Position numbers and translations under genes: made by a program. The notes under the pieces are model-generated. The model was not told the origin of the DNA, made no database searches, and saw nothing but the letters and a program-made list of their open reading frames with translations. From Psychroserpens sp. SPM9 (lineage in GTDB: Bacteria > Bacteroidota > Bacteroidia > Flavobacteriales > Flavobacteriaceae), in NCBI RefSeq assembly GCF_025153525.1, contig NZ_JANZNR010000001.1, positions 124,001 to 188,000 on the forward strand: a stretch of DNA of 64,000 bases, written 5' to 3'. Shown in pieces: positions 1 to 64,000 of this stretch (the first letter of the stretch is position 1; each line of letters starts with the position of its first letter).

Positions 1-562
1 AATCATGCATGTAAGAAAGTCCGGTATCTTCATCTGAAGCAGAGAAAGACACTTTAAACTTTCGGCCCATTTCCTGACAAATCGGATTACGCAAAAAGAA
101 ACGAAATAAGGCATCGGCATATGGTGACACATCAAAAGGCTCGTTAACATCGATGCCAGCAGTTTCACTTGCGGTTACATTACGAACCGTATTGCCACAG
201 GCCTCTCTTAAAGTTACCTGATCACGTTCTAATTCGGCCCAAAGTTGTGGTGTACGATCTAAATCGACATAATGAATTTGAATATCCTGTCGAGTGGTAA
301 TATGTAAGCGTCCGCGAGAGTACTCATCAGAAACATCTGCAATTCTTCGCAATTGATTGCTTAGAACCTTACCATAAGGCAACTTGATGCGAATCATTTG
401 CACACCTTGTTGTCGTTGCCCATACACACCTCTTGCCAATCGAAGACTTCTAAACTTTTCTTCATCGATTTTACCATTATGAAACAGCTCAATTTTGTGA
501 GCTAGTTCGATAATATCTTTCTCAACAACAGGGTTTTCTATTTCGGTTCTAAAACTTTGCAT
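1..562 (-). CDS. Sulfite/nitrite reductase hemoprotein, N-terminal part (cut by window edge)
   Basis: This gene begins at an ATG at 562 and runs off the left edge, so only about 187 N-terminal residues are visible. They read as a nitrite/sulfite reductase ferredoxin-like half domain, with RGVYGQRQQGVQMIRIK near the start and SRGRLHITTRQDIQIHY about 80 residues in. Enzymes of this siroheme/Fe4S4 family carry out the six-electron reduction of sulfite to sulfide or of nitrite to ammonia. The start is only 9 bp after the cysH stop, so co-transcription with cysH favours assimilatory sulfite reduction. The siroheme-binding cysteines lie outside the window, so the substrate call rests on context. 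Confidence 0.85.
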   Translation of the reverse strand, partial: MQSFRTEIENPVVEKDIIELAHKIELFHNGKIDEEKFRSLRLARGVYGQRQQGVQMIRIKLPYGKVLSNQLRRIADVSDEYSRGRLHITTRQDIQIHYVDLDRTPQLWAELERDQVTLREACGNTVRNVTASETAGIDVNEPFDVSPYADALFRFFLRNPICQEMGRKFKVSFSASDEDTGLSYMHD

Positions 563-571
563 ACCACTAAT

Positions 572-1201
572 TTATTGGAGATGAATCCCACACTCTCTAT
601 TTTTCAAGGCTTTTATTGGGTCAAAATAACTATGATTTTTAGGTAAATTATGTGCTTCTAAATAATTGTCTAAATCATAGTCGGTCCAGTAATAAAACGG
701 ACTGATTTTTAAAATTCCGTCTTTGCTATAACTTAAAATGTCTTTTTTATTTCTCAACTCGGTTTGGCGTACTCTAATATTTGTAAACCATAAATCTGGT
801 TGATGTTCTTGTAAAGCACGCCTGAAAGGTTCTAGTTTTACAACTTCTGAAAACTGCGCATGATTATCGTCTTCCAAACTAGGTAAACCAATAGTGGCAT
901 CAATATCTTCTTTACTCATTAAAGATTGATACTGATGTATATTCAAATCATATTGATCAATCAAGTGAGCAGCATGTTTGTAGGTATCTGGCGAATTATA
1001 TAAGGTATCACACCAAACCACTTTTATCGCCTTATCATGCTTGCTCATAGTACTGAGCAAAATAGCAGAATACACCCCAAAACTTGTGGTTACGATTCTG
1101 TTTTCTGAAAGCGTTAAAGCCCATTTAATAATGTCGTCGGGCGTTTTATCTCTTAGCGACTTATTTAAAATTTCTAGATCTAAGTGTTTCATTTTCCCCA
1201 T
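572..1201 (-). CDS. cysH: Phosphoadenylyl-sulfate/adenylyl-sulfate reductase family protein
   Basis: A 209-residue PP-loop reductase of the CysH family, which reduces activated sulfate (PAPS or APS) to sulfite with thioredoxin or glutaredoxin. The nucleotide loop TTSFGVYSA lies near residues 38-46. The C-terminal ECGIH motif holds the single catalytic Cys (residue 204). The paired cysteines that bind an Fe4S4 cluster in APS reductases are absent, which points to the cluster-free PAPS type. An alternative ATG three codons in, at 1192, overlaps the stop of the upstream DUF2061 gene in an ATGA arrangement, and I consider it at least as likely a start. A sulfite reductase gene follows directly. 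Confidence 0.9.
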   Translation of the reverse strand: MGKMKHLDLEILNKSLRDKTPDDIIKWALTLSENRIVTTSFGVYSAILLSTMSKHDKAIKVVWCDTLYNSPDTYKHAAHLIDQYDLNIHQYQSLMSKEDIDATIGLPSLEDDNHAQFSEVVKLEPFRRALQEHQPDLWFTNIRVRQTELRNKKDILSYSKDGILKISPFYYWTDYDLDNYLEAHNLPKNHSYFDPIKALKNRECGIHLQ

Positions 1202-1449
1202 GTTATTTTATTCCATGTACGTTCATGAACATAGTACAACACTAATTTTGAAACCAACTCTATAAAGCCAATTGAAAATGCCAACGCCAAGGTGCCTGTA
1301 ATGATATAGGAAATCACGACTGTTGAAAGTGTTCCTAAGGCTCTCCAGCTTATAGTTTTAGCTAAAGTTCGTTTTATTTTTTCTCCAGAACCAATGTCTT
1401 CAATCTGGTTCTTATTTACAATTTCAGTGTTTTGTATGACTGTACTCAT
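1189..1449 (-). CDS. DUF2061 small membrane protein
   Basis: An 86-residue protein matching DUF2061. A charged N-terminus is followed by KRTLAKTISWRALGT and two hydrophobic segments at about residues 40-57 and 60-75. DUF2061 proteins are often found with sulfate-activation genes, sometimes fused to or next to APS kinase or sulfurylase, but their role is not established. Here the gene is first of a DUF2061-cysH-sulfite reductase operon and its stop overlaps the start of cysH. That suggests a membrane function tied to sulfate assimilation, perhaps transport, which is inference only. Confidence 0.85.
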   Translation of the reverse strand: MSTVIQNTEIVNKNQIEDIGSGEKIKRTLAKTISWRALGTLSTVVISYIITGTLALAFSIGFIELVSKLVLYYVHERTWNKITWGK

Positions 1450-1474
1450 TAGTAATTTATTTATTATTATAATT

Positions 1475-1496
1475 ACCCTATCGACTTAGTAGGATA
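1475..1496. promoter_or_regulatory. Weak candidate operator ahead of the DUF2061-cysH operon
   Basis: An imperfect dyad CTA-N6-TAG (1478-1489) with AT-rich flanks lies just downstream of the predicted transcription start of the DUF2061-cysH operon, where a repressor would act. An Rrf2-type regulator gene lies next upstream. The symmetry is short, so this is only a candidate site. Confidence 0.3.
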
Positions 1497-1502
1497 TTAT
1501 TA

Positions 1503-1510
1503 CAAACCTA
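1503..1510 (-). promoter_or_regulatory. Predicted -7 element for the DUF2061-cysH operon
   Basis: On the minus strand this reads TAGGTTTG, an exact match to the Bacteroidota -7 consensus TAnnTTTG. It lies about 54 bp upstream of the DUF2061 ATG. No good TTG -33 element is seen at the expected distance. Confidence 0.5.
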
Positions 1511-1574
1511 TAGTATATTATTTAAAAAACTAGTGTTAATCTGTTAAAAATTCTTGGTTTTTGTTGCGAATATG

Positions 1575-1985
1575 CTAATTCGCAAGATCTGCTAATGTGG
1601 TATTTCTGAACACTTTAAGTGAATTATCTCGTATCTGAATCATTAGTCGATGTACAGCACATGTACCTTCATCGGGACAATCATCACATTTTTCATAATA
1701 GTTTAAACTCACACATGGCACCATCGCAATCGGCCCTTCTAAAACCCGCATTACTAAAGTCATAGGCACATCTTTGGGGTCTTTAAGTAAATAATAACCG
1801 CCTCCTAAGCCTTTTTTTGATCCTAAAATGCCGTTCTTTTTAAGTGTTAACAATATACTCTCTAAAAATTTCACCGAAATATTTTCACTTTTTGAAATCG
1901 TAGCAATCTGAACAGGCTTCCGACTATTTTGTCTCGCCAAAAAAGTTAGTGCTTTGATACCGTATTTTGTTTTCTTTGAAAGCAT
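1575..1985 (-). CDS. Rrf2 family transcriptional regulator, probably of sulfur metabolism
   Basis: A 136-residue Rrf2-family regulator. The N-terminal winged helix starts MLSKKTKYGIKAL, and the family-typical wing KKGLGGGYYL is at residues 57-66. Four cysteines (about residues 91, 100, 103 and 109) are spaced as in Rrf2 proteins that carry an iron-sulfur cluster or sense thiols, such as IscR. The gene lies 23 bp after metZ and 125 bp before DUF2061-cysH, inside the sulfur cluster. By analogy with CymR/CysR-type Rrf2 regulators it probably controls cysteine or sulfate-assimilation genes. The ligand cannot be read from sequence. Confidence 0.88.
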   Translation of the reverse strand: MLSKKTKYGIKALTFLARQNSRKPVQIATISKSENISVKFLESILLTLKKNGILGSKKGLGGGYYLLKDPKDVPMTLVMRVLEGPIAMVPCVSLNYYEKCDDCPDEGTCAVHRLMIQIRDNSLKVFRNTTLADLAN

Positions 1986-2008
1986 ATGTCCAAAGATACT
2001 TTTTTAAA

Positions 2009-3178
2009 TTAGTATTCTAAAGCCTGATTTAAATCGGCAATAACATCTGCAACATTTTCCAAACCAACCGATATACGCACCAAACCATCAGTAATGCCAA
2101 CTTCCAAACGGTCAGCTTCGGTAAGTTTAGAGTGTGTCGTTGATGCTGGATGTGTTACAATGGTTCGTGTATCACCCAAATTGGCCGACAATGAGCACAA
2201 TGCAATTCTATTTAAAAACTCACGCCCTGCTTCTAAACCACCTTTAACTTCAAAAGCGACCACATTTCCACCTAATTTCATTTGCTTTTTCGCGATGTCA
2301 TATTGTGGATGTGATTTTAAAAACGGGTATTTCACCAGATTAATATTAGGATGCTTTTCTAAAAATTCGGCTACAGCTAAAGCATTCTCACAATGTTTTT
2401 CTAATCGTACGGCTAAAGTTTCTAAACTTTTAGATAGCACCCAAGCATTAAATGGTGACAAAGCTGGTCCTGTATTTCTTGAAAACAGATAAATTTCCCG
2501 AATCAAATCTGCTTTTCCAACGGTAACACCTCCTAAAACGCGACCTTGACCATCAATTAATTTGGTTGCAGAATGAATGACCAAATCGGCACTAAATTTT
2601 ATCGGATTTTGCAAATATGGTGTAGCAAAACAATTATCAATGACCAGTAAGATATTGTGCTTTTTGGCTATCTGACCCAAACGTTCCAAATCGAGAATAT
2701 CGACCGCTGGATTGGTTGGACTCTCAGCATACAGTATTTTGGTTTGAGGTTGAATTAGCGCTTCAATACTATCTAAATTATTGACATCAAAATAACTTGT
2801 TTCAATATTCCATTTAGGTAAAAACTTAGTAAAAAGTCCGTGAGTCGAACCAAAAATACTTCTTGCCGACACAACATGATCTCCAGCATTTAATAAAGCC
2901 GCAAAGGTTGAAAACACGGCAGACATTCCTGTGGCAAAGGCATAACCCGCTTCGGCACCTTCCATTTTACAAATCTTTTCAACAAACTCAGAAGTATTTG
3001 GGTTTGTAAATCGGCTATAAATGTTTCGTTGTTTTTCTTCGGAAAACGACGCTCTCATGTCTTCGGCATCTTCAAAAACAAAACTTGACGTCAGATATAA
3101 CGGTGTAGAATGTTCTAAAAACTGAGAACGTTCCGATTGTGTTCGTATAGCAATAGTCTCAAAATTTTCAGTACTCAT
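2009..3178 (-). CDS. metZ: O-succinylhomoserine sulfhydrylase-type PLP enzyme
   Basis: A 389-residue Cys/Met-metabolism PLP enzyme (fold type I). The PLP-binding lysine is K206 in HSATKLIDGQGRVLGG, and the GQGRVLGG continuation is characteristic of MetZ. These enzymes make homocysteine directly from an activated homoserine and sulfide. The gene starts 3 bp after the hom stop and precedes the Rrf2 gene, so it belongs to the methionine operon. A second sulfhydrylase (MetY) is encoded upstream, so cystathionine gamma-synthase or lyase activity is a possible alternative role; the family subclass is less certain than the family. Confidence 0.85.
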   Translation of the reverse strand: MSTENFETIAIRTQSERSQFLEHSTPLYLTSSFVFEDAEDMRASFSEEKQRNIYSRFTNPNTSEFVEKICKMEGAEAGYAFATGMSAVFSTFAALLNAGDHVVSARSIFGSTHGLFTKFLPKWNIETSYFDVNNLDSIEALIQPQTKILYAESPTNPAVDILDLERLGQIAKKHNILLVIDNCFATPYLQNPIKFSADLVIHSATKLIDGQGRVLGGVTVGKADLIREIYLFSRNTGPALSPFNAWVLSKSLETLAVRLEKHCENALAVAEFLEKHPNINLVKYPFLKSHPQYDIAKKQMKLGGNVVAFEVKGGLEAGREFLNRIALCSLSANLGDTRTIVTHPASTTHSKLTEADRLEVGITDGLVRISVGLENVADVIADLNQALEY

Positions 3179-3181
3179 AAC

Positions 3182-4255
3182 TTAATGTAATTGGTTAGAA
3201 AGCTTAATAATATCAGATAGTAATCCTCTTGCGGTGACTTCTTTTCCGGCACCAGCACCTTGAATCACTAAGGGTTGATCGCCATAGGCTTCAGTAAAAA
3301 TTTCAAACAGTGAATCAGAGCCTTTTAATTGTCCGAGTGCCGATTCCCTTTCTTCAGAAACAAGCTTCACTTCTAAGGTTTCATCAGCAACATTTAATTC
3401 GCCAACATAACGTAACACCTGATCTTTTTGTAAACTTAATTTTCGTTCTCCAAACGGCTGGTCTAACTCCTTAATTCGTGATTTAAACTGATTCAAACTC
3501 GTCTTTCCGTTGAGTTGTTTTGGCACTAAGGATTCTATATGTATCTGCTGAAACTCTACCTTTAAGTTGAGTTCTCTGGCAAGAATGAGCAATTTTCTAG
3601 CAACATCATTTCCTGAAAGATCTTCACGCGCATCAGGTTCGGTTAAGCCTAAGGCCTCTGCTTTGGAAAGCACTTCTGAAAATGGCACATCTTCCGAAGA
3701 AAACGTATTAAACACATAACTCAATGAACCAGAAAACACACCTCTAATCTTTGAAATTGTATCTCCAGAATTGTAAATACTCCTCACAGTTTCAATGATT
3801 GGCAATCCAGCACCAACATTAGTTTCGTATAAAAACTTTTTATTATTGTCTTTTAAGTTTTGACGTAAAGCATTATAAAAATCTAAGGCTAAAGTATTGG
3901 CAATTTTGTTAGCTGAAACAATATGAAACCCATTTTGGATTAATGTCTTATAATGCTGAACAAAATCAGAGCTAGCCGTAGCATCTACAGCAATGACATG
4001 ATCGTATTTCTTTTCATTGATATACTGAATAACCTCATCCATTTGATACGGATTTGAAAATCTGCTAAAATCACTTTCCCATGTGTTAGTTAGTGTGTTA
4101 TCTTCAAAAAACACCAATCTTGAATTGGCTACAATAGGAATATGTACATCTATAGATTGCTCTTCTTTAAGTCGTACTTTGGCCTTGTTGATCTGATCAA
4201 TTAATGTGCTTCCAACATTACCTATTCCGAATATGACGATGTGTATTTTTTTCAT
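3182..4255 (-). CDS. hom: Homoserine dehydrogenase
   Basis: A 357-residue monofunctional homoserine dehydrogenase, reducing aspartate semialdehyde to homoserine with NAD(P)H. The Rossmann motif GIGNVG is at residues 10-15, the family motif NVGAGLPIIETV lies in the middle, and LSGNDVARKLLILARE marks the catalytic domain. No aspartokinase or ACT domain is attached. The start overlaps the 3' end of metX by 38 bp; the Rossmann motif needs this ATG, so the overlap appears real and implies translational coupling. The product is the substrate of the upstream acyltransferase. Confidence 0.93.
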   Translation of the reverse strand: MKKIHIVIFGIGNVGSTLIDQINKAKVRLKEEQSIDVHIPIVANSRLVFFEDNTLTNTWESDFSRFSNPYQMDEVIQYINEKKYDHVIAVDATASSDFVQHYKTLIQNGFHIVSANKIANTLALDFYNALRQNLKDNNKKFLYETNVGAGLPIIETVRSIYNSGDTISKIRGVFSGSLSYVFNTFSSEDVPFSEVLSKAEALGLTEPDAREDLSGNDVARKLLILARELNLKVEFQQIHIESLVPKQLNGKTSLNQFKSRIKELDQPFGERKLSLQKDQVLRYVGELNVADETLEVKLVSEERESALGQLKGSDSLFEIFTEAYGDQPLVIQGAGAGKEVTARGLLSDIIKLSNQLH

Positions 4256-5237
4256 TTTTGATAAAAGTATTAGGTTGGAAAATGGGTTTTAAAAACTTGA
4301 TAAGCTGTTCGTATTCGATTAAAAAAGCATCATGACCATGAATGGATTTAATTTCAGAAATGCTGACATTATCTTTTATAAGTTTGACATCAACATAAGT
4401 TTCCCAGTTTTCTTCAGACTTAAAAAATAAATCACTTGGAATTGTTATGATATGAATATGCGAACTTATGGTTTTAACAACGTCATCTAGAGCGCCTCTA
4501 TTTTTAGTAATATCAATGGTTCTTAAAATCTGGTTCATCAGTTTGTAAGCCGATAAATTGAAGCGTTTGTTAAGCGCTTTTCCGTGATAATCCAGCCAGC
4601 TTTCGACATTAAAACGTGCTTTAGAAACTTCGGTACGTTGAAACTTTTGAGTTAAAGATTCTGGTGTTCTGTATAAGGTCATGGCATGCATACGAGCATC
4701 GGCTAAAGGCGCTTCTGAATGATTTAAAATCGCATCTTGAATATGACAATTAGCAATAAGCCAGTCGGTCGATTTCCAATCGCTGGCAATCGGAATTAAA
4801 TGCGTAATCAAATTAGGTTTTAAAGCTGCCAGTTCCCAGGCAATTCCGCCACCAACCGATCCGCCAATCACAGCAAAAAGCGATGTAATATTTAAGGATT
4901 CTAATCCCATTGCAAAAATTTCGGCAATAGTGCGTGCTGTAAAATCTTTATAATTGTCGATGAGATGGGCTTCAATATTATCAAATCCATTTCCAGGAAT
5001 ATTAAACGCTAAAACGGTATAAACATTAGTATCGATACATTTGTTACTACCAATTAAATCATTCCACCAACCCTCCTTTCCGCAGACGTTAGAATTTCCT
5101 GTCAATGCGTGATTGACCATCACAATGGGTGCCTCATGTAAAGGTTTCCCAAAGGTTTGATAGGACAATTCTATCGTTTGACGCACACCAGACGGGAGTT
5201 CAAATTCTGAAATTGATATGTATTGTAATGCTGCCAT
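4218..5237 (-). CDS. metX: Homoserine O-acyltransferase, MetX-like alpha/beta hydrolase
   Basis: A 339-residue alpha/beta-hydrolase-fold enzyme of the MetX type, which activates homoserine with acetyl- or succinyl-CoA. The nucleophile elbow is GGSVGGG with Ser127. Asp269 (IPSDLFF) and His302 (HGHDAF) complete the expected triad, and VNHALTGNSNV lies near residue 41. The protein is slightly shorter than classical MetX and has GGSVGG where those have GGSMGG, as is usual for the Bacteroidota branch. It lies 75 bp downstream of metY and overlaps hom. Acetyl versus succinyl specificity cannot be read here; the presence of both MetY and MetZ leaves it open. Confidence 0.85.
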   Translation of the reverse strand: MAALQYISISEFELPSGVRQTIELSYQTFGKPLHEAPIVMVNHALTGNSNVCGKEGWWNDLIGSNKCIDTNVYTVLAFNIPGNGFDNIEAHLIDNYKDFTARTIAEIFAMGLESLNITSLFAVIGGSVGGGIAWELAALKPNLITHLIPIASDWKSTDWLIANCHIQDAILNHSEAPLADARMHAMTLYRTPESLTQKFQRTEVSKARFNVESWLDYHGKALNKRFNLSAYKLMNQILRTIDITKNRGALDDVVKTISSHIHIITIPSDLFFKSEENWETYVDVKLIKDNVSISEIKSIHGHDAFLIEYEQLIKFLKPIFQPNTFIKNEKNTHRHIRNR

Positions 5238-5312
5238 TCGTAAATTTTAAAAGGTATAGATGCCACGCACAAAAATCGCACGTAGCATCAATTGAACACA
5301 AACAAATATGTT

Positions 5313-6605
5313 TTAAGCTAATACTGTTTTTTTAACGACTTCGAAAGCCTCTTTTAAATCGGCTTTTAAGTCTTCGATATTTTCAATACCAACCGACAAG
5401 CGAATTAAGTCTTTAGTCACACCTGTAGTTTCCTGAGCTTCATCACTCAACTGCTGGTGCGTTGTACTTGCTGGATGAATAATCAATGATTTGGTATCGC
5501 CAATATTGGCTAAAAGTGAAAATAGCTTAGTCGTATCGGCAATTGTTTTAGCCGATGCGTAGCCGCCTTCAACACCAAACGTCACGATACCGCTTTGTCC
5601 GTTTGGTAAATATTTTTCAGCCAAAGCTTTATATTTACTGGTTTCTAATCCAGGATAATTGACCCAATTAACTTCGGGTTGTTCTTGTAACCATTGAGCT
5701 AATTCGAGTGCATTTTCACTATGCTTTTTAATCCGTAATTCTAAGGTTTCAAGTCCTTGAATAATTTGAAAGGCATTAAACGGACTCAAAGCTCCGCCAT
5801 AATCACGAAGACCTTCAATTCTAATTTTTGCAATAAACGCCGCATCTCCAATAACTTCACTGTAAACTAAACCATGATAGCCTGCTGAAGGCTCAGTAAA
5901 CTCTGGAAATTTACCGTTGGTCCAGTCAAACGTACCTGCGTCAACGATGATTCCGCCAAGAGATGTTCCGTTACCATTGATGTATTTGGTTAACGAATGA
6001 ATAACAATGTTGGCACCATAATCAATTGGATTGAGCAAATATGGTGTCGCTACTGTATTATCAACAATAAAAGGCACTTTATGAGCTTTGGCCTGACTGG
6101 CAATAGCTTCGATATCTAATACATCTAATTTTGGGTTTCCAAGGGATTCTACGAAAAAAGCTCTGGTATTTTCCTGAGCCGCTTTTTCGAAATTTTCAGG
6201 GTTAGATGGGTCTACAAAAGTTGTCGTAATACCATGTCTTGGTAAGGTTACATTTAATAAATTATAGGTTCCACCATACAAACTATTAGAAGCTACAATA
6301 TGATCACCAGCTTTTAAAAGCGTTAATAATGTGGTTGAAATTGCTGCAGTTCCTGAAGCTGTAGCAACGGCTGCAATACCGCCTTCGAGAGCGGCAATAC
6401 GCTGTTCTAGAATATCATTGGTTGGATTATTTAGACGTGTGTAAATAAATCCGGGAACCGATAAATTAAAACGCCCAGCGGCATCATCTGAATCATCAAA
6501 AACGTAAGCCGTAGATTGATAAATTGGAACCGCTCGTGTTCCTCCTGTTTGATTAACATCGTGTCCTGCGTGCAACGCTTTTGTTGCGAATTTTTGTGTA
6601 CTCAT
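5313..6605 (-). CDS. metY: O-acetylhomoserine aminocarboxypropyltransferase (sulfhydrylase)
   Basis: A 430-residue PLP enzyme, matching the length of MetY rather than the shorter MetB/MetZ. PLP lysine K207 sits in HSLTKYINGNGTSLGG, a MetY signature, and the N-terminal LHAGHDVNQTGGTRAVP is also typical. It converts O-acetylhomoserine and sulfide to homocysteine and acetate. It is the first gene of the metY-metX-hom-metZ cluster and is preceded by a SAM-I riboswitch, so it should be switched off when SAM is plentiful. Confidence 0.93.
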   Translation of the reverse strand: MSTQKFATKALHAGHDVNQTGGTRAVPIYQSTAYVFDDSDDAAGRFNLSVPGFIYTRLNNPTNDILEQRIAALEGGIAAVATASGTAAISTTLLTLLKAGDHIVASNSLYGGTYNLLNVTLPRHGITTTFVDPSNPENFEKAAQENTRAFFVESLGNPKLDVLDIEAIASQAKAHKVPFIVDNTVATPYLLNPIDYGANIVIHSLTKYINGNGTSLGGIIVDAGTFDWTNGKFPEFTEPSAGYHGLVYSEVIGDAAFIAKIRIEGLRDYGGALSPFNAFQIIQGLETLELRIKKHSENALELAQWLQEQPEVNWVNYPGLETSKYKALAEKYLPNGQSGIVTFGVEGGYASAKTIADTTKLFSLLANIGDTKSLIIHPASTTHQQLSDEAQETTGVTKDLIRLSVGIENIEDLKADLKEAFEVVKKTVLA

Positions 6606-6687
6606 TTTTCTAAGTTTTTGAGTTAAATACTAATTAAAACAAAAGCCAAATAAGCCTCATGAGAAGCGTACTTAATAGAAAAATGTT

Positions 6688-6723
6688 AAAAAGAAAATCG
6701 TAAATTACAGAAGAGTAATTACG
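6688..6723 (-). terminator. Riboswitch-controlled intrinsic terminator upstream of metY
   Basis: On the minus strand an AT-rich stem (CGTAA-TTAC, loop TCTTCT, GTAA-T-TTACG; 6699-6723) is followed at once by a T-rich tract ATTTTCTTTTT. It begins 5 nt after the 3' strand of the riboswitch P1 helix. That is where an expression-platform terminator belongs in a SAM-I riboswitch that stops transcription when ligand is bound. Confidence 0.6.
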
Positions 6724-6726
6724 TTT

Positions 6727-6850
6727 GAGTTATCTATCCGATTACACGATAAATGAATCGTGCTTTCAAGTAGAATTTAGCACCTTCTTAATAAATTTAA
6801 GGGTTGCTAAGGTTTCAGCGAGTCTAATCTCTCCACCTTTCTTGATAACA
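6727..6850 (-). ncRNA. SAM-I (S-box) riboswitch controlling the metY operon
   Basis: The minus strand shows the S-box signatures in order: TTATCAAGAAAGGTGGAG, then GAAACCTTAGCAACC, then AAGGTGCTAAATTCTAC, and a closing GATAAC. P1 forms from GTTATC (6849-6844) and GATAAC (6734-6729). These match the universally conserved SAM-I core, including the kink-turn region and the GCAACC and GGTGCTAAnTCC segments. It lies about 120 nt upstream of metY and is followed by a hairpin plus T-tract. Binding of S-adenosylmethionine is expected to reduce expression of the methionine operon. Confidence 0.95.
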
Positions 6851-6879
6851 TTTCAGTAAGTTATTGAACTTTGTGAGCA

Positions 6880-6911
6880 CAAATATTGCAACATAAATTT
6901 TAATAATCCAA
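6880..6911 (-). promoter_or_regulatory. Probable promoter of the metY operon
   Basis: The minus strand has TTG (6911-6909), a 21-bp spacer and AATATTTG (6887-6880). The latter matches TAnnTTTG at seven of eight positions. Transcription would start about 25 nt upstream of the riboswitch. Confidence 0.5.
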
Positions 6912-7097
6912 ATGAAACCGAAAATTTTTCTAAATAATTAACATAATCGCAATAAAACCGAAATATTTTCTATAATTATGATTTTTATAGCTTTTTTATT
7001 CAGAAAACGAAACATATGTTATTAATCTCATTTTCAGCAGGTATTAGAAACAAAGACCTTATTTGTAAACATTCTTTTCTAGTTTCAATAATATCTG

Positions 7098-7105
7098 TAC
7101 TTTTG
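7098..7105 (+). promoter_or_regulatory. Predicted -7 element of metK
   Basis: TACTTTTG matches TAnnTTTG exactly. It would start transcription around 7110-7113, directly at the 5' end of the SAM-II-like element. A clear TTG at the -33 position is missing. Confidence 0.6.
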
Positions 7106-7113
7106 TTGCCATT

Positions 7114-7165
7114 AAAGAGGAAAAATTTGTTCTGATTGCAACCTCATAAAAAAATGCTAAAGCAG
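7114..7165 (+). ncRNA. SAM-II-like riboswitch upstream of metK
   Basis: A compact pseudoknot candidate. P1 pairs GAGG (7117-7120) with CCTC (7142-7145) around a 21-nt loop ending GATTGCAA, and is followed by ATAAA and ATGCTAAAGCAG. The order AATTTG, TTGCAA, P1 3' strand, nTAAA, GCTAAA matches the SAM-II (metA motif) core. A second helix can form between loop CTGATTGC and 3' GC-TAAAGCAG, with CTG/CAG replacing the CC/GG pairs of the well-studied env9b RNA while keeping the T-A pairs that contact SAM. The downstream gene is SAM synthetase. SAM-II is known from Alphaproteobacteria and some Bacteroidota. P1 is short (4 bp), so some doubt remains. Confidence 0.72.
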
Positions 7166-7240
7166 TTAGTTTTCAACTTCTCTAGCGACTGAGCAATCTC
7201 AATTTATTTTTCATAACTAATAAAAATTTAAAAGGGATTT

Positions 7241-8497
7241 ATGGCATATTTATTTACTTCGGAAAGCGTTTCTGAAGGACATCCAGATAAAGTAGCTGAT
7301 CAAATTAGTGACGCATTAATAGATAATTTTTTAGCTTTTGACAAAGAGTCTAAAGTGGCTTGTGAAACTTTGGTCACAACAGGTCAAGTGGTATTGGCTG
7401 GTGAAGTAAAATCGAACACCTATTTGGATGTTCAAAAAATCGCCAGAGACACCATTAACAAAATTGGCTACACTAAAAGTGCCTATATGTTTGACGGTAA
7501 CTCTTGTGGTGTGTTTTCGGCTATTCATGAGCAATCTGAAGACATCAATCGTGGCGTTGACAGAGCCAGCAAAGAAGAACAAGGTGCTGGTGACCAAGGA
7601 ATGATGTTTGGTTATGCCACGCGTGAAACCGATAATTACATGCCTTTGGCTTTAGATTTATCACACCGTATTTTAAGAGAGCTTGCCGATTTAAGACGCG
7701 AAAATAAAGACATTACTTATTTACGCCCTGATTCTAAAAGTCAGGTAACCATTGAATACAGTGACGATAACGTACCGCAACGTATTGACGCTATTGTAGT
7801 TTCGACGCAGCATGACGAGTTTGGAGATGACGACACTATGTTGGCTAAGATTAGAAAAGATATTATTGACATTTTAATCCCAAGAGTTGTTGCTAAATTA
7901 CCTGAGCATATTCAAATTTTATTTAATGACGATATCACTTATCATATCAATCCGACTGGGAAATTCGTTATTGGCGGACCTCATGGTGACACTGGATTAA
8001 CAGGACGAAAAATTATTGTCGATACTTACGGTGGAAAAGGCGCACATGGTGGTGGTGCATTTTCTGGAAAAGACCCAAGTAAAGTAGACAGAAGTGCTGC
8101 CTATGCAACGCGCCATATTGCAAAGAACATGGTTGCTGCAGGTGTTTGTGATGAAATTTTAGTACAGGTAAGTTATGCTATTGGTGTGGTAAAGCCGACG
8201 TCAATTTTTGTAGATACATATGGCACTTGTCCGTTTAATATTACCGATGGTGAGATTGCCAATAAAATAGCACAACTATTTGATATGCGACCAGCTGCCA
8301 TAGAAGAACGTTTAAAATTACGTCAGCCTATGTATAGTGAAACTGCGGCTTACGGACATATGGGACGTGAGTATCAAACCGTTAGCAAAACCTTTGAACA
8401 ACCTAATGGCGACCCAGTCACTCTAGATGTTGAATTATTTACCTGGGAGAAATTAGATTATGTTGATAAAGTAAAAGCTGCTTTTGGATTAGCATAA
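7241..8497 (+). CDS. metK: S-adenosylmethionine synthetase
   Basis: A 418-residue methionine adenosyltransferase that makes SAM from methionine and ATP. The ATP motif [12 protein letters not shown] and the phosphate-binding loop [19 protein letters not shown] are both intact, and the protein starts with the usual [27 protein letters not shown] lies 5 nt before the ATG. It is transcribed away from the methionine operon, carries its own SAM-II-like leader, and is followed by a strong terminator, so it appears to be a single-gene unit regulated by its product. Confidence 0.98.
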
Positions 8498-8516
8498 GCC
8501 AAACAGTAACAGATTA

Positions 8517-8560
8517 AACAAAATCCTCGTAGCACTCAGTTACGAGGATTTTGTTTTTTA
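8517..8560 (+). terminator. Intrinsic terminator of metK
   Basis: A perfect 14-bp stem (ACAAAATCCTCGTA with TACGAGGATTTTGT), a 9-nt loop and a T6 tract, 20 bp after the metK stop. Confidence 0.9.
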
Positions 8561-8690
8561 AATAATCAGAAATTTACGCAGCCACTTTTAAATTACGACA
8601 CCTCATTAGAAAACTGTAACACATAAACACCTAACATGTAGGAGTTTTTAGTTATAAACTGTTACATTTATAACAACAAAACTTAACTCT

Positions 8691-10466
8691 ATGAAATTCA
8701 AACAACTGTTACCTAAATCCATTTCCCTTGTTTTATTAGGCTTACTTTTTTGCCTCTCCTGCAATAATGATGACCTATTGAGTTCAACTCAAAATCAGGA
8801 TCCAGACCCGACTGCTTTTGCTCAAAATTTTGGAAGTGAAATTTCTAGAAATTTTATAGGAACTATAGTAGACATCAATAACAACCCAATCGATAATGTG
8901 ATGATTAGTATTGGAAGTTCTACGGCTATGACGGATGCTAATGGTGTATTCATTATTAACAATGCAACGGTAAACCAGCGTTTTGGATTCATAAAAGCCG
9001 AAAAAGCAGGTTACATTCATGCATCTCGTGCTGTGGTTCCTAGTAATGGCGTAAATAAAGTACGTATCATGATGCTCCCTGAAACTATCGCAGGAACAAC
9101 CACAAGCGGCACACAAGAAACCATAAGTTTGCCTAACGGTTCTAAAGTAGCATTAGAAGGTGACTATATAAAATCTGACGGCACACTTTATGATGGTTCT
9201 GTGAATGTAATTATGCATCTTTTAGATCCTGCAGATGCCAATATGCAAGACCAAATGCCAGGCATGCTCTATGCAGCAAATGCTCAAAACGAAGAGCGTA
9301 TGTTACAAACGTATGGGATGCTCGCTGTAGAATTACGAGGTGAAAGTGGCGAAGATTTAAATTTAGCTGAAGGATCGACTGCAGAAATCACAGTCCCATT
9401 AGATGCTAGCTTAATGGCAACTGCACCAAGCTCGATTCCGTTATGGTATTTTGATGAAGTAAATGGGTATTGGATTGAAGATGGAGTTGCTACACTCGTT
9501 GGAAATGCTTATGTAGGAACTGTATCACATTTCTCATTTTGGAATTGCGATATACCAGCCGAATATGTTGATTTTTGTATTACCGTAAATGACAGCAACG
9601 GAAATCCGTTAACGAATACTTACGTCACATTAACAAGCTCAAATTATGGTACGAGTAATGGTTACACCAATCAAAATGGTGAAGATTGTGGCAAAATTCC
9701 TAGTGGAGAAACACTAGAACTTAATATTTATGCTTTTGATCCTTGTGGTCAAATTCCGATACACTCAGAAACTATAGGTCCGTTTGATACTGATTCTAAT
9801 ATTAGTGTAACTATTGCTGATAATCCTAATATTATTTCTGAAACTGTTTCAGGTATTTTTAATGATTGTAACGGCAATCCTGTTACCAACGGTTATGTGC
9901 AATTGATTTATAACGAACACTATTATACAGAGGCTGTTACTGCTGGTAATTTTGAAATTAATTTGGTCCGTTGTGAGACAGAAAACACTTTTAAAATAAA
10001 GGCCTACGACTATGTCAATGTACAAGAAACAGATTTATTAAGTTATACCTTTACGACTCCTTTAACCAATTTAGGCACGATTCAATCCTGCAATTCAGTT
10101 GAAGAGTTTATCACTTATCAAGTTGATGATCATCCAGTAATTACGTATAACTTTAATATTCAAGGAGGTCTTGATGGTGATTATTTAACAGTGTATTATT
10201 TTTCTGAAAATCAAAATACTTCATTTAATTTATACTTTAGTGATTTTAACGGTCCTGGCACCTATACTAATAGCTACATAGATTTTTATGATATGAATGG
10301 CGATGCTACAACTTTAGAAGCGTCATTTGTAGGCGCAACCAACGTTACTGCTTTTGGTGACATTGGCGATTATATAGACATCAATTTTTCTGGTGTTATT
10401 GACGATTACAGCAGCGCAAATCAGATACCAATCTCTGGAACTATTCATGTGTTGAGAGATTATTAA
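8691..10466 (+). CDS. Large lipoprotein with a carboxypeptidase-regulatory-like domain
   Basis: A 591-residue putative lipoprotein. The signal peptide ends in LLFCLSCNNDD, a plausible lipobox with Cys25. Residues about 55-110 form a beta-sandwich of the carboxypeptidase-regulatory/CNA-B type (GTIVDINNNPIDNVMISIG, then DANGVF). Similar repeats occur near residues 300-350 (VNDSNGNPLTNTYVTL) and 385-430 (IFNDCNGNPVTNGYVQL). No catalytic motif is visible, so it looks like a multi-domain surface or periplasmic binding or structural protein. It stands alone between the metK terminator and its own terminator. I do not recognise a specific function. Confidence 0.8.
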   Translation: MKFKQLLPKSISLVLLGLLFCLSCNNDDLLSSTQNQDPDPTAFAQNFGSEISRNFIGTIVDINNNPIDNVMISIGSSTAMTDANGVFIINNATVNQRFGFIKAEKAGYIHASRAVVPSNGVNKVRIMMLPETIAGTTTSGTQETISLPNGSKVALEGDYIKSDGTLYDGSVNVIMHLLDPADANMQDQMPGMLYAANAQNEERMLQTYGMLAVELRGESGEDLNLAEGSTAEITVPLDASLMATAPSSIPLWYFDEVNGYWIEDGVATLVGNAYVGTVSHFSFWNCDIPAEYVDFCITVNDSNGNPLTNTYVTLTSSNYGTSNGYTNQNGEDCGKIPSGETLELNIYAFDPCGQIPIHSETIGPFDTDSNISVTIADNPNIISETVSGIFNDCNGNPVTNGYVQLIYNEHYYTEAVTAGNFEINLVRCETENTFKIKAYDYVNVQETDLLSYTFTTPLTNLGTIQSCNSVEEFITYQVDDHPVITYNFNIQGGLDGDYLTVYYFSENQNTSFNLYFSDFNGPGTYTNSYIDFYDMNGDATTLEASFVGATNVTAFGDIGDYIDINFSGVIDDYSSANQIPISGTIHVLRDY

Positions 10467-10478
10467 AATACTATTAAA

Positions 10479-10513
10479 TAAAAAAAGCCTTCCCTATTGA
10501 GAAGGCTTTTTTG
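10479..10513. terminator. Bidirectional intrinsic terminator
   Basis: AAAAAAGCCTTC, loop CCTATT, GAGAAGGCTTTTTT: a GC-containing stem with A- and T-runs on both sides. It ends the lipoprotein gene on the plus strand and can also serve the convergent minus-strand gene. Confidence 0.85.
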
Positions 10514-10575
10514 TTTGCGTTAAGGATTGAAAGATTTGTTTGAGCTCCTCGTAGAGAGCGAGTCTTGAAAGCCTG

Positions 10576-10601
10576 CCAACCCTAGCCAAAGCTAGGGTTG
10601 G
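10576..10601. repeat. Perfect 11-bp inverted repeat in a convergent intergenic region
   Basis: CCAACCCTAGC and GCTAGGGTTGG flank a CAAA loop. It is unusually GC-rich for this genome and has no T-tract. It lies 13 bp past the stop of the minus-strand barrel gene. It may be a second stem-loop for 3' end stability, or a REP-like repeat. Confidence 0.7.
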
Positions 10602-10613
10602 AACGCCCAAATC

Positions 10614-13364
10614 TTACAAGGTATAAATCACTCTAAAGGTGATAAACCTAGGTTGTATAAACGTTTCTGAGGTAAATACAGAAATATTACTCGTGCTATT
10701 GCTAATATTAGAATCGATATCCAGCAAGTTGGTTGCCTTCACTTCGTATTCCCATTTGGCATCTTTATCTTTTCTGTAGGCTAAACTCGCATCCCAGGTT
10801 TGGAAGGATTGCGCAGGTCTTACGCCATCATCTTGATTGGTATAGGTGAAATCGGTTCTAAAAGTTACCGATTTCCAGATATAAGCATCAAACTCGACAG
10901 AAGGTGAATTAACAACAAACTTTGTAGATGTTGTGCCCTGGTCGTTATTGGAAACCGAATAGGTATATCGTAAACGCACATTTGGTGCTTCTCTAAAGTT
11001 GGTACGTAATTCTGGTGTGTACGATTGCGTAAAACTTTCGCTCACTGTACGTATATCTTGAACAAACTGATTACGTTTAGAGTACGAAAAACGAGCACCT
11101 AACCTTGCTCTTATTTTTTTGAAAGTCCGCTCTACACGTCCAAACACACTTGCAGACTCGTCGGCAAAATTGGAGTTAAAATATGAACTTGTTCTAATGA
11201 CATTATCAAAATTTGTTAAACTTCTGATTTGATCGACATTCTTACTATAATTAGCAAATGCAAAGACATTGGTATAATTAAAGAGGTTAAAACTGAAATA
11301 TCTTAAACTCAAATTATGCGATAATGAGTTTTGCAGTTCTGGATTACCATAGCTTATGTTATTATAGCTGTTGAGAACCAGACCTTCGGCTAAACTTGTC
11401 ACATCTGTAAAGGCATTGCTCATATTGTAACGGAAGGTTAAACTTTCACTCTTTTTAAATTGAATCAATGTTTCAAATTCTGGTAAAACTCTAAAGAAAT
11501 TATCTTTGTACTCTGTACCAAACTGAGTGTTTTTATTACCGTAAGAGTGTAATGAAAACCCAGGTGTAATTGTAAATTTCCCTGTTTTTAATCGGTAACG
11601 AAAGCCTAAATACACATCACTAAAGTTGTACTCTGTATCATTTTCGTTGGTCAATAGATTTCCTTCGCCATCGGTTAAGGTCGCTACGGGATCAAAAAAC
11701 GAACCGTCGTCTAAAAACTGAAAGATATTAGAATTAAATTTTTGGTTACTTAAAATCGTTCCTAAAGTTAAATTGATATTACTCTTATTATTTAAGATAT
11801 AGTAATAATCTAATTTGGCATCTAACTGATTGGACTTGATACGTCTGTCTTGATTTAAGTTGTAGCCAAACTGATCTCTATCAAACCCTAAGGCTGAAGC
11901 GGTATTATCAAAGGCATCTTGATCTTGAGGATCATCGTCATTATTTGTTGGATCATTTACAAGTAAAGCATTGTAGAATGGATCTTCATCTTTAATTAAG
12001 TGCTGTGCTTCGAATGCAAAAATATTTTTCTCGTTAAGCGTATAATAGTAATTGAAGTTTTGATTGATACTAAATGGTGTAACTTCTTCTAACTGGTTGG
12101 TACTTCCTACGACAGAAGACAGGATGTTTTGTCTTTCTGAATCTTTAGACAAACGGCCAAGCAAATCATAATTTAATTGATTATTGGCATTAGGTTTGTA
12201 TGATGCGCTTAATTTTGCAATTCCTTGGTTTGATGCTTCGCGTCCGGTTTCAACGGTTTCTTCATCAGGAATTCCTAAATCTGAATCGATATACCTTACA
12301 TAACTTTCTTGACGTGTTCTTAAACGCGTACTATTGTAGATTAAGAATCCGCTAAGATCTAAGGCTTTATTTGGTGAATAACTAAAGTTACCTGCACCTA
12401 ATTTTGTTTCAATTTCTTGGGCATTTCCTAAATTGGTCAGACCTCCAAGTCCGTTATCACCAAGATTAATACTCGTTCCGCTACTTTGGCTTGGCAGTCT
12501 AAATCCGCCACCAAAATTTCTAATATCACGATTGGTCAAAGCCACTTCTCCGATATTATTCATATCGCCAATAACGTTTATGCTGTATTTCGGACTGTAA
12601 TAAAAGAGTTTAGGCTGCACCAAATAGAGTTCTTTATCTGGAGCAGTTCCAACACCTGCAGTGATATCTCCAAACCAAAAATTTTCTTTTCCTTCTTTTA
12701 ATTTGATATTTATAGCCACATTATCCTGATTGTTTTGAACACCACTTAATTGTCCGACCTCAGAATAATTACGTAATACTTGGATTTTATCAACGGCATT
12801 AGACGGAATATTTTTTGTTGCTAATTTCGAATCGCCATCAAAAAAATCTTTTCCATTAACCATTAATTTATTGACGACTTTCCCTTCAACTTCGATTTGC
12901 CCATCATCATTAATTTCGACACCTGGTAATTTTTTCAGGACATCTTCGAGTTTTCGCTCAGAGCCATCTTTAAAAGAATCGGCATTATAAACCAGTGTAT
13001 CGCCTTTAATAGTCACTGGCATTTCGTAGGTTAATTCGACTGCAGCTAGTGCATTATCATTTTGAAGGGTATAATCTTTTGAAATATTATCTTCTTTGGT
13101 AGAAATTTCTTCTGAAAGTGTTTTCATACCAATGTAACTTACTTGAACGGTATAGGTTTTATTTTTTTCTAAATCCAGTTTAAAACGCCCTTTATCGTTA
13201 GTAATGGCATAGGATGCCATGGTTTTAGTTTCTTTATTAATGGCAATAACATTTGCCAATTCTAAAGGCGTTCCGATGCTGTCTTTAACAACACCTTGAA
13301 CCGTGATTTGAGCACTACAAATGCTCGTTACAAGCAGTAACGCTAGTATAAAAATATTTTTCAT
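10614..13364 (-). CDS. TonB-receptor-like outer-membrane beta-barrel protein
   Basis: A 916-residue outer-membrane protein. Signal peptide (cut after SICSAQ), then a carboxypeptidase-regulatory-like domain (residues about 20-100, ITVQGVVKDSIGTPLELANV), then a plug-like segment with LEDVLKKLPGVEINDDGQIEVEGK (about 137-160), then a long barrel ending in FITFRVIYTL. The C-terminus ends in alternating hydrophobic residues as barrels do. This is the outer membrane beta-barrel/TonB-dependent receptor-like type often found with GLPGLI proteins. Two GLPGLI genes lie just upstream on the same strand, 70 bp away, so the three probably form one transcription unit. The substrate is unknown. Confidence 0.88.
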   Translation of the reverse strand: MKNIFILALLLVTSICSAQITVQGVVKDSIGTPLELANVIAINKETKTMASYAITNDKGRFKLDLEKNKTYTVQVSYIGMKTLSEEISTKEDNISKDYTLQNDNALAAVELTYEMPVTIKGDTLVYNADSFKDGSERKLEDVLKKLPGVEINDDGQIEVEGKVVNKLMVNGKDFFDGDSKLATKNIPSNAVDKIQVLRNYSEVGQLSGVQNNQDNVAINIKLKEGKENFWFGDITAGVGTAPDKELYLVQPKLFYYSPKYSINVIGDMNNIGEVALTNRDIRNFGGGFRLPSQSSGTSINLGDNGLGGLTNLGNAQEIETKLGAGNFSYSPNKALDLSGFLIYNSTRLRTRQESYVRYIDSDLGIPDEETVETGREASNQGIAKLSASYKPNANNQLNYDLLGRLSKDSERQNILSSVVGSTNQLEEVTPFSINQNFNYYYTLNEKNIFAFEAQHLIKDEDPFYNALLVNDPTNNDDDPQDQDAFDNTASALGFDRDQFGYNLNQDRRIKSNQLDAKLDYYYILNNKSNINLTLGTILSNQKFNSNIFQFLDDGSFFDPVATLTDGEGNLLTNENDTEYNFSDVYLGFRYRLKTGKFTITPGFSLHSYGNKNTQFGTEYKDNFFRVLPEFETLIQFKKSESLTFRYNMSNAFTDVTSLAEGLVLNSYNNISYGNPELQNSLSHNLSLRYFSFNLFNYTNVFAFANYSKNVDQIRSLTNFDNVIRTSSYFNSNFADESASVFGRVERTFKKIRARLGARFSYSKRNQFVQDIRTVSESFTQSYTPELRTNFREAPNVRLRYTYSVSNNDQGTTSTKFVVNSPSVEFDAYIWKSVTFRTDFTYTNQDDGVRPAQSFQTWDASLAYRKDKDAKWEYEVKATNLLDIDSNISNSTSNISVFTSETFIQPRFITFRVIYTL

Positions 13365-13434
13365 TTGGATTGGATTTTGTTTCAGTATGGTTTTATTTTA
13401 TTGGAAAACTGAAACTTTAATTGTTGATTATTTT

Positions 13435-14343
13435 TTAATTTCGGCGACCACCTCTACCTCGTCCACCATACATTTCTCGCATTTCTTCGATTTTGTCTTT
13501 CATGATTTGATTGTATTCATCACGCGTTACAACTTCACCTTTTTCAGGTTTTTCGATGGTTTCTTTATTTTGAGGATTCATCACAATTTTAGTACATAGC
13601 ATCACTGTTCTATCAGCTTGAACTTCTAATATCAAACCAGGCAAACCATGATAATCGGCAGGTCCAGCACTTACAGGGATTTGAGGTGTATACCAAGCCG
13701 TTACTACGACAAATTTAGGAACTTCTACATCATCAAAAATATCTTCAGATGTTGTTTTTGTGCTATCGGCAGTGGCTTCTCCTTCTTTCTTTTCGGCATC
13801 TTTATTAGCGTCATTATCTCTTCCGCCACGTCGACGCATACTCATAAAATCCATTTCATCAACCGGTTTAGTCGTGGTTGCTTTAAAGCAAGTATATTGA
13901 CCAATTTGTTTGGTTTCATTTTCCAGTTTCCATTCTAATTTTGGAAGGGAATCTTTTACCAAAAATGATTTTCCGAAGAATTCTTGCTCTTGCAGAATCA
14001 CATTTTCTTTGATGTTTTTGTATTGAGGTCCACCCGTAAAACTACTCACCATACCTCTCCAACGACCACCTCCAGCACCTGGAGCATCAAGCTTTTCTTC
14101 TTCTTTATAAGTTGATTCGCTACGATTAAAATTTAGCACGAACGTTTTCTCTAACATACTTTTCATACGTTCGGCAATTTGCTTTTTTTGTTGGTCGCTC
14201 ATTTGACCGCCTCCAAAACTACTCATGTCGACCGTAGTCTTGGTTTGATAAATAGCTTGCCCTTGGAAGTCTTGTGCATTAAGGCTTAATGATACAAGCA
14301 ACACTAATACAATGCTACTTATTTTGATGGTAAAATGTTTCAT
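13435..14343 (-). CDS. GLPGLI family protein
   Basis: A 302-residue exported protein with the defining hexapeptide in YHGLPGLILEV near residue 228. The signal peptide ends SLSLNAQ. It carries the family features AWYTPQIPVSAGPADY before the motif, and a low-complexity C-terminus rich in Arg and Gly. The function of GLPGLI proteins is not established; they often accompany TonB-receptor-like barrels. It is a paralogue of the next gene upstream (14466-15314), with the same TYTCFKATTT-like and IPVSAGP segments, so the pair arose by duplication. It probably acts in the periplasm or outer membrane with the barrel encoded downstream. Confidence 0.93.
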   Translation of the reverse strand: MKHFTIKISSIVLVLLVSLSLNAQDFQGQAIYQTKTTVDMSSFGGGQMSDQQKKQIAERMKSMLEKTFVLNFNRSESTYKEEEKLDAPGAGGGRWRGMVSSFTGGPQYKNIKENVILQEQEFFGKSFLVKDSLPKLEWKLENETKQIGQYTCFKATTTKPVDEMDFMSMRRRGGRDNDANKDAEKKEGEATADSTKTTSEDIFDDVEVPKFVVVTAWYTPQIPVSAGPADYHGLPGLILEVQADRTVMLCTKIVMNPQNKETIEKPEKGEVVTRDEYNQIMKDKIEEMREMYGGRGRGGRRN

Positions 14344-14465
14344 TCGATTAAAAGTCTTAGTCTTTATAAAGTTAAAATTAACTCTTTCTATTCCTGATTA
14401 GACTTTAAAACCACCAAATAGTTAAATCTTAAAAGGTTAAAATTTTCTTAAAGTATTTAACACAC

Positions 14466-15314
14466 TTAACCTCCTATTCTAATCTCAAAACTTTCTCCAT
14501 CACGATTTCTATCATTAGACCTGAAGCGTTCTTCCATTTCTTTTAACTTTTTTTCCATGATTTTATCATAAGCTTCTTGGGTTAATTCTTTTCCTTTATC
14601 AGGCTCAACAATGCTTGAAGCATTTTTAGGATTAATCACTATTTTACTACAGATGACGGTTTCACTGCCATCATTAACTTCTAAAATTAACCCAGGTAAT
14701 CCATGATAATTTCCTGGCCCAGCACTGACTGGGATTTGAGGCGTATACCATGCAGTGATGGTTATCTCTTTCATTTTAGGTGCTTTATCGGCCGTACTTA
14801 AATCTTTATCACCATTAATACTGATACCACTTTCTACAATTTCAACTTCTCGTGTTGTTGTCGCTTTAAAGCAGGTATAATCGCCAATATTTTTCGTTTC
14901 AGATTCGAGAGTCCATGCAACATCTTGCAAATCATCTTTTATCAAAAAGAGCTTGCTAAACGATTCATTTTGATTGGTGTAACGTTTTTCTTTTAAGTTC
15001 TTGTAGAGCACATCTGACCCGCCACTAGTCACCATAACTACTTGCATTCCGCTTGGTTGTGGTGGCGAAATAGCTTCATCTTCTTTATATATAGATTCCT
15101 CTTTGTTGAACTTTAAGATATAGGTTCTTTCAAATTGCTTTTTAAGCATTTCCATCATTTGTTCTGCAGCGCCAGATGCTATTTGTGTGCTATCTAATTT
15201 AATATCAATTTTACGTTTTGACTTATACGTCGCTTCGCCTTGAAAGTCTTGAGCACTGACTTTACTGACTAATAAAAGGGTTGATACGATAATGAGTTTG
15301 ACAAGTAATTTCAT
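14466..15314 (-). CDS. GLPGLI family protein
   Basis: A 282-residue exported GLPGLI protein (NYHGLPGLILEV near residue 210; signal peptide ending KVSAQ). The 122 bp between this gene and the second GLPGLI gene contain several TTAA motifs, so internal regulation is possible. It is divergent from a histidine kinase gene across 125 bp holding an exact TAnnTTTG element for this gene and three phased TTAA boxes. This layout suggests the two-component system controls the GLPGLI-barrel operon. Its biochemical role is unknown. Confidence 0.93.
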   Translation of the reverse strand: MKLLVKLIIVSTLLLVSKVSAQDFQGEATYKSKRKIDIKLDSTQIASGAAEQMMEMLKKQFERTYILKFNKEESIYKEDEAISPPQPSGMQVVMVTSGGSDVLYKNLKEKRYTNQNESFSKLFLIKDDLQDVAWTLESETKNIGDYTCFKATTTREVEIVESGISINGDKDLSTADKAPKMKEITITAWYTPQIPVSAGPGNYHGLPGLILEVNDGSETVICSKIVINPKNASSIVEPDKGKELTQEAYDKIMEKKLKEMEERFRSNDRNRDGESFEIRIGG

Positions 15315-15344
15315 AAGTTTAATGGTTTTTTGATTTCTGTATTA

Positions 15345-15352
15345 CAAATCTA
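15345..15352 (-). promoter_or_regulatory. Predicted -7 element of the GLPGLI operon
   Basis: The minus strand reads TAGATTTG, an exact TAnnTTTG match, about 30 bp before the ATG at 15314. The phased TTAA boxes begin about 24 bp upstream of it, overlapping or flanking the -33 region. Confidence 0.55.
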
Positions 15353-15375
15353 ATTATCACTTTTCTACATTTTAG

Positions 15376-15399
15376 TTAATGAGTGTTAACGAGTGTTAA
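15376..15399. promoter_or_regulatory. Three phased TTAA boxes, probable response-regulator site
   Basis: TTAA occurs at 15376, 15386 and 15396, exactly 10 bp apart, and the last two units are the perfect 10-bp direct repeat GAGTGTTAAC. OmpR-family regulators bind direct repeats of this spacing. The site lies between the GLPGLI operon and the kinase/regulator genes, so it is the best candidate target of the neighbouring response regulator. Confidence 0.55.
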
Positions 15400-15427
15400 C
15401 CGATTAGTTTTTAAGGCTTTTAACATT

Positions 15428-15435
15428 TACTTTTG
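15428..15435 (+). promoter_or_regulatory. Predicted -7 element of the histidine kinase gene
   Basis: TACTTTTG is an exact TAnnTTTG match only 5 bp before the ATG at 15440. If used, the mRNA would be leaderless or nearly so. Confidence 0.4.
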
Positions 15436-15439
15436 AGTT

Positions 15440-17005
15440 ATGAACGATTCAAAATACAGATACATTCTCTATGTCATTATCATCGTAATTATATCGACTA
15501 TTGGGATTCAAGCGTATTGGAATTATAAAAACTACCGCTCTAGTAAACAGCAGGTTATTAATGATATTCAAGCCAGTTTAGATAAGGCGGTTGATGATTA
15601 TTATGCTAATCTTGCTGAAAACAGCACTATTGGTTTTACGATAAAGAATATGAGTCAAAAGGATTTTCTTAGTACTGAAAGCTTAGACAGTATTTTAGAA
15701 TCTATAGAAACCTCAAACACGCATGGTTTTGGAACGCTGGATTCTATAAGTCCGAATTTAGTTGAAGGCATTTCAATCGTTAAAGGTGTAAAAGGAGATT
15801 CTACTCTTAAACATATCCACGTGGATAAACGATTTGAATTTAAGAGTGACTCCACAACACAACTGAAAACGATTATTATAGATTCATTTTCCAAACCACC
15901 TAACAAAGAAGCCTTAATAGGCTATTCAGAAAAAGATTTAAAATTTCTTACTTCAATGGTCATCACTTCAATGACTACAGACTCGCTATCGTTACAAGGA
16001 ATTGATACACTTTTACAATCAGAATTTCGCCGAAAAGACATCGCTATCACCTACACAATCAAATACCAAGATCCTACTAATACTACTGCTTATTACGACT
16101 CCAACAAAAAACATATCACAAGTATAGATTCTACAGCCTACGGCAAACATATAACAACCCTATCGAAATCTGCTTTTTTGCCCAACAACAGTGAATTAAG
16201 CTTGTTATTTAGTGATGTATCTAATGATGTTTTTAAACGAATTATTTGGGGCATTTTGATTTCAATACTTTTAGTTTTGGCGGTCATCAGTTGTTTGTTT
16301 TACTTACTTAAAATCATCAAACATCAAAAACAATTAGCCGAAGTAAAAAACGACCTCATCAGCAATATCACCCACGAATTTAAAACACCAATAGCTACTA
16401 TAGGTGTTGCTTTAGAAAGCATTCAAAATTTTAATGCCATAGAAAATAAAGACAAAACAAAAACCTATTTAGAGATGTCACGAGAACAACTTTCTAAATT
16501 AAATACTATGGTTGAAAAACTCTTAGAAACTGCGACATTAGATACTGAAAACCTAGAACTCAATAGTGAACGTTATCATATTTCAGAAGTGATAACCAAT
16601 AGTGTTGTTAATTTTAAAATGCACCATCCAACTAAAGAGATAAGTTATTCTATTGAACCTGACGTTTACGCTCATGTCGATATTTTTCATTTTGAAAATG
16701 CAATCAACAACATAATTGATAACGCTTGTAAATATGGCGGCAATACCATTCATGTTGACCTTAAAAGCAATTCGTCACAAATTGAAATAGTAATTTCTGA
16801 TAATGGTCATAGCTTAACACCTGCAAATAAAGAGCGTGTTTTTGAAAAATTTTATCGCATCCCAAAAGGGAACACTCACGATATTAAAGGCTTCGGAATT
16901 GGTTTGTATTACACTAAGAAAATTATCGAAAAACACAAAGGAAGCATTCAATTAAACCTCGATCATAATTTCACCAGCTTTAAAATCAAATTACCAAATG
17001 TCTAA
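15440..17005 (+). CDS. Sensor histidine kinase
   Basis: A 521-residue membrane histidine kinase. TM1 spans about residues 8-25, a sensor region of roughly 240 residues outside the cytoplasmic membrane follows, and TM2 lies at about 268-292. His312 in NITHEFKTPIATI is the phospho-acceptor. The ATPase domain has the N-box INNIIDNACKYG, the G1 box ISDNGH and the G2 region GFGIGLYYTKKII. No HAMP or PAS domain is evident and the sensor domain is not recognised. The gene overlaps the response regulator gene by 8 bp. Position opposite the GLPGLI-barrel operon suggests it senses a condition relevant to that system. Confidence 0.95.
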   Translation: MNDSKYRYILYVIIIVIISTIGIQAYWNYKNYRSSKQQVINDIQASLDKAVDDYYANLAENSTIGFTIKNMSQKDFLSTESLDSILESIETSNTHGFGTLDSISPNLVEGISIVKGVKGDSTLKHIHVDKRFEFKSDSTTQLKTIIIDSFSKPPNKEALIGYSEKDLKFLTSMVITSMTTDSLSLQGIDTLLQSEFRRKDIAITYTIKYQDPTNTTAYYDSNKKHITSIDSTAYGKHITTLSKSAFLPNNSELSLLFSDVSNDVFKRIIWGILISILLVLAVISCLFYLLKIIKHQKQLAEVKNDLISNITHEFKTPIATIGVALESIQNFNAIENKDKTKTYLEMSREQLSKLNTMVEKLLETATLDTENLELNSERYHISEVITNSVVNFKMHHPTKEISYSIEPDVYAHVDIFHFENAINNIIDNACKYGGNTIHVDLKSNSSQIEIVISDNGHSLTPANKERVFEKFYRIPKGNTHDIKGFGIGLYYTKKIIEKHKGSIQLNLDHNFTSFKIKLPNV

Positions 17006-17675
17006 AACCACCATCCTACTTGCGGAAGATGAGCCTGCTCTCGGACAAATAATTAAAGAGAGTCTTGAAACCAGAGACTTTAAAGTTTTACTCTGTGACA
17101 ATGGCGAAAAAGCTCTCGAGACCTACCAAAATCAAGCTCCTAAATTATTGGTTTTAGATGTAATGATGCCCAAAAAAGACGGCTTCACCTTAGCAAAGGA
17201 AATTAGAGCAATTGACGATCATATTCCTATTATATTTTTAACCGCTAAATCTCAAACACAAGATGTTGTTGAAGGCTTTAGTATTGGCGGAAACGACTAC
17301 CTAAAAAAACCGTTTAGCATGGAAGAATTGATTGTAAGAATCCATAATTTACTCCACAGAAAACAAGTTCAGGAAGCTTCAGAAATATTGAAAATCGGGA
17401 TGTATACATTTGACTTTCCGAAGCAACAATTAATTTACGATAACAATATAACAGCACTAACACACCGGGAAGCGCACTTGCTTTTTCATCTGATTAAAAA
17501 CAAAAATCAAGTCTTAGATCGTTCACTTATACTTAATAAACTCTGGAGAAATGACGATTTTTTCTCTGCCCGAAGCATGGACGTATTTATTAGTAAGTTG
17601 CGTAAAAAGCTAAGCCAAGATGACAGCATTCAAATTATAAATGTACGCGGATTTGGCTATAAACTTATTTGTTAG
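16998..17675 (+). CDS. OmpR/PhoB-type response regulator
   Basis: A 225-residue regulator. The receiver domain has acidic residues in AEDEPALG, phospho-acceptor Asp54 in LVLDVMMPKKDG, and the conserved Lys in YLKKPFS near residue 104. The C-terminal winged helix (about 125-225) ends with VRGFGYKL, typical of the Trans_reg_C domain. Overlap with the kinase gene makes it the cognate partner. Phased TTAA direct repeats in front of the kinase are its likely binding site. Confidence 0.96.
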   Translation: MSKTTILLAEDEPALGQIIKESLETRDFKVLLCDNGEKALETYQNQAPKLLVLDVMMPKKDGFTLAKEIRAIDDHIPIIFLTAKSQTQDVVEGFSIGGNDYLKKPFSMEELIVRIHNLLHRKQVQEASEILKIGMYTFDFPKQQLIYDNNITALTHREAHLLFHLIKNKNQVLDRSLILNKLWRNDDFFSARSMDVFISKLRKKLSQDDSIQIINVRGFGYKLIC

Positions 17676-17754
17676 ATTACAGACCTCCATTTTACTGCTA
17701 AGGTTTAAGAATTAGTGGCGCAATTTTTGTACTTTTCAAATCTATATATACTCT

Positions 17755-18537
17755 ATGACCTATCTTAGATTTCTGTTTTTAATCCTACCAGGCGTTCTAG
17801 TAGCACAAAGTCAAATTGGGCTTACTAAAATAGATTCTACAGTTCTAAAAGCAGATCAGGTTATAGCTATTGATAATTTTGAAACCACTTACTACACGGC
17901 TAACACTATTTTCTATAAAAAAGCTAAAGACCAAACCGCGGTCAACTACAGCAATGTGCAATTAGGAGTACCCACAACGGTCAATGTTTTTAATCCGCTT
18001 AAAATTAATTTGTTCTATCAAGACTTTAATACTGTCATTATATTAGATAATCGTCTTGCTGAAATCTTTAAAATTGATTTTAACACCAAACAACCTTATA
18101 AAAATATCTCGCACATTTCTACGGGTTATGACAATACGCTTTGGATTTTCAATCAAGATCTTCAACAGTTGCAGTTATATGATTATAAAACCGATAAAAT
18201 TAGAGCCACTACAGTGCCAGTGCAATCTCGAGTTTTAGATTTAAAAAGTGATTATAATTCCTGCTGGATGCTCACCGAAAAGTATTTATATCAATATACT
18301 TACTTCGGAAGCTTAATTTCTAAAATTGAAAATAAAGGCTATTCAGCATTAGCCATACACAATGAAAACATCATTCTTAAGGCAGAAAATTCCCTTTATT
18401 ATAAATCCAAAAAAAGCGAAACTATTATTCCGTTAAAGACACCAAAATTGTTAATAAATCAGTTTTTACTAACCAATGAAACCTTGTATATTTACGATTC
18501 TAAAATACTTCATAAATACCAACTAAAAATCGAATAA
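17755..18537 (+). CDS. Exported protein of unknown function (possible beta-propeller)
   Basis: A 260-residue protein with an N-terminal signal (LFLILPGVLVAQ). The rest is rich in short beta-like segments resembling propeller blades, such as FYQDFNTVIILDNRLAEIFKID and DNTLWIFNQDLQQLQLYDY taken in pieces. No catalytic residues are recognised. Its stop is 2 bp before the deoxynucleoside kinase start, so the two are co-transcribed; what links them functionally is not clear. Confidence 0.75.
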   Translation: MTYLRFLFLILPGVLVAQSQIGLTKIDSTVLKADQVIAIDNFETTYYTANTIFYKKAKDQTAVNYSNVQLGVPTTVNVFNPLKINLFYQDFNTVIILDNRLAEIFKIDFNTKQPYKNISHISTGYDNTLWIFNQDLQQLQLYDYKTDKIRATTVPVQSRVLDLKSDYNSCWMLTEKYLYQYTYFGSLISKIENKGYSALAIHNENIILKAENSLYYKSKKSETIIPLKTPKLLINQFLLTNETLYIYDSKILHKYQLKIE

Positions 18538-18539
18538 GT

Positions 18540-19154
18540 ATGCACGTTGCTGTCGCAGGAAATATTGGTGCTGGAAAAACCACACTCACAAAGTTACTAG
18601 CAAAACACTTTAAATGGGAGCCACAGTTAGAAGACGTTGTAGACAATCCTTATTTAGACGATTTTTACAATCAAATGGAGCGCTGGAGTTTTAATCTACA
18701 AGTCTATTTTTTGAATAGTAGGTTTCGACAGGTGTCACAAATTCGTCAAAGCGGAAAAGATATCATTCAAGATCGTACCATTTATGAAGATGCACATATT
18801 TTTGCTCCCAACCTGCATGCTATGGGTTTAATGACCAATCGCGATTTTGAAAATTACCGTTCCTTATTCGACTTAATGGAAAGTTTTGTAGAAGGTCCAG
18901 ACTTGCTCATTTATTTACGCAGTTCTATTCCTAATCTGGTATCGCAAATTCACAAAAGAGGACGTGATTACGAGAATACTATCAGTATTGATTATCTAAG
19001 TAGGTTAAATGAACGTTACGAGGCATGGATTACCAAATACGACAAAGGCAATTTACTGATTATTGATGTCGACAATTTAGATTTTGTGGCTAATCCTGAA
19101 GATCTTGGAGATATTATCAATAAGATTGATGCCCAAATCAACGGCCTATTTTAA
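18540..19154 (+). CDS. Deoxynucleoside kinase
   Basis: A 204-residue deoxynucleoside kinase of the deoxyadenosine/deoxyguanosine/deoxycytidine kinase family. The P-loop GNIGAGKTT is at residues 7-15, the family motif QDRTIYEDAHIF is near residue 78, and the LID-like segment RGRDYE is near residue 142. It phosphorylates salvaged deoxynucleosides in the cytosol. Which base is preferred cannot be read. The start is 2 bp after the preceding exported-protein gene, and the gene is convergent with the App1 protein. Confidence 0.93.
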   Translation: MHVAVAGNIGAGKTTLTKLLAKHFKWEPQLEDVVDNPYLDDFYNQMERWSFNLQVYFLNSRFRQVSQIRQSGKDIIQDRTIYEDAHIFAPNLHAMGLMTNRDFENYRSLFDLMESFVEGPDLLIYLRSSIPNLVSQIHKRGRDYENTISIDYLSRLNERYEAWITKYDKGNLLIIDVDNLDFVANPEDLGDIINKIDAQINGLF

Positions 19155-19163
19155 ACACAACTT

Positions 19164-20159
19164 TTAATGTATAAAGTGATTTTCGCGAGCATGTGCAATG
19201 GCTTGTTCACTATTATCAACCAGCAACACAGGAATTTGTTTGTAATCTTTAAATAAAGATCTAACACGCAGCATTTTCTTTTTATGTTTGACGCTTCTCA
19301 AATAGATGGCTGCAACTTGCGACGGAAATTCATTAGCAACATCCATATAAATATCGGCATCGCGTTCGCCACTATCGCCAATTAATATAAATTTTAATTT
19401 TGGATAGGCCTTCAGAATATTCACAATCTCAATATGTTTTTGAGGTCGATCTCCTGATTTCTTCTTAAAAATATCCTTAAAACTCCGCAATAAAATAGGT
19501 CCTTTAGGAAAGGTGTTTTGCTTCAGAAAAAACTCGAGATAGCGGTATAAATTCCACGGACTATGACTCACATAAAAAATAGGATTAGCAAGCTTACCTG
19601 TTGACCCTCTGTGCAATCTATGGTAAAAATCTGATGCGCCTTCTAAAGGAATTCGGCTAGCAGCACTTTTAAAAATACTGTTAAGCAACACTTTCCATTT
19701 TAGGGTAGACACCACACCTGTATGAAGAATAGTATCGTCAATATCACTTATAACACCAAACTCGGCATCGGGTGACGGAATTAACAATTCTCCTGGAAAG
19801 CGATTTGAATTCTGAATATGTCGTTTGATATTCACATCATTATAAGCTACTTCAAAATTCAACCAGCCTTCTTCATTAGCTAAAGCATTTAAACCTTCTA
19901 ATGGTTCGTCAACCTTAAAGTAACCATGATCATCGGTCATGGTCTTTAAAATGGTGCCGTTAGGTAATGTAATTTTGACTTCGGTGTGTTTGATTTCATC
20001 ACTCTCAAAACGTTTCCATGAATTGATAAACAAACCAAATAACCCTTTCTGTTCTAAATCTATAGTTTCATCTTCCAGGGCACGTCCACGCATATAAAAA
20101 TGAGTATCAGTACCATAACTTTGAAATGTAATAATTTGTAAAGGGTCTTTTTTAAACAC
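19164..20159 (-). CDS. App1-like phosphatase domain protein (DUF2183)
   Basis: A 331-residue protein with an App1 catalytic domain. Yeast App1 is a phosphatidate phosphatase of the HAD-like DxDxT class. The motif ISDIDDTILHTG is at about residues 138-149 (Asp139, Asp141, Thr143), followed by SHSPWNLY and IGDSGERDADIY. An N-terminal beta-rich region (residues about 1-125, VKITLPNGTILKTMTDDHG) precedes it. The protein is probably cytoplasmic; bacterial substrates are unproven. It ends 9 bp from the convergent kinase gene. Confidence 0.9.
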   Translation of the reverse strand: MFKKDPLQIITFQSYGTDTHFYMRGRALEDETIDLEQKGLFGLFINSWKRFESDEIKHTEVKITLPNGTILKTMTDDHGYFKVDEPLEGLNALANEEGWLNFEVAYNDVNIKRHIQNSNRFPGELLIPSPDAEFGVISDIDDTILHTGVVSTLKWKVLLNSIFKSAASRIPLEGASDFYHRLHRGSTGKLANPIFYVSHSPWNLYRYLEFFLKQNTFPKGPILLRSFKDIFKKKSGDRPQKHIEIVNILKAYPKLKFILIGDSGERDADIYMDVANEFPSQVAAIYLRSVKHKKKMLRVRSLFKDYKQIPVLLVDNSEQAIAHARENHFIH

Positions 20160-20209
20160 TAACCGTTGAAATTAGACCTTGAAGATACTAAAATCATAAA
20201 AAATAAGAC

Positions 20210-20734
20210 TTATAAATTGCTGTAATTGAGTTCAAGTTTGATAAGTTGCTCAATATCAGTCTTAATTTTTAATAACTGATTCATCAGTACATGATGTTCT
20301 GTTTTTAGAACACCTAAACTTTCTGTTAGATTGGCTTCTTTTTTTGAATCGGAATTGAGTTGGCAAAGTGAGCGTTCATGCTCTATATGACCCACACGAT
20401 GGTCTAAAGCATAAATTTTAGTCACAACTGATTTAAATTCTGATTTTAGTGTTGACATTTGATGTTTACATTGCGGAAGATTTGATATCAACGTGTCTAA
20501 AACAGTCTCAAAATTAAGGTTTGCTTTAGAATGCGCACAGCCTAAACGTTTGTTTCTAAGTTTGGCATCACATAAATTAACCCGATTAAAAACAATCACA
20601 CCGTCTTGTAAATTGTACTTCGGATGGTTGCGTTGGTCTGTTGCTACTTTTTCATGATGCATTTGGCATTGCACAATTTGAAAAGACCTAAGCGCTTCAA
20701 GTGTTTGTAGTATAGAATTACTGTGTTGCATTGT
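20210..20734 (-). CDS. Hypothetical helical (coiled-coil) protein
   Basis: A protein of about 174 residues beginning MQHSNSILQTLEALR. The reading frame is open for 25 more codons, but the first possible ATG there lies inside the upstream hppA terminator, so the start at 20734 is preferred. The second half is rich in Leu, Lys and Glu with heptad-like spacing, suggesting a coiled coil (about residues 75-170). Several Cys and His occur in the first half (LCDAKLRNKRLGCAH). I do not recognise a family. It stands alone, between App1 and hppA. Confidence 0.6.
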   Translation of the reverse strand, partial: TMQHSNSILQTLEALRSFQIVQCQMHHEKVATDQRNHPKYNLQDGVIVFNRVNLCDAKLRNKRLGCAHSKANLNFETVLDTLISNLPQCKHQMSTLKSEFKSVVTKIYALDHRVGHIEHERSLCQLNSDSKKEANLTESLGVLKTEHHVLMNQLLKIKTDIEQLIKLELNYSNL

Positions 20735-20797
20735 AACTATAAATGTACTGGAATGCAATGAATTCTCAATAGGTAAAAACACCTGTTTGTTAATCAT

Positions 20798-20826
20798 AAA
20801 AAAAGCCACGATGATCGTGGCTTTTT
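20798..20826 (-). terminator. Intrinsic terminator of hppA
   Basis: AAAAAGCCACG, loop ATGAT, CGTGGCTTTTT: a strong stem with A/T runs on both sides, about 20 bp past the hppA stop. Confidence 0.9.
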
Positions 20827-20846
20827 ATGTCGTATGTTAAGTAAAA

Positions 20847-23267
20847 TTATTCTTTAATAACTTCCATTTTTTTTATCACTTCCTTAGTACCATCTGCTGT
20901 AGTAGAAATGTTCTTTTCAAAAGCTTCTAATTTGGCATTCACCTCGGCTTCAGTACCTGTAAATGTTTCTTCTTTAGTAACTTCTTCACCATTTTCAACA
21001 GTCGTATAAGTAATGGTAGCTTCAGCTAAATCTTTAGACACTTCAATCGTTTGTTCAACGTTTTCAATCTCACTATCAACTAATACCGTTTCAGAAGTAT
21101 GTCCGCCTAAAATAGGAGCAATAACTAAACCGATTAAACACGTTAATTTAATTAAGATATTCATAGAAGGCCCAGAAGTATCTTTAAACGGGTCTCCAAC
21201 AGTATCACCAGTTACAGCAGCTTTATGAGCATCAGAACCTTTATAAGTCATTTCGCCATTAATTTCTACACCAGCTTCAAAAGATTTCTTAGCATTATCC
21301 CAGGCACCACCAGCATTATTTTGAAATATGGCCCACAATACACCAGAGACAGTCACACCAGCCATATAACCACCTAACATTTCAGCAATTGCAACATGAT
21401 TCATTCCAAATAACATGGGAACAAATGCGATGATAAGCGGAAATCCTATGGTTAATAAGCCTGGCAACATCATTTCTTTTAAAGACGCTTTCGTCGAAAT
21501 TGCTACACATTTATCATATTCTGGTTTCCCAGTACCTTCCATAATTCCTGGAATATCTCTAAACTGACGACGTACTTCGTGTACCATTTCCATGGCTGCT
21601 TTACCAACAGCATTCATAGCTAATGCAGAAAACACGACAGGCACCATTCCACCCACAAATAGCATAGCTAAAACTGGAGCTTTAAAGATGTTTATACCGT
21701 CAATTCCTGTAAATGTTACATAGGCAGCAAATAAGGCTAAAGATGTTAATGCCGCCGAAGCAATGGCAAATCCTTTTCCTGTAGCTGCTGTTGTATTACC
21801 AACCGAATCTAAAATATCGGTTCGTTCTCTAACGATAGGTTCTTGTTCGCTCATTTCGGCAATTCCACCTGCGTTATCAGAAATTGGCCCGAAAGCATCA
21901 ATCGCTAATTGCATTGCCGTCGTCGCCATCATCGCTGAGGCTGCTAATGCTACACCATAAAATCCTGCAAATGCATAAGAGGCCCAAATCGCTCCTGCAA
22001 ATAATAATACCGAAGGGAATGTAGAAATCATACCCGTTGCTAAACCTGCAATGATATTAGTACCAGCACCAGTAGACGATTGTTGTACAATTTTTAAGAT
22101 TGGCTTTTTTCCTAATCCAGTATAGTATTCGGTTACTGAAGAGATAACAGCACCAACAAATAAACCAACTAAAGTGGCATAAAATACACGCATTGAAGAA
22201 ATCTCCTGTAGACCTTCTCCGAAGAAATTCATCTTCATAGTTTCAGGAAGCATCCAAACCACTAAACCAAAACAAGACACTGCAACCAAAATAATAGAGG
22301 TCCAGTTTCCTACATTTAAAGCGCCCATTACCTGAGCTTCTTTAGCATCGTTATCTTTGATTTTTACCAGCATGGTTCCGATAACAGAAATAATAATTCC
22401 TGCTCCAGCAATCGCCATTGGTAATAAGATAGGACCAATCCCTCCAAACGCATCAGAAATAGAGCCGCCCATATCTTTAATCACATAATTCCCAAGAACC
22501 ATTGCAGCTAAAACTGTAGCCACATAAGATCCGAATAAATCGGCTCCCATTCCTGCAACATCACCTACATTATCACCTACGTTATCTGCAATTGTAGCAG
22601 GATTACGAGGATCATCCTCAGGAATTCCAGCTTCAACTTTACCAACTAAATCAGCTCCAACATCGGCCGCTTTTGTATAAATTCCACCACCAACACGGGC
22701 AAATAATGCGATAGATTCTGCACCAAGAGAAAACCCGGCAAGTGTTTCTAATACGATGGTCATATCGGCAGTTGTAGTCCAAGAACCATCCATAAAGTAA
22801 TTAAAGAATATGATAAAAAATGCTGTTAAACCTAAAACCGCTAAACCAGCAACTCCAAGGCCCATTACAGTACCACCACCAAAAGAAATTTTAAGCGCGT
22901 TAGGCAGGCTTGTACGAGCCGCTTGCGTTGTTCTTACGTTGGTTTTGGTTGCTATTTTCATTCCGATATTTCCTGCATAAGCTGAAAATACAGCTCCAAA
23001 AATAAAGGCTATTACAATAAGCCAATGTGTTGTTTCAACGACCTGAGAAACTATAAAAAGTAAAACACTGACGATCACTACAAAAATAGCTAGTAGTCTA
23101 TATTCAGCATTTAAAAAGGCTAAAGCGCCTTCGTAGATATGATCTGAAATTTCTTTCATTTTACCATCTCCAGCATCTTGTTTCATAACCCATGATTTTT
23201 TGATAACCATGTAAATTAATCCTAAAAACGCCAAAGCTATTGGCATGTAAATCATTAGTGATTCCAT
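20847..23267 (-). CDS. hppA: Membrane-bound ion-pumping pyrophosphatase
   Basis: An 806-residue membrane pyrophosphatase that couples PPi hydrolysis to ion export. About 16 TM segments are expected. The catalytic signature [19 protein letters not shown] is at residues 218-236. [10 protein letters not shown] has Ala where K+-independent enzymes have Lys, so this is the K+-dependent class. The TM6 position that is Glu246 in the Thermotoga Na+ pump is Gly246 here (ADLFGSYV), while a Glu appears at residue 184 in TM5 ([10 protein letters not shown]). This relocation is associated with Flavobacterium-type H+ pumps. A soluble acidic tail of about 75 residues follows the last TM segment. Next to soluble ppa. 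Confidence 0.96.
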
Positions 23268-23327
23268 ATAATAAATGTATTTGATTAGTTATTTAGCGCG
23301 GTAAAAGTAGTGAAAACGATTAAAACT

Positions 23328-23358
23328 AAAAAACCCTACGATTTTTAACACGTAGGAC
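23328..23358 (-). terminator. Intrinsic terminator of ppa
   Basis: The minus strand has TCCTACG, an 11-nt loop, CGTAGGG and a T6 tract, 24 bp after the ppa stop. Confidence 0.8.
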
Positions 23359-23381
23359 TTGATTTTTAAGTTTTTATTTTC

Positions 23382-23909
23382 TTAGATGGTAAAATCACCG
23401 TTTGTTTTATGCTCACTGTTTTCATAGCGATCTATACATTTGTTAAGAATAGCGTAGGCTTCTTTTGCATCGCCCCAACCACCAACATCAACTTTCTTCT
23501 TTTCTAAGTCTTTATACACTTGAAAAAAGTGTGTAATTTCTTTTTTTCTATGCGGATTTAAATCGGTAATATCATTATAACTATTCCAGATTGGATCGGT
23601 AACAGGGACACAAATTAATTTTTCATCGGGTCCTTTTTCATCAGCCATATGAAAAACACCAATAGGCTTTACTTCCATTACACACATAGGAAAGGTCGGT
23701 TCGGTTCCCATAACTAATACATCTAAAGGATCTCCATCTAATGCCAAAGTCTCTGGAATAAATCCATAATCTCCAGGATACATCATTGAAGAAAACAACA
23801 TACGGTCAAAACGTATTTTGTTAAGTTCAAAATCGTACTCATACTTATTTCGGCTACCTTTTGGTATCTCTATTAATACATCAAATGTTAATTTTCCTGT
23901 TGCTGTCAT
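23382..23909 (-). CDS. ppa: Soluble inorganic pyrophosphatase (family I)
   Basis: A 175-residue family I pyrophosphatase, hydrolysing cytosolic PPi. Family motifs visible are IEIPKGSRNKYE near the N-terminus, MYPGDYGFIPET, and the metal-binding DGDPLDVLVM. Codons upstream of the ATG at 23909 remain open for another 19 residues but include the predicted promoter, so the shorter start is correct. The gene lies immediately upstream of hppA, separated by a terminator, so the two PPi-consuming enzymes are neighbours but independently expressed. Confidence 0.95.
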   Translation of the reverse strand: MTATGKLTFDVLIEIPKGSRNKYEYDFELNKIRFDRMLFSSMMYPGDYGFIPETLALDGDPLDVLVMGTEPTFPMCVMEVKPIGVFHMADEKGPDEKLICVPVTDPIWNSYNDITDLNPHRKKEITHFFQVYKDLEKKKVDVGGWGDAKEAYAILNKCIDRYENSEHKTNGDFTI

Positions 23910-23936
23910 ATTTTTTATTCTCTTAATTTCGGGCTG

Positions 23937-23966
23937 CAAAGATAATGTAATGTTTGGGTTTAACAA
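23937..23966 (-). promoter_or_regulatory. Promoter of ppa (full Bacteroidota consensus)
   Basis: The minus strand has TTG (23966-23964), exactly 19 bp of spacer, then TATCTTTG (23944-23937). It matches both the -33 TTG and the -7 TAnnTTTG elements and starts transcription about 20 nt before the ATG. Confidence 0.8.
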
Positions 23967-24091
23967 TTCAATAATTAAATCATTTAACTATTACATAATA
24001 TAATACTAAAAGTACAATTAGAATTGCTTATCTTGGTTAAGTAACATTATAGTCAAAAATAGACCTGTATTTAGATTAACTCTAGAAATCA

Positions 24092-25372
24092 ATGAGTACA
24101 AAAATAGGATTAAAAGAAGCCATTTCTATTGGTATTGGTGGGATGGTTGGTGGTGGAATTTTTGCAGTTCTCGGCTTGGCTGTGGCTTTAGCAAATGGTG
24201 GCACACCTGTTTCTTTTTTGATTGCCGGCCTTATTGCTTTTATCACTTCCTACAGCTATGTTAAATTATCACTAAGCTATCCCGACCGAGGCGGAACTGT
24301 AAAATTTATAAATCAGGGATTTGGTGTTGGAGTGTTTAGTGGCGGAATCAACAATTTATTATGGGTGAGTTATATTATCATGTTAGCATTGTACGCCTCT
24401 GCTTTTGGCTCTTATGCTCCTAATTTATTTCAAATCACAAGTGATAAAATCATAGATTCTCACATTTATGCGACGGTAATTGTAATATTAGCAACAGCCA
24501 TCAATTATTATAGTATTTCTGTTGTAGGAAAAATTGAATCATATGCAGTGGTAATAAAACTGGTTATTTTATTAGCCTTTGTGGGATTTGGTTTGTACGG
24601 TCTTTTTGGGAATCCACACCTAGAACAATTGTCTCCAGAACATTGGGAATCTCCCTTTAAATTACTCACAGCAGGAATGGTCATCTTTGTGGCTTATGAA
24701 GGCTTTGAACTAATTGCAAATGCCGCACCTGATATAAAAAACCCTAAAGTTAATATTCCACGTGCATATTATTGGTCTGTTATTTTTGTAATATGCTTAT
24801 ACATTGTTATTGCAGCAATTACTGTTGGCTCTTTAGAGTTTAGTCAAATTGCCAGCGCTCAAGATTATGTGCTAGCAGAAGCAGCTAAACCAATGCTAGG
24901 GAAAATTGGGTTTACAGTAATTACAATTGCGGCCTTAATTTCTACCTTTTCGGCCATAAATGCCTCGCTCTATGGTGGTAGTAGAGTGAACTATGAAATT
25001 GCCGAAGATGATGAATTACCAAAAGAATTTACTCGTAAATTATGGAATCAACCCATTGGTTTAGGAATCACCGCTGTTGCTACTATAGTCTTAGTAAATA
25101 CACTGAAACTTGAAAGTATTTCAACAGCAGGAAGTGTTGGCTTTTTATTAATATTCGCAGTAGTTAATGTGACAGGTTACAAACTATCCCATGACATTGG
25201 CGCAAAAAAAAGCATTCCGCTTCTTGGCGCTTTATTTTGTTTTATTGCCATGGTCGCTTTACTTGTTCAACACTTTTCGGTTAGTCCCTCCGATGTTTAT
25301 ATTGCTCTAGGGATTATTAGCTCTTGCTTTGTCATGGAGTACTTTTACAAAAAAATAGAGCCTAAAAAATGA
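24092..25372 (+). CDS. APC family amino acid permease
   Basis: A 426-residue integral membrane transporter of the amino acid-polyamine-organocation family with about 12 TM segments. The first helix has the APC signature KEAISIGIGGMVGGGIF, including the broken-helix Gly-rich segment that binds substrate amine and carboxylate. TM6 contains VAYEGFELIANAAPDI. The substrate is not predictable from the sequence. The gene is divergent from ppa and seems to stand alone. Confidence 0.92.
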   Translation: MSTKIGLKEAISIGIGGMVGGGIFAVLGLAVALANGGTPVSFLIAGLIAFITSYSYVKLSLSYPDRGGTVKFINQGFGVGVFSGGINNLLWVSYIIMLALYASAFGSYAPNLFQITSDKIIDSHIYATVIVILATAINYYSISVVGKIESYAVVIKLVILLAFVGFGLYGLFGNPHLEQLSPEHWESPFKLLTAGMVIFVAYEGFELIANAAPDIKNPKVNIPRAYYWSVIFVICLYIVIAAITVGSLEFSQIASAQDYVLAEAAKPMLGKIGFTVITIAALISTFSAINASLYGGSRVNYEIAEDDELPKEFTRKLWNQPIGLGITAVATIVLVNTLKLESISTAGSVGFLLIFAVVNVTGYKLSHDIGAKKSIPLLGALFCFIAMVALLVQHFSVSPSDVYIALGIISSCFVMEYFYKKIEPKK

Positions 25373-25529
25373 TTATGTCACCATTGATGATCTAACCTGA
25401 ATACAGCTAAATATTACAAACTGATTTTCAGCCACTTCACTTTACAGAACAAAAACGTAATTCAACCCAATCTTTTCCTATATCTAAAATAAATATTGTT
25501 ACTTGTTAAGTAATCAATTATTTAATATT

Positions 25530-26375
25530 ATGCTACGTCATATAAAAACGGTCATTTCTATTCTTAAAGAAAGAGAGCATCCATTAAAAATTATTTGGGC
25601 CTATGTGCTCTTACGTACGGGATTGAATAGATATGTAAAAATTAAGCAGAATGGTTACAAAATAAATCTTTCGCAATCAAACTTGGCAATTACATTATTT
25701 GGAAACAAAAATTACGGCCATGAAGATGAAGGCTTTTTACGTAAAACACTAAAGCCAAATGACACCTATATAGATGTTGGCGCAAATATTGGCACATTGG
25801 TACTTACGGGTGCTATCTGTGTTGGAAATGAAGGCAAAGTGATTGGTATTGAAGCACACCCTAATACGTTTAATGTTTTACAAGCTAATGTTAATTTAAA
25901 TAGTTTTAATAATATTAAGCTCATTAATTCTGCTGTTGGAAACGAAAAAGGCACACTTCATTTTAGTGATGCAAAATCTGATGATTCTAATAAAATACTT
26001 TTAAACTCTGATGAAGGCGTTAAAGTAGCTGTGAACACCTTAGATATGTTATTAAAAGAAATCAAACATATCGACCTATTAAAAATTGATGTGGAAGGTT
26101 TTGAAAAGCAAGTTTTTGAAGGCGCTACTCAAACTTTAAATAAAACGTCTTTAATCTACTTTGAATCTTTTGAACGAAATTTCACAAATTACAATTACCA
26201 CACTGGTGATCTTATTAAATTACTAAATGATTCTGGTTTTTTCGTGTATAAAATGATCAACCTCCAGCAATTACAGTTATTAGATATTAATTACAAATCT
26301 GAAATATGTGAAAATCTTGTTGCAACCAAACACGCTTCTAGTTTAGAAAACACCTATAATTTTGAAATAATTTAA
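25530..26375 (+). CDS. FkbM family methyltransferase
   Basis: A SAM-dependent methyltransferase of about 281 residues. The FkbM fold shows the SAM-binding motif DTYIDVGANIGT in the first half and the typical IDLLKIDVEGFEKQVFEGA in the second. FkbM enzymes mostly O-methylate sugars or natural products. A longer open frame begins at a TTG at 25503, but the ATG at 25530 gives the usual start. Its stop overlaps the ATG of the next small gene (TAATG), implying co-transcription. Confidence 0.9.
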   Translation: MLRHIKTVISILKEREHPLKIIWAYVLLRTGLNRYVKIKQNGYKINLSQSNLAITLFGNKNYGHEDEGFLRKTLKPNDTYIDVGANIGTLVLTGAICVGNEGKVIGIEAHPNTFNVLQANVNLNSFNNIKLINSAVGNEKGTLHFSDAKSDDSNKILLNSDEGVKVAVNTLDMLLKEIKHIDLLKIDVEGFEKQVFEGATQTLNKTSLIYFESFERNFTNYNYHTGDLIKLLNDSGFFVYKMINLQQLQLLDINYKSEICENLVATKHASSLENTYNFEII

Positions 26376-26718
26376 TGAACAACGCAAAACTCAAATCGAC
26401 ACTCGATTGGTGGGAATCAAAACGAATTTATTTAATGTTCTTGTTGGCTTATCGGGCTTTATCGCTATACATTTAACCGGAATGTTTGAATTTATTGCCT
26501 TTGAATTACTAGGTATTTTAGCTTGGGGAATTCTAGCAAATATTCTATTTTCAACGGGTATTCTTATCGAACTTTTAAACGAGTATTACTTCAACGGAAC
26601 ACTAAAATTACAGCATTTAAGATGGCTATTTTTTATTTTAGGCACACTCCTCTATTGTTATGTAACCTTTAGCTATGCTGTATTTTACTACTCGCCTTTT
26701 ATAGATTTTTTAATCTAG
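26375..26718 (+). pseudogene. Small membrane protein gene with a frameshift near its 5' end
   Basis: The ATG at 26375 overlaps the FkbM stop and encodes MNNAKLKSTLDWWESKRIYL, but this frame stops after about 33 codons. The +1 frame then continues as NVLVGLSGFIAIHLTGMF through three hydrophobic segments to a stop at 26718. Adding one T to the run TATTTAATG near 26430 joins them into a single protein of about 114 residues reading DWWESKRIYFNVLVGLSGF, a start typical of small flavobacterial membrane proteins. Either the gene is inactivated by a 1-bp deletion, or the base is a sequencing error, or translation begins at a TTG at 26407. The stop shares the palindrome CTAG with the convergent DUF5686 gene. 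Confidence 0.7.
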
Positions 26719-29225
26719 AAACTAAATCCGAAGCTTCCAGTCACACCAAAAGCTCTCGCATCTGGATTGGTTAGGTAGTTCCCTCTAAAGTTAAAATCAA
26801 TACGCAATATTTTAAAGATATTACCAACACCAAAACTGTATTCGTAATAGATGTCCTCATTGGGAGCCACTAATGGAATTTCGACAGGATTTCCAGTAGT
26901 ATTGAGGGCTCTGTTCTCATCAGACAAATCTCCCCAAACTCCTCGTATTCCAACAATAGCTCTTAAGTTGTATTTCTTAAGAAAAGGTATCCTCGAAAAT
27001 ATGCGTCCGTTAAAATTATGCTCCAAATGTAAAGAGGTATAGGTATCGGTTACAAATTCGTAAAAGTCTAGCTGCGGAAATGTATTATATATTGAAAAAT
27101 ACGATTGGTTACCCGGAACCACACTTAACAATCCGAGAGGTACTTCTCCAAATGTTTTTCCTGCTTCGATGGTGGTAGTTAAGCGCCCGAAACCTCCAAC
27201 TTGCCATGGTTGAATATAAGAAAATTGCACTTTGGTATAATCAAAATCACTATCAAATAAGCTTTTATCTCCAAGGGTGACTTGCGCAAATAAACTTGCA
27301 AATCCGTCATTAGCATTTCGACGTTCTACACCAAAACCGGTCATTTTTCGTTTTGGGAAATACGATAAAGATAAAGCAGTTTCAAACTGTTTGATTTCTG
27401 AAGACACACCTGTTGAAGCATCAGGATCGTTATAATCTAAACTAAATGTAGGTGATGCCGATTCAAGAGTTCGATAAGTTCCGCTGGTTCTAATAACGAA
27501 GTTTTTAACAGGTTCAATTTCCATAGCTAAGGTCGTCAAATTCACGCTGGTTAATTTATCGTTGGTACTGGTTCCAACAACTGCCGACGATGCTAAGCTT
27601 CGTCCTAAAACATCGGTTGATGACGTCAAGTTCGCCCCTATTTGTTCTACATCGCGCCTATTTCCTCCAGAAATGATAAATCGGCTTTTTTTGTCGATTA
27701 GCCATTTTCCTGAAATACCATATTTAAATTTATCGTCTCTAAATCCGTAAGCTAAAAAACCTTCAACACGCCACAAATCGTTAGGACCAAAATAGGTTCG
27801 TCCTCCAGTTCTTAAGCGTAATCCTTCGACTTCATTAAATCCGAAAGTCGAGAAAATTGGTCCGTAATCAAAATTAATACTCGGAAATTCAACATAGCCT
27901 GACGCCAAAATACTTCCTAAATTATATAAACGCTTAAATTTCTTGACCGTTTTAAGCGTATCCAACATTTTGTAGACCCCTTTTTCATCTTTACTTAACG
28001 ATTCCATCCGGTTTTGCGTCCAAAAGTCATCATCACGATTGTAAACATCTTCATTATAATTGTAGACTTCTTCATCGTAAAATTTTTCATCTTTAGGTTG
28101 ATCGAAGACGTAATTATCGTATAGCGTAGTACGTTTTCCGTAGATACCACGAGACTTTTCCTTTTTATTTAAAGCAAAATCAGAAAGCATATAATCGCGC
28201 TTAATTAAGAATAAGGTATCATTGACCACTTCAAATTCTTGCTCGATATAAATTTCCTTCACCCAGTTGATGTTCGCACTTTTTGAAGCCTGCATATTAA
28301 TATCCTTAATAGCATAGGTAGAATCGTTAACCCAAAAATCACCTTTAAAAGTCAGTTCGTTTTTACGTCTCGGGTAATAAATAATATTATAACACCATTT
28401 ATTATCTATAAAAGCACTATCAGACAGTACATAATTATAGGTTTGTATACCTGTACGTGATAAAGGACTCACGAAACTCTTATCAAAAAATTTAAGGTAA
28501 TTGTCATAAATATTGAAATCGGCGTACAAATCATCGACAAAATCAATAATGACTTGGTTATTGCTGAATCCTGAATTTTTGTTGCCTTTAAGATCTTCTT
28601 TTTCCTTGTTGATAATATTATCGCCATACACTTTACTCACAGCCTCATTGATAAACATAGGAAGATAGGTTTTTCCCGTAATGCTAGACGTGTCTACTTC
28701 TTCAAAAACAAACTCCATCCCTCTAAACAAACGGCTTTTTATAAGCGCACTATCGATGGTATTGATATCAAACTCTACTTTTTCATATTTATCGTACTCG
28801 TATTGCTTGAATTGTTTTAAACCATTTTGGCGTTTGCGTTCCCATATTTTTTTCAGGATTCCAATTGCGGGATTTTCAGAAGCTTTTTTAGATTGCTTTC
28901 CAGTTACGATGACGACTTCGTTAAGGGCTGATGCTTCTTCTTTGAGAATAAATTTTAAATCGTAATTCACCTTCTGAGCGAGTTGCACTTCTTTGAGTTC
29001 GTAGCCTAAAAAGGAAATCACGACAACATCCCAGGTATTTTCAGACTCTAAATAAAAACGTCCGTTTTCATTAGTGATTGTCCCTTCAGTAGAACCTTTA
29101 AACAAAACATTTGCAAAGGCGACAGGCTGGTTGTTCTCATCGTAAACGTGACCACTAACTTTGGTTTGAGCGTAGGATATTACTATTCCGAAGAATAAAA
29201 ATAAAATAAGGAGCTTCTTTTTCAT
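26715..29225 (-). CDS. DUF5686 outer-membrane protein with carboxypeptidase-regulatory-like domain
   Basis: An 836-residue exported protein. Signal peptide (ends VISYAQ), a carboxypeptidase-regulatory-like beta-sandwich at about residues 22-95 (VSGHVYDENNQPVAFANVLF), then a long DUF5686 region predicted to end in a beta-barrel (final residues FGVTGSFGFSF). DUF5686 proteins are widespread in Bacteroidota; their function is unknown, and they probably sit in the outer membrane without a TonB plug. It is transcribed alone and converges on the small membrane gene with a 4-bp overlap at CTAG. Confidence 0.92.
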   Translation of the reverse strand: MKKKLLILFLFFGIVISYAQTKVSGHVYDENNQPVAFANVLFKGSTEGTITNENGRFYLESENTWDVVVISFLGYELKEVQLAQKVNYDLKFILKEEASALNEVVIVTGKQSKKASENPAIGILKKIWERKRQNGLKQFKQYEYDKYEKVEFDINTIDSALIKSRLFRGMEFVFEEVDTSSITGKTYLPMFINEAVSKVYGDNIINKEKEDLKGNKNSGFSNNQVIIDFVDDLYADFNIYDNYLKFFDKSFVSPLSRTGIQTYNYVLSDSAFIDNKWCYNIIYYPRRKNELTFKGDFWVNDSTYAIKDINMQASKSANINWVKEIYIEQEFEVVNDTLFLIKRDYMLSDFALNKKEKSRGIYGKRTTLYDNYVFDQPKDEKFYDEEVYNYNEDVYNRDDDFWTQNRMESLSKDEKGVYKMLDTLKTVKKFKRLYNLGSILASGYVEFPSINFDYGPIFSTFGFNEVEGLRLRTGGRTYFGPNDLWRVEGFLAYGFRDDKFKYGISGKWLIDKKSRFIISGGNRRDVEQIGANLTSSTDVLGRSLASSAVVGTSTNDKLTSVNLTTLAMEIEPVKNFVIRTSGTYRTLESASPTFSLDYNDPDASTGVSSEIKQFETALSLSYFPKRKMTGFGVERRNANDGFASLFAQVTLGDKSLFDSDFDYTKVQFSYIQPWQVGGFGRLTTTIEAGKTFGEVPLGLLSVVPGNQSYFSIYNTFPQLDFYEFVTDTYTSLHLEHNFNGRIFSRIPFLKKYNLRAIVGIRGVWGDLSDENRALNTTGNPVEIPLVAPNEDIYYEYSFGVGNIFKILRIDFNFRGNYLTNPDARAFGVTGSFGFSF

Positions 29226-29313
29226 TTATATGGTATTTGCAATTGAAAGTCGGCAAAAACCTATTTTGCGTCCTCAACTTAATTGCAATCTAAATCTTAA
29301 TATGTATTTATAA

Positions 29314-29369
29314 TTAAAAAACTTCATCAACAATCGTGCTAACCTTTCTGCCGATGGTAGATGAAGTTC
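29314..29369 (-). terminator. Intrinsic terminator of pdhB
   Basis: The minus strand has AACTTCATC and GATGAAGTT closing a long imperfect stem-loop, followed by T6. It begins about 28 bp after the pdhB stop. Confidence 0.75.
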
Positions 29370-29395
29370 TTATAACGCAAATAAATGCGACTTAT

Positions 29396-30373
29396 TTATT
29401 TGTACATCACTTTTTTTACTGCTTTTACAACATCGTCACTATTAGGCAACCATTCAGCTAGTAATACTGGTGAATAAGGTGCTGGTGTATCTGCTGTATT
29501 GATTTTAACGATAGGTGCGTCAAGGTAATCAAATGCTTCTGACTGCACAACGTAAGTGATTTCAGTAGCGACATTTCCAAAAGGCCAAGCTTCTTCAAGA
29601 ACCACCAAACGATTGGTTTTTTTGACAGATTCTAAAATAGCGTTTCGGTCCATAGGTCTTACCGTTCTTAAATCGATAATCTCACAAGAAATGCCTTCTT
29701 TTTCTAATTCATCTGCAGCTTTGTAAGCCTCTTTGATAATTTTTCCAAAAGAGACGATGGTAACATCTGTTCCTTCTCTTTTAATTTCGGCAACTCCTAA
29801 AGGTATAGTATACTCACCTTCTGGTACTTCGCCTTTATCTCCATACATTTGCTCACTCTCCATAAAAATCACAGGATCGTCATCACGTATAGCCGATTTC
29901 AACAAGCCTTTAGCATCATAAGGATTAGAAGGCACAACAACTTTTAAACCTGGTGTATTTGCAAACCAGCTTTCAAAAGCTTGGGAATGCGTTGCTGCTA
30001 ATTGACCCGCAGAAGCCGTTGGCCCACGAAATACAATCGGACATTTAAATTGCCCACCCGACATTTGTCTGATTTTTGCAGCATTATTTATAATTTGATC
30101 AATCCCAACCAGAGAGAAATTAAAGGTCATATACTCCACAATTGGTCGATTACCAGTCATTGTAGAGCCAATAGCTATACCAGCAAAACCTAATTCGGCA
30201 ATTGGTGTATCAATAACACGCTTTGCGCCAAATTCATCTAACATCCCTTTCGAAGCCTTATAAGCTCCATTGTATTCGGCAACCTCCTCACCCATTAAAT
30301 AAATGCTTTCATCTCTGCGCATTTCTTCACTCATGGCTTCGCAAATCGCTTCTCTAAATTGAATTGTCTTCAT
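29396..30373 (-). CDS. pdhB: Pyruvate dehydrogenase E1 component, beta subunit
   Basis: A 325-residue transketolase-like E1-beta subunit. The thiamine-diphosphate contact region is IDTPIAELGFAGIAIG, followed by EYMTFNF and the K+-loop-like GPTASAGQLAATHSQ, and VVLEEAWPFGNVATEI near the C-terminus. With E1-alpha it decarboxylates pyruvate and acetylates the E2 lipoyl group. The alpha, E2 and E3 genes are not in this window, so the subunits are split, as is common in this family. Branched-chain E1-beta is the alternative but the motifs favour PDH. It has its own promoter and terminator. Confidence 0.92.
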   Translation of the reverse strand: MKTIQFREAICEAMSEEMRRDESIYLMGEEVAEYNGAYKASKGMLDEFGAKRVIDTPIAELGFAGIAIGSTMTGNRPIVEYMTFNFSLVGIDQIINNAAKIRQMSGGQFKCPIVFRGPTASAGQLAATHSQAFESWFANTPGLKVVVPSNPYDAKGLLKSAIRDDDPVIFMESEQMYGDKGEVPEGEYTIPLGVAEIKREGTDVTIVSFGKIIKEAYKAADELEKEGISCEIIDLRTVRPMDRNAILESVKKTNRLVVLEEAWPFGNVATEITYVVQSEAFDYLDAPIVKINTADTPAPYSPVLLAEWLPNSDDVVKAVKKVMYK

Positions 30374-30395
30374 GTATCAGTTTTTAAACGAGTAG

Positions 30396-30403
30396 CAAAA
30401 ATA
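30396..30403 (-). promoter_or_regulatory. Predicted -7 element of pdhB
   Basis: The minus strand reads TATTTTTG, an exact TAnnTTTG match 22 bp before the pdhB ATG. No convincing TTG is found 19-21 bp upstream. Confidence 0.5.
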
Positions 30404-30619
30404 ATAATTATTGCTCATAAAATACCATAAAATTGAACTTGAAAACTAGAATCGTATTCTGAATGAGATTTGATAATCACTTAGAGTTATTAATTTGCTA
30501 TATCATGTTGTACAAACCGCTGTTTGAAAATGTCTCAAATTTGAATATCTAGGAATTTTATTTGATCTCACTGAGAATTATGCAATTTAAACCTGCTAAA
30601 ATTTGATTTTACAAAAAAA

Positions 30620-30637
30620 TACTATGCATGCATAGTA
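30620..30637. promoter_or_regulatory. Perfect 18-bp palindrome, probable operator of etfBA
   Basis: TACTATGCATGCATAGTA is a perfect palindrome centred at 30628/30629. Its right end is 19 bp from the predicted -7 element of etfB, so it covers the -33 position. A dimeric repressor or activator (for example of the MarR or TetR type controlling fatty-acid oxidation) would fit. No regulator gene is adjacent. Confidence 0.65.
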
Positions 30638-30656
30638 AAATTCAAATTATTATAAT

Positions 30657-30664
30657 TATCTTCG
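30657..30664 (+). promoter_or_regulatory. Predicted -7 element of etfB
   Basis: TATCTTCG matches TAnnTTTG at seven of eight positions, about 42 bp before the ATG and 19 bp after the palindrome. Confidence 0.45.
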
Positions 30665-30705
30665 TGCTCAAGAAAAAATGAACACTCAAAATAAATAATT
30701 CCGAT

Positions 30706-31452
30706 ATGAAAATATTAGTATGTATTAGTCACGTTCCTGATACGACTTCAAAGATTAATTTCACTGATGGTGACACAAAATTTGACACCAATGGTGTCCA
30801 GTTTGTCATTAATCCTAATGACGAATTTGGTCTTACTCGTGCCATGTGGTTTAAGGAAAAACAAGGCGCCAATGTTACAGTGGTTAATGTTGGAGGTCCA
30901 GAAACAGAACCTACACTTCGTAAAGCCTTAGCTATTGGTGCAGATGCTGCCATAAGAGTTAACACCGAAGCCAAAGACGGATTTCAGGTAGCCAAAGAAT
31001 TAGCCAATGTTGTTAATGATGGTGGTTACGATTTAGTGATTGCTGGTCGTGAATCTATTGATTATAACGGCGGAATGGTTCCAGGAATGTTAGCTGGATT
31101 AATTAAAGCAAATTTTGTAACCAACTGTATAAATCTAGAAGTTGAAGGTACAAATGCTACTGCCATGCGTGAAATTGACGGCGGAAAAGAAACGGTCTCT
31201 ACAAGTTTACCTTTAGTCATTGCCGGACAAAAAGGATTGGTTGAAGAAAGTGATTTACGTATCCCAAACATGAGAGGTATTATGATGGCGCGTCAAAAAC
31301 CATTATCGGTTGTTGAACCTACAAATGCCAGCGCAGAAACCAACTCGGTTAAGTTTGAAAAACCAGCGCCAAAAGGTGCTGTAACACTAGTAGATCCCGA
31401 TAATATTGATGAATTAGTAAACTTACTTCACAACGAAGCTAAAGTGATTTAA
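30706..31452 (+). CDS. etfB: Electron transfer flavoprotein beta subunit
   Basis: A 248-residue ETF-beta subunit (FixA family). Visible features are the N-terminal MKILVCISHVPDTTSKI, the nucleotide-binding region LAIGADAAIRV and LVIAGRESIDYNGGMVPGMLA (in parts). With ETF-alpha it accepts electrons from acyl-CoA dehydrogenases and passes them to ETF:quinone oxidoreductase. It is the first gene of etfBA, 23 bp from etfA. The palindrome over its promoter suggests control with fatty-acid or amino-acid catabolism. Confidence 0.95.
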   Translation: MKILVCISHVPDTTSKINFTDGDTKFDTNGVQFVINPNDEFGLTRAMWFKEKQGANVTVVNVGGPETEPTLRKALAIGADAAIRVNTEAKDGFQVAKELANVVNDGGYDLVIAGRESIDYNGGMVPGMLAGLIKANFVTNCINLEVEGTNATAMREIDGGKETVSTSLPLVIAGQKGLVEESDLRIPNMRGIMMARQKPLSVVEPTNASAETNSVKFEKPAPKGAVTLVDPDNIDELVNLLHNEAKVI

Positions 31453-31475
31453 TCAACTTTTAAAAAGAAAAAAAC

Positions 31476-32438
31476 ATGTCAGTTTTAGTATATACAGAAT
31501 CAGAACAAGGAAAATTTAAAAAGGTAGCTTTAGAAGTAGCATCCTACGCCAAAGCCGTTGCAGACCAGTTAGGAACAACGGTTACCGCAATAACCATTAA
31601 TGCTGGAGACACTTCAGAACTAGGAAACTATGGTGTAGATAAAGTACTCCAAGTTACTAATGGTGATTTAGACAAATTCAATGCCAACAGCTATGCCAGT
31701 GTGATTGAACAAGCTGCTAAACAAGAAGGTGCCAATGTGGTTGTACTTAGTTCTAGTGCAGACAGTAAATATGTAGCGCCTTTGGTTGCCGTAGGTTTAG
31801 AAGCAGGTTATGCTTCTAATGTCGTTGAAGCACCATCAAGTACAGCTCCTTTTACAGTAAAACGTACCGCATTTACAAACAAAGCCTTTAATATGACATC
31901 AATTGATACCGCTCATAAAGTTATTGGGGTTTCAAAAAATGCATTTGGTTTAGTAGCATCTTCAGGAAATGCGTCTTCGGAAGACTTCTCACCTTCAATT
32001 CCTGCTTCAGGAGTTACAGTACAATCTATAGATAAAGCCACAGATAAAGTTACGATTGCAGATGCTGAAATCGTTGTTTCTGGAGGTCGCGGATTAAAAG
32101 GTCCTGAAAACTGGGGAATGGTTGAAGAACTCGCCGAAGTACTTGGCGCTGCAACAGCTTGCTCAAAGCCAGTATCCGATTTAGGCTGGAGGCCTCATAG
32201 CGAACACGTAGGTCAAACAGGAAAACCTGTAGCCTCTAATTTATACATCGCTATCGGAATTTCGGGCGCTATTCAACACCTCGCTGGTATTAATGCAAGT
32301 AAAGTAAAAGTCGTTATCAATACCGACCCAGAAGCTCCTTTCTTTAAAGCTGCCGATTATGGTGTCGTTGGTGATGCTTTTGAAGTTGTACCTGCTTTGA
32401 TTGAAAAATTAAAAGCTTTTAAAGCGCAAAACGCATAA
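31476..32438 (+). CDS. etfA: Electron transfer flavoprotein alpha subunit
   Basis: A 320-residue ETF-alpha. The C-terminal FAD domain is clear: VSGGRGLKGPENW, SDLGWRPHSEHVGQTGKPV and IGISGAIQHLAG, then VVINTDPEAPFFKAADYGVVGD, all characteristic of the family when read in order. It binds the FAD of the heterodimer. It follows etfB by 23 bp. Confidence 0.96.
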   Translation: MSVLVYTESEQGKFKKVALEVASYAKAVADQLGTTVTAITINAGDTSELGNYGVDKVLQVTNGDLDKFNANSYASVIEQAAKQEGANVVVLSSSADSKYVAPLVAVGLEAGYASNVVEAPSSTAPFTVKRTAFTNKAFNMTSIDTAHKVIGVSKNAFGLVASSGNASSEDFSPSIPASGVTVQSIDKATDKVTIADAEIVVSGGRGLKGPENWGMVEELAEVLGAATACSKPVSDLGWRPHSEHVGQTGKPVASNLYIAIGISGAIQHLAGINASKVKVVINTDPEAPFFKAADYGVVGDAFEVVPALIEKLKAFKAQNA

Positions 32439-32460
32439 TTTTTTATAAATTGTAGTTTGA

Positions 32461-32539
32461 AAAGGGCTGTTTTGATTTGGTTCTTTATATATAAATCTGC
32501 ATTTTGCAGTTTGTAAAGTCCAAATTAAAACAGTTCTTT
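32461..32539 (+). ncRNA. Long stem-loop in the etfA-bifunctional nuclease intergenic RNA
   Basis: AAAGGGCTGTTTTGATTTGG (32461-32480) pairs over all 20 positions with 32520-32539 if three G-U pairs are allowed. The 39-nt loop holds a smaller hairpin, CTGCA-TTT-TGCAG. The wobble pairs work only in plus-strand RNA, so the structure is formed by the transcript of etfBA and the next gene. It lies 14 bp before the nuclease ATG. It could protect or process the mRNA, or regulate translation; no T-tract makes it an intrinsic terminator. Confidence 0.6.
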
Positions 32540-32553
32540 ACATTTTATAAATT

Positions 32554-33162
32554 ATGAGCCTAGTTAGATTAAATATTAAAGGAATTTCATACAGCCAAAC
32601 TCAAAATGGTGCGTATGCTTTAATTCTGAATGAAGTAGATGGTGATCGAAAATTACCTATTGTTATTGGCGCATTTGAAGCCCAATCTATAGCCATTGCG
32701 CTCGAAAAAGAAATTAGACCGCCTCGCCCTTTAACTCACGATTTATTTAAAAATTTTGCAGATCGCTTTGACATTGTCGTCAAACAAGTCATCATTCATA
32801 AATTAGTGGACGGTGTTTTCTACTCGAGTTTAATCTGCGAACGTGATAAAATAGAAGAAATTATTGATGCTAGAACAAGCGATGCTATCGCCTTAGCCCT
32901 CCGTTTTAAAGCGCCTATTTTTACCTACAAAAATATTTTAGACAAAGCGGGCATCTACCTTAAAGTTAATCCGAAAAAAGAAAACGAAGATCAAGATTCT
33001 ATCCTTGTAGACGATATGGTCGTTGAAGAAATCGAAGCGAGCATTCAAGACAACTATATGGATAAATCGCTTGAAGAATTACATACCTTACTCGAGGAAG
33101 CTGTTACCAATGAAGATTATGAAAAAGCAGCTAAAATTAGAGACGAAATTTCCAAACGCTAA
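32554..33162 (+). CDS. Bifunctional nuclease family protein with UVR motif
   Basis: A 202-residue protein with a bifunctional nuclease domain (BFN, DUF151; residues about 1-130: LPIVIGAFEAQSIAIALE, RPLTHDL, ARTSDAIALALRF) and a C-terminal UvrB/UvrC-type helical motif (LEEAVTNEDYEKAAKIRDEI, about 177-196). BFN proteins of plants have RNase and DNase activity; the bacterial role is not settled. The gene lies between etfA and the nucleoside transporter, 10 bp ahead of the latter, so the two are probably one unit. Confidence 0.9.
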   Translation: MSLVRLNIKGISYSQTQNGAYALILNEVDGDRKLPIVIGAFEAQSIAIALEKEIRPPRPLTHDLFKNFADRFDIVVKQVIIHKLVDGVFYSSLICERDKIEEIIDARTSDAIALALRFKAPIFTYKNILDKAGIYLKVNPKKENEDQDSILVDDMVVEEIEASIQDNYMDKSLEELHTLLEEAVTNEDYEKAAKIRDEISKR

Positions 33163-33172
33163 TCCCTTTCAC

Positions 33173-34987
33173 ATGAGACATTTTTTACTAGCTGTTACAG
33201 CTATTTTTTTTGGAATTACACTGACTTTCGGTCAAGACATTAACTACACTAATATAGACAGTTTAGCAACAGTTGAACAATTTCAAGAAATCAAAGATAA
33301 TGTCGAATCATTAAAGGTTGAATTAACAAACACTGTTCTCAATGACTGGCAATTATTAAAGCATGAATCTTTTGACAACTATCCTGAAGATAAAACTGGA
33401 GATGTCAATTTTATTAAAGGAAAAGAGTTTTTAAATCTTAGCGAAGATGGTGAATATGAATCCATATTAAACAACAATTTCAATAAGGGGTTTTGGTTGC
33501 AAAATAATAACCTATTAGTATTCAAACAAAAAGCTCCAACCACAGTAGATGTTTATTACGAGATTGTAAACAAAAGTGACTCTGAATTAATTTTAAAAAA
33601 TGCAAACGATGTGTACACATTCGTATCAGATAAACATCCTAACTACATACCGCAAGGTGAAGCCGTAGATGATATTATTAAAAGTGAAGGCTATAGTTTT
33701 AACAGCATTTGGAGAGGTGCTTTAGGTATGATTACGCTTTTAATCATTGCGTTTTTATTTAGTAGTAATCGTAAAGGCATCAATTGGAAAACGGTTGTGA
33801 TAGGATTAGCGTTTCAACTGATTATTGCTATTTGTGTTTTGCAAGTTGAGTTTGTAAAAGACATCTTCGAATCCATAGGTCAAGTCTTTATAAACATATT
33901 GGATTTTACCAGAGCTGGAAGTGAATTCCTTTTTAGCGGAGTTATGGATGTTAATTCTTACGGATTTATATTTGCTTTTCAAGTGTTACCAACCATCATC
34001 TTCTTTTCTGCGTTAACATCTGTGTTGTTTTACTTAGGAGTAATTCAAAAAGTAGTTAAAGCTATGGCGTGGTTACTATCCAAAGCACTTAAAATATCTG
34101 GAGCTGAAAGCTTAAGTGTTGCTGGCAACATCTTTTTAGGACAAACCGAAGCACCGTTGCTGATTAAGGCATATTTGGAAAAAATGACCAAATCCGAAAT
34201 TCTATTAGTCATGATCGGCGGTATGGCAACCGTTGCAGGTGCTGTATTAGCGGCTTACATTGGTTTCTTAGGAGGAGAAGATGAAGCCCTAAGACTATTC
34301 TATGCAAAGCACTTATTAGCGGCTTCTGTAATGGCGGCTCCTGGTGCTATTGTAATTTCAAAAATACTATATCCTCAAACTGAAAAAGTAAATACAGACG
34401 TTGCTGTTTCTAAAGAAAAAATAGGTTCTAACATTTTAGACGCGATAGCCAACGGCACAACTGAAGGTCTAAAACTTGCAGTAAACGTTGGAGCAATGTT
34501 ACTTGTGTTTGTCGCTTTTATTGCCATGATTAATGGTATTTTAGGTTGGGTTGGTGATGTCACTACCCTCAATGAATGGATTGCAGGAAATACAGATTAC
34601 CAAAGTCTATCTCTGGAACTTATTTTAGGATACCTTTTCGCGCCATTAATGTGGCTTATTGGTGTCGCCACCGAGGACATGGCTCTCATGGGGCAACTGC
34701 TTGGTATCAAATTGGCAGCTAGCGAATTTATTGGTTACATTCAATTGGCAGATCTTAAAAATGCTGCCAATGCAACACATCTAAAATACGAAAAGTCAAT
34801 AATAATGGCGACCTATATGCTTTGTGGTTTTGCTAACTTTGCTTCAATAGGTATCCAAATTGGTGGTATTGGATCTTTAGCGCCTGGACAACGAACACAG
34901 TTATCAAAATTTGGCATGAAAGCTTTAATTGGTGGTACCTTAGCATCACTAATATCTGCAACTATCGCCGGAATGATTATAGGTTAG
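33173..34987 (+). CDS. Concentrative nucleoside transporter (NupC/CNT) with an N-terminal exported domain
   Basis: A 604-residue protein. It begins with a signal peptide (ending TLTFGQ), then a domain of about 165 residues with no recognised family, then a CNT transporter from about residue 175. The CNT core has SLSVAGNIFLGQTEAPLLIK and the following MTKSEILLVMIGGMATVAGAV (read in parts), which bind nucleoside and Na+ or H+. The final helices carry LCGFANFASIGIQIGG. The open frame extends further 5' but overlaps the BFN gene and is not coding. An exported domain in front of CNT is typical of Bacteroidota. Confidence 0.93.
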   Translation: MRHFLLAVTAIFFGITLTFGQDINYTNIDSLATVEQFQEIKDNVESLKVELTNTVLNDWQLLKHESFDNYPEDKTGDVNFIKGKEFLNLSEDGEYESILNNNFNKGFWLQNNNLLVFKQKAPTTVDVYYEIVNKSDSELILKNANDVYTFVSDKHPNYIPQGEAVDDIIKSEGYSFNSIWRGALGMITLLIIAFLFSSNRKGINWKTVVIGLAFQLIIAICVLQVEFVKDIFESIGQVFINILDFTRAGSEFLFSGVMDVNSYGFIFAFQVLPTIIFFSALTSVLFYLGVIQKVVKAMAWLLSKALKISGAESLSVAGNIFLGQTEAPLLIKAYLEKMTKSEILLVMIGGMATVAGAVLAAYIGFLGGEDEALRLFYAKHLLAASVMAAPGAIVISKILYPQTEKVNTDVAVSKEKIGSNILDAIANGTTEGLKLAVNVGAMLLVFVAFIAMINGILGWVGDVTTLNEWIAGNTDYQSLSLELILGYLFAPLMWLIGVATEDMALMGQLLGIKLAASEFIGYIQLADLKNAANATHLKYEKSIIMATYMLCGFANFASIGIQIGGIGSLAPGQRTQLSKFGMKALIGGTLASLISATIAGMIIG

Positions 34988-35152
34988 AAGCGAATTATCA
35001 CCATGATATTATCGTACTCAGTATTTTTATTTGTTCGTTAATAACTTTTAATATTTATCTTTTTTTCAGCAGATTGAAACCTCTTCTTTTCTTTAAATTC
35101 GTATCTGCGATTTCAAGCTTTAAATTGTAAGAATAATATTAATTAAAAGAGA

Positions 35153-35170
35153 TTCCCGCTTTCGCGGAAA
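35153..35170. repeat. Short GC-rich inverted repeat (REP-like) before thyA
   Basis: TTC-CCGC-TTTC-GCGG-AAA: a 4-bp GC stem with weaker flanks, 7 bp before the thyA ATG. It resembles the TTCCCGC-TTTC-GCGGGAA repeat that I recall as scattered in flavobacterial genomes. In the mRNA it would lie at the ribosome-binding region of thyA. Confidence 0.45.
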
Positions 35171-35176
35171 AAGAAG

Positions 35177-36001
35177 ATGAAGCAATATCACGACTTAGTA
35201 AAACATGTTTTAGAACACGGTAACGAAAAAGGCGACCGCACAGGAACTGGTACCAAAAGTGTTTTTGGTTATCAAATGCGTTTTGATTTAAGTGAAGGAT
35301 TTCCAATGGTTACCACAAAAAAACTCCACTTAAAATCGATTATCTATGAGTTGCTTTGGTTTTTAAAAGGCGATACAAATATTAATTATCTTACTGAGAA
35401 CGGAGTGCGTATTTGGAACGAATGGGCTGATGACAATGGTGATCTCGGACCTGTTTACGGTCATCAATGGCGCAACTGGAATAGTGACGAAGTTGATCAA
35501 ATTAAAGACGTGATTGAAACCCTAAAAACCAATCCGAATAGTCGTCGTATGCTGGTTTCGGCGTGGAATCCTTCGGTATTACCAGACACTTCAAAATCTT
35601 TTGCTGAAAATGTCGCTAACGGAAAAGCAGCATTACCACCTTGCCATGCGTTTTTTCAGTTTTATGTCGCTGATGGCAAATTATCGTGTCAACTCTACCA
35701 ACGAAGTGCAGACATCTTCCTAGGTGTCCCTTTTAATATTGGATCCTATGCCCTATTTACTATGATGATGGCTCAGGTTTGCGGCTACGAAGCTGGAGAA
35801 TTTATACACACCTTTGGTGATGCTCATATCTACAGCAATCATTATGAGCAATTAGAATTGCAATTATCTAGAGACATTAGGCCATTGCCAAAAATGATTT
35901 TGAATCCTGAAGTAAAAGATATTTTCGACTTTAAATTTGAGGATTTTACTTTAGTAGATTACAATCCGCATCCACATATTAAAGGTGCTGTGGCCGTATA
36001 A
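35177..36001 (+). CDS. thyA: Thymidylate synthase
   Basis: A 274-residue thymidylate synthase that methylates dUMP with methylene-tetrahydrofolate, producing dTMP and dihydrofolate. Catalytic Cys156 is in [12 protein letters not shown], the substrate-binding [14 protein letters not shown] is intact, and the N-terminal [13 protein letters not shown] is the usual phosphate-loop Arg region. The nearby DHFR domain gene (37171) recycles the dihydrofolate it makes. Length and motifs are normal. Confidence 0.98.
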
Positions 36002-36116
36002 ATCAATATTTTGTCTTTTTTACTCATCATAATTAAGCCTTAAAACTGCAAATCTATTTTAAAACACAAGTTTCTTACTAGCAGTTAGACGGTCTAAATT
36101 AAACAGTTAAACACCT

Positions 36117-36518
36117 ATGAAATTTTTATACACACTACTATTAGTAGGCTTGTCTTACTCTGTATCATCTCAAGAGCTTAGATTCCCTGTGTATAGAGGT
36201 TGTGATAAAACGGCAAATAATGAGGAATTAAAAAAATGCTCAGAGAAAAAAATCATGGATTTTATCAAATTAAAATTTGATTATGAGATGGCCGACCGTG
36301 TATTTCCTACCGAACAATCGACTAAGTTTCAACTTGATTTTGTAATTAATAAAAAAGGGCGAATTGAACAGGTTAATGCTAAAGCAAATCACAAAGCCAT
36401 AGCTATTCATGCGATTAGATTGGCCAAGCAGCTTCCCAAATTTAAACAACCAGGAACTGTTGACGGTCAAGCTGTTGCTGTTCCGTTTAGCATTTTAATG
36501 ACCGTTTATTTTCAATAA
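36117..36518 (+). CDS. Small exported protein with a TonB C-terminal-like domain
   Basis: A 133-residue protein with a signal peptide (ending VSSQ). Features are RFPVYRGCDKTANNEELKKC near the start and a C-terminal domain reading FQLDFVINKKGRIEQVNA followed by PFSILMTVYFQ. Both are typical of the TonB C-terminal-like proteins common in flavobacteria. It has no TM anchor or Pro-rich spacer, so it is not a complete TonB. It is probably periplasmic. A terminator follows. Confidence 0.75.
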   Translation: MKFLYTLLLVGLSYSVSSQELRFPVYRGCDKTANNEELKKCSEKKIMDFIKLKFDYEMADRVFPTEQSTKFQLDFVINKKGRIEQVNAKANHKAIAIHAIRLAKQLPKFKQPGTVDGQAVAVPFSILMTVYFQ

Positions 36519-36552
36519 AAAAGCGCCCAGAAATTAATTCTGGACGCTTTAA
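36517..36552. terminator. Bidirectional intrinsic terminator between convergent genes
   Basis: AAAGCG-C-CCAGAA, loop ATTAA, TTCTGG-A-CGCTTT: a 12-bp stem with one mismatch. It lies just after the stop of the TonB-like gene and before the end of the convergent CBM48 gene. Confidence 0.75.
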
Positions 36553-36571
36553 AATTGTTTTAAACCCTTTA

Positions 36572-36871
36572 TTATACGTTTAGAACACCATTTTCTGCTG
36601 CAGCAAAATCGCTCCATGCATAAGCATCAGCTTGGTCATCGTTGGTCCATTGACCATCTACAACATATCTAAACTCGTACGAGTTATCTTTTTCTAAATC
36701 TACAGTACCTTTAAAGGTTCCGTTTTTTAATTTCTTCAATTGAACAGCTTTTTTCTCGTTCCATTCGTTGAATGTTCCAACAACTGCCACCTTTTTAGCT
36801 TCTTCAGCAGGCACAGAAAATGTTACCTTACATACTGGCTTGCTTTTTAAGTATTGTTTTGTAATTGCCAT
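36572..36871 (-). CDS. Isoamylase early-set (CBM48/AMPK1-like) domain protein
   Basis: A 99-residue single-domain protein. VAVVGTFNEWNEKKAVQLKK and YEFRYVVDGQWTNDDQADAY are the core of the CBM48/AMPK glycogen-binding fold. Such domains bind alpha-glucans when attached to branching enzymes; here no enzyme is attached. It may act as a small glycan-binding or regulatory protein in the cytosol, as no signal peptide is present. It has a full-consensus promoter and is not in an operon. Confidence 0.9.
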   Translation of the reverse strand: MAITKQYLKSKPVCKVTFSVPAEEAKKVAVVGTFNEWNEKKAVQLKKLKNGTFKGTVDLEKDNSYEFRYVVDGQWTNDDQADAYAWSDFAAAENGVLNV

Positions 36872-36896
36872 AATAATTATGAATTAATTTCTGGGT

Positions 36897-36926
36897 CAAA
36901 TGTATAAAAGAATTGTTCACACTCAA
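36897..36926 (-). promoter_or_regulatory. Promoter of the CBM48 gene (full consensus)
   Basis: The minus strand has TTTG with TTG at 36926-36924, exactly 19 bp of spacer, then TACATTTG at 36904-36897. Transcription would start about 20 nt before the ATG. Confidence 0.8.
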
Positions 36927-37170
36927 ACGTTTAGCACTATCAAAACAAAAGAATTATCATTTTGATAAATATGACGTTACATTAGTTTAAAAAACAAAAA
37001 ATTAAGGGTCATAATTTATGAGATTCGCAATAGCCTGACAGCACTTTAGATATTGATTTTCATGTAGTTAAACACTACAACGATTTCGTTTTTGACCCAA
37101 TTCGGGATAAAAAAATAATTACAACGTTTGCGTTAAAAAGATTAACTTTACATATAGAAACTTTTGATTT

Positions 37171-38100
37171 ATGTTCGGAAAAAAGAAACAAACACCTCAA
37201 ATAGATAAAGAACAATTAGCATTAATTAAATATGCTGAAAAACGCATCAAACAAAAAAAGCGTGTTTACATACATTTTGTTGTTTTTTTAATTGGTGCTG
37301 TATTTTTAATATTAGCTAATACTGTTTTGGGAATTGGAAAAAATGTTACAATTGCAGGATTAGATTGGTTTGTTATAGCCATTATCTTCTGGCTGGCCTT
37401 ATTTATATATCATTTTATAAGTGTCTTTATCACTCATAATTTTATGGGAAAAGATTGGGAAGACCAGCAACGTGAGGCCTTAGTCGCAAAGCAACAACAA
37501 CGTATTGAAAAACTTAAGGCTCAATTTTTAAAGGAAGAAACTGAAATCGCTAAAACCCAAGCTTATAATGAGGTTTTAGAAGACAATAGTTCGAGTCAAA
37601 AAAAAAAATCTGAGCTAACCATAATTGTTGCTGCTGGAGAGAACAATGCCATAGGTAAAGACAATGATTTAATCTGGCACCTAAGCGACGATTTAAAGCG
37701 TTTTAAGTCTTTAACTAATGGTCACCATATCATTATGGGCAGAAAAACTTTTGAGAGCTTTCCAAAGCCTTTACCAAATCGCACACATATTGTAATTACA
37801 AGACAAGATAACTACAAAGCACCAGATGGGGTTATTATAGTCAATAATTTAGAAGATGCACTTGATGCTGCTCGGCATGATAATCAGCCATTTATTATTG
37901 GTGGTGGAGAAATTTACAAGCAATCGATGGCATTAGCAGATAAAATTGAAATTACGCGTGTCCATCATCGTTTTGAACAAGCAGACACTTTTTTTCCGGA
38001 AATTGACACCTCAACATGGAAAGAAATACATCGTCAGTTTCATGAGAAAGATGAAACCCATAAATTTTCATTTACCTTTTTGACTTATGTGCGTCAATAG
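37171..38100 (+). CDS. folA: 2TM domain-dihydrofolate reductase fusion
   Basis: A 309-residue fusion. Residues 1-100 form a 2TM domain with two hydrophobic segments (about 34-53 and 66-88). A charged helical linker follows (about 98-145). Residues 148-309 are a complete dihydrofolate reductase: IIVAAGENNAIGKDNDLIWHL, FKSLTNGHHIIMGRKTFES and FIIGGGEIYKQ, each in family position. DHFR regenerates tetrahydrofolate, matching thyA nearby. The two parts are separate genes in relatives as I recall, so the enzyme is membrane-tethered here. The linker is encoded by an A11 run (37598-37608); losing or gaining one A gives a stop within three codons. Confidence 0.9.
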   Translation: MFGKKKQTPQIDKEQLALIKYAEKRIKQKKRVYIHFVVFLIGAVFLILANTVLGIGKNVTIAGLDWFVIAIIFWLALFIYHFISVFITHNFMGKDWEDQQREALVAKQQQRIEKLKAQFLKEETEIAKTQAYNEVLEDNSSSQKKKSELTIIVAAGENNAIGKDNDLIWHLSDDLKRFKSLTNGHHIIMGRKTFESFPKPLPNRTHIVITRQDNYKAPDGVIIVNNLEDALDAARHDNQPFIIGGGEIYKQSMALADKIEITRVHHRFEQADTFFPEIDTSTWKEIHRQFHEKDETHKFSFTFLTYVRQ

Positions 38101-38584
38101 TCAATTAAAAACAATTTACAAGTCGCTTTTTCTTATTGTATACCTCTTAATGAGTGCAAAAGGACTAAGTCAATCTCTGTATAAAACACCTTCAGGAAAA
38201 AAATATCATTTAGCAAGCTGTAGAATGGTTGAAAATGTTTCTGAAAAGATTACTATTGAAGACATTTCAGTATACAACCTTACAGCATGTAAAATTTGTA
38301 AACCTAAACTAAAAACACTATCTAATGCCTTTAGCAGTCCAAATAAAGCTGTTGGCGCATCTGCATCTGTACAATGTAAAGGGATTACAAAAAAGGGAAC
38401 ACGATGCAAACACAAAACACGATTGGCAAATGGCTATTGCTATCAGCATACAAAAAAAAACAACACATCTAATGGCCATCAACCATCGACTGAAACGACA
38501 ACTACCTTATGTGGAGCTCGTACCAAATCGGGAGGTTATTGTAAACGAAAGGTTAAAAATGGTAGCAGATGCTATCAACATTAA
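38087..38584 (+). CDS. Exported protein with two DUF5763-like Cys/His repeats
   Basis: A 165-residue protein overlapping the end of the DHFR gene by 14 bp. A signal-like N-terminus (about residues 10-28) precedes a Cys-containing region (HLASCRMVEN, ACKICKPK). Two copies of a C-x7-C-x(8-11)-C-x2-H motif follow: CKGITKKGTRCKHKT...YCYQH, and CGARTKSGGYCKRKV...RCYQH. The pattern suggests zinc binding or disulfides. Similar DUF5763 motifs occur widely in bacteria with no known role. Overlap implies co-transcription with DHFR but no functional link is obvious. Confidence 0.75.
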   Translation: MCVNSQLKTIYKSLFLIVYLLMSAKGLSQSLYKTPSGKKYHLASCRMVENVSEKITIEDISVYNLTACKICKPKLKTLSNAFSSPNKAVGASASVQCKGITKKGTRCKHKTRLANGYCYQHTKKNNTSNGHQPSTETTTTLCGARTKSGGYCKRKVKNGSRCYQH

Positions 38585-38626
38585 CACAGGGTTACACCTA
38601 AATACTTCAATACTTTTTTTAACCAT

Positions 38627-38662
38627 AAAAAAAGCGAGATATTAAATAATATCTCGCTTTCT
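38627..38662. terminator. Bidirectional intrinsic terminator
   Basis: AAAGCGAGATATTA, loop AA, TAATATCTCGCTTT: a 14-bp perfect stem with an A-run before it, between the DUF5763-like gene and the convergent lipoprotein gene. Confidence 0.8.
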
Positions 38663-38688
38663 CTATAATACCAATAAGACTATTAATA

Positions 38689-39660
38689 TTATACTTTAGT
38701 TAAGACAACTACTAATGGTACATCAGCTACACCACAACCACCTGAACCTCCTTCAAAGTCAAGCATATTAAGTGTAAGGCTTTCTGAATCATCACATGGC
38801 TGAGGTAAAATAGAACTTGAATCACCTCCAAGTGTTAAAAGCGTCGTACAACCAATGTTAGTAGACAACCCACTATCAATAATTACCTGACCGTTTGAAA
38901 AACCAAATGTTACAGTCATTGTATTATCTGAGCCTCCTGGTTCGTAAGCGACATCAAATTGTCTGCTAAAAGGTCCATTATCACCTTCATTAATTGTTAC
39001 TACTTGATCTGCAAAAACAGGACCTCCAAAAAGACTATTACCAGACGTTACTGTTAAATTATAGTCTCCTACAAAGTTATTCGTAGAGGCGTCTAAAGTT
39101 GGACAAATCTGGATTCTGTAAGCAGTAGGTCTGTCAGAACCTTGAACACCAACAGTAACACCGTCTCTATCGGTAGCAGTCATAACAATATCGAAAACCA
39201 TAGTTTCAGAGATATTAGCAGCTTCGGCTATATCAAACTGAATTCTAGGGAATTCATTAAACGTTAATGGATCTTTAGTACCTCCATTAGCAACATCTAA
39301 AACACCACCTTCTAAATCTGAAAAGAAAAAGTGTGTAGAGTTATTAGCAGGATTTACTAAAACACCATCATTAGAAAATACTGTACTCGGGTTTGGACCA
39401 GAGACCGCTACCAAATCATAACTGATTAATAATTCAGATTCTGAAATAGGCACATTAATAAATACAGGAACTTCCAATAAGTTACTTGTATCATAAGTAT
39501 CTATTGATATACTTCCTGGTTGTCCAGAGGTGACAAACTGAACCCAACCAGTTCTAGGATTATCATCAAATTTACCTTCGTTTTCTCCTTCACTATTATC
39601 ACAACTATAAGCAATTAATAATGTTAAAGAAAAAAATAATATTTTATAAAGATTTTTCAT
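38689..39660 (-). CDS. SusCD-associated lipoprotein (second of two)
   Basis: A 323-residue lipoprotein (lipobox LLIAYSCDN, Cys20). The N-terminal half has beta-sandwich character like DUF1735/DUF4843-type surface proteins. The C-terminal half contains RIQICPTL, then VGDYNLTV, a pattern shared with the neighbouring lipoprotein (EICPVP, VGDYALVD). The two are therefore related. It is the last gene of the susC-susD-lipoprotein-lipoprotein unit, 10 bp after the previous one. Such proteins usually sit on the cell surface and bind the ligand imported by SusCD. The ligand is unknown. Confidence 0.8.
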   Translation of the reverse strand: MKNLYKILFFSLTLLIAYSCDNSEGENEGKFDDNPRTGWVQFVTSGQPGSISIDTYDTSNLLEVPVFINVPISESELLISYDLVAVSGPNPSTVFSNDGVLVNPANNSTHFFFSDLEGGVLDVANGGTKDPLTFNEFPRIQFDIAEAANISETMVFDIVMTATDRDGVTVGVQGSDRPTAYRIQICPTLDASTNNFVGDYNLTVTSGNSLFGGPVFADQVVTINEGDNGPFSRQFDVAYEPGGSDNTMTVTFGFSNGQVIIDSGLSTNIGCTTLLTLGGDSSSILPQPCDDSESLTLNMLDFEGGSGGCGVADVPLVVVLTKV

Positions 39661-39670
39661 ATGACTTATA

Positions 39671-40525
39671 TTATAGTTTTGTTAATGTAAAGTTCTGAAT
39701 TGACGTTTGCGAACATGAAGCAAAAGGGTCTTCAGTATAATTAATTGTATGTACAGTGTCACTTGATAGAGAATAACTACCATTGTTTGCTGTACCTGCG
39801 CTTGTTAAGATATAATATGGAGGATTTCCAGCCGTACAAGACACAGAAATATCAACATCATTACTTAAATCAAAAAGATTACAAGCTAAAGTAAAAGTAA
39901 CATCAAGAACGGTATCTACACCTGAACCAGGTAAGAATGTCGTTTCGAATACACGTTCGGTTGGTGTTGGACCAACACGTACATTAACAACACCATTTGA
40001 AAAGTTACCATTACTATCTACTAAAGCATAATCACCTACTAGATAAGTATCTGGTACAGGACAAATTTCGAAAACGTTAATTACGATTCTATTTAGATCC
40101 ATATCAACAGAATCTGGTAAATCTGATAATGAGAAAACAATTTGCTTTACATTAGCATCTACCAAACCATTATCTACACCTGTTACTGTTAAAACACCTT
40201 GATAAGAATTTGCAGGTATCATAACTGTACTTGGTAAATTATAAGTTAAAGGATCTGCAGTACTCTCAGCTTCTAAATTAATATTAAAGACTCTATCTGT
40301 TGAAGATACTGTACTTGAATTTAAAATAAGATCAACGCTACCTGTATCATCAATAGTGACCGGTAAATTAACTGTCGTATTTGCAAAAGTCAGGAAAGTT
40401 CTATTCTCCGATTCTACCCCATTATAAATAACTGGATCAATCGTTTCGTCACAAGACGTTATACTCAGCATGACACCGAGTACAACTATTAGTTTATATA
40501 TATATTTCATGTTTTTATTTTTCAT
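39671..40525 (-). CDS. SusCD-associated lipoprotein (first of two)
   Basis: A 284-residue lipoprotein (lipobox VMLSITSCDE). The true start may be the second Met (MKYIYKL, five codons in). An N-terminal beta-sandwich (residues about 30-150) with VDLILNSSTVSSTDRVFNI is followed by the ICP...VGDYAL region and a beta-rich C-terminus. It lies 6 bp after susD and 10 bp before its paralogue. Likely a surface-exposed binding protein of the SusCD complex; no enzyme motif is seen. Confidence 0.8.
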   Translation of the reverse strand: MKNKNMKYIYKLIVVLGVMLSITSCDETIDPVIYNGVESENRTFLTFANTTVNLPVTIDDTGSVDLILNSSTVSSTDRVFNINLEAESTADPLTYNLPSTVMIPANSYQGVLTVTGVDNGLVDANVKQIVFSLSDLPDSVDMDLNRIVINVFEICPVPDTYLVGDYALVDSNGNFSNGVVNVRVGPTPTERVFETTFLPGSGVDTVLDVTFTLACNLFDLSNDVDISVSCTAGNPPYYILTSAGTANNGSYSLSSDTVHTINYTEDPFASCSQTSIQNFTLTKL

Positions 40526-40530
40526 TTAAA

Positions 40531-42003
40531 TTAGTATCCAGGGTTTTGCGAAATTGCATTATTTCCGTCAAGTTCATTTTGAGGAATAGCTAATGTAAAT
40601 CTGAAATCGTTTACAGCTAAATTACAAGGTGCATTAAACGAACCACAATCTACTGGAAGTCTACTAACGCCAAGTCCAACATCTGGACCAATACGTTTAA
40701 GATCTAAGAAACGCTTACCTTCAAAACAAAACTCTTTACGTCTTTCATCTAAGATATCAACTAAGGCTTCATCTAGTGTAGCATAAGGTGTCGAAGGAGA
40801 CGCTGCTCCAGTTCTCATATCACGTAAATCTTGAACAGTTTGCGCTGCATCACCTAAAGCGCCATTTCTAGCCTGAATTTCTGCTTTAATTAATTGAATT
40901 TCAGAAGATCTGATTAACTTGATATCGTTAACCTGTAAACCTCCAGAACCACCAGGATATTTATTGATTAGCAATTCATTTGCAGGATCATTTAATCCAA
41001 CCACTGTACTAGCAGGTGCTAAGTTTACATTTCTTCTGATATCATTAGGAAGTTCAGACAATTCATTTAATAACTGATTAGACATTTCTAAAAAGCCATC
41101 AGATGGCATTACCTGGTTGAAATAGAATAATCCACCAACACCATTATCACCATTAACTCTTGCAAGTTTAAAAATGACTTCAGTAATATCACCATCAAAG
41201 AACATGGCTGCATATTGCGCTTGGTTAGCTAATGGATAAGCTGCTAATAATTCATTGGCTTTAGTTAATACATCGTTTCCAAAATCACCAGTATCAATAG
41301 CTAACTTAATTTGTAAAGCTTTGATAACATCATTATTGATATAAATTGGTGTCGATACTGTTGTATTACTAGGATCGATTAAGCTATTTGCTTCTTCTAA
41401 ATCGGCATTAATAAAAGCAACCGTTTCTGCGACTGTGTTTCTTTCGAAAGCATCAGATGTAAGTGGTACAAAATCAACATTGATTACTGCTAATGCATCA
41501 GAATCTTGATAATCTACAGTAAAATATTCGAATAAATCTAAATGTGCTAATGCACGTAAAGCAAGTAACTGACCTTTAATATGATTCACTTCAGTAATCT
41601 CACTTGGAACTGTAAATGTTAGATTCCCCATAGCTCTTAATACACGGTTAACGCGATTAATTGTCGCATATCGGTTTGCCCAAATAGCACTAGCTGGACT
41701 TCCGCCACCAAAATCAACAAAATATGAATAATCCTGTGCTCCTTGTCCGTTACTAGCCTGACCAGCTTTGATATTATCTGATAAAATTGCATTTGTATAA
41801 ATAGCATCTCCTGCTCCATTACCACCAAAATCTGGTCCATAGGCAGCATAAGCACCATTTAATCCTGATTGCAAATCTGCAACAGTTTGAAAAGCGACTT
41901 CTTCATTAAGCTCACCTTCTTGCACTACTTCGGTCGCATCTTCACAAGAGACCATAAATAGTACCGCTGCAATACTTAGTGTTTTTAAAATATATTTTTT
42001 CAT
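40531..42003 (-). CDS. SusD/RagB family nutrient-binding lipoprotein
   Basis: A 490-residue SusD-family protein. The lipobox is VLFMVSCED (Cys20). The TPR-like N-terminal region has AFQTVADLQSGLNGAYAA, ANRYATINRVNRVL and KGQLLALRALAHLDLFEYF. The C-terminal part has LDERRKEFCFEGKRFLDLKR and ends NAISQNPGY, both hallmarks. SusD acts as a lid on the partner SusC pore and captures substrate. It starts 12 bp after susC. No substrate-specific feature can be read. Confidence 0.95.
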   Translation of the reverse strand: MKKYILKTLSIAAVLFMVSCEDATEVVQEGELNEEVAFQTVADLQSGLNGAYAAYGPDFGGNGAGDAIYTNAILSDNIKAGQASNGQGAQDYSYFVDFGGGSPASAIWANRYATINRVNRVLRAMGNLTFTVPSEITEVNHIKGQLLALRALAHLDLFEYFTVDYQDSDALAVINVDFVPLTSDAFERNTVAETVAFINADLEEANSLIDPSNTTVSTPIYINNDVIKALQIKLAIDTGDFGNDVLTKANELLAAYPLANQAQYAAMFFDGDITEVIFKLARVNGDNGVGGLFYFNQVMPSDGFLEMSNQLLNELSELPNDIRRNVNLAPASTVVGLNDPANELLINKYPGGSGGLQVNDIKLIRSSEIQLIKAEIQARNGALGDAAQTVQDLRDMRTGAASPSTPYATLDEALVDILDERRKEFCFEGKRFLDLKRIGPDVGLGVSRLPVDCGSFNAPCNLAVNDFRFTLAIPQNELDGNNAISQNPGY

Positions 42004-42015
42004 TTTTCTTTTTTT

Positions 42016-45000
42016 TTAAAAATTTATAGTTGCTCCAAAAGTGTAAATTTTTGGCGTTGGGAATTGCCCTCTATTAGTCGCTCTAAAATTTGACTCAGGA
42101 TCCCAACCTCTAAACTTAGTGAACGTTAAAAGATTTTCTCCTTGAAGGTAAAATCTAACACCTGAAATAGGTGTGTTCTCTAAAAACCTAGTAGGTATCG
42201 TATAAGCAAACGTTATGTTTCTCAATCTTAAATACGAAGCATCTTCTAAATATCTATCAGTTGAATTGATGTATCCAACACTAGAAATCGTTGAACCAAC
42301 TCTTGGGATATCTGTAATATCTCCTGGAGTTTGCCATGCATTGTTTACAGTAACCGATCTGTTTCTACCATTATTAACTGATCCTACAGAAACTTCTTGT
42401 AAATCTGCATAATCTAAGTTATTTAACCATACATCAGCAACAAAAGACCATTGCGTAGATAATTCAAATCCTTTATATCTTACATCAGTACTAAAACCAC
42501 CTTGCCATGTTGGGTAAAATGATTTATCGAGAAATACTCGATCATTTGCAGCATCTAACGTTTCAGTTACAGTGACACCATCAGCTTTTAAGAATAGTGG
42601 ATTACCATTAGATGGATTAACCCCTAAATATCTTACTAAATAATAAGACCCTAATGCTTGTCCTTCACCTAAAGCAGTAGAACCACCTGTGTTTACTAAA
42701 CCATTTGTAGATGGTGGCAATTGCTCAATTGTATTTTCATTGTACGATCCATTAGCTGCAACAGAAATTTTCCAGTCTTCATCAGAAAACACTCTGTAAT
42801 TTAATGCTAATTCAATACCTTCATTTACTAATGACCCAATGTTAGACTGGATAGTAGACGTCGCATTAATTAATGAGATTTGATTGTTTTGGAATAAATC
42901 ATCCGTTGTTTTGTTATAAACATCAACACTACCACTAAGTTTATTATCTAAGATTGCAAAATCAATACCTATGTTAGTTTGTGTTGTTTCCTCCCACTTT
43001 AAGGTTCTATTTTCTAATTGGCTTACTACCGTAGATACTGAACCATTATATCCAGTTCCTGCTACATATAAACTTCTTGTTTGGTTTAAGCCACCATAGT
43101 AACCACCTGTAATTCTATCATTACCAGAAACACCATGAGACGCTCTTAATTTTAATAAATCAAAACCAGATCCATCCATAAAGGCTTCATCGCTAATATT
43201 CCAACGTCCAGCAACCGACCAGAATGTTCCCCAGGCATTATCTTCAATAAATCTAAAAGAGTTATCACGTCTTATACCTGCAGATATTCCGTATCTACCA
43301 TCGTATTCATAATCTAGAGTTCCGAAAACAGATAAGTTTCCTACTTCACTCGTAAATGAATTCACTACTGGAATATAAGGATTAACACCTTGTTCAACAG
43401 TCGTTCCTGGAATAAATGAAGTTCCTGTACCAACAAGTCTAGGATCTAAACCTGTTTGATCGAAATCAATACCATCTAAAAATCCTTTTGAGTATTCAAA
43501 ATAAGCAGTAGCTGTAACATCATGCTTATCGTTAAACACATTAGAATAACTAATAGAAGGTGATACATTAAATCTGAAATCACGTGTATAAGTTTCTTCG
43601 TGAATACCACCAAATTGTGCTTGATTACCAATAACATTAGCTTGGAATGGTCCTAAAATACTGTTAGGATGTAAAATTTCTAATCGGCTTTCTGTACTTA
43701 AATCGGCACCCATTTGAACACGTGCATATAAGTTTTTAGCAAAGTTCCATTCAGAATTAAAAGAGGCTAAAATTTTAATTTCTTCCTCACGGTCTGTATT
43801 TAATGCAATACTATTTAATAGTACATATGGGAAGTTGGTTGCTCCATTAGAAAGAATCGCATTCGCATCACCAGGTGTAATTCCACCATCAATAGTTTGC
43901 GATCCATCAGCATCATAAATACTTAGATATGGTAATCCTTGTAATGCGGCACTAAATGGATTAAAGAATGTACTTCCACTACCTGCATTATCTAATTCGT
44001 TGGTTTCAGAAAATGCTAAGAACAAATTGAGTCCGTAGTTAAATTTCTCATCTTCTGTTTTTCCGTTGAAATTATTTCTTAAAGAAAAACGTTGAAAATC
44101 TGAACCAACAAAAATTCCATCCTGTTTAAAATACTGAAGTGATGTAAAGTTATTAGATTTTTCACCACCTGAAGTCATTGTTAAATCATGAGACTCTGTG
44201 CGTCCAGTTCTAAAAAAGACATCTGCCCAACTTGTATTAGCTTGTGCTGCAATGGCTGCAATTTCAGAATCTGTTAATCCAGCTCCAAGACCTGCGTTAT
44301 TTGTTCTTTGAAATTGTAAAATCTCTGTTGAGTTCATTAATTCAAAAGGCTGATCTTGTAATTCACTGTTACCATAAGCAGCAGAGTATCTAAATTTCAT
44401 ACCTTCATTATAACGTCCTTTTTTAGTTGTAATAACAATAGCTCCGTTTGCAGCTCTGTTTCCGTAGATATTTGCTGCACCAGCATCTTTTAATACGGTA
44501 AATGTTTCAATATCGTTTGGATTTATACTTCTAAAGTTATCTTCATCTACTGGAATTCCGTCCACAATAAAAAGCGGCTCAATGTTACCATTAATAGAAC
44601 CAGCACCTCTTAATATAATGGTACTATCTTCACCAGGTTGACCTGATCCTGTTGCAATATTTAAACCAGCAACTTGCCCTTGTAAGTTCTGCAATGCTGA
44701 TGCATTGGCTCTATCTTCAAGAATTTCTGCTTTTACAGTACTAATTGCGGCAGGATTTTTCTTTAGTGTTGATACACCACCATAGGCAACAACAACTACT
44801 TCATCTAAAGTGTTATCGGCTTCCATGATGACATCAATAGTGCTAGTCTCACCTATTAATCGTTCTATAGTCTTTGTTCCTAAATACGAAAACACTAACG
44901 TTTCACCAGTACTAGCTTGAATAGAGTAGCCTCCATCAAAATCTGTTTGCTGACCTCTGGAAGTTCCTTTAACAATGACATTAACACCTATTAGAGGCAT

Positions 45001-45111
45001 TCCGTCTTCGGCTGATGTAACCTTTCCTGTGATAGTCCTCTCTTGTGCGAAACTAGAAGTCACACTTAAAAACAAGAGCACTAACACTAAACCATAATTT
45101 TTTACTTTCAT
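42016..45111 (-). CDS. SusC/RagA family TonB-linked outer-membrane transporter
   Basis: A 1031-residue SusC-type TonB-dependent transporter. After the signal peptide (ending SSFAQ) come a carboxypeptidase-like domain (about residues 23-95, ITGKVTSAEDGMPLIGVNVI), a TonB-box region (LDEVVVVAYG) and a plug (LQNLQGQVAGLNI, FIVDGIPVDEDN, YGNRAANGAIVITTKKG), then a barrel ending KIYTFGATINF. With SusD it imports glycans or peptides. No glycosidase or peptidase is encoded in the locus, so the substrate is open. The 635 bp upstream hold repeats that may be regulator sites. Confidence 0.97.
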   Translation of the reverse strand: MKVKNYGLVLVLLFLSVTSSFAQERTITGKVTSAEDGMPLIGVNVIVKGTSRGQQTDFDGGYSIQASTGETLVFSYLGTKTIERLIGETSTIDVIMEADNTLDEVVVVAYGGVSTLKKNPAAISTVKAEILEDRANASALQNLQGQVAGLNIATGSGQPGEDSTIILRGAGSINGNIEPLFIVDGIPVDEDNFRSINPNDIETFTVLKDAGAANIYGNRAANGAIVITTKKGRYNEGMKFRYSAAYGNSELQDQPFELMNSTEILQFQRTNNAGLGAGLTDSEIAAIAAQANTSWADVFFRTGRTESHDLTMTSGGEKSNNFTSLQYFKQDGIFVGSDFQRFSLRNNFNGKTEDEKFNYGLNLFLAFSETNELDNAGSGSTFFNPFSAALQGLPYLSIYDADGSQTIDGGITPGDANAILSNGATNFPYVLLNSIALNTDREEEIKILASFNSEWNFAKNLYARVQMGADLSTESRLEILHPNSILGPFQANVIGNQAQFGGIHEETYTRDFRFNVSPSISYSNVFNDKHDVTATAYFEYSKGFLDGIDFDQTGLDPRLVGTGTSFIPGTTVEQGVNPYIPVVNSFTSEVGNLSVFGTLDYEYDGRYGISAGIRRDNSFRFIEDNAWGTFWSVAGRWNISDEAFMDGSGFDLLKLRASHGVSGNDRITGGYYGGLNQTRSLYVAGTGYNGSVSTVVSQLENRTLKWEETTQTNIGIDFAILDNKLSGSVDVYNKTTDDLFQNNQISLINATSTIQSNIGSLVNEGIELALNYRVFSDEDWKISVAANGSYNENTIEQLPPSTNGLVNTGGSTALGEGQALGSYYLVRYLGVNPSNGNPLFLKADGVTVTETLDAANDRVFLDKSFYPTWQGGFSTDVRYKGFELSTQWSFVADVWLNNLDYADLQEVSVGSVNNGRNRSVTVNNAWQTPGDITDIPRVGSTISSVGYINSTDRYLEDASYLRLRNITFAYTIPTRFLENTPISGVRFYLQGENLLTFTKFRGWDPESNFRATNRGQFPTPKIYTFGATINF

Positions 45112-45746
45112 AAACTTTAATTTTTAATTATTACGAGTTAGTTATAGTGCAATTGAAAAAGGCAGACAGTGTCATTATTTTTAAAGACTAATTCAAAATA
45201 ATTACTTATGTATGAAATTAAAGTTAACATGGATATTTCATAGTAGTAAGACAACACTGCCGTGCCTTGCAATTGCTAGTGTAAAAAAAGAGAAGTTTAA
45301 TAGTATTTTCGGCAATTCCGATAATAGTTTACCACTTCCCGACATGTATTTACCACTTATTTTCCTGTAGCTGAAAACTGATAAGTTTACAATGTTAACA
45401 TCCAGCTAATCTTAAAAAAGACAATACATTAGGAAGTAATTAGTTAGGAGATTGATTAAGCTTTGATATTGACTAAATCATTAAATTGTCATTAAATGTT
45501 GAAACTTAATTTAATTAAACTAGAATTTAGATTGATGTGTTTTGAGTTAGTGTACAGAATGGAATGAAATGACTATAATTTAGAATTATTGAAACCATTA
45601 TTCGACATAGAATGACTTATGTATTAATCAAAAGATCTAAATAAAAATGAGGTGATTGTTTTTAATCAATAATAAATATCCAAGAGTAGTCTCTTGTTAG
45701 ATTTTGGAATTAAAAGTATGAATGAATTGGTGCAGCGCGTAATTCA
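45112..45746. other. Intergenic region upstream of susC
   Basis: No gene is seen in these 635 bp. The region is AT-rich and contains tandem TTTACCACTT repeats (separate entry) and two scattered TTAACAT motifs (near 45233 and 45390). No exact TAnnTTTG element stands at a convincing distance from susC, which may mean its promoter depends on an activator. Confidence 0.6.
45316..45358. promoter_or_regulatory. Tandem direct repeat upstream of susC, candidate regulator site
   Basis: Two related units lie end to end: TTCCGATAATAGTTTACCACTT (45316 on) and TTCCCGACATGTATTTACCACTT, shown here only in outline as TTCC(C)GAYA-n-TTTACCACTT. The TTTACCACTT cores are 21 bp apart, two helical turns. They lie 205-247 bp before the susC ATG. 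A similar sequence precedes the 7TM-AraC regulator gene. Confidence 0.5.
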
Positions 45747-47288
45747 CTAGACAGCTTGAGCCATTCTGGTTCTAAACTGAGTTGGTGTCATATCCATACG
45801 CTTTTTGAAAGCATTGTTAAAAGTGACTTTGTTATTGAAGCCCACTTCGTATAGAATTTCTGAAATCGTCATAGTACACTCATTATCCTGAAGTAATTCT
45901 TTAGCATCTTCAATTCTGAAATCGTTTAAAAAATCAAAGAAGTTCTCATTAAAGTGCTCGTTGATAATTTGAGACGTATTATGTTTAGTCGTTCCTAGCA
46001 AGATTGACAATTCTTCTAAATTTAAATTGTTGTTTTTATAGGCTTTTTCATCAATCATCAATTCGATAAGTTTTTGCTTTAACTCGGCAGCTAAACTAGG
46101 AATCAATCCCGATTTTTCATACTTAATAGCATTAAAAGCACCTTGAACATTAAAGCCCCAGAAAATTTGTGGCTGAACCAATCCAAAAACACCAATTAAT
46201 ATAATAAATGAAGAAATCAAAAGACAGGTAACATAATCCCAGCCACCACGGTAAAAGAAACTAAAATTACTTAAAATGGAATACAAGAAAAATGACAGCA
46301 CAAATCCCCCATACATATATATCATATAATGTAGCCATTTAACCACATTGGCTCCAACACTATGTTTTGCCTTTTGAATAATTTTATATGCAACAACAAA
46401 ATAGAAAAACATTTGGGCATTTCTCAACCAGTCATAATATACAATATCCATGAGGTCGTAATACAATTTGTTTTCAGGTTTCAAAAGATGAAAAGACGCA
46501 TAAAAAGAAAATGCAATAAAAAACAGAGAAAAATGCAACAACTTATTCTTGTAAGTATATTTTAGTTTGAACAAATCCTTGACATAGAACAGTAATAAAG
46601 GACCTAAAATGAACAGTGCTGGCACCCACAACTTTCTAAAAAGCACAAACGGGTATTCATAAAGGTAACGACTCTTGTATAATACGTAGAAAATTAAAAT
46701 ACACGAAAATGTCAAGACGAATAAACCTAAACTTTTATTGGCTTTTGAGCTTCCTTTTCGCCTAAAAAACATGATTACAAAAAGCAAAATACCTTGAAAA
46801 GCTATAAATAAAAAAATGCTAGTCCATATGTTTAACTTAGGTCTATACGTATCTAATAATTTTACAAATGCTTCATTTTCATTTAAGCTGGTAAAAGGAT
46901 CGACTTCAAAGCGCTCTGGTTTTGCTTTTCGATCTAAAGCTTTTTCTATATAACCCAAAGAGGCATCAATGTCTCCTAATTTTAGTTCAGCTTTTGCTAA
47001 ATGAAAGTATAAATCTGGTTTTATATAATAACCATTGACTTTAGCTTTGATCAAACTATTTTTAGCAGACAAAAAATCGCCTACTTGTTCTTCACAAAGG
47101 CCTTTAAAAAACCAAAAATCTGCTGAATTGACATTAAGCGCTATAACATCTTCAGAAACAGGAAGAATAGCACTAGAAGTTCCATTTTCATAATTACTCT
47201 TTAGAATTTTTACTATATCCTCATTTTGTGCATTTAGCTGAACACCAAATGCCAAAAAACAGATAAGAATAAAGTTTCTAAATTTCAT
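45747..47288 (-). CDS. Membrane-anchored AraC-family regulator with TPR and 7 TM segments
   Basis: A 513-residue regulator. After a signal-like N-terminus (ending VQLNAQ) come TPR-like helices outside the membrane (about residues 25-145). Seven hydrophobic segments follow (about 155-375). A C-terminal AraC-type double helix-turn-helix (about 415-513) contains LEELSILLGTTKHNTSQIINE and ISEILYEVGFNNKVTFNNAFKK (read in parts), then TPTQFR. Such fusions can pass an envelope signal directly to DNA. It is encoded upstream of susC on the same strand, so it probably regulates the SusCD operon, and possibly itself. Confidence 0.88.
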   Translation of the reverse strand: MKFRNFILICFLAFGVQLNAQNEDIVKILKSNYENGTSSAILPVSEDVIALNVNSADFWFFKGLCEEQVGDFLSAKNSLIKAKVNGYYIKPDLYFHLAKAELKLGDIDASLGYIEKALDRKAKPERFEVDPFTSLNENEAFVKLLDTYRPKLNIWTSIFLFIAFQGILLFVIMFFRRKGSSKANKSLGLFVLTFSCILIFYVLYKSRYLYEYPFVLFRKLWVPALFILGPLLLFYVKDLFKLKYTYKNKLLHFSLFFIAFSFYASFHLLKPENKLYYDLMDIVYYDWLRNAQMFFYFVVAYKIIQKAKHSVGANVVKWLHYMIYMYGGFVLSFFLYSILSNFSFFYRGGWDYVTCLLISSFIILIGVFGLVQPQIFWGFNVQGAFNAIKYEKSGLIPSLAAELKQKLIELMIDEKAYKNNNLNLEELSILLGTTKHNTSQIINEHFNENFFDFLNDFRIEDAKELLQDNECTMTISEILYEVGFNNKVTFNNAFKKRMDMTPTQFRTRMAQAV

Positions 47289-47340
47289 TTCACTTTTTGT
47301 TTTAAAAATACCAAGTTATTTTCATAAATGTTTTAGAATT

Positions 47341-47375
47341 GGTAAAAAAAGGTAAATCCCGATGTATTTTTACCT
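47341..47375. promoter_or_regulatory. GGTAAA/TTTACC repeats upstream of the 7TM-AraC gene
   Basis: Two GGTAAA direct repeats 10 bp apart (47341, 47351) and a reversed TTTACC (47369-47374) surround TCCCGATGTATT. The inverted repeat is AGGTAAA-N12-TTTACCT. The core TCCCGA(nn)TGTATTT(nn)ACC is shared with the repeat ahead of susC, which suggests one regulator for both. It lies 53-87 bp before the regulator ATG at 47288. Confidence 0.5.
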
Positions 47376-47378
47376 CGT

Positions 47379-47418
47379 TTAACATAAATTAACATAACTT
47401 ATCTGTCGATTAACATAA
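47379..47418. promoter_or_regulatory. Three phased TTAACATAA repeats
   Basis: TTAACATAA occurs at 47379, 47389 and 47410, spaced 10 and 21 bp apart and thus on one face of the helix. They lie in the divergent region between the 7TM-AraC gene and the FAD oxidoreductase gene. They look like sites for a regulator that binds direct repeats. Confidence 0.45.
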
Positions 47419-47495
47419 AATTAAGTTATTCAATTTCACGACTATAAAACCATTAAAATTTAAATTAGCATCTTATTTATAACTAATTTCGTGAA

Positions 47496-49049
47496 ATGAT
47501 AAAAGAATTGCAACTTCGCCTTACACTTCAGGAAGAACGTCAACCAAATATTTTAATTCATAAGGTTTCACAATTTTTGAATGTGGAAACTGAAGCCATT
47601 TCCGCAGTAAAAATTCTTCGGAAATCTATTGATGCTCGAAAAAAAACAATCATTTTAAATTATAAATTGGAAGTCTACATCAACGAACTTCCTCCAGATA
47701 AATCAACTTACACATTTCATTACAAAGATGTTTCTAATGCCAAACCAATTCATATTATTGGCTTCGGTCCTGCAGGAATGTATGCTGCCTTACGCTGTAT
47801 CGAACTCGGATTTAAACCTATCGTTTTAGAACGCGGAAAAAATGTTCAGGATAGACGTCGTGACTTAAAAGCTATCAACCAAGACCATCATGTGAATGAA
47901 GACTCCAATTATTGCTTTGGAGAAGGTGGCGCAGGCACGTATAGCGATGGCAAACTATACACCAGAAGTTTAAAACGAGGCGATGTTAGAAAAATATTTG
48001 AAAACCTAGTTTATCATGGTGCTACTGAGCAAATTCTAGTTGATGCGCATCCACATATTGGCACCAATAAACTTCCCAAAGTTGTAAAAAATATACGTGA
48101 AACCATTATAAAGTATGGTGGTGAAGTGCATTTTGAAACTCGTGTCACCGATTTTAATATTAGCAACCAAACTATTCAATCGATCATACTACAAAAAGGT
48201 GATGAACTCAAAGTTGATCAAGTTATTTTAGCAACAGGTCATTCGGCTCGTGATATCTATTATTTATTACACGACAAAAACATTAAACTTGAAGCCAAAT
48301 CCTTTGCTATGGGTGTGCGAGTAGAACACCCACAAGCTATTATTGACGGCATTCAATACCACTGCAAAGGCGACGTACGAGACGAATTATTACCTGCTGC
48401 TTCCTATAGCTTAGTGCAACAAGTTAACGATAGAGGCGTCTATTCATTTTGTATGTGTCCTGGCGGATTTATTGTTCCGGCAGCAACGGCAAATGGTGAA
48501 GTTGTTGTAAACGGAATGTCACCATCTAAGCGAAATAATGTGTATGCCAATTCTGGAATTGTCGTTGAAATTAATGCCGATAAAGACCTTTATAAATATG
48601 AGCATTTTGGCGCATTAAAAGGATTAGAATATCAAAAAGATTTAGAGCGTTTAGCTTTTACTTCTGGCGGACGATCACAAACGGCACCAGCGCAAAGATT
48701 AACCGACTTTGTTGAAGGCAGATTATCGAGTAGCTTAAACTCGAGCTCTTATCAACCCGGAATAAAATCGGCACCTCTACATTCCCTCCTACCCAAACTT
48801 ATCGGAAGTTCTCTTCGGAAAGGGTTTAAAGCCTTTGGAGATAAAATGCATGGCTATTATACCGCTGAAGCGAACATTATTGGTGTAGAATCTAGAACCT
48901 CATCACCTGTAAATATCCCTCGAACCGAGACTTTAGCGCATCCAGAACTCTCTAATTTGTTTCCTTGTGGCGAAGGTGGTGGTTATGCGGGAGGCATTAT
49001 ATCTGCAGCTATGGATGGCGAACGCTGTGCCGAAGCAGCTTGCTCTTAA
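47496..49049 (+). CDS. FAD-dependent oxidoreductase (COG2509-type)
   Basis: A 517-residue flavoprotein. An N-terminal domain of about 85 residues (KVSQFLNVETEAISAVKILRKS) precedes a Rossmann FAD site, IIGFGPAGMYAALRC (about residues 87-101). The family motifs NYCFGEGGAGTYSDGKLYTR and, near the C-terminus, FPCGEGGGYAGGIISAAMDG are both intact. This family is annotated as uncharacterised FAD-dependent dehydrogenase; its substrate is unknown. It is probably cytosolic and appears to be a single-gene unit. Confidence 0.9.
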   Translation: MIKELQLRLTLQEERQPNILIHKVSQFLNVETEAISAVKILRKSIDARKKTIILNYKLEVYINELPPDKSTYTFHYKDVSNAKPIHIIGFGPAGMYAALRCIELGFKPIVLERGKNVQDRRRDLKAINQDHHVNEDSNYCFGEGGAGTYSDGKLYTRSLKRGDVRKIFENLVYHGATEQILVDAHPHIGTNKLPKVVKNIRETIIKYGGEVHFETRVTDFNISNQTIQSIILQKGDELKVDQVILATGHSARDIYYLLHDKNIKLEAKSFAMGVRVEHPQAIIDGIQYHCKGDVRDELLPAASYSLVQQVNDRGVYSFCMCPGGFIVPAATANGEVVVNGMSPSKRNNVYANSGIVVEINADKDLYKYEHFGALKGLEYQKDLERLAFTSGGRSQTAPAQRLTDFVEGRLSSSLNSSSYQPGIKSAPLHSLLPKLIGSSLRKGFKAFGDKMHGYYTAEANIIGVESRTSSPVNIPRTETLAHPELSNLFPCGEGGGYAGGIISAAMDGERCAEAACS

Positions 49050-49137
49050 AATTTTCAGTCTCAATCGCAGTTGAGTGTCAATCATAACATAACTGAAAAC
49101 TGCAACTAAACTCTATAATTGATTATAATATTATTCC

Positions 49138-49145
49138 TATTTTTG
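49138..49145 (+). promoter_or_regulatory. Predicted -7 element of fabD
   Basis: TATTTTTG is an exact TAnnTTTG match 23 bp before the fabD ATG. A TTG lies 16 bp upstream, slightly closer than the usual spacing. Confidence 0.5.
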
Positions 49146-49168
49146 CAACTTAAATTAAGACTAAAAAC

Positions 49169-50062
49169 ATGAACGCATATATTTTTCCAGGTCAAGGTGC
49201 TCAGTTCTCAGGAATGGGATTAGACCTTTACGAAAACTCAGCTTTAGCACAAGAATTATTTGAGACCGCAAATAACATCTTAGGCTTTCCTATTACAGAT
49301 GTTATGTTTGAAGGTTCTGCTGAAGATCTAAAAGAAACTAAAGTAACCCAACCTGCTATCTTTTTACATTCTGTAATATTAGCTAAAACTTTAGGTGATA
49401 ACTTTAAACCAGATATGGTTGCAGGTCATTCACTAGGTGAATTTTCTGCTCTTGTTGCCGCTGGCGCATTAACTTTTGAAGATGGTTTAAAACTGGTCTC
49501 TCAACGTGCCCAAGCCATGCAAAAAGCCTGTGAATTACAACCAAGTACTATGGCTGCTGTATTAGGTTTAGATGACGATGTTGTTGAAAAAGTATGTGCT
49601 ACAACCGAAGGCATTGTCGTTGCAGCAAATTATAACTGTCCGGGTCAATTAGTTATTTCTGGTGAAGTTGACGCTATTAATAAAGCCTGCGAAACCTTAA
49701 AAGAAGAAGGTGCGCGTCGTGCTTTGGTTCTTCCGGTAGGAGGAGCTTTTCATTCACCTTTAATGGAACCTGCTCGTGAAGAGTTAGCGGCAGCGATTGA
49801 AAACACAACGTTTAGCAAACCTAATTGTCCTATATACCAAAATGTAACAGCAACTGCCATTACTGACGAAAATGAAATTAAAGCAAACTTGATTTCTCAG
49901 TTAACAGCACCTGTTCGATGGACCCAATCTGTTCAGCAAATGATTGCAGATGGTGCTACACATTTCACCGAAGTTGGTCCAGGTAAAGTATTGCAAGGAC
50001 TTGTTAAGAAAATTGACAGACAAGCAGAAACAGCTTCAGCATCTATAGAAACTAATGCCTAA
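49169..50062 (+). CDS. fabD: Malonyl-CoA:ACP transacylase
   Basis: A 297-residue malonyl transferase that loads ACP for fatty-acid synthesis. The nucleophile Ser88 is in VAGHSLGEFSALVAAGAL, the catalytic His is in GGAFHSPLM near residue 200, and the N-terminal FPGQGAQFSGMG is the usual oxyanion-hole motif. No ACP, ketosynthase or other fab gene is adjacent, so it is encoded apart from them. It is followed by lspA after 14 bp, probably co-transcribed. Confidence 0.97.
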   Translation: MNAYIFPGQGAQFSGMGLDLYENSALAQELFETANNILGFPITDVMFEGSAEDLKETKVTQPAIFLHSVILAKTLGDNFKPDMVAGHSLGEFSALVAAGALTFEDGLKLVSQRAQAMQKACELQPSTMAAVLGLDDDVVEKVCATTEGIVVAANYNCPGQLVISGEVDAINKACETLKEEGARRALVLPVGGAFHSPLMEPAREELAAAIENTTFSKPNCPIYQNVTATAITDENEIKANLISQLTAPVRWTQSVQQMIADGATHFTEVGPGKVLQGLVKKIDRQAETASASIETNA

Positions 50063-50076
50063 AGACTCCCCATATT

Positions 50077-50571
50077 TTGAATAGAAATTTATTTATCTCA
50101 CTCCTTATTATATTTAATATTGCTATTGACCAGATTTCAAAAATCATTGTTAGAGCAACTATAGATCCTGGTGAACGTATTCAAGTTATAGGTGATACCT
50201 TTTTAATGATGAATGTAGAAAACGAAGGCGCTTTTTTGGGTATGGGAAGCGACATGAATGATACGCTTAAACTTCTACTTTTAAAAATTTTACCCATAGC
50301 CGTTTTATGTTATCTGGTCTATTACATTATAAAGAATAAATCTTTAGACAAGCTGAGTTTAATTGCCTTATCTTGTATTGCTGGAGGAGGAATCGCAAAC
50401 GTTTTTGATCGTATTGCCTTTGGTTCGGTTACCGATTTCTTTCATTTAGATTTTGGTGGCGTCTTTAGAACAGGAATCTTTAACGTAGCAGATATGTCGG
50501 TTACTTTTGGAATGCTTATTCTACTCTATACCGTATTATTTACAAAGAAAACCAAGACAAGTACAATATAA
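50077..50571 (+). CDS. lspA: Lipoprotein signal peptidase (TTG start)
   Basis: A 164-residue signal peptidase II with four TM segments. The catalytic Asp pair is Asp120 (GSVTDFFHLDFGG) and Asp139 (FNVADMSV), 19 residues apart as in the structurally known enzyme; GGGIANVFDR precedes them. It removes signal peptides from prolipoproteins, of which this window encodes many. No ATG fits: the frame is blocked by a stop at 50053, and the first usable codon is TTG at 50077 (TTG AAT AGA). A strong terminator follows directly. Confidence 0.93.
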   Translation: MNRNLFISLLIIFNIAIDQISKIIVRATIDPGERIQVIGDTFLMMNVENEGAFLGMGSDMNDTLKLLLLKILPIAVLCYLVYYIIKNKSLDKLSLIALSCIAGGGIANVFDRIAFGSVTDFFHLDFGGVFRTGIFNVADMSVTFGMLILLYTVLFTKKTKTSTI

Positions 50572-50608
50572 AAAAAAAGCCCTGACAAATTTGTCAGGGC
50601 TTTTTTTT
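50571..50608. terminator. Bidirectional intrinsic terminator after lspA
   Basis: A perfect palindrome: A8-GCCCTGACAAA with TTTGTCAGGGC-T8. It serves lspA and the convergent small gene. Confidence 0.92.
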
Positions 50609-50611
50609 ATG

Positions 50612-50803
50612 CTATTTCGCTAAGCTAATATTTTCACAATCTTTGACTTCACCGTAATAGGTTTCTCTATACTTATGAAGTGTTTTGTAAGGAAAATTTA
50701 AAAATTGTTTTTTGATGTAGGTTACATTTGTTGACAATGCGCCCATCTTTTTGGTAAACCTAACTTCAGGTTTTGTTTCTCTTTTAATACTTATCAATTT
50801 CAT
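50612..50803 (-). CDS. Small conserved-looking hypothetical protein
   Basis: A 63-residue basic protein starting MKLISIKRETKPEVRFTKK, with LSTNVTYIKKQFL and LHKYRETYYGEVKDCENI. It resembles short hypothetical proteins of flavobacteria, has a plausible ATG, and is closed by the shared terminator. No TM segment or known domain is present. Function unknown; a chance frame is possible but less likely. Confidence 0.55.
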   Translation of the reverse strand: MKLISIKRETKPEVRFTKKMGALSTNVTYIKKQFLNFPYKTLHKYRETYYGEVKDCENISLAK

Positions 50804-50972
50804 TGGTTTTCATTTATCATTAGCGCCAAAGAAACGAAGACTAATAGCCAACTCCAAGTTATAAGTATTAAATCATTGTTAATCAATATGTTAAATAACA
50901 GACTCGCAATGATAGTCGAATTTTATTAAAAAATCAATAATCAAAACCCTGTTTCATTAACATATTAACATT

Positions 50973-52250
50973 CTAATTTTTATAGATATTTCCTGATTTC
51001 ATGACAAACACAACATTTTCAAGTGTTGAGATATTTGCAGTTGGATCGTCATTAACGGCAATGATATCAGCAAAAAAACCTTCATTTATTTGCCCTAATT
51101 CTTGTTCCATATTTAACAACATAGCATTTGTTATGGTTGCACTTTGAATAGCTTCCATCGCAGGCATTCCTGCTTCAACCATATATCCAAATTCTTTTCC
51201 GCTATCGCCATGTTTAAAAACGCCTGCATCGGTTCCAAAGGCAATTTTCACCCCTTTTTCATAGGCGCGTGCAAAGGTACCTTGTATTTGAGGTCCAACC
51301 GCCAAAGCCTTCGGAACAACAATATCTGGATAAAAGCCTTTGACTTTAGCCTTTTCCTCAACTTCCTTTCCAGCCGTAATAGTAGGCACCAGATAGGCGT
51401 CGTGTTTTTTCATCAATTCCATAGTCTCATCACTCATATAAGTCCCGTGTTCTATGGTTTTAACACCTCCAATGATAGCGCGTTGCATACCATCATCACC
51501 ATGCGCATGAGCTGCAACATGCATACCGTAATCCTTGGCAGCATCACATATGGCTTTCACTTCTTCTATAGTAAATTGAGGATTGTCTCCACTTTTCGCA
51601 ACACTTAACACACCTCCTGTTGCTGTGATTTTAATTAAATCGGCGCCATTTTTATAGCGTTGTCTTACGGCTTTTTTAGCATCGTCCGTACTATTCACCA
51701 CACCGTCTTCTGGACCTGGATCATCAAGAAGTCCTTTTTTAGCACCATTAGTAAAATCACCATGCCCACCAGTAGAACTTATAGTTTTACCTGCTGTAAA
51801 AATTCTAGGACCATCAATTTTGCCTGCATTTATAGCATTTCTAATTGAAATATTTACTCCAGATCCACCAAGATCTCTTACTGTTGTAAATCCTGATAAC
51901 AAAGTTGCTTTTGCATATACAACAGAATTAAATGCGACATCAGATTCGTTCAATATATAACGTTCTAATCGCGTACCAGGGTTAAATTCCATTTCGATAT
52001 GAACATGCATATCAATAAGACCAGGCATCACTGTCTTAGTTTTAAGATCAATGACGACATCTGTAGCTGATGCAGGTTCGACATATCCATCTTCTAAAGC
52101 AATAATTTTATCTCCTGAAACTACAATCGTTTTTTCAGTTAGTACTCTACCTTTTTTAGTATCTATTACTTTTCCGCAATGCAAATAAGTGTTTTGTCCA
52201 GTTACTGAAATGGTTAGCAAAAGGATAATGAGTTGTAGTATTCTTTTCAT
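50973..52250 (-). CDS. Exported amidohydrolase family protein
   Basis: A 425-residue metal-dependent amidohydrolase. A signal peptide (ending SVTGQ) sends it out of the cytoplasm. The metal-binding HxH is in GLIDMHVHIEM, followed by GFTTVRDLGG, the likely Lys ligand in ADLIKITATGGV, His ligands in HVAAHAHGDDG and IEHGTYMSDE, and the Asp in IAFGTDAGV. This is the imidazolonepropionase/Xaa-Pro dipeptidase-like branch, whose members cleave dipeptides or cyclic amides. The true substrate is unknown. The gene lies 13 bp upstream of nothing in its own direction; galE is 13 bp upstream of it, so they may be co-transcribed. Confidence 0.9.
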   Translation of the reverse strand: MKRILQLIILLLTISVTGQNTYLHCGKVIDTKKGRVLTEKTIVVSGDKIIALEDGYVEPASATDVVIDLKTKTVMPGLIDMHVHIEMEFNPGTRLERYILNESDVAFNSVVYAKATLLSGFTTVRDLGGSGVNISIRNAINAGKIDGPRIFTAGKTISSTGGHGDFTNGAKKGLLDDPGPEDGVVNSTDDAKKAVRQRYKNGADLIKITATGGVLSVAKSGDNPQFTIEEVKAICDAAKDYGMHVAAHAHGDDGMQRAIIGGVKTIEHGTYMSDETMELMKKHDAYLVPTITAGKEVEEKAKVKGFYPDIVVPKALAVGPQIQGTFARAYEKGVKIAFGTDAGVFKHGDSGKEFGYMVEAGMPAMEAIQSATITNAMLLNMEQELGQINEGFFADIIAVNDDPTANISTLENVVFVMKSGNIYKN

Positions 52251-52263
52251 TGGTATTAGCTAT

Positions 52264-53286
52264 TTATAAGTTTCTAATCTTCTTCTCCCAGTTCCATGCA
52301 GATAACATGGCATCATCTAAAGTTAATCTTGCTTTCCAACCTAAAACATTGTTCGCCTTATCTGTATTTGCATAAGCAGAAACGACATCACCTTCACGTC
52401 TTGGAGCAAATTTATAATTAAGGGATTGCCCTGATACTTTGTCGAAAGATTTAATAACTTCTAAAACCGAACTACCAAGACCTGTCCCTACATTAAAGGT
52501 CTCAAAATTGGAGGTGTTTTTCTTATCGAGTAAACGCCTCAATGCAATGACATGTGCTTTAGCCAGATCAACCACATGAATATAATCACGAATACAAGTA
52601 CCGTCAGGTGTCGAATAATCATTTCCAAAAACAGATAAACTTTCTCTTAACCCAGCAGCTGTTTGTGTAATAAATGGCACTAAGTTTTGAGGCACACCTA
52701 TTGGTAATTCTCCTATTTTAGAACTAGGATGCGCTCCAATAGGATTAAAATACCTAAGTGCTATCGCATTAAATTTAGGTGCTATTTTACAGGTATCTTT
52801 AATGATTTCCTCACCAATTTGCTTGGTATTTCCATAAGGAGATTCGGCGGGCTGAACGGGCGCATTTTCGGTGATTGGCATTTTTTCAGCTTGTCCATAA
52901 ACAGTACAAGATGAGCTAAAAATAAAATTAGAAGCGTCTAAGCCAAGTATTTCCTTTAAAACATAAACCAGAGTATTGATATTGTTTTCATAATAGAGCA
53001 AAGGCTTTTCTACACTCTCTCCTACAGCTTTACTAGCCGCAAAATGAATAACACCAGAAAGGTTATGATGCTTTTTAAAAAAGCGTTCTACATCAGCTTT
53101 TTCCTTTAAATCTAATTCTTCAAAAACTGGTTTTTTCCCGGTAATAGCTTCAATGCCGTCTAAAACATCGGTTGATGAATTTGACAAATCATCAATAATC
53201 ACAACTTCAAAACCTTCTTCTTGTAATTCAACAACGGTGTGGGAACCTATAAAACCTAATCCTCCGGTAACAAGAATTTTCTTCAT
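52264..53286 (-). CDS. galE: UDP-glucose 4-epimerase
   Basis: A 340-residue short-chain dehydrogenase-type epimerase interconverting UDP-glucose and UDP-galactose. The NAD motif TGGLGFIGSH is at residues 7-16, the catalytic Ser/Tyr/Lys are in SSSCTVYG and ESPYGNTKQ, and the C-terminus contains GTCIRDYIHVVDLAKAH. It follows the DegT aminotransferase gene by 1-2 bp, so the two form an operon for nucleotide-sugar or surface-polysaccharide work. UDP-GlcNAc epimerase activity cannot be excluded. Confidence 0.93.
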   Translation of the reverse strand: MKKILVTGGLGFIGSHTVVELQEEGFEVVIIDDLSNSSTDVLDGIEAITGKKPVFEELDLKEKADVERFFKKHHNLSGVIHFAASKAVGESVEKPLLYYENNINTLVYVLKEILGLDASNFIFSSSCTVYGQAEKMPITENAPVQPAESPYGNTKQIGEEIIKDTCKIAPKFNAIALRYFNPIGAHPSSKIGELPIGVPQNLVPFITQTAAGLRESLSVFGNDYSTPDGTCIRDYIHVVDLAKAHVIALRRLLDKKNTSNFETFNVGTGLGSSVLEVIKSFDKVSGQSLNYKFAPRREGDVVSAYANTDKANNVLGWKARLTLDDAMLSAWNWEKKIRNL

Positions 53287-53287
53287 A

Positions 53288-54421
53288 TTAAGAATTTACA
53301 AATTTTATAACCGTACTTGTAATAAACTCAATTTGCTCATCATCTAATTCGGTATGCATTGGTAATGATATAACTTCTTTAACTAATTGGTTGGTGACTT
53401 TAAAGTCTGCTTCATTATATCTAGAATCTTGATATGCTTTTTGTCGATGCAACGGAATTGGATAATAGACTCCACAAGGGATACCTTGTTCATTTAAGTG
53501 CTTGACCAAAGCATCGCGATCACTATTTAAAATCCGTAATGTATACTGATGAAAAACGTGGCTATTTTCAATAGGCTCTCTAAAAGGCGTCACGATATTC
53601 TCGTTTCCTTTAAAGGCGTCATCATAGGCATTTGCTGCTTTTAATCGCGCCTTATTATAGCTGTCTAAATTTTTAAGTTTAATATCTAAAATGGCTGCCT
53701 GAATTGAATCTAATCTCGAATTTACTCCAACAACATCGTGATGATAGCGTTCGTACATACCGTGATTTACAATACCTCTAATCGTATGCGCTAAATCGTC
53801 GTTGTTGGTAAAAATTGCACCACCATCACCATAACAACCTAAATTTTTGGAAGGGAAAAAAGAAGTTGAAGCAACATGCCCAATGGTTCCTGCCTTTACT
53901 TTTCTTCCATCACTATAGGTATAATTAGAGCCAATGGCTTGAGCATTATCTTCGATGACATATAGATTGTGATCTTCTGCAATGCTCATAATTGCTTCCA
54001 TATTGGCGCACATCCCAAATAGATGTACAGGAACAATCGCTTTAGTTTTAGGTGTGATCGCTTTTTTAACAGCGTCAACATCAATATTAAACGTCACAGG
54101 ATCAACATCTACTAATACAGGAGTGAGCTGTAACAGCGCAATAACTTCTACGGTTGCAGCAAAGGTAAAATCGGCTGTAATCACCTCATCACCTGGTTTA
54201 AGACCTAAGCCCATCATTGCTATTTGCAAGGCATCAGTCCCATTTGCACAAGGAATAACATGTTTTACACCTAAGTAGTGTTCTAGATTTTTTTGAAACT
54301 CATGAACCTTTGGTCCATTGATGTAAGCTGTAGAATCTAAGACCTCGAGAACCGAGTCATCTACCGCTTCTTTTATTTTGCTATATTGACCTTTTAGGTC
54401 AACCATTTGTATTTTTTTCAT
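53288..54421 (-). CDS. DegT/DnrJ/EryC1/StrS family aminotransferase
   Basis: A PLP-dependent sugar aminotransferase of about 377 residues. The PLP Lys192 lies in TSFFPSKNLGCYGDGG, with IEDNAQAIGS upstream and the usual N-terminal MVDLKGQYSKIK. It transfers an amino group to a keto-sugar nucleotide. The frame is open 17 codons further upstream, but the family starts at the ATG at 54421. It is divergent from waaA and followed by galE, consistent with LPS or other glycan synthesis. Confidence 0.92.
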   Translation of the reverse strand: MKKIQMVDLKGQYSKIKEAVDDSVLEVLDSTAYINGPKVHEFQKNLEHYLGVKHVIPCANGTDALQIAMMGLGLKPGDEVITADFTFAATVEVIALLQLTPVLVDVDPVTFNIDVDAVKKAITPKTKAIVPVHLFGMCANMEAIMSIAEDHNLYVIEDNAQAIGSNYTYSDGRKVKAGTIGHVASTSFFPSKNLGCYGDGGAIFTNNDDLAHTIRGIVNHGMYERYHHDVVGVNSRLDSIQAAILDIKLKNLDSYNKARLKAANAYDDAFKGNENIVTPFREPIENSHVFHQYTLRILNSDRDALVKHLNEQGIPCGVYYPIPLHRQKAYQDSRYNEADFKVTNQLVKEVISLPMHTELDDEQIEFITSTVIKFVNS

Positions 54422-54508
54422 ATGCAACGAAATTACAAAATTCGTGAGCATTAAGCAATGAAAATATATCAAAGAACCCTATTTTAGCATGAACTAAAAG
54501 ATTAACTA

Positions 54509-55735
54509 TTGTACGACTTAGGAATATATCTACTTTCATTTATACTCAAGGTTCTCGCCATCTTTAACACAAAGATTAAATTAGGTGTTAAAGGTCGAAG
54601 GCAAACCTTTGATATTCTGAGGCAAAAAATAAAAAAAGAAAAGCGCACATTTTGGTTTCATTGCGCTTCTTTAGGTGAATATGAACAAGGGCTTCCTGTT
54701 TTTGAAATGCTTCGGCAAACCTATCCTGAACATCAAATTGTTCTTACTTTTTTTTCGCCTTCAGGTTATGAAATACGAAAAAACACAAAGGTCGCAGATG
54801 TTGTTGTCTACCTTCCTTTAGATACCAAGACAAATGCCAAACAATTTCTAGAATTAGTACAACCAGAATTAACCTTATTTGTCAAATATGATATTTGGCC
54901 AAACATTTTACTGGAACTTAAACATCAAAACAGACGTGCTATTTTAATTTCAGCTTTATTTAGAAAGCAGCAGTCGTATTTCAAATTTTATGGCGGAAAA
55001 CGCAAACAAGCATTATTTGCTTTTGAACACATTTTCGTACAGAACGAGAGTTCTAAAATCTTACTGAGCTCTATTGACTACAATCATTCTACGATTGCTG
55101 GCGACACACGATTTGATCGCGTAAGTAATCAATTGACCCAGAATAATAATCTTGATTTTATTTCAGAATTTAAACAACAAAGCACCTGTATTGTTATTGG
55201 AAGTTCCTGGCCTGAAGATGAAGACATTCTTATTCCTTACATAAACAAACATGCTTCTGAACGGTTAAAATTTGTTATCGCACCTCATGAAATAAAAGCG
55301 AATCATATAAAAAACATCTTATCAAAATTAGAGATTGAGGCTGTATTGTTTTCTGAAAAAGACGTAAAAACTATTACCGATTACCATGTATTCATTATTG
55401 ATACCATTGGCTTGCTAACTAAAATTTACAGCTATGCAGATATAGCATACGTTGGTGGCGCCATGGGATCTACGGGTTTACATAATATACTAGAGCCCGC
55501 CGTATTTGGAGTACCAATCGTTATAGGCAAAAACTACGAGAAATTTCCTGAAGCTTCTGTAATGATTGAAAAAGCTGGCGTTATTTCGGTAAAAAACGAG
55601 AGTGATTCAAAAACAGTCTTTGAATCATTAACCTCATCACAATCACTTCGAGAGTCCTTTGGTAGTAAAAATGCTAATTTTATTAAAGAAAATAAAGGAG
55701 CTGTCGTCCAAATCATGGATTACTTACGTATATAG
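54509..55735 (+). CDS. waaA: 3-deoxy-D-manno-octulosonic acid transferase (TTG start)
   Basis: A 408-residue Kdo transferase that adds Kdo to lipid A precursor at the inner membrane. An N-terminal hydrophobic segment (LGIYLLSFILKVLAIF) is followed by the GT30 motif FWFHCASLGEYEQGLP with the catalytic Glu, then TFFSPSGYEI, and AYVGGAMGSTGLHNILEPA (in parts) in the donor site. A stop lies two codons upstream, at 54503, so initiation must be at the TTG at 54509. It lies opposite the DegT-galE operon. Confidence 0.93.
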   Translation: MYDLGIYLLSFILKVLAIFNTKIKLGVKGRRQTFDILRQKIKKEKRTFWFHCASLGEYEQGLPVFEMLRQTYPEHQIVLTFFSPSGYEIRKNTKVADVVVYLPLDTKTNAKQFLELVQPELTLFVKYDIWPNILLELKHQNRRAILISALFRKQQSYFKFYGGKRKQALFAFEHIFVQNESSKILLSSIDYNHSTIAGDTRFDRVSNQLTQNNNLDFISEFKQQSTCIVIGSSWPEDEDILIPYINKHASERLKFVIAPHEIKANHIKNILSKLEIEAVLFSEKDVKTITDYHVFIIDTIGLLTKIYSYADIAYVGGAMGSTGLHNILEPAVFGVPIVIGKNYEKFPEASVMIEKAGVISVKNESDSKTVFESLTSSQSLRESFGSKNANFIKENKGAVVQIMDYLRI

Positions 55736-55844
55736 AACACAATTGAATTGAGAAAAACTTAATAAATGTTAATTTTTTTAACACAAATTCAATTTAAGTT
55801 ATTAATTTCGTGTATTAACAATATTTAACACTAAAACTATTACA

Positions 55845-56216
55845 ATGAAAAAATTGATTTTAAACATCGCATTAGTATTGGCACTTATCGTGTCTGTAAC
55901 ATCATGTAGAGAAACTAAAGAAGGGGCTGAAAATGCAGCAGATGCTGTAGAAAACGCTGCGGAAGAAGCTGGTGACGCTTTAGAAGATGCTGCCGAAGCT
56001 ACAGAAGACGCTTTAGAAGATGCTGCGGAAGACGTTGAAGAAGCTATGGATTCTACTGGAGCTGCGATTAAAGAAGGTGCTAACAAAGTAAAAGAAGGTG
56101 CTGAAAATGCAGTAAACGCTGCTGGTGATGCTATCAAAGAAGGCGCTGACAAAGCTAAAGAAGAAGGTGCTAAAGCCTTAGATAAAGCGTCAGATAAATT
56201 GAAAGAACAACACTAA
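55845..56216 (+). CDS. Ala/Glu-rich repetitive lipoprotein
   Basis: A 123-residue lipoprotein. The lipobox is VSVTSCRET (Cys21). The mature part is a run of amphipathic helix repeats of about 11 residues, for example DALEDAAEATE and DALEDAAEDVE, then Lys-rich units such as IKEGANKVKEG. This resembles LEA/apolipoprotein-like helical proteins. It is followed after 12 bp by a shorter paralogue with a nearly identical signal and first 20 residues. No function is known; a role in envelope stress or as a helical spacer is only a guess. Confidence 0.85.
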   Translation: MKKLILNIALVLALIVSVTSCRETKEGAENAADAVENAAEEAGDALEDAAEATEDALEDAAEDVEEAMDSTGAAIKEGANKVKEGAENAVNAAGDAIKEGADKAKEEGAKALDKASDKLKEQH

Positions 56217-56228
56217 ATTTAATCTTCA

Positions 56229-56468
56229 ATGAAAAAACTTATTTTAAATATCCTATTAGCATTGGCACTTGTAGTGTCTGTAACTTCATGTAGAGAAACT
56301 AAAGAAGGTGCTGACAATGCTGCTGACGCTGTTGAAAATGCTGCGGAAGAAACTGAAGGCGCATTAGAAAAAGCTGGAAAAGCTATTGATAATGCTGTCG
56401 AAGAAACCGAAGAAGCTGCTAAAGCTACTGAAGAAGCCGTAGAAGAAGTAACTGGCGATGACAACTAG
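56229..56468 (+). CDS. Ala/Glu-rich repetitive lipoprotein, shorter paralogue
   Basis: A 79-residue paralogue of the preceding protein. The signal and lipobox (MKKLILNILLALALVVSVTSC) are nearly identical to those of its neighbour, with RETKEGA following. It then has helical 11-residue repeats ending EEVTGDDN, more acidic and without the Lys-rich second half. A terminator lies 18 bp after the stop. The pair arose by recent tandem duplication. Confidence 0.83.
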   Translation: MKKLILNILLALALVVSVTSCRETKEGADNAADAVENAAEETEGALEKAGKAIDNAVEETEEAAKATEEAVEEVTGDDN

Positions 56469-56481
56469 TTTGTCATCAAAA

Positions 56482-56808
56482 TCATAAAAAAAAAGGTCTG
56501 ATTTGTATCAGACCTTTTTTTTGTGAGCTCATAGAAAAACAAAAAACTTCTTTTATACGATTACCAACCAAATCGGGCAGCCCATTATACGAATTGTAAA
56601 TTTTATAGAATTTTGAATTGTGTTTCAATACACCTTCTTCCGAAGCAATCCACACATTACCTAAGCTATCATTCGCAACAGCATATGTAATGCTTTGAGT
56701 GGGCACATTCTCTCCTCTTAACTGACGAAATTCAACAGTATTCTGAGCAGAAGAAAACATCCAAAAAAAGTTAATTAATAATAAAAGGATGTTAGATTTC
56801 GACCTCAA
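56482..56808 (-). pseudogene. Truncated N-terminus of a propeller-type sensor protein
   Basis: About 90 residues look like the start of a two-component regulator propeller/ligand-biosensing protein: a signal-like N-terminus (ending MFSSAQ), then QSITYAVANDSLGNVWIASEEGVLKHN (in parts) and YNSYNGLPDLVGNRIKEVF, the first propeller blade. Intact relatives are many hundreds of residues long. Here the frame runs into the terminator of the facing gene and ends in meaningless sequence (about the last 18 residues). The first usable start is TTG at 56808. I read it as a remnant left after a deletion removed the rest of the gene. Confidence 0.7.
56484..56522. terminator. Intrinsic terminator of the lipoprotein pair
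   Basis: A-run, GGTCTGA, loop TTTGTA, TCAGACC, T8. It overlaps the 3' end of the truncated sensor frame on the other strand. Confidence 0.85.
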
Positions 56809-56823
56809 TATTTATAATTTGTT

Positions 56824-56831
56824 TAGTTTTG
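56824..56831 (+). promoter_or_regulatory. Predicted -7 element of the FGE gene
   Basis: TAGTTTTG is an exact TAnnTTTG match 19 bp before the ATG at 56851. No TTG stands at the usual -33 distance. Confidence 0.45.
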
Positions 56832-56850
56832 AAAGTTAAATGTTTACCTA

Positions 56851-57972
56851 ATGGCTTTTCGAATCCTGATTAAAAATTTATTAGTACTACTCCCTATCTT
56901 ATTTTTTTTCAACTGTAAAACTGAAACTAAAGAAAAAGATATAAAATCATCACTAAAAGAAGAGCGTCCCTATAAGATTTTAAAAGAACAACCATCATCT
57001 ATTACAACACCAGAAGGTATGGTATGGGTTGAAGGAAAAACTTTTTTACAAGGCGCAAAAGCAGGAGATAAATTTGCAATGATGAGAGAAAAACCAGCAC
57101 ATCAAGTTACCGTTGACGGTTTTTTTATTGACATTACTGAAGTAACCAATAAAGCTTTTAAAGCCTTTGTCGAAGCCACAAATTATATCACCGTTGCTGA
57201 ACGTCCTATCGATTGGGAAGCAATGAAAGCAGAACTTCCTGAAGGAACCCCTAAACCTCATGATTCTATTCTTCAACCCGGAAGCTTAATATTTAATAAA
57301 AATGTAAATGCAGTTGCAAATATGGAAAATTATAGCCAGTGGTGGACCTGGAAAATTGGTGCTAATTGGAAACACCCTGAGGGGCCTAATAGTTCAATTG
57401 AAGGTAAAGATGATTATCCTGTTGTTCATATTGCTCTAGAAGACGCTCAAGCCTATTGTAAATGGGCTAATCGTCGATTGCCTACCGAAGCAGAATGGGA
57501 ATCTGCGGCTCAAGGTACAGCAAATGATAATATTTATACTTGGGGTAATAATGATAACGATTTGGTTAAAAATGCAAATACTTGGCAAGGTACATTTCCT
57601 ATAAAAAATGAGAGTATTGATGGTTTTGAACTCATAGCACCTGTTAAGTCTTATGCTCCTAATAGTATTGGACTCTATGATATGATGGGAAATGTTTGGG
57701 AAGTTACAAGTGACCTTTTTAATATCAACTATTATAAAGAATTAGACACTTCTAAGGTTTTAATCAATCCTAAAGGGGCTGCAAAATCTTACAGTCCAGA
57801 TAACCCTTATCAAAAAGAACATGTCATGAAAGGCGGTTCTTTTTTATGTCACGCTTCGTATTGTGCGAGTTTTAGAATTTCAGCAAGAATGGGGGTTAGT
57901 ACAGACTCAGGATCTGATCATACCGGATTTAGAACTGTTGCTACGATAAATATGTTAGAAACCCATAAATAA
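56851..57972 (+). CDS. Formylglycine-generating enzyme (sulfatase-activating), lipoprotein
   Basis: A 373-residue SUMF1/FGE-domain protein with a lipoprotein-like signal (FFFNCKTE). It retains both active-site cysteines, Cys333 and Cys338, in GGSFLCHASYCASFR, plus GMVWVEGKTFLQGA, RRLPTEAEWESAA and DMMGNVWEV. In FGE these residues oxidise a sulfatase Cys to formylglycine. Gliding and other FGE-like lipoproteins usually lack the cysteine pair, so this one is likely an active enzyme that matures sulfatases outside the cytoplasm. No sulfatase gene is in the window; one may lie to the right. Confidence 0.9.
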   Translation: MAFRILIKNLLVLLPILFFFNCKTETKEKDIKSSLKEERPYKILKEQPSSITTPEGMVWVEGKTFLQGAKAGDKFAMMREKPAHQVTVDGFFIDITEVTNKAFKAFVEATNYITVAERPIDWEAMKAELPEGTPKPHDSILQPGSLIFNKNVNAVANMENYSQWWTWKIGANWKHPEGPNSSIEGKDDYPVVHIALEDAQAYCKWANRRLPTEAEWESAAQGTANDNIYTWGNNDNDLVKNANTWQGTFPIKNESIDGFELIAPVKSYAPNSIGLYDMMGNVWEVTSDLFNINYYKELDTSKVLINPKGAAKSYSPDNPYQKEHVMKGGSFLCHASYCASFRISARMGVSTDSGSDHTGFRTVATINMLETHK

Positions 57973-57989
57973 GAGCATTAAATTATTTC

Positions 57990-58033
57990 AAAACAAAAAA
58001 GCCGAAACTTTCGTTTCGGCTTTTCATTTGTAC
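57990..58033 (+). terminator. Intrinsic terminator, copy 1 of a 44-bp direct repeat
   Basis: The stem AAAAGCCGAAAC, loop TTTC, GTTTCGGCTTTT ends the FGE gene (15 bp after its stop). The 44-bp block recurs exactly 165 bp downstream. Confidence 0.9.
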
Positions 58034-58105
58034 TGAAGACGGGAATTGCCAATGGCGAGTCCCATATCAACATTGTGAGAAAAGCCAATCCAAAGATTTG
58101 GATTT

Positions 58106-58166
58106 CTTTTTTGTTTTCAAAATCATTTCTGAAGTAAAACTTCCAACGATTTTGAAAACAAAAAAG
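58106..58166. repeat. Perfect 19-bp inverted repeat with inner hairpin
   Basis: CTTTTTTGTTTTCAAAATC (58106-58124) is mirrored exactly at 58148-58166. The 23-nt loop contains GAAGT-AAA-ACTTC. The right arm overlaps the second terminator copy. The arm pairing competes with the terminator stem only at its A-run. Confidence 0.85.
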
Positions 58167-58198
58167 CCGAAACTTTCGTTTCGGCTTTTCATTTGTAC
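58155..58198 (+). terminator. Terminator copy 2 (exact 44-bp duplicate)
   Basis: Identical to 57990-58033 over 44 bp, including the 12-bp terminator stem. It lies in non-coding DNA with no gene of its own upstream. Confidence 0.85.
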
Positions 58199-58490
58199 AC
58201 TACATGGGCCTATTCTCGAATCAAACCCTCAATTTATTTATATCACTAATTAATCTAAATAAATGAGGATAATTACAGAAAATAATAGGTTTCATAAACA
58301 TCAATTAAAACTTAAATAATTACGAAATCATAGGCTAATTCTAGCCTTGATTGGTCTAGCCGGTTTGTTTTTAGTCAAAATAGGTTTAATGAAAATCAAA
58401 CATTTAGTATAGGAATATATTCAACAAGTATATTATATATATTGTATTTGTTAAATAGACTTTACTGTTTTTTATTAAAACGAATTTACC
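58199..58490. other. AT-rich non-coding leader region
   Basis: No gene is seen. There is an imperfect inverted repeat CCTCA(A)TTTATTTA / TAAATAAATGAGG (about 58227-58266) and a small GGCTA-ATTC-TAGCC hairpin near 58333. The region leads to the S74 protein gene; no exact TAnnTTTG is found close to its ATG. Confidence 0.5.
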
Positions 58491-60173
58491 ATGAATAAGC
58501 TGTTATTTATCTCACTATTATTTCCTGCTTTACTTTTTGCGCAAGTAGGTATTGGAACCACTTCACCTAATTCATCTTTAGATATTAGATCCTCTAATCA
58601 AGCTACACCAGCAAATACAGATGGAATTTTAATTCCTAAGGTTGATACCTTTCCTGCAACTGACCCTAATACACCTCAGGACGGTATCCTAATTTATCTA
58701 ACGACTAATGCAACACACAATAGTATTGCATATACCAAAGGGTTTCATTATTGGGATGACACAGCGACTCGTTGGGTTCCACTGTCAAGTATAGAACGAA
58801 TTAATGATTTATTAGATGGTAAATCTGATGTAGACGGATCTAATGATGGCTCCTCCATTTTTCTTGGAATTGGTGCTGGTGAAAATGATGATAGTTCACA
58901 TAATAAAAATATAGGAATCGGATATCAATCTCTTAATTCTACTGTAGGTGCTGATGCCAACGACCCAGAAGGTATAAATAACGTCGCTATTGGTTTTCAA
59001 TCCCTAAGATTAAATACTACTGGCAGACAAAATGTTGGGATTGGATCTTTTACCTTAGATGAGAACACAACAGGATTTAACAATACTGCAGTCGGACATA
59101 ATGCCCTTAATTCAAACGTTGACGGCTTAAGAAATACTGCCTTAGGTCAATCTGCTCTATCATCAAATATAAGTGGAAATAACAATACTGCTGTGGGAGG
59201 AGCCGCACTTTCATCAAATACTTCTGGTTTATCAAATGTCGCTATTGGTGCTTTCTCATTGACTAGAAACGAAACTGGAATCAATAACGTTGCCGCTGGA
59301 AATCAAAGCCTTAGATTTAATTTAGATGGAAGTGGAAATGTTGCATTAGGTGATTATGCTGGACGATCTCTGGATGATACTAGTGGAACGGTTCATGATA
59401 ACAATGTCTACATAGGTAGTAGAGCTGGTGATTCTGATGTAGAGTCATCTAATAATGTTTATATAGGGTTTCAAGCTGGTGCTGGTAATTATAATCCAGA
59501 AGACAATACTGGGACTGCTGAAACCAAAAGTGGTAATATCTTTATTGGATTTCAAGCTGGACTTAGTGAAACCACAAGTAATAAATTAATCATATCAAAT
59601 TCTGATACCGATATTTCAAACTCTCTTATATATGGCAACTTTGGCAACAATAAACTTAGAGTTAATGATTTTCTCGGAATAGGAAAGAATGCTACCACAA
59701 ATGCATTAGAAGTTAACGGCGAAGCTTCTAAAACTACAGCTGGAGCCTTTATAGCTAATAGTGATCGTAGACTTAAAAAAAATATTAACACTATTAAAGG
59801 AGAAACAGCACTCGAAACGTTAAATAAATTACGTGGTGTGACTTATGAATGGAATGATAATAGTACTGGAAATAACAGACCAAAAGGCATCCAATATGGA
59901 TTTATTGCTCAAGAACTTAGGGAAGTATTTCCTGAAAAAGTCTCTCAAGATAAACTCGGATTTTATCAAACAGCTTATGGTGATTATGATGCTTTTTTTG
60001 TTGAAGCCATTAAGGAACTTCATGATAAAATTAAAAGATTGGAACTTGAAAATAACAGATTAAAACAAGCAGAAAACAAACTTCAGGAATTGGAAGCAAG
60101 ACTCTTAAGTCTTGAAAGTACAGCAAACAAAATTGAATCTTCAATTATACTAAGTGATTCGGGAGGTAAATGA
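58491..60173 (+). CDS. Exported repeat protein with C-terminal S74 intramolecular chaperone
   Basis: A 560-residue exported protein. The signal peptide ends LLFAQ, followed by VGIGTTSPNSSLDIRS, a start typical of tail-fibre-like Bacteroidota proteins. Residues about 120-350 contain degenerate repeats of NTAVGxxAL-SN-x-GxxN type, as in trimeric beta-helical fibres. The S74 peptidase/chaperone domain starts near residue 423 at NSDRRLKKNI, with Ser and Lys of the predicted self-cleavage dyad, and contains YGFIAQELREVFPE. A coiled coil ends the protein. It likely forms a trimeric surface fibre; no T9SS domain is present. Confidence 0.88.
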   Translation: MNKLLFISLLFPALLFAQVGIGTTSPNSSLDIRSSNQATPANTDGILIPKVDTFPATDPNTPQDGILIYLTTNATHNSIAYTKGFHYWDDTATRWVPLSSIERINDLLDGKSDVDGSNDGSSIFLGIGAGENDDSSHNKNIGIGYQSLNSTVGADANDPEGINNVAIGFQSLRLNTTGRQNVGIGSFTLDENTTGFNNTAVGHNALNSNVDGLRNTALGQSALSSNISGNNNTAVGGAALSSNTSGLSNVAIGAFSLTRNETGINNVAAGNQSLRFNLDGSGNVALGDYAGRSLDDTSGTVHDNNVYIGSRAGDSDVESSNNVYIGFQAGAGNYNPEDNTGTAETKSGNIFIGFQAGLSETTSNKLIISNSDTDISNSLIYGNFGNNKLRVNDFLGIGKNATTNALEVNGEASKTTAGAFIANSDRRLKKNINTIKGETALETLNKLRGVTYEWNDNSTGNNRPKGIQYGFIAQELREVFPEKVSQDKLGFYQTAYGDYDAFFVEAIKELHDKIKRLELENNRLKQAENKLQELEARLLSLESTANKIESSIILSDSGGK

Positions 60174-60200
60174 ACAAAGACATTATTCAATTTTTATATT

Positions 60201-60236
60201 AATTAATAAGGCTTGCATCTGCAAGCCTTATTAATT
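60201..60236. terminator. Long palindrome/terminator between convergent genes
   Basis: A perfect 17-bp inverted repeat, AATTAATAAGGCTTGCA with TGCAAGCCTTATTAATT around a TC loop. It probably terminates both the S74 gene and the facing symporter gene, though T-tracts are short. Confidence 0.65.
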
Positions 60237-60263
60237 ATGTCTACTGTATTCACTTATTTAAAG

Positions 60264-61922
60264 TTAAGCGTAGTAAATGTAAACACTAATAACTATAAGT
60301 ACGATTAAAACTCCTGTAAGCTTGGCATGTTTCCATGGTGTAATATCTACTTCTTGGGTGAACTTTTGTTCATAGGCAATTGCTCTCGGTTTAAAATAAC
60401 CAATGATGAGCATGATTAAGATATTAAGTAAAAATAAAATAGCCATAATGTGTAGAAAGTGCGGATAAGCATCTACTTCAATGGCTTTTAATGCTTCAGA
60501 AGATGTAATGCCGTTAAGACTGGCTTCAGTTAAAGCATTTTCAACTCTATTAGGACGGATAAAAAATTCGCTTATTATATAAAATATTGATCCCGACAAC
60601 AAACCTACTTTAGCCGCTATTGCTGGAACTCGTTTAGTCACAAAACCAACAAATATAATAGTCAAAATAGGGATACTGTAAACACCATTTACTTGTTGTA
60701 GATAACTAAAAATACTATCCAAATCTGATAAAAAAGGAGCTATTAACATCGCACCAATAGCTAAAATAACCCCAAAAAGTTTTCCGTATTTTACTGTCGT
60801 TTTTTCATCGGCTTCCTTATTAATATGCGCTTTATAAATATCAATACCAAACAAAGTCACCGAACTATTGAGTACACTATTAAAAGAGCTTAAAATAGCA
60901 CCAAAAAGAACTGCAGCAAAGAAACCTATCAATTCTGGTGGGAGCACTCTTTTAACTAATTCGCCATAGGCTTGATCTGGTGTAGAAACATCTAACAATC
61001 CTTTTTGATTCATGTAAAATGCTACAATACCTGGAACAACAACAATTAAAGGTCCTAATATTTTGATAAATGAACCAAGGAGAAGTCCTTTTTGACCTTC
61101 CTGAAGATTTTTAGCACCTAAGGCTCTTTGAATGATTTGCTGATTGGTTCCCCAATAAAACAACTGAACCAACATCATACCTGTAAATATCGTAACAAAT
61201 GGTACTGATGCTGTTTTATCTCCTATTGAGTTAAACTTCTCTGGAATCTCTGTTTGTAAATTCGTTATTCCATCTAATAAACTTCCACCTCCTACGATTA
61301 TTAAACCAAAAATTGGAATTAATATTCCTCCAATTAATAATCCAATAGCGTTTATAGAATCTGATACTGCTACAGCTTTTAATCCACCAAAAACAGCATA
61401 GACAGAACCAATAATTCCAATGGCCCAAATACAAATCCATAGTGCTGCTTTTTCGGATACACCCAGAAGTTCTGGCACGTCGAACATGCCACTTATAGCT
61501 AAAGATCCGGAATAAAGAATTGTTGGTAGTAATACCACTACATATCCTGTAAGAAATAATCCAGAGGTTAGTGTTTTTGTGGCGACATCAAATCGTTTAG
61601 CTAAAAATTGAGGAATTGTAGTTAATCCTCCTTTTAAGTATTTAGGCAATAAGTAAAGCGCTGTTACTACCATTGCGATAGCAGCTAAGGTTTCCCAAGC
61701 CATTACCAATATCCCTTCAGAATATGCTGCGCCATTGAGACCAACTAACTGTTCTGTAGATAAATTAGTTAATAATAATGATCCTGCAATGACTCCTGCT
61801 GTTAAACTTCTTCCTCCAAGAAAATAACCATCAGATGATGACTCATCAGTTTTACGGGTTGCATAATAAGAGATTATGGCTACGAGCACTGTAAAGCCAA
61901 CAAATGAAATTAGTCCTATCAT
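60264..61922 (-). CDS. Sodium:solute symporter (SSS family)
   Basis: A 552-residue transporter with about 14 TM segments of the SLC5/SSS family. Visible signatures include YFLGGRSLTAGVIAGSLLLTNLSTEQLVG (read in parts) in TM1-2, AVFGGLKAVAVSDSINAIG, and GFFAAVLFGAILSSFNSVLNS. Members use Na+ to drive uptake of sugars, myo-inositol or carboxylates; the Bacteroidota branch with this pattern is often linked to sugar import in polysaccharide-use loci. T9SS proteins are encoded directly upstream on the same strand. The exact substrate is unknown. Confidence 0.93.
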   Translation of the reverse strand: MIGLISFVGFTVLVAIISYYATRKTDESSSDGYFLGGRSLTAGVIAGSLLLTNLSTEQLVGLNGAAYSEGILVMAWETLAAIAMVVTALYLLPKYLKGGLTTIPQFLAKRFDVATKTLTSGLFLTGYVVVLLPTILYSGSLAISGMFDVPELLGVSEKAALWICIWAIGIIGSVYAVFGGLKAVAVSDSINAIGLLIGGILIPIFGLIIVGGGSLLDGITNLQTEIPEKFNSIGDKTASVPFVTIFTGMMLVQLFYWGTNQQIIQRALGAKNLQEGQKGLLLGSFIKILGPLIVVVPGIVAFYMNQKGLLDVSTPDQAYGELVKRVLPPELIGFFAAVLFGAILSSFNSVLNSSVTLFGIDIYKAHINKEADEKTTVKYGKLFGVILAIGAMLIAPFLSDLDSIFSYLQQVNGVYSIPILTIIFVGFVTKRVPAIAAKVGLLSGSIFYIISEFFIRPNRVENALTEASLNGITSSEALKAIEVDAYPHFLHIMAILFLLNILIMLIIGYFKPRAIAYEQKFTQEVDITPWKHAKLTGVLIVLIVISVYIYYA

Positions 61923-61982
61923 AGTAAGCGCTATTTTTAAGATGTTTAATGAGGTTAAACTATTATATTTCCATGTTGAAAT

Positions 61983-62022
61983 AAAAAAACTGGGATTCCA
62001 TTTTACAATTGAAACCCCAGTT
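61983..62022 (-). terminator. Intrinsic terminator of the T9SS protein gene
   Basis: The minus strand has AACTGGGGTTTC, a loop, GGAATCCCAGTT (12 pairs with two G-U) and T7, 17 bp after the stop. Confidence 0.8.
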
Positions 62023-62038
62023 AAAGTCGCTTTATTAA

Positions 62039-63265
62039 TTATTCAACCAACAACTTTTTTATTACTGATGCTTTAGAGCCACTTGTAACTTTCACTAAGT
62101 AACTACCACTATTTAAAGTCGATACATCAATTGTATTTAAATTTTCAAAATATTTTAAAATACTTCGGCCTTGAATATCAATAATTTCAACTGAACTTAA
62201 ATCGTGAACACCTTTAATATTTAAAATATTCTTACTAGGGTTTGGATATAACACTAAGTTATTGAACACACTATTTTCAACATTCAAATTAGGCTCTTTA
62301 TTGAACTCTATTCTGTCAATGATAAAGTTACCTTCAGATGCTCCATTATTGGTTACATCATCATTTTCTGTATCTCTTACGATAATTTGAAAATCTTGCA
62401 CAAACCCTATCCATTCATCTGGTCTTGCGATTGCTAAGTTTACCGATAAAGTTTCAAACTCAGTCATGCTTTGACTAATAGCAGCATTGGTGCCAACATA
62501 AGCAGTGTAGCCATCTGCTGGATATCTAAACTGAATTCTCACTTGGTTATTCAATGCAGATTCATTTTTGTAAACAATATGAATAAAATCATTTTCTTCA
62601 GCTTCAACTGAATTTTCGCCCTGCACTATCTTAGCCGCAGCATCAACTTCTGGAACTAAGGTAAGTAGACCTCCTGAGACACTTATAATGCTATTTGTTT
62701 CTGACCATCCTTCAGTGTCGCCGTCTGTATTAAATTCATACATTGTTTTTTCAGGCCTTGTTCCTGCAGGAATTTCAGATAAAAACTCGATTTTATCAAT
62801 TTCTATCGTTTCTCCGTCGCTGACATGATTAGTACCTGCTGTTGTTCCGTCATCATCTTTAAACTGAAATCTAATATCGTCTTCAATACCAGACCATTCG
62901 GCATCTGTCACATCGATGTAATAGGTAACAAAATCAGTTTCTGAAGGGTCTAACACTGCTGGTTTATAAACATATCCACCTGCAGCTTTTGGAATTCTTA
63001 CTCTAACATAAGATGGTCCTCCAGCGCTTATTCTTAATGTAATTGCTGCAATGGTATTGGCATCGGCATCTATTCCAGAAGCGGTATTAGTTAGATTTGG
63101 ATTGTTGCCACCATTTGTTGTCAAAGTCCATGCATCTGGACCAACTGCAGCAGTACATCCTCCTCCTTTTACCCAGCCGTCTTCGGTATTTGTAAAGTCC
63201 CACGGACCTTGAGCCATAGCCATGATTGGAATCACCAATAATAGTAATAGTATGTGTTTTTTCAT
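62039..63265 (-). CDS. T9SS-secreted protein with two beta-sandwich domains
   Basis: A 408-residue secreted protein. The signal peptide ends MAMAQ (start at the ATG at 63265; a longer frame to 63301 is less likely). Two domains of about 150 residues resemble carbohydrate-binding beta-sandwiches (first near WDFTNTEDGWVKGGG; second near MYEFNTDGDTEGWSETN). The last 75 residues are a type A T9SS sorting domain (LYPNPSKNILNIKG, IIDIQGRSIL, GSYLVKVTS). No catalytic motif is visible. It shares the second domain with the next gene, so the two are tandem paralogues. Probably a secreted glycan-binding protein. Confidence 0.85.
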   Translation of the reverse strand: MKKHILLLLLVIPIMAMAQGPWDFTNTEDGWVKGGGCTAAVGPDAWTLTTNGGNNPNLTNTASGIDADANTIAAITLRISAGGPSYVRVRIPKAAGGYVYKPAVLDPSETDFVTYYIDVTDAEWSGIEDDIRFQFKDDDGTTAGTNHVSDGETIEIDKIEFLSEIPAGTRPEKTMYEFNTDGDTEGWSETNSIISVSGGLLTLVPEVDAAAKIVQGENSVEAEENDFIHIVYKNESALNNQVRIQFRYPADGYTAYVGTNAAISQSMTEFETLSVNLAIARPDEWIGFVQDFQIIVRDTENDDVTNNGASEGNFIIDRIEFNKEPNLNVENSVFNNLVLYPNPSKNILNIKGVHDLSSVEIIDIQGRSILKYFENLNTIDVSTLNSGSYLVKVTSGSKASVIKKLLVE

Positions 63266-63338
63266 AATTTCTTGTGTTGATTTAGTTAGTAAATTCAACA
63301 TAGTAATTAAGCTATGGCAGGTTTGGGAATTGACTTTA

Positions 63339-64000
63339 TTATTTGATAATCAATTTCTTGACCATAATATTATTGTTTGTATCAGCTAATCTTAACACAT
63401 AAATACCAGGTTTAAATGTTGAAACATCAACCTGATTGTTACTTAATTGATTGCTTTCAAAAACTTTCTTTCCTAGTACATCAAACAATTGAACCTTAGA
63501 TAGGTTATTAAATCCTTTAATATTTACGACCGTGTTTGCTGGATTAGGAAATATTGAAACATTAGAAAAACTCAAGTCATCTAAGCTTAAAGTGGTATTG
63601 TTGTTAAAAATAATTCTATCCACCACAAAATCACCATCTGCATTTGAAGCATTACCGCCATTGTTCGTATTTCTAATTGCTAATTGAAAATCTTGAGCAG
63701 TACCTACCCATTCTGTTCTTATTGTTGCTAAATCCAAAGAAATCGTTTCAAAATCGGTCATCCCTGAATTAATAGATGTATTAGTCCCAAAGAAACCTGC
63801 ATAATTATCAAAAGTTGACCTAAATTGAATTCTTAATTGATTATTTGTAGGTGATTCATTTTTGTATACAATGTGCATGTGAGAATTAGCACCAGCATTG
63901 ACAGAGTTAACTCCATTTGTCACTTTTGCAATGGCACCTCCATCTGGAGTTATAACAAGGTTTCCTCCAGACACATCTGTGCTAGCATCCACCAAATTAC
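63339..64000 (-). CDS. T9SS-secreted protein, C-terminal part (cut by window edge)
   Basis: The 5' end lies beyond the window; about 220 C-terminal residues are visible. A beta-sandwich domain (VSGGNLVITPDGGAIAKV, HIVYKNESPTNNQLRIQF, DFVVDRIIF) is followed by a T9SS type A sorting domain (IFPNPANTVVNIKG, LFDVLGKKVFES, PGIYVLRLADT). It aligns with the second domain and sorting domain of the adjacent gene (HIVYKNES is identical in both), so the pair is a tandem duplication. A catalytic N-terminal domain outside the window is possible. Confidence 0.85.
   Translation of the reverse strand, partial: NLVDASTDVSGGNLVITPDGGAIAKVTNGVNSVNAGANSHMHIVYKNESPTNNQLRIQFRSTFDNYAGFFGTNTSINSGMTDFETISLDLATIRTEWVGTAQDFQLAIRNTNNGGNASNADGDFVVDRIIFNNNTTLSLDDLSFSNVSIFPNPANTVVNIKGFNNLSKVQLFDVLGKKVFESNQLSNNQVDVSTFKPGIYVLRLADTNNNIMVKKLIIK

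Follow-up and report, generated by a model that had tools for sequence, protein, structure and literature searches.

Two unrelated SAM riboswitch classes ahead of divergent methionine and metK genes, and a candidate anti-aptamer switch behind SAM-II in Flavobacteriaceae

Methionine synthesis and S-adenosylmethionine (SAM) synthesis lie behind two unrelated SAM aptamer classes in the window (the whole 64,000-nucleotide stretch of Psychroserpens sp. SPM9 DNA analysed here), with a SAM-I aptamer heading a metY-metX-hom-metZ-like cluster on the minus strand and a SAM-II aptamer heading metK on the plus strand. The pairing is not special to this locus: 151 of the 199 family genomes sampled carry both classes, in most cases without the back-to-back layout. 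We judge it somewhat probable that the two RNA classes split SAM feedback between them, SAM-I acting by termination on methionine synthesis and SAM-II acting as a translational OFF switch on metK. The aptamer matches, the gene assignments and the covarying elements behind SAM-II (H1 and H2) come from the sequence and its comparison among relatives; from these we infer SAM binding, the OFF direction and the level of output, namely translation for SAM-II and transcription for SAM-I.

Two aptamer classes at the metY-metK locus

An Rfam scan of the whole 64 kb returned RF00162 and RF01726 as the sole two matches at the gathering threshold, both of them full length (model positions 1-108 of 108 and 1-60 of 60, respectively). 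The aptamers are separated by 259 bp and lie on divergent strands, with the features of the locus arranged as follows.

2009..3178, minus strand: metZ-like O-succinylhomoserine sulfhydrylase gene (NF006003, 518.5 bits, cut-off 522)
3182..4255, minus strand: homoserine dehydrogenase-like gene, hom (best matches aspartate kinase/homoserine dehydrogenase models, 379.2 bits, cut-off 726)
4218..5237, minus strand: metX-like homoserine acyltransferase gene (NF001209, 172.5 bits, below the cut-off of 331)
5313..6605, minus strand: metY, O-acetylhomoserine sulfhydrylase family (TIGR01326, 643 bits, cut-off 495.1)
6727..6851, minus strand: SAM-I (S-box) aptamer (Rfam RF00162, 73.6 bits, gathering score 44.4, E 2.3e-15)
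7098..7105, plus strand: promoter-like TACTTTTG, fitting TAnnTTTG and ending 5 nt before the SAM-II aptamer
7111..7170, plus strand: SAM-II (long-loop family) aptamer (Rfam RF01726, 64.0 bits, gathering score 44, E 5.3e-10)
7241..8497, plus strand: metK, S-adenosylmethionine synthetase (TIGR01034, 511.6 bits, cut-off 309.4)

A first-pass annotation made from the letters alone had placed a SAM-I riboswitch ahead of the minus-strand cluster and a SAM-II-like pseudoknot, at 7114-7165, ahead of metK on the plus strand, less than 300 bp apart, and had proposed a scan with the two Rfam models. Both models are significant, above their gathering thresholds, the SAM-II coordinates agree within a few bases, and the spacing, the genes on either side and the assignment of methionine and SAM synthesis to two unrelated aptamer classes are borne out by the Rfam matches and gene calls.

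Among the five genes the curated cut-off is passed by metY and metK alone, with the metX-, hom- and metZ-like genes clear best matches below theirs, and the best models for the hom-like gene matched over their dehydrogenase part alone. metK is single copy, with one metK match in the whole genome, and its start lies 70 nt from the SAM-II aptamer. The sequence TAnnTTTG, which we take to be the -7 promoter box consensus of the phylum Bacteroidota, is found no more than 60 nt upstream of 153 of 158 SAM-II/metK aptamers, compared with 8.8 expected in shuffles. Within the SAM-II aptamer, three of the five P1 pairs show double changes in 35 relatives, and P1 taken jointly with three pseudoknot pairs yields 12 double-change cells against 4.9 in shuffles (0/500); the pairs that contain a double change number 3 against 1.9 (117/500). 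At the outermost P1 position, 25 of 31 sequences lack pairing, and the three tested pseudoknot pairs are paired in 100% of cells with zero double changes, and so carry little information.

The whole genome holds one SAM-II and two SAM-I matches. The second SAM-I (L002, L034) lies at G000:C11:119549-119668, approximately 4.3 kb left of the window, with the gene behind it encoding a 333 aa PF02574 homocysteine S-methyltransferase domain protein. The SAM-I leaders would govern the metY cluster and this homocysteine methyltransferase gene, and the lone SAM-II would govern metK. Elsewhere on the minus strand of the window, an Rrf2-family regulator lies inside the met/cys cluster (1575-1985; CymR model 74.8 bits, well below the cut-off of 195) and a DUF2061 membrane protein gene (1189-1449) sits between a cysH-like gene and the Rrf2 gene; an Rrf2 homologue is divergent from SAM-II-metK in L095 and L111.

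Distribution of SAM-I and SAM-II

The family sample consists of 199 genomes, chosen by even sampling of a larger group. Of these, 187 have SAM-II (182 above the cut-off) and 157 have SAM-I; both classes occur together in 151 by a hand tally from two tables, and six have SAM-I without SAM-II. One single-contig, 99% complete family genome (G118) has SAM-I with the SAM-II match absent, a possible natural loss on metK.

Of 198 genomes sampled across the phylum, 167 have SAM-I and 26 have RF01726 (24 above the cut-off). The 26 comprise 19 Flavobacteriaceae, two members of a second family of the order (f2), four of a single further family of the class (f3) and a lone weak match outside these. RF00521, present in 12 genomes (five above the cut-off), adds little. 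SAM-I is therefore widespread in this sample, with SAM-II a narrower trait. For 25 genomes chosen from the 172 without RF01726, each with at least one listed SAM-I, inspection by eye found, among the SAM-I matches listed, none closer than 60 kb to metK on the same contig.

Arrangement around SAM-II

Around SAM-II matches of 97 genomes we collected 100 regions, each up to 7.2 kb long, taken among the matches listed with E better than ~8e-9 and in handle order up to G119, and scanned all of them with Rfam. metK is headed by SAM-II in 95 regions, with 42-108 nt from aptamer to start codon; the five regions without metK downstream (L038, L039, L080, L082, L103) were left out of the leader sets. 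SAM-I occurs within the fetched 3.5 kb in 35 regions at varied gaps, 20 divergent and 15 downstream on the same strand, 13 of the latter preceding the first met gene observed after metK. A divergent SAM-I with a gap below 300 bp is present in 11 regions, seven of them with a gap of 125-128 bp. Mapped onto a 95-tip metK tree, the 15 tips with a divergent SAM-I at a gap <700 bp are dispersed, with 12 changes of state compared with a mean of 14.2 in shuffles, and the 15 same-strand tips form clusters, with six changes compared with 14.3. The back-to-back layout therefore recurs, yet is a minority form.

The back-to-back position itself probably carries no regulatory meaning and would then be a remnant of an old neighbourhood, with each riboswitch serving its own transcript alone, a reading that is compatible with the explanation of each switch preferred here. 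It is consistent with the presence of a nearby SAM-I in just 35 of the 100 regions, at varied gaps, and with the near-shuffled number of changes of the divergent state on the metK tree. The recurrence of the 125-128 bp gap in seven regions speaks against it, however, and may reflect constrained divergent promoters or kinship.

The SAM-II matches L035-L191 range from 56 to 109 nt in length owing to an insertion, in many cases hairpin-like, that separates P1 from the A-rich stretch; the insertion of L177-L179 sits inside the P1 loop. The SAM-II match of L082 (G055) is followed, ~1.2 kb downstream, by a large gene with domains for pterin binding, B12 binding and activation of methionine synthase, and a metK match is absent from the region.

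Possible replacement of SAM-I by SAM-II

A SAM-I match is absent from 22 of the 97 region genomes. metY lies under SAM-II, either directly or right behind metK without an intervening SAM-I, in nine of these 22 genomes compared with two of the 75 with SAM-I (Fisher p 1.4e-5, from hand-tallied counts uncorrected for kinship). A second SAM-II is present in three of the 22 (G004, G052, G081), in each of which one SAM-II heads a gene cluster that includes a PF02574 homocysteine methyltransferase (L039, L080, L103). In the window's genome, a gene of this type follows the second SAM-I. The other SAM-II heads metY-metX-hom in G004 (L038), and metK-metY-metX in G052 and G081 (L079, L102). Among the 13 others of the 22, the neighbourhoods show no metY under SAM-II. 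QueF-like and DUF6580 genes come first behind the SAM-II of L080 and L103, and a DUF6580 gene comes first in L039.

Terminator-like hairpins

The suggestion of the first-pass annotation that the two riboswitches may differ in mode has gained computational support, from terminator-like hairpins behind SAM-I and from the anti-aptamer/start-region switch proposed below for SAM-II. The hairpin of the window is a pattern match.

6637..6675, minus strand: terminator-like hairpin behind SAM-I, with 13-base arms, one mismatch and a U-rich tail (its 5-pair core also listed separately)

Similar hairpins lie 48-56 nt behind the SAM-I aptamer in L040, L043, L059, L074, L094, L117 and L126. Such hairpins follow 25 of 37 SAM-I aptamers compared with 7.7 in shuffles that keep base composition only, a set of 37 that counts the window itself, the nearly identical L074 and L002, the second SAM-I of this genome. 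By the same rule the hairpin is absent behind L002, and no antiterminator was identified behind SAM-I. At high SAM, SAM-I would most likely stop transcription at the terminator behind the aptamer. An intrinsic terminator behind SAM-II was rejected, with 4/95 leaders compared with 3.9 in shuffles, and 3/95 compared with 3.5 by another rule; the window's SAM-II leader is among the four sites and absent from the three.

Anti-aptamer elements behind SAM-II

Between SAM-II and metK, the printed leaders carry recurrent elements of two kinds, complementary to the two aptamer halves. H1, in the first 30-40 nt of the spacer, is complementary to the pseudoknot 3' strand GCTAAAGCAGT, and H2, often CAAAT or GCAAT, is complementary to the aptamer 5' half. 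The structures proposed for the window leader are listed with their computed pair probabilities.

7156..7186, plus strand: H1 hairpin of the proposed SAM-free state, 7156-7167 with 7175-7186 (~0.44-0.47 unconstrained)
7120-7126 with 7206-7212 and 7134-7139 with 7193-7198, plus strand: H2 of the proposed SAM-free state (~0.42-0.48)
7195..7239, plus strand: proposed start-region hairpin, 7195-7200 with 7234-7239 (0.34-0.49 unconstrained, 0.66-0.86 with the aptamer blocked)

The leader set comprises 158 sequences, 95 initial and 63 hold-out, five of 68 having been dropped from the latter (L170, L177, L178 and L180 without the anchored core motifs, L181 without a metK match). L074, of the same genus and with a near-identical leader, was left out of the SAM-II leader statistics on CAAAT, offsets, accessibility over -20..+15, terminators and codon pairing. 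CAAAT is present in 60 of 95 spacers compared with 13.7 in shuffles, and GCAAT in 22 compared with 4.6, with CAAAT associated with aptamers reading GATTTGACTG (48/63 vs 12/32, Fisher p 3e-4).

Anchoring on CAAAT and reading the flanking bases alone, partner bases at offset -2 are Watson-Crick in 38/59 leaders compared with 22.9 in shuffles (0/2000), with matches in 46/60 compared with 39.0 at offset -1 (5/2000) and in 41/60 compared with 35.2 at offset +6 (5/2000); the best of the remaining offsets is -7 (63/2000), and most are without signal. Among the 63 hold-out leaders CAAAT occurs in 28, with offsets -2 and -3 giving 29/2000 and 50/2000, respectively, and covariation at offsets -1 and +6 not significant.

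In swaps of spacers between leaders over the full set of 158, H2 pairs at -15.94 kcal/mol for own spacers compared with -14.24 for swapped (z -9.9, 0/5000) and H1 reaches z -4.0 (0/5000), although such tests remove kinship incompletely. The strongest H2 control, the reversed spacer, gives z -1.8 (203/5000), and the 60 nt upstream give z -1.0 (847/5000); the H1 controls stand at z +1.3 and +0.2. A run on the minus strand of both partners (z -10.1) was disregarded as a control because complementarity is symmetric. In the hold-out leaders alone, H2 gives 0/5000 and H1 27/5000.

In an alignment of 35 of 41 leaders (L102, L112, L004, L005, L011 and L015 omitted for ease of alignment), 82.4% of the cells of H1 and H2 together are paired, compared with 80.5 in shuffles (0/500) and no more than 55.8 in slid versions. 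Double-change cells number 17, compared with 5.9 in shuffles (0/500) and no more than nine in slid versions. Pairs showing a double change number five in register, a count that two slides equal or exceed (five and six); the slide by one column that gives six pairs has seven such cells compared with 17. On a metK tree, Watson-Crick double changes number 5, 6, 4, 2 and 2 at H2 offsets -3, -2, -1, 5 and 6, exceeded by pairing losses of 25, 27, 14, 16 and 19. We read these patterns as H1/H2 helices that are real but loosely kept. The window's own leader is a weak example, with H2 at z -1.0 against shuffles and an unconstrained fold no better than shuffles (z 0.62).

Start region and direction of the switch

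With the SAM-bound state modelled solely by blocking the aptamer bases in the fold, the start region from -15 to +5 is less open in the bound than in the free state over 95 leaders (unpaired 0.571 free vs 0.497 bound), with 75 of 95 changing in that direction (p 1.6e-10). The difference is gone when the switching spacer is shuffled (0.520 vs 0.526), and the hold-out leaders give 0.594 free and 0.515 bound (47/63). The effect is modest, with the accessibility of the wider stretch -20..+15 unchanged (0.562 vs 0.558, p 0.69). The spacer pairs better with its own start region than with those of other leaders (6/5000; reversed control 493/5000); for the aptamer 5' half, the own start region is instead a poorer partner than the others (4994/5000). 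A spacer pairing with metK codons, assessed over the first 60 nt of the gene, was rejected as not own-specific (4389/5000), and the duplex of the spacer with -15..+60 is not stronger than that of shuffled spacers (p 0.62). Shine-Dalgarno-like words occur in the last 16 nt of 5/158 leaders. The openness of the start region, the own-partner pairing and the rarity of Shine-Dalgarno-like words therefore favour an OFF switch on translation.

In the absence of SAM the SAM-II spacer would fold back, with H1 on the pseudoknot 3' strand and H2 on the aptamer 5' half, leaving the start region of metK accessible. Once SAM is bound, the aptamer would close, the two freed strands would pair with the start region and metK translation would be lowered. 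The proposed start-region hairpin of the window adjoins the metK ATG and competes with H2, bases 7195-7198 having as alternative partners 7134-7137 (H2) or 7236-7239 beside the ATG. Blocking the aptamer raises the helix 7195-7198/7236-7239 from ~0.48 to ~0.86, with the mean start openness of this leader barely moving (0.487 free vs 0.468 bound).

Rho-dependent control of metK, in which the SAM-bound state would expose a C-rich, G-poor spacer to Rho and H1/H2 would hide it at low SAM, appears unlikely. The stretch -45..-21 changes most between the two states (unpaired 0.340 free vs 0.500 bound, 95 leaders), the first 35 nt of the spacer contain 26.7% C and 11.8% G, Rho is encoded in the genome and the SAM-II spacers have no excess of intrinsic-terminator-like sites, all of which would suit Rho. 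The bias of C over G is no independent evidence, however, because the spacer is complementary to the purine-rich aptamer strand; furthermore, the spacer is short (42-108 nt), and the start-region effect, lost with shuffled spacers, favours translation. It is more doubtful still that H1/H2 tune only the kinetics or affinity of the aptamer, with mRNA stability or simple pseudoknot blocking as the output. H1 is formed from sequence directly behind the aptamer, which would leave a short time for SAM to bind, and in Sinorhizobium meliloti high SAM is reported to make RNAs with SAM-II leaders more stable (PMC9373788, in part); however, the own-specific pairing of spacer and start region and the change in accessibility would be left unexplained. 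An ON switch for metK, with SAM-free helices occluding the leader and SAM opening it, is very improbable: the stretch -45..-21 is more open in the bound model, but the start region itself changes the opposite way. Furthermore, feedback from a pathway's own product is generally expected to repress, which is also at odds with an ON switch.

Returning to the division of feedback between SAM-I termination and translational SAM-II repression, the SAM-I aptamer in other organisms binds SAM at ~4 nM and the SAM-II aptamer at ~1-10 uM (PMC1273637, in part); if those affinities hold here, rising SAM would shut methionine synthesis before metK. A broader and tentative reading, at somewhat less than even odds, is that SAM homeostasis in Flavobacteriaceae relies on two RNA sensors that differ in output level and probably in threshold, controlling methionine synthesis by termination and SAM synthesis by an undescribed anti-aptamer/start-region switch, with the classes exchangeable. 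The exchangeability would be seen in some SAM-I-less lineages with SAM-II ahead of metY and of homocysteine methyltransferase operons, the kinds headed by SAM-I in the window's genome; if this holds true, evolution has itself swapped one riboswitch class for the other at the same genes. With both classes in 151 of 199 genomes and SAM-II on metK in 95 of 100 regions, the reason for two folds per ligand therefore becomes testable. Additionally, the covarying anti-aptamer elements suggest a translational riboswitch route where Shine-Dalgarno sequences are rare.

Comparison with known systems

The cited papers enter this comparison in part. The SAM-I side matches the S-box (RF00162) in its full-length aptamer, its downstream methionine genes and its terminator-like hairpin, with nothing unusual. 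The long-loop SAM-II family RF01726 was reported for Bacteroidetes and marine sequences (Weinberg 2010, PMC2864571), and the window aptamer is a full-length match above the gathering score; the Rfam model, by contrast, has 60 positions and covers the aptamer alone. For RF01726, the part of that article covered here, Additional File 1 being outside its scope, leaves metK, H1/H2 and co-occurrence with SAM-I unmentioned.

The SAM-II leaders of S. meliloti metA and metZ, one translational and one predicted to terminate transcription (PMC9373788), belong to the same aptamer superclass. They control access to the Shine-Dalgarno sequence, whereas the switch proposed here would hide an A/U-rich start region by means of the freed anti-aptamer strands. 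Tandem bi-mechanism SAM-II/SAM-V and SAM-II/SAM-I-IV riboswitches, the former acting once on transcription and once on translation (PMC9481103), likewise bring two SAM aptamer classes close together. Their two aptamers lie on one RNA, whereas those of the window lie on opposite strands ahead of divergent genes, on two transcripts serving two pathway steps, and do not form a tandem riboswitch, in which one transcript holds both.

Barrick and Breaker 2007 reported no single species with both classes (PMC2258182), their table equating SAM-II with RF00521 and not with the long-loop family reported in 2010 (PMC2258182, PMC2864571). Within the portions of the literature searched, supplements lying outside its scope, neither a SAM-II expression platform with H1/H2 nor both classes in one genome was found described. 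Both aptamers and their genes are ordinary; what seems new within that literature is the split between the classes across the family, the pattern of replacement and H1/H2.
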